Shown here: one piece after another, positions 1 through 33,223 of the stretch | Layout of the letters: every line of letters starts with the position of its first letter | How positions within the stretch are numbered: the stretch's first letter is position 1 | Virus record (IMG/VR): IMGVR_UViG_3300010371_000083 | Location: 1 to 33,223 of that record | Direction: 5' to 3' (one strand) | Source of the DNA: a virus | DNA length: 33,223 nt | Made by a program: the position numbers and the translations under genes | Notes under the pieces: generated by a model | Told to the model about the DNA's origin: nothing | Databases searched by the model: none | Seen by the model: only the letters and a program-made list of their open reading frames with translations

Positions 1-1
1 G

Positions 2-124
2 CACACCTGCCCGGTGTGCCAGGCGAAGTGGTGCAAGGTCCCTTGGGTCCGCGGAGTCGCACGGATCTTCTGTGGCCAGAACTGCCAGAAGCGCGCCTGG
101 AACCGAGCACGGAGGTCTGCGTGA
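2..124 (+). CDS. C-terminal fragment of a Cys-rich (zinc-binding-like) protein, cut by the window edge
   Basis: The reading frame is open from the first bases to a TGA at 122-124 and gives about 40 residues. Four spaced cysteines (TCPVCQ near the start, later FCGQNC) look like a treble-clef or zinc-ribbon arrangement, and the tail is basic (KRAWNRARRSA). The next gene starts with GTG inside this stop (GTGA at 121-124), the coupling style seen across the window, which supports this frame over the competing frame that runs through the same bases. The start lies outside the window, so length and family are unknown. A DNA- or protein-binding role is only inferred from the cysteine pattern. Confidence 0.55.
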   Translation, partial: HTCPVCQAKWCKVPWVRGVARIFCGQNCQKRAWNRARRSA

Positions 125-459
125 CCACGCGCCAACGCATCCACCGCGCGATAGTTGCGGCGGGCTCGCCCGGATACAACCGTCCGTTTTGCCTGGCGGG
201 CGCGACGGAAGATGACAGCCGACACTCGGCCGTCTGTGACTCTCTCGTCGAGGAGTTCGAGCCGGCCGATCCGGCGATGCCTCCGCCCGATGTGATCGAG
301 GCGATGGCGAAGGGCTGCCGTAGCTGCGGCGAGTGCGGGGAGGCGCCTCCGTGCGCGACCTGCATGGCCGGCGGGGTGTGCCTGGCGGAGTGCCAGTGCC
401 ACGAGACCGACGACGAGGAGAGCCGCTACGAGCCGGAAGGGAAGGAAGCTGGACTGTGA
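121..459 (+). CDS. Cys-rich small protein, 112 aa
   Basis: The GTG start at 121 overlaps the previous stop and has a GGAGG Shine-Dalgarno at 111-115. The same frame is open further upstream, but the region before 121 belongs to the preceding gene in another frame, so 121 is preferred. The C-terminal half holds a dense cluster of nine cysteines and a histidine (CRSCGEC, CATC, VCLAECQCH), which fits binding of two metal ions. The last residues are acidic (ETDDEESRYEPEGKE). I do not recognise a family. Together with its neighbours it looks like an early phage operon of small accessory proteins. Confidence 0.6.
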   Translation: MTTRQRIHRAIVAAGSPGYNRPFCLAGATEDDSRHSAVCDSLVEEFEPADPAMPPPDVIEAMAKGCRSCGECGEAPPCATCMAGGVCLAECQCHETDDEESRYEPEGKEAGL

Positions 460-812
460 GGCGAGCCGTGACCAAGCGCGATGACGGGTGGGTGCGCGTC
501 GAGTCTGAGGATGAGCTGCGGCCGGGGCTGGTCGTGCAGCTGAGACCGTGCCTGTGGTGCGGAGTTACAGAGATCAATCTACTGGGACGCGAGACAGAGC
601 TAGGCGCGGAGGCAAGAACGATTGACGGAGGAATCGAGGAAATGAGTCGGCCGTTCGTGGTCGAACTGTCATGTCACATTGGCGCGGCAGACTATGAGCA
701 CGCGATTCGTGATGGGCGCCTTTACCGCCTCGCCCCGTTCGCATCCGACGGCACCGAGACGACCAGGACGGTGAAGAGCCCGAGAGCCAAGGTGACGACG
801 GAATGGAGGTGA
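456..812 (+). CDS. hypothetical phage protein, 118 aa
   Basis: The frame could begin at GTG 456 (GTGA overlap with the previous stop, AAGGAAG seven bases upstream) or at GTG 468 (GAGG upstream). The first is chosen because overlap coupling is the rule here. A recognisable part is GWVRVESEDELRPGLVVQL followed by CLWCG, a pattern I associate with small unassigned phage proteins that begin with a compact beta domain. The C-terminal half has no clear motif. The stop at 810-812 lies within the ribosome binding site of the next gene. Function is unknown. Confidence 0.6.
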   Translation: MRRAVTKRDDGWVRVESEDELRPGLVVQLRPCLWCGVTEINLLGRETELGAEARTIDGGIEEMSRPFVVELSCHIGAADYEHAIRDGRLYRLAPFASDGTETTRTVKSPRAKVTTEWR

Positions 813-814
813 CG

Positions 815-1096
815 ATGGCGAATCAAGTGCCGCGACCGTCCCGTGCTCCAGAGATCATAAGACTTCGCAAGGAGACGCGGCTGTCGGCCACGGCAATCGC
901 CAGGCAGGTCGGAACGCACGTAAGCTACGTGTGGGTCGTGTTGCGCAGGCACCGGATCGCCACCGGAGGTAAGGCGTCTGCTACGGGAACCGGCGAGGGT
1001 CCAGCCGAGGCGCGCCAACGCGTCTACCGCGACCTAGCCGAAGGTAAGCGGTGCCTGAAGTGCTGGTTGATACTGCCCTGCGACCACGGCAAGTGA
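815..1096 (+). CDS. helix-turn-helix protein, 93 aa
   Basis: The ATG at 815 follows an excellent Shine-Dalgarno (GGAGGTGA from 805), better than the in-frame ATG at 803 that would sit inside that site. Residues about 11-48 (EIIRLRKETRLSATAIARQV, then SYVWVVLRRHRI) read as a helix-turn-helix of the kind that recognises DNA. The C-terminus carries CLKCWLILPCDH, a possible metal site. It is probably a small regulator, or the DNA-binding part of a larger activity. Its stop at 1094-1096 is one base from the stop of the convergent tail gene, so no terminator fits between them. Confidence 0.7.
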   Translation: MANQVPRPSRAPEIIRLRKETRLSATAIARQVGTHVSYVWVVLRRHRIATGGKASATGTGEGPAEARQRVYRDLAEGKRCLKCWLILPCDHGK

Positions 1097-1097
1097 C

Positions 1098-2240
1098 TTA
1101 GTACCCGGCCGCCGTCAACGCAGCCGACCACGTCGCAGCCATTGACGCGTAACCGGCCGCGCTTGGATGAAGGGCATCGGCGAAGTTGGCGTCCGGCATC
1201 TGCGGGAAGTCCACCTCTACCAAGTTGGTCATGCCAGCCACGGCAGCCGACAGCGCTGACCGGTAGGCGTCGATTGCCGACGGCGGGTATATCCCGAGCT
1301 TCGTGTATGGAAGCTTCCCGAGGAAGACTTTCACGTGCGGCTTGATGGCCTTCACCGCGTTGATGGCGCCAACTACGTTAGATGCGTACTGTGCCGTGGT
1401 GAGAAGCGGCGTTGGGTATCCAGTAAGGTCGTTCGTACCGATCTGTAACAGCACGATGTCAGCCGGCCAGGCGGCGTACCAAGAGCTGATGCCCGCCAGG
1501 ATGTCTGCCGAGTTGCGTCCGCCGACGCCCTCGTGTTTCTTGGAACGGTTGATGCCAGTTCCGTCGGTCTGCGTGCCGACCGACCAAAGTAGCGGGTGCG
1601 CAGCGAACAGTGTTGCCCGCCAGCCGCCGACGTTGTCGGGATAGCCGAGGGTGATGCTGTCGCCGACGGGGATGACGCTGGTGGCGCCGTGGTGACCGAC
1701 GATCTGTAGCTCGCCTTCGATCGAACCGTCGAAGGTCAGCGTGATGCCGCTAACGGCCTCCGTGACGTTGGTGTGCGAGCCCTGGACCTGCTCCGAATAG
1801 CCAGACGTCGGGTTCCAACACCGCCCCTGGAAGGTCCGCGGCCGGCCGTTGACCTTGCACTGGACGATGGTGTCCAGCTGGATGACCGCGCCTCCGATGG
1901 CACCCATGTACCAGACGGCGCCTGTGGCGGTGCCCCCGAGCGCGCCAGTGGGGGCGCCATAGTAGTTGTCGTAGCTCAGGTAGGTGCCTGACGTCAGCCC
2001 GGCCAGCGTGGCTACGATCGTCGTGGACGTCCCCGACGTCTTGGTCAAGTGCACTTCGAACCTGGCGTACTTGTCGTGGTCCCAAGTCGCGGTAACCGAC
2101 GTGCCCGAGAACGGGATCGTGATTTCGTCCGGGATGCCCAACAGCGACCGCCGCGCATCCACGGATAGGCTGTCCTCTTCGAACGTGGTGTCGCCTTGGC
2201 GAATGAAGAGGGAGACCTTGTCGAAGATGGTCGCGGCCAT
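1098..2240 (-). CDS. tail fibre/tailspike protein with SGNH (GDSL-like) hydrolase domain, 380 aa
   Basis: The C-terminal half (about residues 185-380) carries the SGNH esterase blocks in order: block I PVGDSITLG with nucleophile S195, block II Gly in HEGVGGRNSADI, block III GTND with N270, and block V DALHPSAAGY with D355 and H358. The N-terminal 180 residues are rich in beta strand, Gly and Thr, as expected for virion attachment. Known phage proteins of this type deacetylate or de-esterify surface polysaccharide; this role is inferred. It is the last gene of the leftward virion operon. Its start has no clear Shine-Dalgarno and instead follows a perfect palindrome. No signal peptide is seen. 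Confidence 0.85.
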   Translation of the reverse strand: MAATIFDKVSLFIRQGDTTFEEDSLSVDARRSLLGIPDEITIPFSGTSVTATWDHDKYARFEVHLTKTSGTSTTIVATLAGLTSGTYLSYDNYYGAPTGALGGTATGAVWYMGAIGGAVIQLDTIVQCKVNGRPRTFQGRCWNPTSGYSEQVQGSHTNVTEAVSGITLTFDGSIEGELQIVGHHGATSVIPVGDSITLGYPDNVGGWRATLFAAHPLLWSVGTQTDGTGINRSKKHEGVGGRNSADILAGISSWYAAWPADIVLLQIGTNDLTGYPTPLLTTAQYASNVVGAINAVKAIKPHVKVFLGKLPYTKLGIYPPSAIDAYRSALSAAVAGMTNLVEVDFPQMPDANFADALHPSAAGYASMAATWSAALTAAGY

Positions 2241-2242
2241 GT

Positions 2243-2254
2243 GCTACCGGTAGC
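2243..2254. promoter_or_regulatory. perfect 12-bp palindrome before the SGNH gene
   Basis: GCTACCGGTAGC is self-complementary over all 12 bases. It overlaps the stop codon of the upstream gene (2244-2246) and fills the place where a ribosome binding site for the SGNH gene would lie. It could be a protein operator or a small RNA hairpin that affects translation. Chance occurrence is possible. Confidence 0.35.
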
Positions 2255-2708
2255 CTCTGGCGTAGACGTACCCGGTGCGGCTGGCGTCGAAGGTGAACAC
2301 GATGGCGGTCGGGTCGTGGGTCGTGTCTGTGCTGAGCCCGTGTTCGGTGACGGGAATGATCACGTAGACGCCCTGCCACTTCATCGACTTCAATGCCGGC
2401 GCCGGCGGAAGCGTGAACACGAACGATGCGGACCCGACGCCAGCAGACGCCCCGGCAGGCTTGGGCCAGTTGTCTAGCCCAGCCGTGTTCGCCGACGCGA
2501 TCGTAGTCGCGTAGTTAAAACCGTTGTTGTAACTACCTGCGCTCATCCCGGTCATCGCGATCGTGTCGAGCGTGCCAGCGCCCCAGTCGATGTCGACCGT
2601 GATCCGCTTGTATGTGTTCGCGGCGAAGGAGATCGTGTAGCTCGCTCCGGTAAATGCTGCGCTTGCTAGCAGCACGGAATCGCCGAATGGGTAGTTCTGG
2701 TATGCCAT
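2244..2708 (-). CDS. small structural-type protein, 154 aa
   Basis: The start is taken at ATG 2708 (MAYQNYPFGDS) rather than further upstream, because the upstream extension lies on top of the preceding gene and reads as basic non-protein-like sequence. The protein is rich in Gly, Ala, Ser, Thr and aromatic residues, with alternating strands (SYTISFAANTYKRITVDIDW, YVIIPVTEHG), and ends in TGYVYARGYR. It looks like an all-beta virion component, but no family is recognised. It sits two bases after the 122-aa gene and three bases before the SGNH tail gene, suggesting a tail-fibre accessory or adaptor. Confidence 0.65.
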   Translation of the reverse strand: MAYQNYPFGDSVLLASAAFTGASYTISFAANTYKRITVDIDWGAGTLDTIAMTGMSAGSYNNGFNYATTIASANTAGLDNWPKPAGASAGVGSASFVFTLPPAPALKSMKWQGVYVIIPVTEHGLSTDTTHDPTAIVFTFDASRTGYVYARGYR

Positions 2709-2710
2709 CG

Positions 2711-3079
2711 TCACACCGCCGGGGCTCGGTCGCTGTCGAACTGCATGTACGGCTCCCAGGTCGTCTGGTTGGTGCCGCCGTTGACCTGGTCGACCTTCAC
2801 GTACTTGTACGGCTCGACGAGCCAGTCCCACGGGCCACTCAGGTCGGTCGCGGGCGCAGCGGCCACGGCGATGTCGCCTAAGATTTGCCGGTAGGTCGTC
2901 CCGTCAGTCGACTCGTACACCTTCAGCGTGAACGCGTGGCTGTTCTTCACGCCGAAGATGATTCGCTTGACGTCTGCCGCAGCCAGCACGGTTCCCGAGA
3001 GCGCAACGAACGTGTCGATGAGGGTCGTCGTGTTCGACCCGGTCGGCAGCGTCGTGGACATCTTGACTTGCGTGATCAT
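2711..3079 (-). CDS. small beta-rich structural-type protein, 122 aa
   Basis: The ATG at 3079 overlaps the stop of the 614-aa protein (ATGA). The sequence reads as one beta-sandwich domain: KRIIFGVKNSHAFTLKVYES, then TYRQILGDIAV and YKYVKVDQVNGG. This resembles the 'discrepancy from a reference value' beta domains frequent in phage tail genes, but I cannot name the family. Position at the end of the virion operon, among tail genes, suggests a tail or host-contact part. Confidence 0.7.
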   Translation of the reverse strand: MITQVKMSTTLPTGSNTTTLIDTFVALSGTVLAAADVKRIIFGVKNSHAFTLKVYESTDGTTYRQILGDIAVAAAPATDLSGPWDWLVEPYKYVKVDQVNGGTNQTTWEPYMQFDSDRAPAV

Positions 3080-4920
3080 CGTCGGTCCTCCTGAAGCAAA
3101 AGCTGAATGAGCGGGTCAAGCTGAAGCTGCGCGGCGCCCGGGCCGGCCCCGTCGTAACCGATGCCCGTGGCGGGACGAAAGAAGCGCTCGCCAGCGGCGC
3201 CTAGGTTGTGGCCGATGGTCCGCGATACGCCCTGTGCGATACCTGCGCCGCCGGGCATGGAAAGCTGAAGCGCAAGGATGTCCTCGGCGTTGCGAGCTCC
3301 AAGCCGGTCGAGCTGGCCACGGTATAGCGGCGACTGCGCGGCAAGCTGGTCGAGCGTGATGCCGGTGTTAGCGGCAGCCGACCCACCCTTGCCGTACTGG
3401 GCCAACTGCCCCCGCGCTGCCTTGTCATCACGCGGGAACATCCCTTCGGCGTCGCGGATGGCGCCTTCGCCACCGTACAGAGCGTTACGGGCATCGTCGA
3501 GCCTGGTTGCTTCTTCTCCGTAGCGGTCGAGTGCACCGCCGATGTTCCCAGGGCCTTCCCTTGGGTCCATCTCGCGTACGGCGCTACGCATTGCACCCTG
3601 AGCCATTCGCGCGGGGCGATTCTCGGCTGTCCCGGGCATGCCGCCTTGGGCCTCGGCGTTGAGGGATTTCTGGAGCCCGCGGAGCTGCCCGAACGTCACG
3701 CCTTCTGGATCCGCGTTCTCTGCCTGGCGCTGCGAAATGATCTTCCTTGCGGCATCTCGACGCAGCCGTCTACCCTCCGATGCGTACGCCCCTGCCTCTG
3801 CGTGGGCGGCGTCGCGGGCGGCCCCGGGCGGCAATGACTCGGCGTGGTTCCTTGCCATTGCCGCCATCTGTTCGACGGTCTCGGCCTCAGATACAAGATC
3901 TGGCGCTACTGGCCCCTGGGCGCGTGGCTGTCTCGGAGTCAGGGCGGCCTTGTAGTGCCCGAGCCTGCTGTCGAGAGCATCGTCGATGGGAATGCCAGCC
4001 GGGTTGTTGCTGTTCTCTGCGCGCAGGGCGTCTATGCGCGCCGTGACCGGACGTTCTGAAACACGAGTCTCGGGTCCGATGAACGATTCAAGTTCGCCCT
4101 CGGCGGCATCCAGTCCGGCACGGTTTGCAGCGTCGCGCGCGGTCAGGTCGCCAACGATCTGCCCCCGCGCATCCTCGGCCATGCGCATCGTCCCGGGGTC
4201 GCCGTCTGGTAGGTCGCGGTATGCCGGCTCGTCGAACATGCCGCCACCGGCAGGGCGGGTCATGCGCAGTTCTGGAGCCATCGGCTCCGAGCGTCCGATG
4301 AGAGGCGGGCGTTCGTAAATCGGCCCGCGCGGGGCATCTGGGTTGTCAGACGTCACGCGCTCAATGGCGTTCGCCGCGCGCCCGGCTTGCGACTTGGCCA
4401 CGTTTCGCTTGCCCCGCGGCGCACCGACGGCACCTAGCGCACCGCCCATCAAGGCAGCGGTGACAATGTCCTTCGGCTTCGCGTCCGGCTCGGACAGGGC
4501 AGGCGACGCCCCTCCAGCCGCGCCACCGATGATGCCCGACGTACGCCCGCCAGCGCCGAGCGCCCGGGCTGCACTGGACGCGCCCATGCCGACAAGGCCG
4601 CCGAGGGCGAAGCGGGCGAAGTCCTCCGCCTCGGCCTTGTCGTCGGCGGGAGCTGCCCCGGGAGTAGACGTCCCGGCCAGCGCACGACGCAACTCGGGCA
4701 GTGCGACGACGTCAGGATCGGGGCCGCCGGAGGGCGGTGGCCTCTTTGGGCGCCCCGTCGAGATGACGTCCGAAGGGCTCGGGTCGGGCTGGGACAGCTC
4801 GTCACCTCGGCGCATGCTGCCCGACGGCGCAGGCTTCGAGCCCCTCAGCGCCTCGGCGATCTCGTCTTCAGTGAACCCTTCATCGAGGAGGTTGCCGATC
4901 TGCTTGTCGGTCACGTCCAT
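3076..4920 (-). CDS. putative ejection (internal virion) protein with glycine-zipper segments, 614 aa
   Basis: The start at 4920 overlaps the previous stop (TGATG). The N-terminus has a short helical motif (GNLLDEGFTEDEIAEALRG). Residues about 101-168 contain two Gly/Ala-rich hydrophobic stretches (FALGGLVGMGASSAARALG, later TAALMGGALGAVG) resembling glycine zippers that insert into membranes. Residues about 230-500 are long, polar and helical, rich in Ala, Arg and Glu. P22 ejection proteins gp7, gp20 and gp16 lie in the same genomic place, after the tail hub gene, and are likewise helical. No lytic transglycosylase motif is visible. The role, forming a conduit for DNA across the envelope, is inferred from position and composition. 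Confidence 0.65.
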   Translation of the reverse strand: MDVTDKQIGNLLDEGFTEDEIAEALRGSKPAPSGSMRRGDELSQPDPSPSDVISTGRPKRPPPSGGPDPDVVALPELRRALAGTSTPGAAPADDKAEAEDFARFALGGLVGMGASSAARALGAGGRTSGIIGGAAGGASPALSEPDAKPKDIVTAALMGGALGAVGAPRGKRNVAKSQAGRAANAIERVTSDNPDAPRGPIYERPPLIGRSEPMAPELRMTRPAGGGMFDEPAYRDLPDGDPGTMRMAEDARGQIVGDLTARDAANRAGLDAAEGELESFIGPETRVSERPVTARIDALRAENSNNPAGIPIDDALDSRLGHYKAALTPRQPRAQGPVAPDLVSEAETVEQMAAMARNHAESLPPGAARDAAHAEAGAYASEGRRLRRDAARKIISQRQAENADPEGVTFGQLRGLQKSLNAEAQGGMPGTAENRPARMAQGAMRSAVREMDPREGPGNIGGALDRYGEEATRLDDARNALYGGEGAIRDAEGMFPRDDKAARGQLAQYGKGGSAAANTGITLDQLAAQSPLYRGQLDRLGARNAEDILALQLSMPGGAGIAQGVSRTIGHNLGAAGERFFRPATGIGYDGAGPGAAQLQLDPLIQLLLQEDRR

Positions 4921-6347
4921 CAGCGACCGAGCCTCTCCCGAATGCGGGCGATGCGCTGCTCGCGCGTCTCGCCCACGGGCGCGCCGCCCGCGCCCTCGGC
5001 GTCGTCGACGAAGAACTCCTTGCGCTTCCGCGTCAGGTGGTCGCCGATCTTGAGCTTCGAGTACGAGCTGCCGTCGCCGAACACCTCGTCGTACGCCTTG
5101 CGGGCGCCCTGGCGGTTCGTCTCGTGGTTCTGGAGCACGACGTCAACGCCCTGCATGAGCTTGGCGAACACGTCCGGGTCGAGGTCGCCGGTCGCGCCCT
5201 TGCTGACCCAGTTCGTGACGTCGCCCCACGCGCCGCCCATGTGCCCCTGGAGCCGGTTGATATCGGCGTCGGTCAAGACGCCCTTCTGACCGGCCAGGGA
5301 GCGCGACAGGACGTCAGAAAGAGAGCGCTGGACGACGCTCACGTCCTTGTTCTTGAGCAGGCCGCGGAGCCTGGTGTCCTCGTTGCGGTCGGTCGCGATG
5401 TTCCAGTTCTTCTGGAAGTCCTTCAGCCCGGACTCGGCCGTCTGCAAGTCCTTCCGGTCGATGCCGTCGGTTCCGGCCGTCCGCTGCTTGTCAGCGCTCG
5501 GCTTGCTGTTCGCGACGCGCTGCTTTTCGATACCGAACTGACCGACCGTCTGGTCGTGCGCGCGGTTCTCGCCGTACTTGTCGGCCAGGGCCTCGCTGGA
5601 CAGGAATTCCTTCATTGCGTCGCGCGGGGCGATAGTCCCCGACTTGACGCCCGCCTGGAGCTGCGAAAAGCGCTCGGCGCGACGCTGGGCGATGCTGCGC
5701 AGATACGGGTCTCCCGACTGCATGGCCTGGCCAAGCTCGCCCGTGAGCGACTCGCCCACCTTGTCGAAGTCGGCTGCGGCCTGGCGGTCGGCAGAGTGCC
5801 GCAGTTCGTCCGTTGAGGTCTCGACGCCGCCGATACGGACGCGGCCAGTGACGGGAGGCTTGCCAGCGTTCGCGATTGCGCTGTCCTGCGCGCCGAGGTT
5901 GGCCGCGGTGTCCGCTTCGGACGTCTCCGGCTTGAGTTCAGGAGGCGCGCCAGGATTCAGGTCTGGCAGCTGCTCAAAGTCGCGGCCGCGCTTCACGGTG
6001 CGCGTCGACGGGTCCACCTCGGAATAGTCGGCGGCGTGCTGCTTGGCCGCGACCATGTTGCCAGACGCGACGTCGGCGCGGATCGTGTCGTCGGCCTGTC
6101 GCTGCCGTTTGGCGTTGTCGACTTCCAGCTGCGCGTCGTCGCTGCGCTGCTGGCGCATCTCTCGCGCGTCCCTGGTGTCGGCGTCCTGCTGGCGGATGTT
6201 CTGATCGCCCGCGATGCGCTCGGCCTCCAGCTCCATTTTCTGCTTGCGGGCGCGCTCGGCCTGGATGCTGTCGCCGATCTCGGACATGGCCTTCGACAGC
6301 TGATCGGTCCAGCCCGGCGCGCGGAGCATGTCAAAGTTGATGTTCAT
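4920..6347 (-). CDS. putative ejection protein, coiled coil, 475 aa
   Basis: ATG at 6347 overlaps the stop of the 662-aa gene (ATGA). Residues about 15-90 form a strongly charged helix (QAERARKQKMELEAERIAGD and following) that should be a coiled coil. The middle is polar with many Asp, Lys and Gln residues, and the end (TREQRIARIRERLGR) is again helical. There is no membrane segment and no enzyme motif. It belongs to the block of helical proteins between the tail hub and the tail fibre genes, where podoviruses encode proteins ejected with DNA. I cannot match it to a named P22 or T7 protein. Confidence 0.65.
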   Translation of the reverse strand: MNINFDMLRAPGWTDQLSKAMSEIGDSIQAERARKQKMELEAERIAGDQNIRQQDADTRDAREMRQQRSDDAQLEVDNAKRQRQADDTIRADVASGNMVAAKQHAADYSEVDPSTRTVKRGRDFEQLPDLNPGAPPELKPETSEADTAANLGAQDSAIANAGKPPVTGRVRIGGVETSTDELRHSADRQAAADFDKVGESLTGELGQAMQSGDPYLRSIAQRRAERFSQLQAGVKSGTIAPRDAMKEFLSSEALADKYGENRAHDQTVGQFGIEKQRVANSKPSADKQRTAGTDGIDRKDLQTAESGLKDFQKNWNIATDRNEDTRLRGLLKNKDVSVVQRSLSDVLSRSLAGQKGVLTDADINRLQGHMGGAWGDVTNWVSKGATGDLDPDVFAKLMQGVDVVLQNHETNRQGARKAYDEVFGDGSSYSKLKIGDHLTRKRKEFFVDDAEGAGGAPVGETREQRIARIRERLGR

Positions 6348-8332
6348 TTCCCTGTCGCCGCCCCGGCGGCCGCCCCAGCGCCGCCTCCGTAGACCTTGGT
6401 CAGCAAGCCGCCGACGGACGTCTTGAAGCCCATCATGTCCTTCATCTGTTGGAGTGACAGACCGTACTTGTCAGCCTCGGCCTGCAACCAGGCGTCATCT
6501 GGCGCGTTGACGTTGCTCATGTCGCCCCAGATCGACGCGATAATGTCCGCCTCGGTCTTCCCCTGACTCGACGTCCGGTCAAGTCCGCCGAGAATGCGGT
6601 TCTGCCCTGTCGTCTGGAGTTCCTTCATCAGGTCGCCGCTGTCGAGGATCCGATTGCGTCGGGCAGCGTCGGCGGCGGCTGCCTCGCGGTCGTCAGCGTT
6701 GCGCAGCGATAGGTCGGTCGAGTCCTTCGTCTGCGCGAGGCCAGCGTTCGCAAGCCACTCCTGTAGCGCTTGGTCCTCTGCGGTGCGCGAGATGTCAGCC
6801 GACGTCTTCGTGCGGTTGATGAGCGCGTCTTCGGCCTGCTTCGAGCGCTGGAGGGCAGCGTCAGACGCGTTACGGTCGGCGTCGATGCGGGCGCGCGTGA
6901 GCCCGAGGTCGGCAGCGTCTCCGGCCGATGCGATGTCCGAGAGCGTCCGGTACCGGTTCTGCTCCGAGTCCTGTGCCGACCGCGCGGAATCGAACCCAAG
7001 TTTCTCGCGGTCGAGCTTGGCGGCGTCAGAGTCGACGGCGGTCTTCTCGCGCAGACCGTAGCGGTCGAGCGCACGGGCCTCGGCGTCGTTCGCGGCATTG
7101 AACCCGAGCGTCTCCCGCCCGAGCTTAGCCGCATCCGTCTTCGCGCTGGCATCGGACAGAGCGCTGAAGCGGTTCTGTTCGCTGTCCTGAGACGACCGCG
7201 CCCAGTCGGCCGCCTCGCTCATGCGATCGAGGTGGGCACGATCGGCAATTGGGGCCAGGTCTACCCACTTCGACGCCTGCTGACCGCGCAGGTTGCCGAG
7301 AATGTCGCTCTCCTGCTGCGCCGCAAGTCCGCTGTTGAAGCCGCCGCGGGCGGAACTCGCAGTCTGGGCGCTCTGAATCGCGCGCTTCGAGGCGTAGTCG
7401 TAATACGGGTCTAGCTGGCCGATGCCCTTCTCGTAGAGCTGCTCGGTGTAGCCCTTGGCGAGCGGGTCCTTGCCGTACGCCTTGTAGAATGCCTCCATGT
7501 CGCCAGCGGACCCGAGGTCACCCGCGTGTTCGTCGAGGAAGTTCTCGCTGTAGCCCGGCGTCATGGTGTCTTCGCCGTGCTTGCCAAAGAACGCCTCCAT
7601 GGCCCCGGGTGCGTCGATGTCATGGTTCGACGTGGCGAAGTTCTCGGTTGCGCCGGTCTGCCAAGGGTCGTTCCCGTGCGCGCCGAACATGGCCTCCATC
7701 GCGCCCGCGCCGGACAGCGCATCTCCGGCCTGACCGGACACCCGCATCGACGCGCTCCCCGAGGTCGGCAGCGTGCCGCCCAGGCGCTCGGCGTCGGTCA
7801 TCCCAAGCGACTCGGCAGCTCCGGGACCTGACAGGGCATCGACATAGCCCTGAGCGCCGCCCTGGTAGATGCCAGGGCCGACGTCCTTGACCTGGCTGAT
7901 GGCAGTCGGGCCGTGGTCCTTGCCGTACAGCGTCTCGGCGTTCGTGGGCGCGTCGAAGTCGCCCCCGTGCTTCTTTAGCCATTCTTCGTACGCGCCTGGC
8001 TGCGACAGCAGCGATGCCGTCGGAGGAGGGGGAGCGGCCGGCGGTGGGGCGCCTGCTGGCGGCGTCGTCGGCACGAAGCCGGGGCGAGTAGATGGGGTGG
8101 GAGTGAACCCAGGGCGAACCGATGGGGGTGGTGGCGCCGCGGGAGGCGGCGTCCCGGCCGGCGGAGGAGGAGCGGCCGGAGGTGGGGCTGACGCTGGAGG
8201 AGGCGCCCAGATGGTCTCTCCGTTCGTGGTCGTCCCCGGATCTGGCGCCCAGATCGGGTTTCCGTTCTCGTCGACCTTGCCCTTTTCAGGCTGCCAGATG
8301 GGGTTGCCGTTCTCGTCGTACTGCTGTGGCAT
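6344..8332 (-). CDS. large repetitive virion protein with Pro-rich arm, 662 aa; likely ejection protein
   Basis: Start ATG 8332 overlaps the previous stop (TAATG). The architecture is clear. Residues 5-44 contain three copies of a short repeat ((Y/V)DENGNPIW.P twice, then TNGETIWAP). Residues 44-105 are almost only Pro, Ala, Gly and Thr. About 110-300 holds a 33-34-residue repeat. About 375-560 is a long charged helix with internal duplications (QDSEQNRFSALSD at 382 and QDSEQNRYRTLSD at 454). The end is Gly/Ala-rich (YGGGAGAAAGAATGK). No enzymatic motif is seen. The Pro-rich arm would be an extended spacer, and the helical part fits an internal protein released with DNA. Confidence 0.7.
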   Translation of the reverse strand: MPQQYDENGNPIWQPEKGKVDENGNPIWAPDPGTTTNGETIWAPPPASAPPPAAPPPPAGTPPPAAPPPPSVRPGFTPTPSTRPGFVPTTPPAGAPPPAAPPPPTASLLSQPGAYEEWLKKHGGDFDAPTNAETLYGKDHGPTAISQVKDVGPGIYQGGAQGYVDALSGPGAAESLGMTDAERLGGTLPTSGSASMRVSGQAGDALSGAGAMEAMFGAHGNDPWQTGATENFATSNHDIDAPGAMEAFFGKHGEDTMTPGYSENFLDEHAGDLGSAGDMEAFYKAYGKDPLAKGYTEQLYEKGIGQLDPYYDYASKRAIQSAQTASSARGGFNSGLAAQQESDILGNLRGQQASKWVDLAPIADRAHLDRMSEAADWARSSQDSEQNRFSALSDASAKTDAAKLGRETLGFNAANDAEARALDRYGLREKTAVDSDAAKLDREKLGFDSARSAQDSEQNRYRTLSDIASAGDAADLGLTRARIDADRNASDAALQRSKQAEDALINRTKTSADISRTAEDQALQEWLANAGLAQTKDSTDLSLRNADDREAAAADAARRNRILDSGDLMKELQTTGQNRILGGLDRTSSQGKTEADIIASIWGDMSNVNAPDDAWLQAEADKYGLSLQQMKDMMGFKTSVGGLLTKVYGGGAGAAAGAATGK
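7436..7714 (-). repeat. three degenerate 33-34-residue repeats in the 662-aa protein
   Basis: Residues 207-232, 241-265 and 275-299 align as (G/P/A)GAMEA(M/F)FG.HG.D, then .G(Y/A)(S/T)E(N/Q)(F/L). A fainter fourth copy (PGAYEEWLKKHGGDFDAPTN) lies at about 112-131. Each unit pairs an amphipathic helix with a short Gly-containing turn. The DNA copies have diverged, so selection on the protein rather than recent duplication is likely. Confidence 0.7.
8018..8203 (-). repeat. proline-rich low-complexity segment (residues 44-105 of the 662-aa protein)
   Basis: Repeated units of PPPAAPPPP and (S/T)RPGF.PT give CCG/GGC-rich DNA with imperfect short tandem repeats. Such tracts are prone to length change by slippage. 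They probably act as an extended linker in the protein. Confidence 0.75.
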
Positions 8333-9174
8333 TAGCCGCCCCCGTACATGTTGCCCATGGCCGACCGCTGGCCGAACCTGCGCCCGCCGCCCATGCCGCT
8401 AGGCTGACCGGTCCAGCGCGGAGCGGATCCAAAGGCCCGCGGGCCACGGCTGGGCTGGGCAGGCGTCGCCCCTGGCTGCTGGGCCTGTCCCGGCTGCGTC
8501 GTCTGTCCTGGCTGCTGCGTGGGCGTGCTGGGCGGCGGCTGCGTCTCTCCGACCCAATGCGGGTTGTATCCGTTCGACCAGGCGCCAGCGGCCCCCGCCT
8601 CGCCCATGTCCCAGTGGGCCGGCGTGACTGGCGCTGCGGGCGCTGCGGGCTGTGACGGCTGCTTGGGAGGCCCGTACATGGCCCGCATGGCTTGAGGCGG
8701 CGCCTGCGGGGTGACGGTACGCGCAGGACTAGGCGTAGAGACAGGAGTGGCGGGGGTGGTCGCGGGGGTGGCTGGCTGCGAGTTCGGGGCGGCCTGTCCG
8801 CCGCCGTACATGCCAGTCAGCGCCACCTGGTCGCCGGCCTGCTGCCACCCTGGCTTCCCGACTCCGGTCAGCCAGCCGTCGCGCATGGCGTCCGCGCCGT
8901 CGTAGCCCGACTTCGAGAAGCGCTCGAATGCCGCCGCGGGGTCCGCAACGCCCGACGAGAACAGCGGCGTCCCGGTGAGCATGCCCATGGATGCGGTCTG
9001 GGCAGCTCGGTATGCGTTGCTCTCGTTGGACTGCCGCTGAACCTCGGCCCGGTTCGCCGGATCGGCTTCGTACGCAGCCCGGTCCTTCATGGCCTGGGCG
9101 TTCGTCTCGTAGGCCATGGACCCCGGGACGAGCCCCATGGCTTTGAGCTGATCTTCGATGCTGTACCCCGCCAT
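8332..9174 (-). CDS. Pro/Gln/Thr-rich virion-associated protein, 280 aa
   Basis: The start is ATG 9174, which forms TGATG with the previous stop; a GTG one codon upstream is less likely. The first 100 residues are helical (MAGYSIEDQLKAMGLVPGS, YEADPANRAEVQRQSNES). From about 125 the chain is low complexity, rich in Pro, Thr, Ala and Gln (TPATTPATPVSTPSPA, QQPGQTTQPGQAQQPG). The tripeptide MYG recurs three times (TGMYGGG, RAMYGPP and the last residues NMYGGG). It precedes the 662-aa protein, which has a similar Pro-rich arm. Its place next to ejection-type proteins suggests a virion component; the function is unknown. Confidence 0.6.
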   Translation of the reverse strand: MAGYSIEDQLKAMGLVPGSMAYETNAQAMKDRAAYEADPANRAEVQRQSNESNAYRAAQTASMGMLTGTPLFSSGVADPAAAFERFSKSGYDGADAMRDGWLTGVGKPGWQQAGDQVALTGMYGGGQAAPNSQPATPATTPATPVSTPSPARTVTPQAPPQAMRAMYGPPKQPSQPAAPAAPVTPAHWDMGEAGAAGAWSNGYNPHWVGETQPPPSTPTQQPGQTTQPGQAQQPGATPAQPSRGPRAFGSAPRWTGQPSGMGGGRRFGQRSAMGNMYGGG

Positions 9175-9506
9175 CACAGCCGCCAGGTGGACGGGTCGCC
9201 GTAGACGGCCGCCATGGCCTTTTTGGTCGGGTCGAGCGCGGCTTCGACCTTCGCCTGCGCAGCTTCTTTCTGCGCCATCCGCTCGGCCTTCATGCGCATC
9301 GCCTCGCGCTGGACTGCGTCGTAGCCCTTGGCCTTCTCGTCGTACGCGTCCTGCTCGCCGATGACTTCGCCGACGATCGGGTCACCGGACGAAGCGAAGT
9401 CCTTGCCGGCCTCGGTCCAATCCCCGTTCTTGACGTCCTTGCCCGTCTCCCAGAGCTTCTTTGCGGTCCCGTAAACCGGGAGCTGGTCCAGAAATGAGTA
9501 GCCCAT
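9174..9506 (-). CDS. small helical protein, 110 aa
   Basis: ATG at 9506 has GAGGTG upstream and lies ten bases after the tail-hub stop. The N-terminus (MGYSFLDQLPVYGTAKKLWE) is amphipathic, followed by an acidic part and, at about residues 65-95, a charged helix (REAMRMKAERMAQKEAAQAK) ending in AAVYGDPSTWRL. It looks like a small internal virion or assembly protein in the place where P22 keeps gp26 and gp14, but I see no sequence link to either. Confidence 0.65.
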   Translation of the reverse strand: MGYSFLDQLPVYGTAKKLWETGKDVKNGDWTEAGKDFASSGDPIVGEVIGEQDAYDEKAKGYDAVQREAMRMKAERMAQKEAAQAKVEAALDPTKKAMAAVYGDPSTWRL

Positions 9507-9516
9507 GGGTTACACC

Positions 9517-10932
9517 TCACATGTCCAAGATCTGGAAATCCTCATCGAAGCTGGCGAAACGGAATGCGACGCTGTCGACCAGGATTCGCCACTGCCGCTG
9601 TCGGTATGTGCCGAGACTGCGCAGAGAGACGACCGGGTCGACCATCGTCGGGTCGCCGATATCGATGCGAAACGGCTCGCAAAATGGCCCGAGGTCGTCA
9701 CGGTACGAGAGTAGCAAGTACCCGGCGTCCCCATCAGCCACTACACCCCGATGGAACCGCACCCGGACGCCGTGGCACTTCTTGGAGCGGGACGAGTTGT
9801 GGTCGACGAACGTGCTGGTGGCCTGCGCCGCGATGGGCTGACCCAGGTCGGTGTAGGCCGCCCCGTCCAGCATGGCGATCTGGCCGGTCGCGAGGCCCAC
9901 CAAGGTCAGCTTCTTCTCGGGCCAGTAACACGACGCGGTAATCGGCATCTTCCCGAGCTGGCCGGCGTCCGCGTCCCATCCACGCCACTCGGACCACTGC
10001 TTCAGGTCCGTGTCGTAGACGAACGACCGCCCGTCAGTTGGCAGGGTCAGGATGCCCAGGTTGTAGTTCCCGAGCTTGTAGCGCATGCCCCAGGCGTCGG
10101 CGACGTTCGTGCCGGCGTCTTCGAGCTGCTGGCCGATGAAGGGCGTCGAGACCACGTCGAAGCCGCGCCCGTTCGAGTAGAGGACACGGTTCTTCGCGTC
10201 CAGGCCCATGAATTGCTCGTCCATGCCGATGTAGCTGTGCGCCGGCCCCCAGCCGACGTCGATCGTGCGCGCCGGACTGAAGACGACCGACGGATCGGGC
10301 GAGAGCATCGTGATCGTTTCGGTCCCGAGCGCCACGAGCTCGTTCGAACAGAGGTAGAGCCCGACGCAGGGGTCAGGCTTCGTCTCGGCCTCGGCGAAGT
10401 TCAGCCCGGTCGGCCAGGTTTCGTACGCGCCGATGTCCGACCAGTAGATGATCCCGCTCGGGTCGTTCGCGTTGCCCGCGAGCCGCTGCGCGATGGCCTG
10501 GACGTGGGTCATGTTCGGTGGGCTGCCACCGAGGCGTGAAGACAGGCCCGTCCCAAGCCACTGCTGCGGCTTGCCGCCTCCGGCGATGACAACCCGGTCG
10601 CGCAGCGCGGTAATAACCGGGCGGCCAGCGCCATCAAGTCTCGTCGACGTCGTCGTGTCTGATAGGGCCGAGACGTTGCCGGCCGAGTTGACCGCCCAGA
10701 TGTACCGATCGGCGGTGACGTAGATTACGTACGTCGTCCAGATGCCGATCCCGACCACCTCGGACGTATTCGGGATGACCGACGGAAACGACGACCAGGC
10801 CGAGATACCAGGACGAAGCCGCAGCGCGCCGGCCGCATCGGTTAGCAGGTTCGTCTGAGCCGGCATCCCGCCCGCCAGTTCATCGACCGACGGGGACTCT
10901 CCGCCCGAGAACTGGATCCGCTCAGTGGCCAT
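9517..10932 (-). CDS. tail hub / packaged-DNA stabilisation protein, P22 gp10-like, 471 aa
   Basis: Length is almost that of P22 gp10 (472 aa). The N-terminus has a form often seen in this family and related podovirus hub proteins: a short leader, then PAQTNLLTDAAGALRLRPGI. The body is a chain of beta blades with aromatic turns (GIIYWSDIGAYETWP, FVYDTDLKQWSEWRGW, RQWRILVDSVAF), fitting a beta-propeller-like hub. In P22, gp10 binds the gp4 ring and carries the tailspikes and tail needle. The start at 10932 has AGGAGG eight bases upstream. Assignment to gp10 rests on length, pattern and on the nearby gp4-like gene. Confidence 0.7.
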   Translation of the reverse strand: MATERIQFSGGESPSVDELAGGMPAQTNLLTDAAGALRLRPGISAWSSFPSVIPNTSEVVGIGIWTTYVIYVTADRYIWAVNSAGNVSALSDTTTSTRLDGAGRPVITALRDRVVIAGGGKPQQWLGTGLSSRLGGSPPNMTHVQAIAQRLAGNANDPSGIIYWSDIGAYETWPTGLNFAEAETKPDPCVGLYLCSNELVALGTETITMLSPDPSVVFSPARTIDVGWGPAHSYIGMDEQFMGLDAKNRVLYSNGRGFDVVSTPFIGQQLEDAGTNVADAWGMRYKLGNYNLGILTLPTDGRSFVYDTDLKQWSEWRGWDADAGQLGKMPITASCYWPEKKLTLVGLATGQIAMLDGAAYTDLGQPIAAQATSTFVDHNSSRSKKCHGVRVRFHRGVVADGDAGYLLLSYRDDLGPFCEPFRIDIGDPTMVDPVVSLRSLGTYRQRQWRILVDSVAFRFASFDEDFQILDM

Positions 10933-11002
10933 GCGCTGGCCTCCTGTTCAGCGGATATTCGTTCAGTATTGTAGTTTTCTCGGACCCAGGCAGGCTTGTG
11001 GC
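10933..11002. promoter_or_regulatory. divergent intergenic region between tail hub and lipoprotein genes
   Basis: This 70-bp gap separates two divergently read genes. It contains a relatively AT-rich patch (GATATTCGTTCAGTATTGTAG at 10954-10974 in part), notable in this GC-rich genome. A -10-like TATTGT at 10967-10972 lies about 30 bases before the lipoprotein GTG, but no -35 box is found at a good distance. A plus-strand promoter would be expected here because the flanking transcription is leftward. Confidence 0.35.
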
Positions 11003-11458
11003 GTGGGAAAACCGCTCGCGGCCGTGTTGCTCCTGGCGTCGTGTGGCTACCAGGTCGACGAGACGAAGGTAGTGCCTGCGCCGGCGCGAGCCGATGAGGC
11101 TACGGCGGCCGTGGCGCAGGCCTTCGCCATCAGCTACCCGCCGGCCGTCTTCTGGTACGATCCTGACGACTGCGGGGCTGGGGCGATCCATGACCCAGAA
11201 GGCGAGTGCGTCTTCGGCTTCCGTTTCGATCGAATCGTGGTCCTGTCCACGCAGCGAGGCGTGCCGCTGCACGAGACCGCTCTCGCTCACGAACTCGGCC
11301 ACCTGGCCTCCCTGGAGCGCGACGGAACATCCGATCACGACCACGTCAGCCGTTTTTACCTGGACGCGTGGCAGACTCCGGAGCCAGGCAAGATCCCAGA
11401 CGACCAACACGGACTGGTCGGCGAACAGAACCGCGCGCTCACGGCGCGCGGCCTGTAA
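11003..11458 (+). CDS. lipoprotein with HELGH zinc-metallopeptidase motif, 151 aa (moron-like)
   Basis: This is the only plus-strand gene inside the leftward virion operon. From GTG 11003 the product begins with a short lipoprotein signal (GKPLAAVLLLASC, lipobox LAS-C14). The frame is open upstream, but only the 11003 start puts the signal at the N-terminus; AGG lies about eight bases before it. H96-E97-L-G-H100 is a zincin signature, and H112 or H114 (DHDH) may be the third ligand. C57 and C69 could form a disulfide. It would sit lipid-anchored in the envelope, with Gly after the lipid Cys. Such isolated reverse genes often act in the host (exclusion or lysogenic conversion), but the role here is unknown. 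Its stop is one base from the tailspike stop. Confidence 0.75.
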   Translation: MGKPLAAVLLLASCGYQVDETKVVPAPARADEATAAVAQAFAISYPPAVFWYDPDDCGAGAIHDPEGECVFGFRFDRIVVLSTQRGVPLHETALAHELGHLASLERDGTSDHDHVSRFYLDAWQTPEPGKIPDDQHGLVGEQNRALTARGL

Positions 11459-11459
11459 G

Positions 11460-12986
11460 TCAGTTCGCCGTCGCTGCACGTCCAACCTCGTATGTCTTGT
11501 CGTCGATCGGCGAGTACAACAACAGCAGGTTGACGCGGTTGCCGTTGGCCGGCGCGACCGCGGCAGACAGGACGTACTTCGTATCGAACGTCCAGGTCAC
11601 GGCTCCTGCGGTCGAGCGCGAGCAGATGAGCGTGAACGGTCGACCCGCGCCGATCGCCGTGATGTTGTTGACGGTGACGACAGCCGCGGCGGTCACCGTT
11701 ACCCGGATCTCGTCAGCCTGCGACGGCAGCGGCGTGAAGTTTCCGTCCGCAGCGAACGTGTAGGCGACGGGGGCGCCCGTACGCTGGTCCGTGACGCCGA
11801 GGGTTCCCCAGTTACATGCGGCGTGGAAGACGGCGCCAGCCGTGGCGCTCGTGCGCAGACCAACAGATACCCCGGTATTGATGACGCCATATGCATAGAG
11901 CGACGCCGTCGACTGGATATCGATCCCGGCCGTGCCAGAGCTTACCGTGGTGCCGATGATCTTCGCCTTGCTCGTCGAGCCAATAGCGATTGAGATCGTT
12001 GACGTGGTGTACGAGCCGCCGATGATCGTCACGTCGAAGGCAGCGCCTGTTAGGTCGAGTCCGGTCGCGACGTTAGACGGGATGGTCACGTTCGACAGGT
12101 ACACCGAGCCGGCACCACCACCGCTGATCCCCTTTGTGTGGCTCGATATCTCGACGTTCTCGAACACGACCTCTGTCGACGTCCCAAGCGCAATTGCGCT
12201 ACCGGTCGACGTTCCGCCAGAACCGGTGATTGCCAGGTTCCTCCAAGCGTGACTCGTCCCGCTCGTTGCGGTGAATGCGTTAGCCGCAAGGTTCGCGTTG
12301 GAGATGATCGACGTCGTAAGGCTCTGACCGACGAACGAAATCGTGCCTGACGGTACCGTGATGGGAGATGTGATCTTGTAGCCACCGGGAGGGAACAGCA
12401 CCGTTCCGCCTCCAAGTGATCGGACGAAGTTGACCGTGTTCTGAATGGGCACCGTGTCGTCAGCAACGCCATTGCCAACCGCGCCGAACGTCTTCACCGA
12501 AACGCCGAAATCGCTGATGGCGTCCTTCAGATACCGCCCCGTCGCGTTGCCGTTGGCAAGAAACTTCCCGTCCACGCCTCCGACGCTCGAAGCAAACGAC
12601 GACAGGATCCGGCTCAGGTAGGTCCGCTCTCCCGCCACGTACTGGCCCGTATCGGGGTCGATCCCTGTGTACCCGGAGTTAATAACCTCGACGAGTCCAG
12701 CGCTCACCGTCGGTTCGGTCGAGAACTGGTCGACCGTGATGCCGTCTTGGTCCTCGATGCGCACCGTGCACGGCTCGTCGACGAAGATGCCGATCTTTCC
12801 GGCAGCGTCGAGCAGGTACCCACCGCTGACCAACGTGTGCGCGGCGCTCTTGTCCTTGTCCTGGTACCCGGTGACCCTCGTGTTCGCCGTCCCGGGACGC
12901 GTGAGGAAGATTCTGCCGCCCGCGTTGACCGTGCCGTCGGTCCTGCGGGAGCCGGAGACTGCGAGACTGTGGATTACGGTCGCCAT
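11460..12986 (-). CDS. tailspike with pectate-lyase-like beta-helix, 508 aa
   Basis: The start is ATG 12986 (MATVIHSLAV), with GAGGA five bases upstream; an upstream in-frame ATG lies in the preceding gene. Residues 1-85 look like a head-binding domain (GTVNAGGRIFLTRPGTAN, GIFVDEPCTVRIED). Residues 160-210 show the pectate-lyase superfamily entry VKTFGAVGNGVADDTVPIQN, then GGTVLFPPGGYKI. About 210-430 is a run of short Gly/Ser/Thr-rich strands typical of a right-handed beta-helix, and the last 80 residues form a separate beta domain. Such proteins bind and often cut host polysaccharide. In P22 the spike attaches to the gp4-gp10 hub, whose genes flank this one. Confidence 0.85.
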   Translation of the reverse strand: MATVIHSLAVSGSRRTDGTVNAGGRIFLTRPGTANTRVTGYQDKDKSAAHTLVSGGYLLDAAGKIGIFVDEPCTVRIEDQDGITVDQFSTEPTVSAGLVEVINSGYTGIDPDTGQYVAGERTYLSRILSSFASSVGGVDGKFLANGNATGRYLKDAISDFGVSVKTFGAVGNGVADDTVPIQNTVNFVRSLGGGTVLFPPGGYKITSPITVPSGTISFVGQSLTTSIISNANLAANAFTATSGTSHAWRNLAITGSGGTSTGSAIALGTSTEVVFENVEISSHTKGISGGGAGSVYLSNVTIPSNVATGLDLTGAAFDVTIIGGSYTTSTISIAIGSTSKAKIIGTTVSSGTAGIDIQSTASLYAYGVINTGVSVGLRTSATAGAVFHAACNWGTLGVTDQRTGAPVAYTFAADGNFTPLPSQADEIRVTVTAAAVVTVNNITAIGAGRPFTLICSRSTAGAVTWTFDTKYVLSAAVAPANGNRVNLLLLYSPIDDKTYEVGRAATAN

Positions 12987-12993
12987 GATGTCC

Positions 12994-13668
12994 TCAAAGC
13001 GCGGGAAGCTCGAAACACAAATCACCGCCCTCTTGTTCACGCCCCATCGCGCGCAGAATGGCGCGCTCGGCCTGGTCGTCGAGGTACTTCGCCGTGGTCA
13101 CGGGCAGCGACGCCGCAAGAGCCATCTTGTGGGCGATCGACCACGCCAGGGCATCCGTCCATCGGCCGCGAACGTCGGGGGCCGTGCCGCTCGCCGAGTC
13201 CGCGACGAGCCGCTGTCGCTGGAAGCTGACCGTGTACGTCTGCGTCGGGACGGGCCAGAAGTACAGCGTCACCGTCGCCAGCTTCTCGACGTAGCAGCTG
13301 GTCGGCGTGCCAGTGCTGAGCTTGTTCGAGATGGCCTGATATTCGCGGAAGTAGATGTGGCTGACGGGCGTCTCGCTGTCCTGACCGGACAGCTTCAGCA
13401 TCATCGGAAACGCCACTTCGATCGTGTCGGCGTCCATGGCGAGCGACGACTTCTGACCAGAGGCGGGAGGCGACAGCGTCATCTCCTCGCGCTCCAGCTG
13501 GTCGAGACACGCGCCACGGCCGCTGAGCGACTTGAGCGTCACGTCGAACATGTCGCGCGCGTGGCGCAGCTCGACCGACGATGGCTCGCGGCCGAGCGGA
13601 AGGAGTCCGGCAAGCTGCAAGCCCTGACGGATGAGCATGTCGACGGACGGCGCAAAGGTTGCGCTCAT
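12994..13668 (-). CDS. head-to-tail adaptor, P22 gp4-like, 224 aa
   Basis: The start is ATG 13668, overlapping the previous stop (ATGA); the much longer open frame upstream lies over the 522-aa gene. The sequence follows the layout of P22 gp4-type adaptors: an N-terminal helical part (LRHARDMFDVTLKSLSGRGA), a strand pair ending in the SREYQ-like FREYQAISNK, then GTPTSCYVEK, and YFWPVPTQTYTVSFQRQRLV (matching the usual LYFWPVPD region). A final helix contains AWSIAHKMALAASLPV. Such proteins form a ring under the portal and seal packaged DNA. It is longer than P22 gp4 (166 aa). The product lies between the portal module and the gp10-like gene. Confidence 0.75.
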   Translation of the reverse strand: MSATFAPSVDMLIRQGLQLAGLLPLGREPSSVELRHARDMFDVTLKSLSGRGACLDQLEREEMTLSPPASGQKSSLAMDADTIEVAFPMMLKLSGQDSETPVSHIYFREYQAISNKLSTGTPTSCYVEKLATVTLYFWPVPTQTYTVSFQRQRLVADSASGTAPDVRGRWTDALAWSIAHKMALAASLPVTTAKYLDDQAERAILRAMGREQEGGDLCFELPAL

Positions 13669-13877
13669 TCCTCGTTGCCCTCCTCCAGCATCCTGCGGAA
13701 GTGCTCCGGGTCTAGGCGCTTCGCGACGCCGCGCGGGACGACGGTGGTGAAGTCGTCCGCCTCGTCGGCCATGTTGCACTTGTCGCCGATGCAGTAGTCG
13801 ACGTACGACGACGATTCCGGCGGTCTCTCGGCAATGCCGTACATCGCTCGCAACGCGGCCAGTGTTCCGTCGTTCAT
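13665..13877 (-). CDS. small hypothetical protein, 70 aa
   Basis: Starts at ATG 13877 overlapping the stop of the 522-aa gene, and its own stop overlaps the adaptor start, so it is coupled on both sides. The sequence is acidic (SSYVDYCIGDKCNMADEADD, later RRMLEEGNEE). It resembles the small linker-type genes found between capsid and adaptor genes in many phages. No domain is recognised. Confidence 0.65.
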   Translation of the reverse strand: MNDGTLAALRAMYGIAERPPESSSYVDYCIGDKCNMADEADDFTTVVPRGVAKRLDPEHFRRMLEEGNEE

Positions 13878-15442
13878 GCTGCACTCCCGATCTGCGCCGC
13901 GAACCCGTCTGGGAACGAGTCGAGCGCCCGTGGTCCGAGGCGGTAGATTCCGCCGAGGGCTGCGGCCTGCTCCACCCAGCGTGAGGCCATTGGTGCGGTG
14001 CCGTCGAAGTTGAGCTGACCCGTGGGGCCTGGGTAGACGCTGGCGTAGGGGAAGCCGACGCCGTTCTTGAGGCCGTAGATGTCCGTGCTGTCGGCGGTGA
14101 GCTTGGCCTTGTTGTTGAGAACGTCCTTGAACTCGCGGATGGAGAAGCCAGAAGCAGACGTGACCGGCGCCAGCAGAGCGCCCGCCTCAAGGTCGTAGAT
14201 CGTCCCATCGTTCACGGTCGTCGACGTGCCCGGCTGGGTCGTCACGGTGAGGTACTGTGCCGGGCAGAACGTCGGATCGCCGTCGTCTGAGTAGGTGAAG
14301 CCGCGAAGCCACGCGACGAGCGAACGAACGCGGGCAGTTGCGCCCTCGTAGTCGTAGAGGCTTCGCAGGCCGGTGGCGAACTCGGCCGATCGCAGGTACC
14401 ACGAGCCGTCCGTGCCGGGGTAGTTGGCGAAGGCGTCCGAGCCCGAGCCGTCAGCCATCGGCGTGTCGAAGTACGCCTTTGGAGCCGTCGTCGAAAATAG
14501 CGCCTGCCCCCGAAACGTCCCGTCGAAGTAGAAGCCAATCGCCTCGGCGATCATCTCGTCGATCGTGGCGGTCGTGGTGAGCGCGAAGTCACCGCCAGGG
14601 GCGACGCCGTACTGGTATGAGCCTCCGCGGACGACCTTCAGGTCTGCCAGGAACGACAGGCCCATGTCCGCCTGCGAGCAAGCGCCCCGCACCTCGCGCG
14701 GAGTGAGCAGCATCGAGTTGGCGAAGCCGCCCACCCGCAGGCGCGAACCTCCACTCACCGCGTAGTAGATGGCACCCGCGTCCGTCCGCTGCATCCCGCG
14801 CAGCCACATCGCGCACCGGTCGGCGCCGTCGATGTACTTCGTGCCGCCAGACGCCGCGTACGCGCGCAAGAACAGCTTCCCGGCGAGTTCGGTGTCGAGC
14901 GAGAATGCGAGCCCAGCCGGCCCGAACATCGCGCCGTAGAGCATCGACGTCGTGATCTCCGCCGGGGATGGCCCGGTGGGCGAGCCGTACTGGAGCGCGA
15001 GTAGCTGGTCGGCCAGCGCAAGCATCTTGGCGCGAGCGGGCGCGACCAACTCGGGACGGTTACCGTCATTCACCAGGTCCGACAGGTAGAGCCCGGCCTG
15101 CGCGACGGACGAGACGTACTGAACCGTCAGGACGACGGCGCCGTTCTGGTCGACGTACTCGGCGACACCGGCGAAGTCCATCACCAGCCGGAACACGTCG
15201 CCCTCGGACAGCGAGTACGAAGAGTTCTCAGTCTGATGAAGCGGCGCCTTCGCGTTCTTGATGAGTAGCGGCTTCGCACGCGCGTTGTGCTTGTTGATCT
15301 CCTCGGCAGTCATCCCGGCGGCGTCGTCCGGGCAGTAGTAGCGCCCCAGGCCGCGGTATGTCATCTCCTTGAAGAACCAGACGTGGCCACACAGCGAGCA
15401 CGCCCGCTTGTTGTCCTTCCGTCTGTAGCCGGTGCCGGTCAC
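13874..15442 (-). CDS. virion-module protein with N-terminal zinc ribbon, 522 aa
   Basis: The GTG at 15442 overlaps the preceding stop (GTGA) and is preferred to the upstream ATG, which lies in the previous gene. Residues 15-40 hold CSLCGHVWFFKEMTYRGLG then YYCPDD: C15, C18 and C37, with H20 as a possible fourth ligand, a zinc-ribbon-like site. The rest is a large, mostly helical domain (AGLYLSDLVNDGNRPELV, KLFLRAYAASGGTKYIDGAD, AEFATGLRSLYDYEGATARV) with repeated helix pairs that faintly recall alpha/alpha-barrel folds, but no catalytic motif was found. Its place between the beta-helix proteins and the adaptor suggests a virion part. I do not recognise the family. Confidence 0.65.
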   Translation of the reverse strand: MTGTGYRRKDNKRACSLCGHVWFFKEMTYRGLGRYYCPDDAAGMTAEEINKHNARAKPLLIKNAKAPLHQTENSSYSLSEGDVFRLVMDFAGVAEYVDQNGAVVLTVQYVSSVAQAGLYLSDLVNDGNRPELVAPARAKMLALADQLLALQYGSPTGPSPAEITTSMLYGAMFGPAGLAFSLDTELAGKLFLRAYAASGGTKYIDGADRCAMWLRGMQRTDAGAIYYAVSGGSRLRVGGFANSMLLTPREVRGACSQADMGLSFLADLKVVRGGSYQYGVAPGGDFALTTTATIDEMIAEAIGFYFDGTFRGQALFSTTAPKAYFDTPMADGSGSDAFANYPGTDGSWYLRSAEFATGLRSLYDYEGATARVRSLVAWLRGFTYSDDGDPTFCPAQYLTVTTQPGTSTTVNDGTIYDLEAGALLAPVTSASGFSIREFKDVLNNKAKLTADSTDIYGLKNGVGFPYASVYPGPTGQLNFDGTAPMASRWVEQAAALGGIYRLGPRALDSFPDGFAAQIGSAA

Positions 15443-16242
15443 GCCGCGATCACCACGCGACAACCCGTGTTGTCAATGGCGCGCACGCCGAAGCCGCGGT
15501 AGCTCGTACCTGTAGACGTAACGACGAGGTCTGACCGATTGGCGAGACGGACGTTTTCGAGGTTCAGCAGGGTGGCAGCGGCCGTGATGCCGAAAGCAGG
15601 GCTGACCCACCCGTAGCTACTGCCGTCGATCAGCACGTCTTCGAACGTGCACGAGGCAACGGCGCCGCTGACCAAGATGGCCCGGTTCGGACGGTTGGCG
15701 GTGGCGGTGAAGGTGCAGCCGCGAACAAAGGCGCGCGCCCCAGCCACCGTTATCGCGGCACCAGCGTTGTCACTCGCGCCAGACTCAAAGTCGCAGTCAC
15801 GAATCAGGCAGTCGGTACCGCCAGCCGCGACCGAAAGGCGCGCCGTCGTGGCGGCCGTAGACGCTGGAAAGTAGATGTTGTAAAAGCGCAGGCCCGCTAC
15901 GTTCGGCGTGATCATTGCGCCGGCCACCGCAGACGTGAACCGCGCCTTCGCCGAGCCGATGCCGATGGCGATGGTTGCGACGTTCGCAGTGTTTAGCGTC
16001 TGGGCTACCGAGATGGTCTCGGCGTGGCTCTCGGCCAACAGAATCAGGTCGCCAGCTGAGCACGCTGCGTACGCGGCCACCCAGGTTGCCTTGGGGAGTT
16101 CTGGCTCGGTGCCGGCGTTGACGTCGCTGCCGTGGACGCTGTCGACCCAGTAGACGGAGCCGGAGACATAGTTGCCGTCATCCGCGAGAACGTCAGGTCC
16201 GTTCGGTGCCAGCGCTGACGGGTAAACGTTGGGCGATGCGAT
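15439..16242 (-). CDS. beta-helix repeat protein, 267 aa, apparently starting at ATC
   Basis: The frame is open from a TAG just upstream of 16242 to the stop at 15439. Protein-like sequence begins at once: ASPNVYPSALAPNG, then YVSGSVYWVDSVHGSDVNAG, matching the start of the neighbouring 317-aa protein. No in-frame ATG, GTG or TTG occurs before the GTG at 16080, which would remove this conserved part. AAGGAG lies six bases before an ATC at 16242-16240, exactly where ATG stands in neighbouring genes (AAGGAGACG..). Residues about 75-267 are short strands of a right-handed beta-helix (CLIRDCDFESGA, FVRGCTFTAT, SCTFEDVLIDG). It is probably a capsid-surface or accessory virion protein. Confidence 0.7.
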   Translation of the reverse strand: MASPNVYPSALAPNGPDVLADDGNYVSGSVYWVDSVHGSDVNAGTEPELPKATWVAAYAACSAGDLILLAESHAETISVAQTLNTANVATIAIGIGSAKARFTSAVAGAMITPNVAGLRFYNIYFPASTAATTARLSVAAGGTDCLIRDCDFESGASDNAGAAITVAGARAFVRGCTFTATANRPNRAILVSGAVASCTFEDVLIDGSSYGWVSPAFGITAAATLLNLENVRLANRSDLVVTSTGTSYRGFGVRAIDNTGCRVVIAA

Positions 16243-16265
16243 GGCCGTCTCCTTGTTGAACTACA

Positions 16266-16311
16266 GCCCCCCGGTTCGAGCCGGAGACGACGCCAGCCGT
16301 CCCCGGGGGGC
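16266..16311. other. GC-rich inverted repeat between the two beta-helix genes
   Basis: GCCCCCCGG at 16266-16274 pairs perfectly with CCGGGGGGC at 16303-16311 across a 28-base loop. It lies after the stop of the 317-aa gene and before the 267-aa gene in leftward transcription. No T-tract follows, so it is not a canonical intrinsic terminator. It could slow polymerase, stabilise the capsid mRNA or be an RNA-processing site. Confidence 0.5.
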
Positions 16312-16320
16312 CAATCTGGA

Positions 16321-17274
16321 TTACGCGGACGGCGTGCCGAGCAGGATCGCCGTCTCGTTGCTGTTATTCACGCCCTTGTTGTTGTCGAGTTGCATATCGC
16401 CAGAGGTCACGACGATCTGGGCGTTGCTCGCGTCGGTCATGTTCCGGCACTTATTGTCAGTGATCCATCCGGTGGCGTTCGCGAGCGCCCACGTAATGCA
16501 GGCCGTTGAACTGGCCGCGTTGTTGTGCAGCTTGTTGCACGAGATATCGGCGTTCGTGGCAACCGTGGTGAGGTTCTGGATGACCCCGACCGCCGCCGAC
16601 GTGGTTCCTCCGACGATGGTGTTGCGCAGGATGCGAGCCCGAGCCCCGCCGACGATGCGCAGGAACGTCGTGCACGTTGCCAGCGCGGCCCCGTATGCCT
16701 GGTTGTCCTCGAACGTGAAGTCATCAGCGGCGGCCGTGGTGGTGACGCCGATGGTGACCTTGTTGTTCGCGTCCGTGCCGAAGAAAATCCGGTTGTTCCG
16801 GATGCGGCACCCGGCAGCCGAGACGGTGATCGGCGCGGCAACGTTCACGGTGCCGGTGGTGGGCTCCATGTTGATGCGGAAGCCGTCGAGACGGAGGTTC
16901 GCCGTGTCGAACAGGATGCTCGATGCGGCAGCCGTAAACGAGATCGTGGCTTGGTTGTTACCCTCGCCGAGACCGTAGATATTCACACCCGCGCTTGACC
17001 CGAGGTTCGACCACCCGTCAGCAGCTGAGATGGTATCCGTGTGCCCCGGAAGCGCGATGACGTTGTCACTCCGGTTGCTGCGCACGGTCGCCAACGCGGC
17101 GTTGATGGACGTGAAGAATCCGTCCGGGTTGCCGGGCATCCCGGGCGGCAGCTGATCGAGCGCTGAAGGGCCCGAGCTGTGCACGTAGATGACCTTGCCG
17201 CCCGTCGGAATGACGACGTATCCAGGGAAAATCTCCGTGGCGCCGTCGACTCGAAGCGATGCTTGAACGCCCAT
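16321..17274 (-). CDS. beta-helix repeat virion-module protein, 317 aa
   Basis: ATG 17274 has TAAGGAG nine bases upstream and lies nine bases after the capsid gene. The N-terminal part GYVVIPTGGKVIYVHSSGP, then NVIALPGHTDTISAADGW and GVNIYGLGEGNNQATISF, has the form I know from proteins encoded directly after the major capsid gene in many environmental phages. Residues about 115-300 are beta-helix rungs with Asn-rich turns (CRIRNNRIFFGTDANNK, RILRNTIVGGTTS, DISCNKLHNNAAS, WITDNKCRNMT). It is a paralogue in design of the following 267-aa protein. A role as capsid decoration or glycan-binding surface protein is inferred. Confidence 0.7.
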   Translation of the reverse strand: MGVQASLRVDGATEIFPGYVVIPTGGKVIYVHSSGPSALDQLPPGMPGNPDGFFTSINAALATVRSNRSDNVIALPGHTDTISAADGWSNLGSSAGVNIYGLGEGNNQATISFTAAASSILFDTANLRLDGFRINMEPTTGTVNVAAPITVSAAGCRIRNNRIFFGTDANNKVTIGVTTTAAADDFTFEDNQAYGAALATCTTFLRIVGGARARILRNTIVGGTTSAAVGVIQNLTTVATNADISCNKLHNNAASSTACITWALANATGWITDNKCRNMTDASNAQIVVTSGDMQLDNNKGVNNSNETAILLGTPSA

Positions 17275-17283
17275 GGTGGCTCC

Positions 17284-18201
17284 TTAGATGTTCGAGCCGA
17301 TGAACGAGCGCCAATCGCTGAACCCGGTGGTCCAGCGCGCCGACCCGAGAGCCGACTTCGTCTCGTTGTCGAAGTTCGAGCTCGTCCGGAAGCGGGGCTT
17401 CCGGCGCCACAGGAACTTCGCGCCGTTCTTGACCGTGGTGCGCATAGACCAGTTCGTGGTCGATGACATGTAAGGCACCGACGCGTACTCGTCGGACACC
17501 TCGCCCTTGAGCGAGTTGATCGCGTTGTTGGCCGTGTCGTCCTTCTGGTCCGACTTCCAAATCTCCTTCATCCGAAAGCGGTAGTTCGACGGGCCGACCA
17601 CGCGCCGCACCTTGTACCCGGCGGTGATGTAGCCGGCCGGGTTCGGCAGCTTGTCGACGAGCACCAGCATGACCCCCATCGCCGTGTTGCTAGGGCTGAG
17701 CGCGGTGGGAAGCACGTTGGAGACGGTGCCGCCGCCCCGGATCGGGTGGGCCGAGTCGCACAGCGCCTTGTTGTCGCCGCCGACGCGTCCGTTGGTCGTC
17801 GAAAACATGTCGTTCAGGACGCCGACCGCGTCGTACTCCTGGGTGAGCACGCAGGTCTCTTGGAGCATGCGCGTCCCGTCGTAGATCTCAGGATACTGCG
17901 CGTCCTCCTCGAAGTCCTCGGGGATGATGAGGCGCTTCGAGAACTTCTTCGGCTCGTAGCGGGTCACGATGCCCTGCCCGAACTCGCCGAGGTCGAGATC
18001 GGCGCCCTCCTCGGTCTCGGACCACAGCGCCGGTCCGACCCGCTCGACGTCGTCCACGTACTTCTTGTCCGTGGTGTCCTCGTCGAGGTACTTCTTCCAG
18101 ACGGGCTCGTTCGTCTTCTCGCTGGACGACCAGATCGCCCCGAGAATCTTGTGCCAGACGTTGCCCCAGTTGTTCGAAAGCGTCGAAGTTGCGGTGCTCA
18201 T
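17284..18201 (-). CDS. major capsid protein, Mu gpT-like HK97 fold, 305 aa
   Basis: Length equals that typical of Mu gpT (about 305 aa). Recognisable parts are EFGQGIVTRYEPKKFSKRLI, the helical spine region with QEYDAVGVLNDMFSTTNG, LCDSAHPIRGGGTVSN (the 'L.s..Hp' loop frequent in this family), and the C-terminal AKFLWRRKPRFRTSSNFDNE. No N-terminal prohead protease segment is seen. The gene follows a scaffold and two small head proteins, as expected. It forms the icosahedral shell around the DNA. A Mu-type capsid together with P22-type tail proteins indicates a mosaic virion. Confidence 0.8.
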   Translation of the reverse strand: MSTATSTLSNNWGNVWHKILGAIWSSSEKTNEPVWKKYLDEDTTDKKYVDDVERVGPALWSETEEGADLDLGEFGQGIVTRYEPKKFSKRLIIPEDFEEDAQYPEIYDGTRMLQETCVLTQEYDAVGVLNDMFSTTNGRVGGDNKALCDSAHPIRGGGTVSNVLPTALSPSNTAMGVMLVLVDKLPNPAGYITAGYKVRRVVGPSNYRFRMKEIWKSDQKDDTANNAINSLKGEVSDEYASVPYMSSTTNWSMRTTVKNGAKFLWRRKPRFRTSSNFDNETKSALGSARWTTGFSDWRSFIGSNI

Positions 18202-18204
18202 GGT

Positions 18205-18804
18205 TCAGACCCCCACAAGGGCGTTCTCGATGAACCGCACTTTGACGCGCATGTTCGCCGAGGCGTAGTCCTGCGCCGGGTTCCGCAGGATCTCTAGGAT
18301 TTGCACGTTGGCCGCGCCGGTCTGGCCAGTGCCGATGACGCCACGAAGGCTCCGCTTGTAAACCGTGTCCACAGACGTCGAGCTGGTCGCCGTGATGTCC
18401 GCCGAGTTGTTGATCAGCTGGAAGTTCGTCAGGACGGTCGAGGACGCGGTCGATAGATAGGTCTCGTACTCGATGTCCAGGTCCGTCCAGACGTGGCAGT
18501 AGATGGCGTTGGGGTTAATGACGTCGGCGTCGCCCGTGTAGGTCGTGCCGGCCGGGACGTATCCGCCGTAGACCCGCCGCCCCGAGGCGTCCAGGTAGCT
18601 CACCGCCGCGATGACGCCGAGGAGGCTCGTGTCTGCGGAATCAGCCAGAACTACCGTGCCGTCGGAGACGCGCTTGACAACGTCCCCAGGCGCCATCCCG
18701 ACGCACGAGTTGGACAGCGAGAATCCGCTCGCCACGACGTACTTGACCGGGCGGGCGCGGTTCCCACCCACAGGGCTGAATCCACCGCGAAGCAAATTGG
18801 CCAT
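18205..18804 (-). CDS. small head protein, possibly capsid decoration, 199 aa
   Basis: ATG 18804 is three bases after the stop of the 176-aa gene, and the stop is three bases before the capsid gene. The N-terminus SPVGGNRARPVKYVVASGFS is followed by a beta-rich domain (GDVVKRVSDGTVVLADSADT, LLGVIAAVSYLDASG, AIYCHVWTDLDIEYETYLS), a design often seen in decoration or head-stabilising proteins next to capsid genes. No protease triad is seen. The decoration role is inferred from place and fold impression only. Confidence 0.65.
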   Translation of the reverse strand: MANLLRGGFSPVGGNRARPVKYVVASGFSLSNSCVGMAPGDVVKRVSDGTVVLADSADTSLLGVIAAVSYLDASGRRVYGGYVPAGTTYTGDADVINPNAIYCHVWTDLDIEYETYLSTASSTVLTNFQLINNSADITATSSTSVDTVYKRSLRGVIGTGQTGAANVQILEILRNPAQDYASANMRVKVRFIENALVGV

Positions 18805-18807
18805 CTC

Positions 18808-19338
18808 TCACACGCCTTTCTGAAAGCCAGTCATGGACGCCCGAGCACGGGCCGCCTCTTCCGCGCGCACGTCCGCGTCTTCGCTCGACAGGTCGAGGGT
18901 CGCATCCGCCTCGCGCCGCAGCCGGCGGTTTTCGATCGCCGTCTTGTTCCGCTCGTACCGCTCACGCTTCTCCTTGAGCCCGCGGTTCGCCCGCATGAGC
19001 ACGAGGTCTCGCGACTCGACCACGTCGTCCTGGGCGAAGGTCATGCCCTTGATGGACACGGAACCGTCGAAGTGGACGATCTCGTACGGCGGGATGGCTC
19101 GCTTCCAGTACGCCGGGCCGAACTGCGCGTCGTTCTTGTCGGCGAACATGTAGCGGTACACGCCATCGCCAGCCGGCGGGAGCGTGTTGCCGTCACCGTC
19201 GACGAGCGTGAACTCGGTTCCGGGGTCTCCAGAGACGTCGCTGAAATCTTCGTCCAGGTCGACGTGCGGAATCGTCTTGCGGGTCGGGGGCAGCGCGGTT
19301 GCGCCGCTCTTTGCCCGTCGGATGGTACGTGTGGCCAT
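18808..19338 (-). CDS. head-module hypothetical protein, 176 aa
   Basis: ATG 19338 has AGGGTGA upstream. The first half is beta-rich (GTEFTLVDGDGNTLPPAGDG, YRYMFADKNDAQFGPAYWKR, PYEIVHFDGSVSIKGMTF). The second half is a long charged helix (LMRANRGLKEKRERYERNKT, RRLRREADATLDLSSEDADV) and ends AEEAARARASMTGFQKG. A globular head joined to a long helix suggests assembly or connector work. No family is recognised. Confidence 0.65.
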   Translation of the reverse strand: MATRTIRRAKSGATALPPTRKTIPHVDLDEDFSDVSGDPGTEFTLVDGDGNTLPPAGDGVYRYMFADKNDAQFGPAYWKRAIPPYEIVHFDGSVSIKGMTFAQDDVVESRDLVLMRANRGLKEKRERYERNKTAIENRRLRREADATLDLSSEDADVRAEEAARARASMTGFQKGV

Positions 19339-19528
19339 GCGTCACCCTGCACATGTGGTCACCGCGCAGAACGCTCGGGGGCTGCGGCTTCCTCCCCGGC
19401 TCGTCTACCGGACCAGTCACGTAAGGCGACTGCGGCTGAAAGTTTTTCTACCGTACCGCCCTTACGGGCGAGGCTCCATCTATCACGTCACAACGAACGC
19501 CAGTCGTAAAGCCCTCTACCAGTCAAAA
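19339..19528 (-). promoter_or_regulatory. 190-bp intergenic region upstream of the capsid gene cluster, with short hairpin
   Basis: This is the only sizeable gap in the virion operon. CGCCC and GGGCG at 19457-19470 form a 5-bp stem with a TTAC loop, and a run of five A (minus strand) follows eight bases later, not the T-run of a terminator. On the minus strand TTGACT at 19519-19524 resembles a -35 box, but no good -10 box sits 17 bases on. The strand also holds three copies of GACTGG. It probably contains a promoter or processing site that raises capsid expression above scaffold. No small coding frame with a ribosome binding site was found. Confidence 0.4.
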
Positions 19529-20467
19529 TCACTCGCCAGGAGCAAAAACAGCCGCCTGGACCGCCTGGAGCTCCTCCTTTGACAGGCCATGAAGCGCGCC
19601 CTTCGGCAAACGAACCTCCCGCGGCGCGCTCTCTCCCCGGCCGTCGTCGCCGCGCATGCCGGCGTATCGCTGCTCGTTGCCGCGGGGCGGGACGCGACCG
19701 CCCAATCGCTTCTGTGCCGCAATGTAGGCGGCTGCCTCGCGGTCGGTGTCCAGGTCGTCGGGACGGCCGAGGCCGTTGATCAGGTAGTTGCGGTAGGCGC
19801 CGACCGCGCGCGCATGCTCCGCGTTCTTGATCCACGGGAACTCGCTCGAAACCGCGACCCAACGTGCGTTGATCTGGGCCGCCGCGAGGCCGCCGCCTTC
19901 CTGGCGCGGCTGTCGCATCTGCTGGAGCATCTCCGGCGTCAGGCCGATCCTGCGCAACCCGTTGAAGAAACCACGCTCGCCGTTGATCTCCTCCAGGCGA
20001 GTGCGGAGCTGGTTGTATCGGGTCAGGTCGAACTCGCCCTTGGTGCGGTCGTGCGCCTTGAACGCGGCGATCTCAGACTCGATGGCCCTGTTGATAACCT
20101 GCACCTCGTCAGGGCGCTGGTCCTGCTGCTGGCGCGGCTGCTCGCGGGGACGAACGGCCTCGATCATGCGCTGGAACTCGCCGCGCATGCCTTCGAGATC
20201 CGAGCGCACTCGCGCAGACACGCGCTCCTCGATTTGGCGCTCGCGGTCGGCGAACGCCTGTCGCCGGTCACGCCTGCTGCCCTGCTTCGGGGCGCGCTGA
20301 AACTTGCCGTCCTGTCCGCGCTGTGGGGCTGCGGCCTGCCCGCCCTGGCCTTGGTCGCCTTCGCCTGAGTCGTCGCCGCCTGCGTCGTCGTCCCGCTCCT
20401 CGGGCTCGCGGATGACTTCGGTGTCGGTCGTGATGGTCGGCTGCGTGTCGTCGTTCTCGATGGCCAT
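19529..20467 (-). CDS. scaffolding protein, 312 aa
   Basis: Length is close to podovirus scaffolds (T7 gp9 about 307, P22 gp8 303). The N-terminus is very acidic and Gly-rich (EPEERDDDAGGDDSGEGDQG), followed by a basic patch, a long charged helix (ADRERQIEERVSARVRSDLE, EGMRGEFQRMIEAVRPRE) and further helices to a basic C-terminus (RLPKGALHGLSKEELQAVQA). A basic helical C-terminus is what scaffolds use to hold coat protein. It lies between portal and capsid genes. It guides shell assembly and leaves before DNA fills the head. The start ATG 20467 has AAGGAGACGAC upstream. Confidence 0.75.
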   Translation of the reverse strand: MAIENDDTQPTITTDTEVIREPEERDDDAGGDDSGEGDQGQGGQAAAPQRGQDGKFQRAPKQGSRRDRRQAFADRERQIEERVSARVRSDLEGMRGEFQRMIEAVRPREQPRQQQDQRPDEVQVINRAIESEIAAFKAHDRTKGEFDLTRYNQLRTRLEEINGERGFFNGLRRIGLTPEMLQQMRQPRQEGGGLAAAQINARWVAVSSEFPWIKNAEHARAVGAYRNYLINGLGRPDDLDTDREAAAYIAAQKRLGGRVPPRGNEQRYAGMRGDDGRGESAPREVRLPKGALHGLSKEELQAVQAAVFAPGE

Positions 20468-20479
20468 GGTGTCGTCTCC

Positions 20480-21103
20480 TTACGAGCGGGCTGCGATTCG
20501 GGCGGCGGTCTCACGCTCGGCGGGTGTCCCACCGCGTTCCGCCAGCGCCAAGAGCTTCTGTTTGCGCGCCGAAATCTGCTTCGGTCGCTTCTCCCCGGGA
20601 ATGCCGCCCTCGACGTCGAGGAGCAGCTTGCCGGCGTCGTTCTTCTTGTAGTCGGCCTTGCCGCTTTCGAGCGCGGTCATCAGGTCGTCGGAGGCGAGAA
20701 TGTCGCTCGCCTGGAGCCAGATGATTCTCTGTCCCTTGAGGGCCTCCGGGGTTGCCTCGTTCATCTCTTCGCCAGCGAATCGCTTCCATTGCACTATGTG
20801 GCCGAGAGTGATGCCTTCCGATTCGAGGGAGGCGAGGGCGGTCGCTCCAGCCGCGATGAGCACGCCCTTCACATGCGGGCTGTCATGCGCGTCCGGGACC
20901 ATCATGATCTTGTCGGTGCCGGGGATGCGGTGCTCGTGGACCGGTGGCAGGCGCCAAGCAACGACCACGCCCGCGCGCGGCTGGTTGGTGGGCACGTCGA
21001 ACCCCCACTCCTTAGCGCGCTGCACGAGCAGCGGAAATTGGGAGCTGTACTTGCCCAGCTTCTTTTCAGCTGGTGCCTTCTTGTTCTCTCGCTGGATTTT
21101 CAT
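20480..21103 (-). CDS. GroES-like co-chaperonin-type protein, 207 aa
   Basis: Residues about 43-138 follow the GroES fold pattern: AGVVVAWRLPP (start of the barrel), a loop HEHRIPGTDKIMMVPD that would match the mobile loop and its hydrophobic tripeptide (IMM here), KGVLIAAG (GEVVAVG-type strand), GITLGHIVQWKRFAGEE (VKVGDRVLFSKYAGTEV-type strand) and IIWLQASDILAS (YLLLRESDILAV-type strand). N- and C-terminal extensions of about 40 and 70 residues are charged. GroES works as a heptameric lid on GroEL; T4 gp31 is a phage example needed for capsid folding. Location between portal and scaffold suggests help in folding capsid protein. AAGGAG lies ten bases before ATG 21103. Confidence 0.6.
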   Translation of the reverse strand: MKIQRENKKAPAEKKLGKYSSQFPLLVQRAKEWGFDVPTNQPRAGVVVAWRLPPVHEHRIPGTDKIMMVPDAHDSPHVKGVLIAAGATALASLESEGITLGHIVQWKRFAGEEMNEATPEALKGQRIIWLQASDILASDDLMTALESGKADYKKNDAGKLLLDVEGGIPGEKRPKQISARKQKLLALAERGGTPAERETAARIAARS

Positions 21104-21305
21104 CGGTCGTCGTCTCCTTCAGGATGGTCTTCAGAGCGGAGAGCTGCCCCGCCACGTAAAGCGTCTCGTCACGCGAACCCGACAGGCCCGCCGCCACCTC
21201 CAGGCGGCGCAATAGGTCCACCCGGCGCCGGGCCAGGTGTGCCAGGTAGTCCCACGTTGCCTGGTCCTCCGCCCATTCCCGGTCGAGTTCCCATTCGTTC
21301 GGCAT
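21066..21305 (-). CDS. small helical protein overlapping the portal 3' end, 79 aa
   Basis: ATG 21305 has GAGGG five bases upstream. The gene shares 137 bases with the portal end and 38 bases with the GroES-like start, each in a different frame. The product is a compact two-helix protein (WDYLAHLARRRVDLLRRLEV, then SRDETLYVAGQLSALKTILK), much like small proteins encoded directly after portal genes in many phages. The overlapping portal tail is low-complexity Gly/Pro, which suggests that selection acts on this frame. Function is unknown. Confidence 0.6.
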   Translation of the reverse strand: MPNEWELDREWAEDQATWDYLAHLARRRVDLLRRLEVAAGLSGSRDETLYVAGQLSALKTILKETTTDENPAREQEGTS

Positions 21306-23454
21306 TGGCCCTCGCTGCGTCGGCTTTGTAGAGCTCGGCGATGTGGCCGCGCTCGTGCTTGTCGAACATCGCCTTTCCGCTCGGCGACAGGTTCGCGTAG
21401 TAGTCCGTGACCTTGAATTCCTGCATCTTCCCGTAATGGTCAGCGTGCGGATCCTCGGGCAACACCGGGTGGTCCTGCTCGTTGATGAAGCCGGCGTTTT
21501 CGTCCTCCTGGCTCATCAGCTGCGGCGGGGGAGTGGGCTGAGGCGGCGGCGGAGGCTGCCCCAGCGCGCGCTCCAAGTCGGGCTTCTCGATGGCTTTGAA
21601 GTACTCCAGCGTCGCTGCGTAGATGACCTGGGGCCCACGATTCGGGTCCTGGACGATAGCGGGCGTGGCGTTGAGCTGCTGGAGCGTGGCCGTCGCGGCC
21701 TGGATGCGCTCGGGCTTGGTCTGCATGCGCTGATCGGCCGTGAACGTGAAGCGGAACTCGTCGGTCCAGTCCGCTCGGTGCGCCGTCTGCATCCCCTGGC
21801 CGTCGTCCGGGTAGAAGTCCTCCATGTCGGGCATGAAGTTCCGGTTATCGTCGGCGATGAGCCGGATCTCGTAGGCCAGCGTCTCAGTGAACAGGCCAGT
21901 GATGGTCGAGACGAGCTGAGTCGCGTTGTAGTTGCGCTGTTCGGCAGCCGCCTTTGTCTCGTTCGTCGGTCCGGCCTCGCCGGAGAGCGTGTCTGCGTCG
22001 GCGATGAGCGTCGAACTGTCGGCATTCAGCTTGCCGATGAACTTCCACAGGCCGTCCGACGGCGGGTGCATGACGAACGGCTTGATGCCGTTCATTTGCT
22101 CCGCTTCGAGATGGAGCGTGTGGAACTTCCCCATCTCCATCTCGACGGGGCCAGTCTTCCCGGCCGATCCTTCTGGAAGGAAGCCACCCTGCATGTTCTG
22201 GTAGCGCGCCGACAGCAGGTATTCCGCCATCAGCTTGTCCGTCATGAGGTTGTTGTTCTTGAGCAGGTACCCGACGCCGATGCCGTAGAACCCGGCCGGG
22301 TTCGGGAATAGCCGGTAGTGCAAGAAGCTGTAGATCGGCCGCATCCGTGGCGGCGCTGGCATGGGCGGCGGCGGCGGCTGCTCGGCAGGCACGCCCTGCT
22401 GGACCATCTGCTGGAACTGGGCCGCGACGTTCTTGGCCTGGAGGTCCCACGCCTTCTTTTCGCGCTCGAAGCGCATGCGGTCGAACGGGTCTTCGTCCTC
22501 GCGAGCCATCAGAGCGAGCGGGAGCGAAGTCTTGCGGTCGATGGTCCACAGCGTCGGGCGCATCCGATCGCCGTCGGGCAGCTTCGTCCATGTCTGGCAG
22601 ACGTAGACCTTGCGCGCTTCGAGCTCGCGGTCCTCGGCTGTCATGTCTGGCTTCTCGACCTTATCGATCTGGATGCCGACCTCTTCGATCGCCGTGTCAT
22701 CGCCGTCGTCTCGGTCTACGGACTCGGTCTCCTTGTCGTAGAGCTTCGTGACCTGGTCCTTGTCGAGCATCCCCGACAGCCCGTAGTCCTCAAGCGTCCA
22801 GCGGTGCCAGCGGCGAATTAGCGTCACGCGCGGAACCTCGCCCATGAACGGGTCGACGTCCTTGCGCGAGTACGGGACGATCACGTCATCCGCGCTGATG
22901 TCCTCGATTCGCGTCGTCTTCAGGACCGGGTCCCACATCTTGTAGCGAAATTCGCTGCCCGTGATGAGCCAGCGCAGGTAGCTCATGCGGATGCTCTGAA
23001 TCCAGAACGGCACCTTGTGGCGCAACTGCCAGTTCATGTACCGCTCGCGGTCGGCGGCGGCCTGTACGTCATCCGGACGGTTCGGCTGGACCTGGATGAT
23101 GTTGCCCTTCTGCGGAACGACCTGATCGCACCCTCGCGACCACAGTTGCAGGATGATTCGCGTCCCGAGCGTGTCGTGCGGAGCGTTCCCGCCCGCCTTC
23201 ATCGCCTCGACCACGCCAGCGTATAGCTTGTACTCGTCGGCGCGGGCCTTCTTCCAGTCGTCGCGCGATTCGTCGTCGCGCTTGATGGCACGGACGAGAC
23301 GCTTTGCCTCCTTCTCCAGCCATTCAGCCGTGTCCTTGTTCGCCAGGAGCCCGGGCACGAGGTTCTCACCATGCTGGGCCGGCTCGGACGTCCACTGCTC
23401 GACGGCTTCCTCGCCCGCTCCGTCGGTGACTTCGGTCTGTTCTTCGTCGCTCAT
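21169..23454 (-). CDS. portal protein, 761 aa
   Basis: ATG 23454 (MSDEEQ) overlaps the terminase stop (ATGA); in-frame codons upstream lie in terminase. Size (761) and position after terminase fit the large portals of P22-like podoviruses (P22 gp1, 725 aa). Features include DDWKKARADEYKLYAGVVEA near the N-terminus, RDRERYMNWQL-like ADRERYMNWQLRHKVPFW, a stem and crown region with long helices, PIYSFLHYRLFPNPAGFYGI and FKVTDYYANLSPSGKAM. Two Pro-rich insertions (PAEQPPPPPMPAPP, PPPPPQPTPPP) look like flexible loops. The last about 40 residues are Gly/Pro-rich and overlap the 79-aa gene. The portal forms the DNA channel and assembly start point. Confidence 0.8.
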   Translation of the reverse strand: MSDEEQTEVTDGAGEEAVEQWTSEPAQHGENLVPGLLANKDTAEWLEKEAKRLVRAIKRDDESRDDWKKARADEYKLYAGVVEAMKAGGNAPHDTLGTRIILQLWSRGCDQVVPQKGNIIQVQPNRPDDVQAAADRERYMNWQLRHKVPFWIQSIRMSYLRWLITGSEFRYKMWDPVLKTTRIEDISADDVIVPYSRKDVDPFMGEVPRVTLIRRWHRWTLEDYGLSGMLDKDQVTKLYDKETESVDRDDGDDTAIEEVGIQIDKVEKPDMTAEDRELEARKVYVCQTWTKLPDGDRMRPTLWTIDRKTSLPLALMAREDEDPFDRMRFEREKKAWDLQAKNVAAQFQQMVQQGVPAEQPPPPPMPAPPRMRPIYSFLHYRLFPNPAGFYGIGVGYLLKNNNLMTDKLMAEYLLSARYQNMQGGFLPEGSAGKTGPVEMEMGKFHTLHLEAEQMNGIKPFVMHPPSDGLWKFIGKLNADSSTLIADADTLSGEAGPTNETKAAAEQRNYNATQLVSTITGLFTETLAYEIRLIADDNRNFMPDMEDFYPDDGQGMQTAHRADWTDEFRFTFTADQRMQTKPERIQAATATLQQLNATPAIVQDPNRGPQVIYAATLEYFKAIEKPDLERALGQPPPPPQPTPPPQLMSQEDENAGFINEQDHPVLPEDPHADHYGKMQEFKVTDYYANLSPSGKAMFDKHERGHIAELYKADAARANAERMGTRPGMGGGPGNVGLPGTPGPAPGGPIAPPGGGGGPVGFA

Positions 23455-25106
23455 CGGATTGGCGGCCCCAGCGTGAGGGAGTTGCCGGTACGGAGTCGCG
23501 CAGGCGGATGGGTCCACTCGGCGTCGTCCGGATCGTCGTCTTCGTCGGAGTCAGGCGTGTCGACCGGGTTCTCTAAACAGGCGTACATCACCATGTCCCA
23601 GTCGTGGTCATCGGCCTTCGTGTCCACGTCGTTCGGATCGTTCTCGTCTGCCCGAAGCGCGGGGATCGTCTTGATGGGCGACACGCACCGGCGCATGAAC
23701 CGCAGCATCGGCCGCGCCCGCTCCGTCGGCTCGGTTGCCCCCGGATAGGCCTCGGGGATGGTCGTGCCGAGCCGACGCACGATTTGACCGGCCCCGTTGT
23801 AGCGGCTGCCTGGCCCCTTGCGCGCTCGCTTCCACCTGACGCCTGCCTTCTGGAAGTCCTTTGCGATGGTCGGCGCTCCGGACATGCCGCCATCGCCGAA
23901 GCACGACGAGTCGAGTGGGTTGCGCGCGAAGTTTAGCCGCGACTGACCGGCACGATGGTCCCACAGGCCGTATCGCGACTCGACGCCAGCCATCAGCGCC
24001 GCGACCTCGTCGACGTGCTTCCCTTGCACGCGCAGGTGGTCGAACATCGTCAGCCCGCCGTCGCCGTCCTGGTAGAACCAGCCGATGGACCCAGGTGACA
24101 GGATGCCCCAGTCTCCTGACCGGAAGACCTTCGCTCCAGGTGGCACCGCGTGGTCCTCGCAGACGTGGAACTGCCCGTCCCAGATGTTCGCCAGGAAGGC
24201 CCCGGCGACCACGTACCAGTTTCCGTTGAGCAGCGCGTCCCGTACCTCGGGGCGCTTGTTCATGAGGCTGGCTTCGTACTTGCCCGACTCCATCAGGATC
24301 GGGTTGTCGGTAAGCTTCGCCGGGATGTAGACCTGTTCGTAGACGATCACGCGCCCATCTCCGAGCGTGGTCGAGACGCTGACGACCTCCTCTGGCTTCG
24401 CGACCTCGATGAACCGCTCGCGGACCCAGATCAGGCCCTCGCCATCGGGGTTGGACGCCGCGCAGATTTGCAACAGCGGCTCCAGCATCGAATCTGCGGT
24501 GCGGAGACGAGTGTCCAGGTAGTCGAACTGCGACTCGCTGAACTCGGTCAGCTCGTCGAAGGCGATATACGTGTAGGCGCGGCTCTTGTGCTTGTACTTG
24601 TCGCGCTCGCGCTCCAGGTGGCTGAACTGGAAGATGGCCCCGCCTGCGCGGGGGAACTTCCAGATGCCCTTGTTGTCGTTGAACTTCGCCGACGGGTCGA
24701 TGGCCTTGAAGAAGTGCTCTGAAAGCTCCTTGATTTGCTCAAGGTCGGGCGTCGTGCGGCGAAAGTAGATGCCCCACGCTGTCGACCGATATCGCTTGCC
24801 GGCTTTTTTCGCCTCGGCGTAGCGGCGCATCTCGACGACGAGGATCTGCGCGAACTTCATCATCAGGCAGAGCGACTTGCCACCCGCGACCGCGCCACCG
24901 TAGAACACGATTCGCTGCCGAGCCGCGAAGAATTTCTCCTGCTGGCCGAGAAACGGCGCGAAAATGATGGATTCAGGCTTGCACTGCTTGCAGCACTTGC
25001 GCTGGACGCCGAAAAGCGAGATGCGCCAGATAGCCTGGCTCTCGCATCCGGCAGTCACCTCGCACTTTCCGTGCGGGAACGTAACGGCTGGAGGCATGCC
25101 GCTCAT
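23451..25106 (-). CDS. terL: terminase large subunit, 551 aa
   Basis: ATG 25106 overlaps the upstream stop (ATGA). The N-terminus holds a cysteine cluster (C15, C21, C38, C39, C42), possibly a zinc site, which is unusual for this family. Walker A is GGAVAGGKS (70-78), Walker B IAFDE (181-185), and the coupling motif is seen at CAASNPDGEG (about 215). The nuclease half shows GDWG (D332), FGDGG (D405) and a late DDHDWD acidic cluster, fitting an RNase H-like metal site. The enzyme cuts concatemeric DNA and pumps it through the portal. No clear small subunit is recognised; the 148- to 167-aa genes upstream are candidates only by place. Confidence 0.9.
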   Translation of the reverse strand: MSGMPPAVTFPHGKCEVTAGCESQAIWRISLFGVQRKCCKQCKPESIIFAPFLGQQEKFFAARQRIVFYGGAVAGGKSLCLMMKFAQILVVEMRRYAEAKKAGKRYRSTAWGIYFRRTTPDLEQIKELSEHFFKAIDPSAKFNDNKGIWKFPRAGGAIFQFSHLERERDKYKHKSRAYTYIAFDELTEFSESQFDYLDTRLRTADSMLEPLLQICAASNPDGEGLIWVRERFIEVAKPEEVVSVSTTLGDGRVIVYEQVYIPAKLTDNPILMESGKYEASLMNKRPEVRDALLNGNWYVVAGAFLANIWDGQFHVCEDHAVPPGAKVFRSGDWGILSPGSIGWFYQDGDGGLTMFDHLRVQGKHVDEVAALMAGVESRYGLWDHRAGQSRLNFARNPLDSSCFGDGGMSGAPTIAKDFQKAGVRWKRARKGPGSRYNGAGQIVRRLGTTIPEAYPGATEPTERARPMLRFMRRCVSPIKTIPALRADENDPNDVDTKADDHDWDMVMYACLENPVDTPDSDEDDDPDDAEWTHPPARLRTGNSLTLGPPIR

Positions 25107-25549
25107 TCGAACGGGCTCCACACGGCGCCGACGTCGGCACGCCAGTCGACCGTAACCGCCAATCCGCCCGTAACCGACAGGACGATGTCGCCGGCGCTGA
25201 CGGCGAACGAAATGCCCCACGACGGGTCAGTCTCGACGTCCGTGCCGATGACGTCGGTCGCCTCGATGACCGCGGCGGCGCTGCCCGTGCGCGAAACTAC
25301 GACGCGCCGGTCGTAGGCAGCGAAGTCGCCGCCACCGGACGCAGCCACCGTCACGCTCAGCACGAGGCACGAATCGGCGTTGACCGTGTCGCGCCAGATT
25401 TCGGCGGGCGTCGCGTTCGTGGTCGTCGCGTCCCTCGCGTACCTGCCGCGCTGGTTGGCCACGTCGCGTGTCGAATTGGCCACGAGGAACGTGTCACGCT
25501 CGTCGCTCTTTTTCTCGATGAGCCGGGCGCCCTTGGTGGACAGCTTCAC
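25103..25549 (-). CDS. beta-rich structural-type protein, 148 aa
   Basis: GTG 25549 has GAGG five bases upstream and overlaps the stop of the tiny membrane gene. The sequence matches a recurrent phage beta-sandwich pattern: TTTNATPAEIW, then SCLVLSVTVAASGGGDFAAY, VVVSRTGSAAAV, and WGISFAVSAGDIVLSVTGG followed by VDW. Proteins of this pattern are usually virion or tail-associated. Its position before the terminase gene is unusual for a tail protein. The function is unknown. Confidence 0.65.
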   Translation of the reverse strand: MKLSTKGARLIEKKSDERDTFLVANSTRDVANQRGRYARDATTTNATPAEIWRDTVNADSCLVLSVTVAASGGGDFAAYDRRVVVSRTGSAAAVIEATDVIGTDVETDPSWGISFAVSAGDIVLSVTGGLAVTVDWRADVGAVWSPFE

Positions 25550-25641
25550 CGCGGCCTCGGGCGGTTGAACAGCGACAAGGCGGCCATGACGACGGCAGCG
25601 GAGCCGATGAGTAGGACCGGGTGGGCCTGGACGAAGCTCAC
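25546..25641 (-). CDS. 31-aa single-pass membrane microprotein
   Basis: A GTG at 25641-25639 overlaps the previous stop (GTGA), and the TGA at 25546-25548 overlaps the next GTG start. The product starts VSFVQAHP, has one hydrophobic helix (VLLIGSAAVVMAALSLF) and a basic end (NRPRPR). The helix followed by positive charges predicts an inner-membrane protein with the C-terminus inside. Without it there would be an unexplained 88-bp gap in a gapless operon. A pinholin-like, packaging-related or accessory role is possible but not shown. Confidence 0.5.
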   Translation of the reverse strand: MSFVQAHPVLLIGSAAVVMAALSLFNRPRPR

Positions 25642-26141
25642 TTCGCCTCGACCTCCGCGGGTGGCAGTGAAACGGCCGTCGCCTCGATGACGTCGTCCTC
25701 CTCGACGGCGCCGATCTCTTTGATTTTGCCGCTACGCAGCCGCTTGAACCGCTTCACCTCGGGCTGCTCCAGCACGACCACCGGCATGACCACGATTGCC
25801 GACTCGCCATCGCCGGCCCGCTCAGGCTCCTGGCTGCGAATCAGCGCCGTCACCCGCTCGTGAACGGCCTGGAGACCCGCCGGCCACTCCTTTTTCGCAA
25901 GGCCGGCCAGCGCCGCATAGCCAGCCTGCTCGCGAGACGCGAAACCGTGCCATTCCTTGTCACCGGCGATGACCTTGCCCTCGCTCGGGTTGTTCTTCAG
26001 CAGCGCCCGCACGTCCTCGGCCGATAGGCCCAACTCGGCCATGCGCCTGATTGCGGCGTTGATGGCCACGACGAGCCGCGTGTCCTGGTCCAGGATCCGA
26101 CGGATCCGGTCCTGGAGCGACGCGACCCGGTCGGTGCTCAC
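25638..26141 (-). CDS. hypothetical protein, 167 aa
   Basis: GTG 26141 overlaps the previous stop (GTGA). The N-terminal 110 residues are helical (SLQDRIRRILDQDTRLVVAI, RRMAELGLSAEDVRALLKNN, LQAVHERVTALIRSQEPE). The rest is acidic with a basic patch (EVKRFKRLRSGKIKEIGAVE). Its place two genes before terminase makes a terminase small subunit conceivable, but there is no clear helix-turn-helix match. I leave it unassigned. Confidence 0.6.
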   Translation of the reverse strand: MSTDRVASLQDRIRRILDQDTRLVVAINAAIRRMAELGLSAEDVRALLKNNPSEGKVIAGDKEWHGFASREQAGYAALAGLAKKEWPAGLQAVHERVTALIRSQEPERAGDGESAIVVMPVVVLEQPEVKRFKRLRSGKIKEIGAVEEDDVIEATAVSLPPAEVEAK

Positions 26142-26533
26142 GACGAAGCGGCCCTCTGCGGAACAACCCAGGACGCGAACGGGCTCCCCTTGGCAGCAAG
26201 GTGCTCGTGGACCGTCGCCTTCAGGTCGGCCAGGTTGATGCGCCCGAGCTCGATACCGGGAAGGTCCATCCCAACGACCGGCCAGGCCGACTCAGGCGCC
26301 AGGTCCGACGGGATCATGTACTCGCAGCGAAGGCCGATGACGATGTCCTGCTCGTCGTCCGCTGGCGGCGTCACCTCGCCCCCCGCGTCCCGAATCGCCT
26401 TCATCCGCGCCACCCACTCCGGCTTCGGAATGACCCGCGGTTGGAGAGACACGCCAAACCGCTGCTCGGTCGACTGCTTCGGAACCGCGTTCACCGGCAA
26501 CGCAGGCGCCAGTCTCGGGTCATTGCCTCGCAT
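26138..26533 (-). CDS. hypothetical protein, 131 aa
   Basis: ATG 26533 has a strong GGAGGA site four to five bases upstream, inside the end of the 69-aa gene. The sequence (RVIPKPEWVARMKAIRDAGG, DDEQDIVIGLRCEYMIPSDL, WPVVGMDLPGIELGRINLAD) suggests a small alpha/beta domain; the end (LKATVHEHLAAKGSPFASWV) is helical. No motif is recognised. It is part of the leftward run leading to terminase. Confidence 0.6.
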   Translation of the reverse strand: MRGNDPRLAPALPVNAVPKQSTEQRFGVSLQPRVIPKPEWVARMKAIRDAGGEVTPPADDEQDIVIGLRCEYMIPSDLAPESAWPVVGMDLPGIELGRINLADLKATVHEHLAAKGSPFASWVVPQRAASS

Positions 26534-26729
26534 CGGTCCTCCCAGGGCTCAGCAACGCCAACGCAGCTTCGAGCGCAGTCGCCATGTCCCCGAACACCTT
26601 CCGCACGTGCAGCTCACGGCACGAGTGGTTGTAAGGGTTCTCGGACTGCCTGCGCGCCAATGCCGCTTGCTCGCGTACGGCTTCCACCGCGCGAGTCACC
26701 GCCGCTGCCGACGTCGTCTTTCGGCCCAC
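26520..26729 (-). CDS. small helical protein, 69 aa
   Basis: The only reasonable start is GTG 26729 (GRKTTSAAAVTRAVEAVREQ), but it lacks a convincing Shine-Dalgarno. The stop overlaps the next gene by 14 bases. The product is basic and helical, with LHVRKVFGDMATALEAALAL near the end. It could be a small nucleic-acid-binding or packaging-related protein. Confidence is moderate because of the weak start. Confidence 0.5.
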   Translation of the reverse strand: MGRKTTSAAAVTRAVEAVREQAALARRQSENPYNHSCRELHVRKVFGDMATALEAALALLSPGRTDARQ

Positions 26730-26769
26730 ATCGCAACAGTGCGCGATACGCGGGGGAGGCGGATAGCCC

Positions 26770-27018
26770 CTATACCGACAATGGGAACGACCCGGCAGCG
26801 GCCAACCACTCGCGGTACTCGTCCTTCTGCTTCTGGACGTACCTGGCGATGGCGTCTTTATCTACGCAGAACTTGCCACTGATGCTGTCCTGGATGACGT
26901 ACCGGCAGACAGCCTCGGAGTACGCGTCCAGGGCGCTCGCCTTGGCGCCCGGCTGGTTGCTCACGTCGTACACCACGGCAGAACCACCGCACGCCTCGCA
27001 AACGTTGGATGTCGTCAT
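26770..27018 (-). CDS. small protein with CxxC motif, 82 aa
   Basis: ATG 27018 is the first start of the leftward run after the 500-bp gap. The N-terminus has CEACGG, and later residues include VCRYVIQDSISGKFCVDKDA and a charged helix (ARYVQKQKDEYREWLAAAG). Four cysteines could form a metal site. The Shine-Dalgarno is weak (CGTCGTGGC before ATG), possibly reflecting a short or leaderless message. The function is unknown. Confidence 0.55.
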   Translation of the reverse strand: MTTSNVCEACGGSAVVYDVSNQPGAKASALDAYSEAVCRYVIQDSISGKFCVDKDAIARYVQKQKDEYREWLAAAGSFPLSV

Positions 27019-27131
27019 GCCACGACGGTACGCCCATGGCTTGAGGCGGCGAACCCACTACACCGGCGACGTCTGACAGGTTGCGGCGCTCACATGCGCG
27101 ATTGCGACGCGCAAAGCTGGATCCGCGCGCG

Positions 27132-27163
27132 CCCGGGTGGGGCCTGCCTTTTCCCCTCCCGGG
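27132..27163. other. strong hairpin, possible transcription pause or terminator-like element
   Basis: CCCGGGTGGGG (27132-27142) pairs with CCCCTCCCGGG (27153-27163) with a single T-T mismatch and a ten-base loop ending in TTTT. Neither side is followed by a T-run, so it does not fit a standard intrinsic terminator in either direction. Confidence 0.55.
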
Positions 27164-27313
27164 GGCTTGCTCATGGCGGACTGGGCCTGGACGCACGCAG
27201 CCCGCCTATCACACGCGCGCCCGTGCACGCAGTACGCAGCACTGCCACGCGCGCAGCCCTGTAAGCCTCGAAGAACCCACGAATGTGCGGCGTAGTGCCA
27301 CACTGAACACAAC

Positions 27314-27325
27314 AAACGAACGTTT
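27314..27325. promoter_or_regulatory. candidate operator palindrome AAACG-AA-CGTTT
   Basis: Two 5-base arms with a 2-base spacer, in an AT-rich island (CAACAAACGAACGTTTATT) that stands out from the GC-rich surroundings. The 5-2-5 geometry equals that of the palindrome upstream of the helix-turn-helix gene, although the arm sequences differ. Confidence 0.3.
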
Positions 27326-27517
27326 ATTGCTGACTCGTGGCGTTGGCTATGAGCCTGGCTTGGCTCGTAAGTCGGCTTTGGAATTCAGGTTTCTGGCAAT
27401 CGGCTCCCGTTGGTCGCGGGCGGTGCACGTCGAGCGGTGAGCGGTGGCGAGCAACCTGTCCCATCCACCCCAACTTCCCCAAATCTCCACCGACCGTCTC
27501 AATGCTGGCTAAACGGT

Positions 27518-27742
27518 TCAATCAACCGACGTCGGCCCAATGAGTTTCAAGGCTCGCCGGACCGCTGGCCAGTCGAAGAACATCCGGCCCTTCGGCGACA
27601 GTCGGCGGCAAGGGATTCGGCCTCGCTTGACCATCTGCTGGACGGTGGCGGTCGAGACTCCAAGGGCTTCGGCAAGCTCCCAGCTTCGCCATAGGCGCGG
27701 TAAAACTCGACGTGCGCTTGGAAGGCCGGACCAACTCCCCAT
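27518..27742 (-). CDS. MerR/excisionase-like helix-turn-helix protein, 74 aa
   Basis: From ATG 27742 the product contains SWELAEALGVSTATVQQMVK and RGRIPCRRLSPKGRMFFDWP, then AVRRALKLIG: the 'choose this promoter or site' winged helix used by excisionases and small phage regulators, where a helix-turn-helix is followed by RG.IP..R and an aromatic wing. A long open frame extends upstream but is basic, non-protein-like sequence. A candidate operator (TACCG-CC-CGGTA) sits 12 bases before the start, so autoregulation is plausible. It is transcribed away from the plus-strand cluster with the serine recombinase, as expected of a switch region. Directionality factor or repressor cannot be decided. 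Confidence 0.65.
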   Translation of the reverse strand: MGSWSGLPSARRVLPRLWRSWELAEALGVSTATVQQMVKRGRIPCRRLSPKGRMFFDWPAVRRALKLIGPTSVD

Positions 27743-27753
27743 GCGTCTTATCG

Positions 27754-27765
27754 TACCGCCCGGTA
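27754..27765. promoter_or_regulatory. candidate operator TACCG-CC-CGGTA
   Basis: A perfect inverted repeat of 5-base arms around CC lies 12 bases before the helix-turn-helix gene start. On the minus strand TACGAT seven bases before ATG resembles a -10 box, which would give a very short leader. Confidence 0.35.
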
Positions 27766-28022
27766 TGTCGAAGGGAAGGGACCTATTGTGTCGGTGTAGG
27801 GGTTGCTTTGATGGCTGGTTGCGCGGCACGCTTGGCTCACTGTGGCTGGCAGAACCCGAGGACCCGCGAGCGCCGATGTCAGGCGCTACGTGTGCGCTGC
27901 GAGCGGAGGGCGAGAGCGACGACCTCTCTCGCGTGTTCCTGCTGTGATCGCGGCTGTGGCTCGACTGACCAGCTCTGCCGTAATCTGAGCTACTCGATCC
28001 GGAGCGCGCGATCCTATGGGCG

Positions 28023-28081
28023 TGGCGAGAGGTCGGGTGCGCCCTGAGACCTGACTGACGCGCTCCTAACTTTTCTCGCCA
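28023..28081. other. nested inverted repeat
   Basis: Outer arms TGGCGAGA (28023-28030) and TCTCGCCA (28074-28081) are perfectly complementary. Inside lies a second hairpin AGGTC-GGG-TGCG-CCC-TGA-GACCT (28030-28052). A TTTT at 28071-28074 falls within the outer right arm. It could be a structured leader RNA, an operator pair or a terminator for rightward read-through. Confidence 0.5.
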
Positions 28082-28098
28082 TCGCTGTACGATTCTTG

Positions 28099-28127
28099 TT
28101 GCACGCGAATCAATGGTCGAGTAGTGT
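28099..28127 (+). promoter_or_regulatory. possible sigma70-like promoter for the rightward gene set
   Basis: TTGCAC (28099-28104) and TAGTGT (28122-28127) are separated by exactly 17 bases and lie about 48 bases before the first plus-strand start. The match to consensus is partial (four and three of six). Confidence 0.3.
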
Positions 28128-28174
28128 TGGATGTGTCGGGAGGTTGAGCCCGGCGCCAACGAAGGAGACGACCC

Positions 28175-28387
28175 ATGACGACTGAATTTGTGGCGATTGG
28201 ACAGACCGGGCGCGGCGAGGGTGAGCAGGCCGAGTTTTCGGCGTTCGGTGACACCGCAGAGGAGGCCCGTACAAACGCCGCTGCCGGCACGGGGAATCCG
28301 CCGTCGCATTTCCGAGTGCTCGCCGTGACCGCAGAGCAGGCCGAGCAGATTCGGCGCGGTGCGACCCCGTACGATATGGCGCTGTAA
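28175..28387 (+). CDS. small hypothetical protein, 70 aa
   Basis: ATG 28175 follows GAAGGAGACGACCC, the best ribosome binding site of the region, identical in form to those of the capsid genes. The product (MTTEFVAIGQTGRGEGEQAE, later FGDTAEEARTNAA, VLAVTAEQAEQIRRGATPYD) resembles a small beta-alpha-beta domain and has no known motif. It is the first gene after the control region, so it is likely expressed early. Confidence 0.65.
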   Translation: MTTEFVAIGQTGRGEGEQAEFSAFGDTAEEARTNAAAGTGNPPSHFRVLAVTAEQAEQIRRGATPYDMAL

Positions 28388-28401
28388 GCGAGGAACCGAC
28401 C

Positions 28402-28620
28402 ATGACGACCATCGATACGAAGAAGCTGGCCCGCGACCTGTACCGCGACGACATGAGCCGCGCCGACGAGGTGCCGGTGCAGCAGGACGGCCACCGGGCG
28501 TACGACGGCTGGCTGGCTGCTTCCAGCGACGCCGGGGACCGCGACACGGCCGACGCGCTGAGGGCGACGGACCGCGAGGAGTTCGCCGCGGCATGGAATG
28601 AGCTGGTCGAGGCTGAGTAA
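28402..28620 (+). CDS. small acidic protein, 72 aa
   Basis: ATG 28402 has GAGG ten bases upstream. It is acidic and helical (TKKLARDLYRDDMSRADEVP, ADALRATDREEFAAAWNELV). Its stop overlaps an ATG (TAATG), coupling it to a 20-codon frame and then the DNA-binding-like gene. Small acidic phage proteins can inhibit host enzymes, but there is no direct evidence here. Confidence 0.65.
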   Translation: MTTIDTKKLARDLYRDDMSRADEVPVQQDGHRAYDGWLAASSDAGDRDTADALRATDREEFAAAWNELVEAE

Positions 28621-28682
28621 TGACCATCTACTTCTGTCGGCGCGTGATCTGGCGCGCCATGTCGCGCATTAGGTGGACGTAA
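28620..28682 (+). CDS. possible 20-aa basic micropeptide
   Basis: An ATG in the stop of the previous gene (TAATG) opens a 20-codon frame whose own TAA overlaps the next ATG (TAATG). The product begins MTIYFCRRVIW, is basic and aromatic, and has five Arg residues. Its real purpose may be to carry ribosomes across the gap to the next gene. Confidence 0.35.
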   Translation: MTIYFCRRVIWRAMSRIRWT

Positions 28683-28876
28683 TGCCCGCGGCCAAGCGTA
28701 AGCCGGGTCGCGGCGGCGCCCGCCCTGGCGCTGGCCGCCCGGTATCGACGGGGGCCGGCGCGAACCGCATCGTGTTCCGCGTGAGCAATGCCCAGCGCGA
28801 CGAGCTGGCGGCCGAGGCGACTCGCCTTGGCCTGTCCAGTGCGGCCCTGGCGGCGAAGCGGCGCGTGTTCTCATGA
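28682..28876 (+). CDS. ribbon-helix-helix-like DNA-binding protein, 64 aa
   Basis: ATG 28682, with AGGTGG upstream, is chosen over a GTG three codons earlier. The basic N-terminus with RGGARPGAGRP is typical of small phage DNA-binding proteins. It is followed by NRIVFRVSNAQRDELAAEAT and RLGLSSAALAAKRRVF, which reads as a strand and two helices of the MetJ/Arc fold. The stop overlaps the recombinase start (ATGA). It may regulate the recombinase or assist its binding. Confidence 0.6.
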   Translation: MPAAKRKPGRGGARPGAGRPVSTGAGANRIVFRVSNAQRDELAAEATRLGLSSAALAAKRRVFS

Positions 28877-29391
28877 CCACGGCCGTGGCTCTCCTACGCG
28901 TCTCGACCGACAAGCAACACCTCGGCCTGGACGCCCAACGCGCCGCCATCTCGGCATACTGCGCCACGCACGGCATCGAGGTCATCTCCTGGCACACCGA
29001 GATCGTCTCAGGTGGGGCAGCCTTCGAGGACCGTTACGGCCTACAAGCAGCGCTCGCCGACGTCTCTGCCACCAAGGCCACCCACCTGCTCGTAGCCAAG
29101 CGCGACAGGTTCGCACGTGACCCTCTCGTTGCGCTGCTGACAGAACGCGAGCTGTCACGGTCGGGCTGTACGGTACTGTGTGCTGACGGCAACAACGAAA
29201 CCGACCCCGCCAGCGAGCTTGTGCGTCACATTCTTGACGGCGTGGCACGATTCGAGCGGCGCATGATCAGTATCCGCACCAAGGCTGCGCTCAAGGCCAA
29301 GAGCGACGCAGGGGCCAAGCTGGGCCGTCCGTTCGGGGCGAAGGACAAGCACCCACGCAAGCGGTCTGCTGGTATAGGGGGCTTGCAGTAG
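28873..29391 (+). CDS. serine recombinase (resolvase/invertase family), short form, 172 aa
   Basis: The catalytic domain is complete: ALLRVSTDKQ with R9 and nucleophile S11, then LGLDAQRAAI, and KRDRFARD supplying D78, R79 and R82, equal to D67-R68-xx-R71 of gamma-delta resolvase. The long E helix (ELVRHILDGVARFERRMISI) follows. After LGRPFGAKDKHP, where resolvases normally continue into a helix-turn-helix, the protein ends after about 12 residues. It may therefore need a partner or bind weakly. Such enzymes cut both strands through a 5' phosphoserine link and serve as integrase, resolvase or invertase. No attachment or res site was identified. Start ATG 28873 overlaps the upstream stop. Confidence 0.85.
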   Translation: MTTAVALLRVSTDKQHLGLDAQRAAISAYCATHGIEVISWHTEIVSGGAAFEDRYGLQAALADVSATKATHLLVAKRDRFARDPLVALLTERELSRSGCTVLCADGNNETDPASELVRHILDGVARFERRMISIRTKAALKAKSDAGAKLGRPFGAKDKHPRKRSAGIGGLQ

Positions 29392-29415
29392 CCCATAAGC
29401 CGGTACCGTTGAGGG

Positions 29416-29679
29416 GTGAACGAGCAGCTACGCCACGTAGCCGTCATGTGCATCGCTGCCCTGGTGGTGGCGATGGGCGGTGCCGTAGCGCTCATTGCGT
29501 CGTACCTGCACAGCTCGGGAGAACAGGTATACATGGTGGCGACAGGAATCGTAGCCGTGGGCGGCGCGATCATCGCCGGTGAGTTCGGCCTGGCTCGCTC
29601 GGCCTCTACGCCAACGGCGGCCGTCAAGGTCGACCACCCCGTAACGACCATCAACCAGGGAGCAGATGCCGCGAAATGA
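29416..29679 (+). CDS. holin-like membrane protein, 87 aa
   Basis: GTG 29416 has GAGGGG just upstream. There are two hydrophobic helices at about residues 8-30 (VAVMCIAALVVAMGGAVALIASYL) and 37-58 (VYMVATGIVAVGGAIIAGEFG), then a polar tail (VKVDHPVTTINQGADAA). Short length, two membrane passes and place ahead of an endolysin gene fit a class II-like holin. The homology is unproven; other small membrane proteins look alike. The stop overlaps the next start. Confidence 0.65.
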   Translation: MNEQLRHVAVMCIAALVVAMGGAVALIASYLHSSGEQVYMVATGIVAVGGAIIAGEFGLARSASTPTAAVKVDHPVTTINQGADAAK

Positions 29680-29944
29680 AGACAGCTCGCCGGGTCATCG
29701 ACGCAGTACAGACGGGGTCGCGCCGATTGCTGGACCTGACGACGAGACGGGCATCCGCATCGGCCTCGGCATCCAATCCCTGGGAGCGAACCTCGCGGAA
29801 CATTTCCGCGCTCGACGCCACCTTACGCGGGCTCAACGAGCGGCTGAGAGTGCACGCCTCGCCGCGGTCCTGGACGGAATCGCAGGAGAGATCGACACCC
29901 TGAGGATCGGCGTGCGGGCGATGGCGAGGCAGGACCTTGGGTGA
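29666..29944 (+). CDS. small helical protein of the lysis cassette, 92 aa
   Basis: ATG 29666 lies inside the end of the holin-like gene. The protein has a polar start and a helical body (GIRIGLGIQSLGANLAEHFR, RAQRAAESARLAAVLDGIAG). There is no membrane segment. A competing frame at 29676 reads as basic, repetitive sequence and is rejected. Its role in lysis is unknown; antiholin or assembly helper functions are only suggested by position. Confidence 0.6.
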   Translation: MPRNEDSSPGHRRSTDGVAPIAGPDDETGIRIGLGIQSLGANLAEHFRARRHLTRAQRAAESARLAAVLDGIAGEIDTLRIGVRAMARQDLG

Positions 29945-30284
29945 CACCGAGCCGGAATACGTGCTTGAGTACGACGACGCGCACGAGCTGCCGTTCGCCG
30001 AGGAGCAGACGCCGACGAAGCTGGAGGAGCCTGGCGCATGTTGGCGGTGCTGGCGCATCATGCCGGTCCAGATCGTTGCGCCCGCTCCCGGCTCGACACA
30101 CGAGGCGATGCGGTTCCACACGTGCATCGCGAGCGCGGGCGGCGGATGGGCATGGTGCGCGGTGACGATGGTTCTGCGGCTGGGTACGTTCGAGCTGTAC
30201 GTGGGGCCGAACCGGCGCACGGCGATCTTGCCGCCGCCGAGCGGAGAGCGGCGCCGATTCCCGCCGCGGAAGGACGACGTATGA
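29937..30284 (+). CDS. hypothetical protein with Cys/His motif, 115 aa
   Basis: The only in-frame start near the previous stop is TTG 29937; the next ATG would cut the first third. The N-terminus is acidic (TEPEYVLEYDDAHELPFAEE), then CWRCWRIMPVQIVA, a histidine and cysteine (HTC) and VLRLGTFELYVGPNRRTAIL. CxxC plus HxC may bind a metal. The stop overlaps the endolysin start (ATGA). The function is unknown. Confidence 0.55.
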   Translation: MGDTEPEYVLEYDDAHELPFAEEQTPTKLEEPGACWRCWRIMPVQIVAPAPGSTHEAMRFHTCIASAGGGWAWCAVTMVLRLGTFELYVGPNRRTAILPPPSGERRRFPPRKDDV

Positions 30285-30739
30285 AGTCACGCTTCTTCTC
30301 GATCGACGAGTTCCGTTGCCACAGCGGCGAGCCGTACCCCGCGGCGTGGGCCGATGACCGCTTGCAGGCCCTCTGCAACGTCCTCGACACCATCCGCGAC
30401 GCCTGGGAGGGCCCGATCACCGTCGTCTGCGGATACCGGACGGCGGCCTACAACGCCGCCCTCGCCGAGGCCTCGGCGAAGCGCAACGGCGGCGTCTCTG
30501 GCGTGGCCCAGAACAGCCAGCACATCCAGGGGCGAGCCGCCGATGTTCGCCCGGCCGCTCCCACCGTGGAGCGGGTGCGCGAGCTCCACGCGCTCGTGCG
30601 CCGGCTGTTCGACGAGGGCAAGCTCCCGCAGCTCGGGGGGCTCGGGCTCTACCCGGGTTTCGTACACGTTGACGTCCGAGCAAAACAGAACGGTCACCTT
30701 GCTACCTGGGGCGGCATCGGAATGGGCGAGTCGCAGTGA
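30281..30739 (+). CDS. M15 peptidase endolysin (D-Ala-D-Ala carboxypeptidase-like), 152 aa
   Basis: ATG 30281 overlaps the previous stop (ATGA). The product follows the M15_3-type peptidase layout: FSIDEFRCHSGEPYP (the F...F.C.....P start), GPITVVCGYRTAAYNAAL (P..V.SGYR..N), SQHIQGRAADVRP with H and D zinc ligands, and GFVHVDVR with the last His. The full length (about 150 aa) contains only the catalytic domain, without a cell-wall-binding part or a signal peptide, so it depends on the holin to reach the murein. It cleaves peptide cross-links of peptidoglycan. Confidence 0.85.
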   Translation: MKSRFFSIDEFRCHSGEPYPAAWADDRLQALCNVLDTIRDAWEGPITVVCGYRTAAYNAALAEASAKRNGGVSGVAQNSQHIQGRAADVRPAAPTVERVRELHALVRRLFDEGKLPQLGGLGLYPGFVHVDVRAKQNGHLATWGGIGMGESQ

Positions 30740-31323
30740 CGCCGGGACAGAAGCGCGCGGGGCTGGCGCTGGCGCCGGTCATCCTGTTCGGCGCGTTCCT
30801 CGTCGGCAGGGTCACCGCGAGCCCGCCTCCGAGCCACGACGAGCGCAAGGTTGTCACCGACTCGAAGGCGACCTCCACCACAGTCGCCAAGGTCGACGAG
30901 GCCAAGCACGAGACCGCCACCCGCGACACGGACACCACGGTTCGCACGGTAACGCGCTGGCTGCCCGCTGTCGCTGCCTCCGTCGGGTGTCCAGCAGTCC
31001 CCGCCCACGTCGAGCAGGAGACGGTCAGGGAGACCCACGCGGCGGCCACCCGGACGGCCGACACGAAGCGGGCGCAGCAGGTCCAACAGCACGCCGAGAC
31101 CGAGGCGCATCAGACCGTGGTGGAGTTGCACGCCGTCGAGGCGCGCCCGAACTGGAACATCGCAGTCCTGGCAGGCGCTCAGCTCGGCGGGCGCAGTCTA
31201 CTTATCCCGGCCCCATTCGTCGGCGGCGTCCACATCCAGCGGCGCGTCCTGGGGCCGGTCAGCATCGGCCTGTGGGGGACGACCGGGATGGCCGGTGGGG
31301 TCAGCGTCGGCCTGTCCTGGTAG
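30736..31323 (+). CDS. spanin-like membrane protein with periplasmic helix and C-terminal beta region, 195 aa
   Basis: GTG 30736 overlaps the endolysin stop (GTGA). Residues about 8-28 (AGLALAPVILFGAFLVGRV) are a membrane anchor. Residues about 35-135 form a long Thr/Lys/Glu/Ala-rich, partly coiled-coil stretch (THAAATRTADTKRAQQVQQH). The last 60 residues (WNIAVLAGAQLGGRSLLIPA, SIGLWGTTGMAGGVSVGLSW) alternate like an outer-membrane beta hairpin and end in an aromatic residue, as beta-barrel proteins do. This fits a one-gene spanin that links inner and outer membrane in Gram-negative lysis. No lipobox is seen. The 3' end overlaps an antisense gene. Confidence 0.6.
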   Translation: MTPGQKRAGLALAPVILFGAFLVGRVTASPPPSHDERKVVTDSKATSTTVAKVDEAKHETATRDTDTTVRTVTRWLPAVAASVGCPAVPAHVEQETVRETHAAATRTADTKRAQQVQQHAETEAHQTVVELHAVEARPNWNIAVLAGAQLGGRSLLIPAPFVGGVHIQRRVLGPVSIGLWGTTGMAGGVSVGLSW

Positions 31324-31533
31324 CGCGATCGGCTCGGCTGCGATAAGCCTGCCGTGGGTGGCGCAGTAGTACGACGATGGCGGGTTGAAAAATCCGTCGT
31401 GCAACTCTACGCCACACACTCCGCAGTAGATCTGCGTTCGCGCGCCCTGGAACATCACCTTACACTCGACGGGCAGGTAAAGTGCCTCGTCGGTGATCCT
31501 CAAGCCGCCGACGTAAATTGGCTTGTAACCCAT
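31198..31533 (-). CDS. zinc-binding-like protein, 111 aa
   Basis: ATG 31533 follows the strong site GGAGGAGACG. Residues 37-60 hold CGVCGVELHDGFFNPPSSYY then CATH: C37, C40, C57, H60, a compact zinc-binding knuckle. The last about 40 residues (GQADADPTGHPGRPPQADAD and onward) are low-complexity and antisense to the spanin-like gene, so they may be an unselected read-through tail. No family name is known. Confidence 0.6.
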   Translation of the reverse strand: MGYKPIYVGGLRITDEALYLPVECKVMFQGARTQIYCGVCGVELHDGFFNPPSSYYCATHGRLIAAEPIALPGQADADPTGHPGRPPQADADRPQDAPLDVDAADEWGRDK

Positions 31534-31548
31534 CGTCTCCTCCTACTC
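31531..31548 (-). repeat. 18-bp translation-initiation repeat, copy 1
   Basis: On the minus strand GAGTAGGAGGAGACGATG contains, in one block, the stop TAG of the upstream gene, the Shine-Dalgarno GGAGGAG and the ATG of the next. It is identical to the block at 31723-31740. Confidence 0.7.
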
Positions 31549-31725
31549 CTCTGCCTTCAGCGCCGCATCTGCGAGTCGCACGGCCTCAGCATACACGCTT
31601 CGGATCCTCCTGAAGTGCTCCGTCATGGCAAGCTCTGTGGAGCAGCGAGGACAGTGCCAGCAGCCCATGCATCCGTTCAGCGCTGACTCGCACGTAGGGC
31701 ACAGCGGCCATTTGCCAGTCGGCAT
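31543..31725 (-). CDS. zinc-ribbon protein, 60 aa
   Basis: ATG 31725 follows GGAGGAGACG. Six cysteines at 9, 12, 19, 22, 25 and 28 (LCPTCESALNGCMGCWHCPR then C) should bind one or two zinc ions. The C-terminal half is a charged helix (EHFRRIRSVYAEAVRLADAA). Such short zinc ribbons in phages often bind nucleic acid or RNA polymerase, but this is not shown here. Confidence 0.65.
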   Translation of the reverse strand: MPTGKWPLCPTCESALNGCMGCWHCPRCSTELAMTEHFRRIRSVYAEAVRLADAALKAEE

Positions 31726-31740
31726 CGTCTCCTCCTACTC
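31723..31740 (-). repeat. 18-bp translation-initiation repeat, copy 2
   Basis: Same 18 bases as at 31531-31548, again joining the TAG stop of the preceding gene with the Shine-Dalgarno and start of the next. The flanking genes show no similarity, so the junction itself seems to have been duplicated or conserved. Confidence 0.7.
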
Positions 31741-32013
31741 TATCGCCCCAACGGCGCGCAATGCTTCCTCGACCGTATTAGCACGTCGCCAGTGACGCGG
31801 GAACACCGCGGCCAGCGCCATCTCCTTAGGCGTTAGGCCAGCCTTGGCGTCGCGCTTCGCCTCTATCAGCACCGGGTCACCCGTCACGACGTGCACGGCC
31901 AGGATGTCAGCCCCGAGAGGCCCGTTGTGGATGTCGATGGCAACGGTTCGCTTCTTCAGCTCGCGCAGAATCGCCCAGTGCGTCTTATCGGCTCTGTGGC
32001 GGCTCCTGAACAT
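31735..32013 (-). CDS. VRR-NUC/PD-(D/E)xK nuclease-like protein, 92 aa
   Basis: The protein follows the small phage VRR-NUC-like pattern: SRHRADKTHWAILRELKKRT, then GADILAVHVVTGDPVLIEAK with D36 and E51-A-K53 forming the D...ExK metal site, then GLTPKEM and a closing helix (ANTVEEALRAVGAI). These proteins resemble Holliday-junction or repair nucleases; many are found in phage replication regions. ATG 32013 lies directly after the stop of the 391-aa gene (TGA-ATG), with no separate strong ribosome binding site visible, so coupled translation is likely. Confidence 0.7.
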   Translation of the reverse strand: MFRSRHRADKTHWAILRELKKRTVAIDIHNGPLGADILAVHVVTGDPVLIEAKRDAKAGLTPKEMALAAVFPRHWRRANTVEEALRAVGAIE

Positions 32014-33189
32014 TCAGCCTAACGGCGTCCCCTTCCGTATCGCCCGGCGCCGCTCCTGCCAACTCAGGATGTACTCGTCAGTCCCGGATACATGCGCGTC
32101 GTCGAGGAGCGCGAGCGCGTCGTCTAGCTTTGCTTCGAGCTGCGCGGCCTCGTCGGCCAGCTGATGGAACGCCGACAGCTGCGCCAGGACGACCGGCGGC
32201 GCCGAGTGCAGCCGCCCATCTTCTCCGCGCGTCACCATCACGCGCTTCAGCGCTTTGCGTGCCTCGCGTATCCGCTCGCTCAGCGGCACCTTCGCGGGCT
32301 CGGGCTGGTCCGGCGCGGGCGGTTCGACGGGCTCCAGTATGTCGTAGCGGCCCGCGCGCCAATGGAAAGCGATTGGCAACTCTCCAGCAAGCTCTCCTTC
32401 GTACACCTGGCGCGGCTCGTCTGGATCTTGGTTGATGCCTTCGTGTCTCCACTGCACCCACTGCCCGACGACCGGCAACGGCACGCCCGGACCGCTTCGC
32501 CCGACCACGCGGAACCCAGGAGGCATCGCGCTTACGGGTTGGGCCGGCGCGGTAAGCAACGTCGGCACCGTCATCGGCTCGCCGGTCAGCGTGTTCGGCA
32601 GCGTTACAGGCGGCTCGGCTCGGACCAGCGCGCCCATTCGCTCGGCGTGGTCTGCGCAGGCTACTCCAATATCGCTGTACTTGGTCCCGACGACTGTCTC
32701 CCATGAGGGCGCAGTCGTGCAGTCAAAATTACCGTCGGCGCCCTCATGGAGGCACTCCTCAGCGCCGCTGAACATCGGAACCCACCCCGGCGCCAAGGCC
32801 CACCCGTCCGGGATGCGCGGCTCGGTTGTGCGAGGCCGATGGACCTTACAGTCGCACGTGTCGGCGCCGCACTCTTGAGGCCAGGAGGCGACGCGGGGAT
32901 TCGCCAGCCGGTGAGCGGCCCGACCGTGTCCACAGACGCACTCCAGATCGATGTTCGCCCAGTCGTACCCGTCAGGGATGCGCGGCTCGACGACGGGCGC
33001 AGCGGGCTCAAGTGGCATGCCGTCGGGCTGGTCGGTCCAGTCGCGGACCTCGCGCTTCCCGGCCTTGCGCTGGTCGTAGCTCTTGCACCATTCGAGAATC
33101 TCGGTCCGCGTGGTCGCGCCGTTCGGAAGGCACGCGTAGAACTCGCCCAGCAGGCGACGGGCCTTGGTCAGCAATTCCTCGTCGGTCAT
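32014..33189 (-). CDS. Cys-rich mosaic protein, 391 aa
   Basis: ATG 33189 has GGAGGTG upstream and overlaps the stop of a gene that leaves the window. The N-terminal 60 residues are helical (DEELLTKARRLLGEFYACLP, EILEWCKSYDQRKAGKREVR). Residues about 84-116 hold CVCGHGRAAH then C, CDCKVH, a treble-cysteine motif common in phage proteins. EPRIPDG occurs twice (about 68 and 122). The middle has a small beta domain (WVQWRHEGINQDPDEPRQVY, FHWRAGRYDILEPVE), and the end is a long helix (LADEAAQLEAKLDDALALLD). It looks assembled from separate modules; no enzyme motif is visible. Confidence 0.6.
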   Translation of the reverse strand: MTDEELLTKARRLLGEFYACLPNGATTRTEILEWCKSYDQRKAGKREVRDWTDQPDGMPLEPAAPVVEPRIPDGYDWANIDLECVCGHGRAAHRLANPRVASWPQECGADTCDCKVHRPRTTEPRIPDGWALAPGWVPMFSGAEECLHEGADGNFDCTTAPSWETVVGTKYSDIGVACADHAERMGALVRAEPPVTLPNTLTGEPMTVPTLLTAPAQPVSAMPPGFRVVGRSGPGVPLPVVGQWVQWRHEGINQDPDEPRQVYEGELAGELPIAFHWRAGRYDILEPVEPPAPDQPEPAKVPLSERIREARKALKRVMVTRGEDGRLHSAPPVVLAQLSAFHQLADEAAQLEAKLDDALALLDDAHVSGTDEYILSWQERRRAIRKGTPLG

Positions 33190-33223
33190 CGGGCACCTCC
33201 ATTGCGCTGGCCGTAGCGGGCGA
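33186..33223 (-). CDS. C-terminal end of a gene that leaves the window
   Basis: On the minus strand the last 11 codons before a TGA at 33188-33186 read ARYGQRNGGAR. The stop overlaps the ATG of the 391-aa gene (ATGA), the coupling seen throughout, which suggests a real gene end. Too short to identify. Confidence 0.4.
   Translation of the reverse strand, partial: ARYGQRNGGAR

Follow-up and report, generated by a model that had tools for sequence, protein, structure and literature searches.

Gene and neighbours at the locus

The window, i.e. the whole stretch of DNA that was analysed, is the linear IMG/VR record IMGVR_UViG_3300010371_000083 of 33,223 bases. At positions 11003–11458 it carries, on the plus strand, a GTG-initiated gene for a 151-residue protein that is predicted to be lipid-anchored and zincin-like. 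The features listed for it in the initial annotation are all present: the plus-strand reading frame, a lipobox (LASC), an HELGH motif and a DHDH further downstream. The predicted lipoprotein signal peptide (11003–11044, plus strand), identified from the sequence, from comparison with the family and from the published lipobox consensus (PMC6139136), has a charged and hydrophobic N-terminus (10-residue hydropathy of 2.65) and ends in L11-A12-S13-C14, with Gly rather than Asp after Cys14. A conserved pair of cysteines, Cys57 and Cys69 (11171–11209), probably forms a disulfide. HELGH at residues 96–100 (11288–11302) is the predicted zinc-binding and catalytic motif, supplying H96, E97 and H100, and is followed by S-DHDH at 110–114 (DHDH at 111–114), in which H114 (11342–11344) is a candidate third zinc ligand. 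No other gene of the window combines a lipobox with HExxH.

The gene lies alone on the plus strand, filling the gap between the start of one minus-strand gene (10932) and the stop of another (11460). The second of these, at 11460–13040, is a tailspike-like gene with a pectate-lyase-like domain in profile matches, as had been proposed. The first, at 9517–10932, had been called a tail hub gene; it encodes instead a head closure protein Hc3 (P22 gp10-like), as indicated by phrog_578 (E 1e-25) and by its relatives. Three related phage records have the spike and Hc3 genes side by side: in G003 the GTG of Hc3 comes almost immediately after the spike stop (3820–3822), G012 has the same junction, and in G001 the ATG of Hc3 directly follows the spike stop. 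The zincin gene of the window is therefore an extra gene inserted between two otherwise adjacent genes, in agreement with the moron-like insertion that the initial annotation had suggested. At the end of the same structural operon is an SGNH/GDSL hydrolase gene (1098–2240).

The flank 5′ of the gene (10933–11002) is indeed an AT-richer pocket, with 54–56% GC in the 70 bases upstream of 11003 versus roughly 60–70% around them, and contains a plausible ribosome-binding site, AGGCAGG (10988–10994), 8 nt 5′ of the GTG. Since the gene runs against the structural operon, it needs a promoter of its own or a distant one. The former had been expected, but no sigma-70-like match was found in 10700–11700; terminator-like sites were few.

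Coding evidence and family

HExxH occurs in 3 of the window's 184 six-frame stop-to-stop stretches of at least 100 residues, and the motif alone is thus weak evidence. The GTG start and the missing promoter match could speak for a chance or decayed reading frame, but comparison with a 65% identical copy in L004 gives dN 0.32 and dS 1.19 (dN/dS about 0.27), indicating purifying selection. With the window and L004 sequences left out of the profile, the window protein scores 67 bits, compared with 6.8 bits for the best of 999 shuffled sequences. When the motif used for selection is removed, the N-terminal part of the window protein still ranks first (E 6e-5), as does the C-terminal part (E 0.006). 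Together with a confident predicted fold, these results make a chance or decayed frame hardly credible; judged by its conservation, 11003–11458 is a real gene.

Relatives with a conserved HELxH, which the initial annotation had made a check on its reading, were found in IMG/VR. Apart from L004 (record G003), proteins with about 31–35% identity to the window protein occur in L001 (record G001) and L002 (record G002). A DNA pattern for TALAHELxH retrieved L014, L077, L025, L028, L029, L056, L064, L065 and L074, and L116 and L136 came from a second DNA pattern. Most members were also recovered, independently, with a profile led by L029, down to the L004 record. By motif and profile searches the family comprises about a dozen divergent phage relatives. 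An N-terminal anchor, the Cys pair and ALAHELxH with a His downstream of it are common to all of them. The anchor is of lipobox type except in L029 and L116, which have a membrane helix, and none of the lipobox members has Asp at residue +2. These shared features mark out a previously undescribed family of zinc-protease-like proteins with a membrane anchor, encoded by uncultured phages, and the earlier proposal of an envelope-anchored zincin-like protein is borne out to the extent that the anchors and HExxH are conserved family-wide.

One further record, L022, matches by motif alone and was dropped. Searches of INPHARED and PLSDB (tblastn) with selected family members gave no accepted homologue. 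We rejected the INPHARED hits in Mycobacterium phage EnzoK and Rhizobium phage RHph_X3_15, one lying mostly outside an annotated gene and the other belonging to a larger, differently placed protein; the other members used as queries had no hit among INPHARED phages or plasmids. Two scans of genome contigs yielded no confirmed relatives, and because confirmation was against the divergent window sequence only, distant cellular relatives could be missed.

Predicted fold and zinc site

The window protein has no accepted match in Pfam, PHROGs, NCBIfam or PADLOC profiles or in PDB sequence searches. The best profile rows for the family in these four libraries are sub-threshold matches to SprT-like, Reprolysin or similar profiles. 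The highest family score against Pfam PF10263 (SprT-like) is 13.7 bits, for L002, against a cut-off of 25.6 bits, and the window protein does not match it at all; because of this we do not claim membership of the Pfam SprT-like family. AlphaFold models were obtained for the window protein, using 13 family sequences (pLDDT 85, pTM 0.80), and for L029 (pLDDT 92, pTM 0.78). Foldseek returned nothing at E < 0.001 from the PDB for either model. In VIA-align, the top rows for both are abylysin, jannalysin and SPRTN 6mdw/6mdx (Z 5.8–6.7), abylysin 4jiu aligning with Z 6.7 (80 residues, 2.2 Å) and Z 6.8 (83 residues, 2.9 Å); BepA is also listed for the window model (Z 5.8). As all Z values are below 8, they denote similarity and not proof. 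The models thus point to a zincin-type fold, with the minigluzincin/Spartan/SprT group ranked first. Of the fold check that had been proposed, the structural half put zincins on top with Z below 8, and the match in profile libraries did not appear.

H96, E97 and H100 of H-E-x-x-H are identical in all family members. H112 and H114 had both been put forward as the third zinc ligand. In alignments A3 and A4, and also in G011, the His at position 114 is retained, whereas H112 is not conserved, so that by conservation H114 is the most likely third ligand. The preceding Asp shifts in L025 and G011, and since its spacing to H114 varies, D111 is less likely as a ligand; an aspzincin assignment was considered and set aside on this ground. 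A metzincin (matrixin) identity was likewise rejected for the window protein, which reads HELGHLASLERDG, as neither HExxHxxGxxH nor a Met-turn is found. The protein also fits neither form of spanin, a linker-type small lipoprotein that pairs with an i-spanin or a lipobox protein with a C-terminal transmembrane segment, being a predicted globular α/β zincin that lacks such a segment.

Genomic context of the relatives

The lysis genes of the window lie far from the zincin gene. An M15 endolysin is encoded at 30281–30739 on the plus strand (PF08291 E 1e-11, phrog_894 E 1.5e-21), and its stop is overlapped (GTGA) by a gene for a spanin-like membrane protein (30736–31323, plus strand), so designated from its position and an N-terminal hydrophobic segment. 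The spanin-like protein has no family match in profile searches, and has homologues in G003 and G011. In the window it follows the endolysin directly, with no lipoprotein zinc peptidase in between and no matrixin. In G001, the zincin homologue itself sits directly behind the M15 endolysin, with a start that falls within the stop codon of the endolysin (GTGA). In G003 (L010:1433–1954) and G011 (L170:4421–4942), the gene whose start overlaps the endolysin stop in the same way encodes a matrixin-type lipoprotein zinc peptidase, with HEFGHVLGL.HDRSAIM and Peptidase_M10 scores of 28.5 and 29.2 bits (cut-off 24). This matrixin is unrelated in sequence to the window zincin and has no relative in INPHARED; the spanin-like gene is located further downstream of it. 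Each of the two phages has the zincin as well, at another site: at about 12402–12875 in G011, which was found by an endolysin-based search and not via its zincin, and at 33690–34145 in G003. The GTGA junction at the endolysin 3′ end is common to G011, G003, G001 and the window, and a lipoprotein zinc peptidase occupies this slot in three of these four related phages, drawn from two unrelated zincin families.

The zincin gene of G003 overlaps the stop of a serine recombinase gene (GTGA), which it directly follows. The window encodes a 75% identical recombinase at 28873–29391 on the plus strand. The recombinase and lysis genes of the window (28873–31323) are oriented opposite to the structural genes (1098–25220); the matched lysis and structural genes are co-oriented in G003, indicating that the module is inverted between the two.

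In other members the placement is varied. The zincin is near an XhlA/holin-like gene in L029 (hemolysin phrog_1193 E 5e-5) and near a holin-like gene in L144 (phrog_689 E 0.004, a weak profile match). In L145 a ClpP-like serine protease lipoprotein (5385–6167) directly follows the zincin gene, and in L064 a matrixin-like lipoprotein (1168–1641; Peptidase_M10 25.7 bits) comes about 280 bp after it. No recognisable lysis-cassette placement is seen for the window, L004, L002, L025, L028 or L065. The lysis cassette as a general home of the family was thus rejected, as it holds for G001, and perhaps for L029 and L144, but not for all. Several smaller observations were made in the same records. Two more lipoprotein genes are encoded between a holin-like gene (weak profile match) and the zincin at L151:4117–4905; a small Cys-rich (zinc-ribbon-like) gene directly precedes the zincin in L144 (4609–4938), L145 (4528–4917) and L136; tail-tube-like genes are present in L144 and L136 as well; and L002 has a GDSL-like lipoprotein two genes away from its zincin.

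Proposed function

The reading that we prefer, although it stands about evenly poised between right and wrong, is that of a lipid-anchored, SprT/minigluzincin-like periplasmic zinc peptidase that acts late and aids lysis. The protein would be exported, lipidated and anchored on the periplasmic side, probably at the outer membrane. In Escherichia coli, a lipoprotein residue +2 other than Asp favours the outer membrane, and as no lipobox member has Asp there, this location is favoured for the zincin. The N-terminal membrane helix of two members fits work in the periplasm rather than at the surface. Late in infection the zincin may cleave envelope proteins and so weaken the envelope, helping the endolysin and spanin to release virions; in the window, its gene would have left the lysis cassette, or never sat in it, and been inserted between two structural genes. 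Zinc binding, proteolysis, substrate, outer-membrane location, late expression and the part in lysis are what we infer from motif, anchor, predicted fold and gene context. Counting against lysis are the distance of the window gene from the lysis cassette and its unlocated promoter, the spanin-like gene already present in the window and its relatives, and the fact that it is in related phages, and not in the window, that a peptidase gene occupies the slot behind the endolysin.

The same features can be read in terms of superinfection exclusion or receptor trimming, in which an outer-membrane lipoprotein of an infected or lysogenic cell would act on a phage receptor, by cleaving or by blocking it. 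A lone gene next to a tailspike gene and running against its neighbours is what such a moron would look like, the zincin gene is in opposite orientation in L002 too, and superinfection exclusion is a known function of phage lipoproteins such as T5 Llp and Ltp (PMC9586334, PMC3952083). However, homologues are encoded behind the endolysin (G001) or with structural and holin-like genes around them, two members have a membrane helix as anchor, no lysogeny gene or module is established in the window to bear out the proposed expression from a prophage, and profile searches do not connect the sequence with known exclusion proteins. The gene context in relatives suggests lysis more than exclusion or receptor trimming, and we regard the latter as possible but unlikely. 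Were it the true role, this would be proteolytic superinfection exclusion, for which no description was found.

Location between the spike and Hc3 genes might also suggest a virion-associated peptidase for genome entry, encoded beside tail genes. This is very improbable given the lipobox or membrane anchor in every member, the orientation of the window gene opposite to the structural genes, and the lack of tail linkage in G001, G003 and G011. Less remote, though still quite unlikely, is a host-takeover peptidase whose target in the periplasm is a regulator, a chaperone or a secretion factor, altering stress signalling or blocking competitors, with no part in lysis. It is in keeping with the periplasmic quality-control peptidases, such as BepA, in the fold search, with the variable gene positions (recombinase operon, nucleotide metabolism, early region) and with VgrG2b, a periplasmic metallopeptidase effector that perturbs cell morphology (PMC6899460), but leaves unexplained the endolysin-slot arrangement and the exchange with a matrixin lipoprotein.

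A broader form of the lysis reading, which is tentative and on balance doubtful, is that SprT-like and matrixin lipoproteins are interchangeable behind the endolysin, and that lipid-anchored zinc proteases are a regular enzymatic step of lysis in a group of uncultured phages, cutting envelope proteins or outer-membrane tethers alongside spanins or replacing part of their action. Rupture of the outer membrane by phages is thought to be non-enzymatic, through spanins, and in one survey 91 of 677 phage genomes have no recognisable spanin (PMC6139136). In the open-access literature we found no report of a lysis-cassette lipoprotein metalloprotease. If the broader reading is true, the recurrent endolysin-coupled lipoprotein protease is a candidate for an enzymatic way of rupturing the envelope, and such proteases would form a new class of envelope-weakening proteins.

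Comparison with known systems

Wss1 and Spartan have been described as minigluzincin-like, with SprT-like, WLM and minigluzincin proteins in one structural group (PMC4559962). The window protein as modelled has in common with this group (Spartan, Wss1, abylysin) the HExxH helix and a compact core as well as, by analogy with SprT, a downstream His in third-ligand position, and the group supplies the top rows in both structure comparisons. It differs from Spartan and Wss1, which are proteases of DNA repair, in its Cys pair and in being predicted to be exported and lipid-anchored, and its family falls below the Pfam SprT-like cut-off. Like the window protein, the matrixin of G003 and G011 is a predicted zinc peptidase and lipoprotein, and its gene takes the place occupied by the zincin gene in G001, but it has HExxHxxGxxH and a Peptidase_M10 match.

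Spanins (Rz/Rz1, T1 gp11; PMC6139136) are comparable in that a lipoprotein is encoded after the endolysin, as in G001, with a role in the envelope; the zincin is predicted to be globular and not a small linker or fusion protein, and a spanin-like protein is encoded separately in the window. The exclusion proteins Llp, Cor and Ltp are also small phage lipoproteins with moron-like placement, but are not known as peptidases and have no detectable sequence relation to the zincin. VgrG2b is an example of a metallopeptidase that can disturb the envelope from within the periplasm (PMC6899460).

By analogy, the nearest functional precedent is the phage-derived metzincin Mtz of Listeria with the lipoprotein Tim, which raise phage-mediated lysis and virion release about 5-fold, while phage-cured cells are not lysed (PMC8235301). 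Here too a phage-linked metallopeptidase, a lipoprotein and the envelope come together, with higher sensitivity to phage lysis. Mtz is a secreted metzincin of a Gram-positive host with the lipoprotein as its partner, whereas in the window the predicted peptidase is itself the lipoprotein and is not a metzincin.
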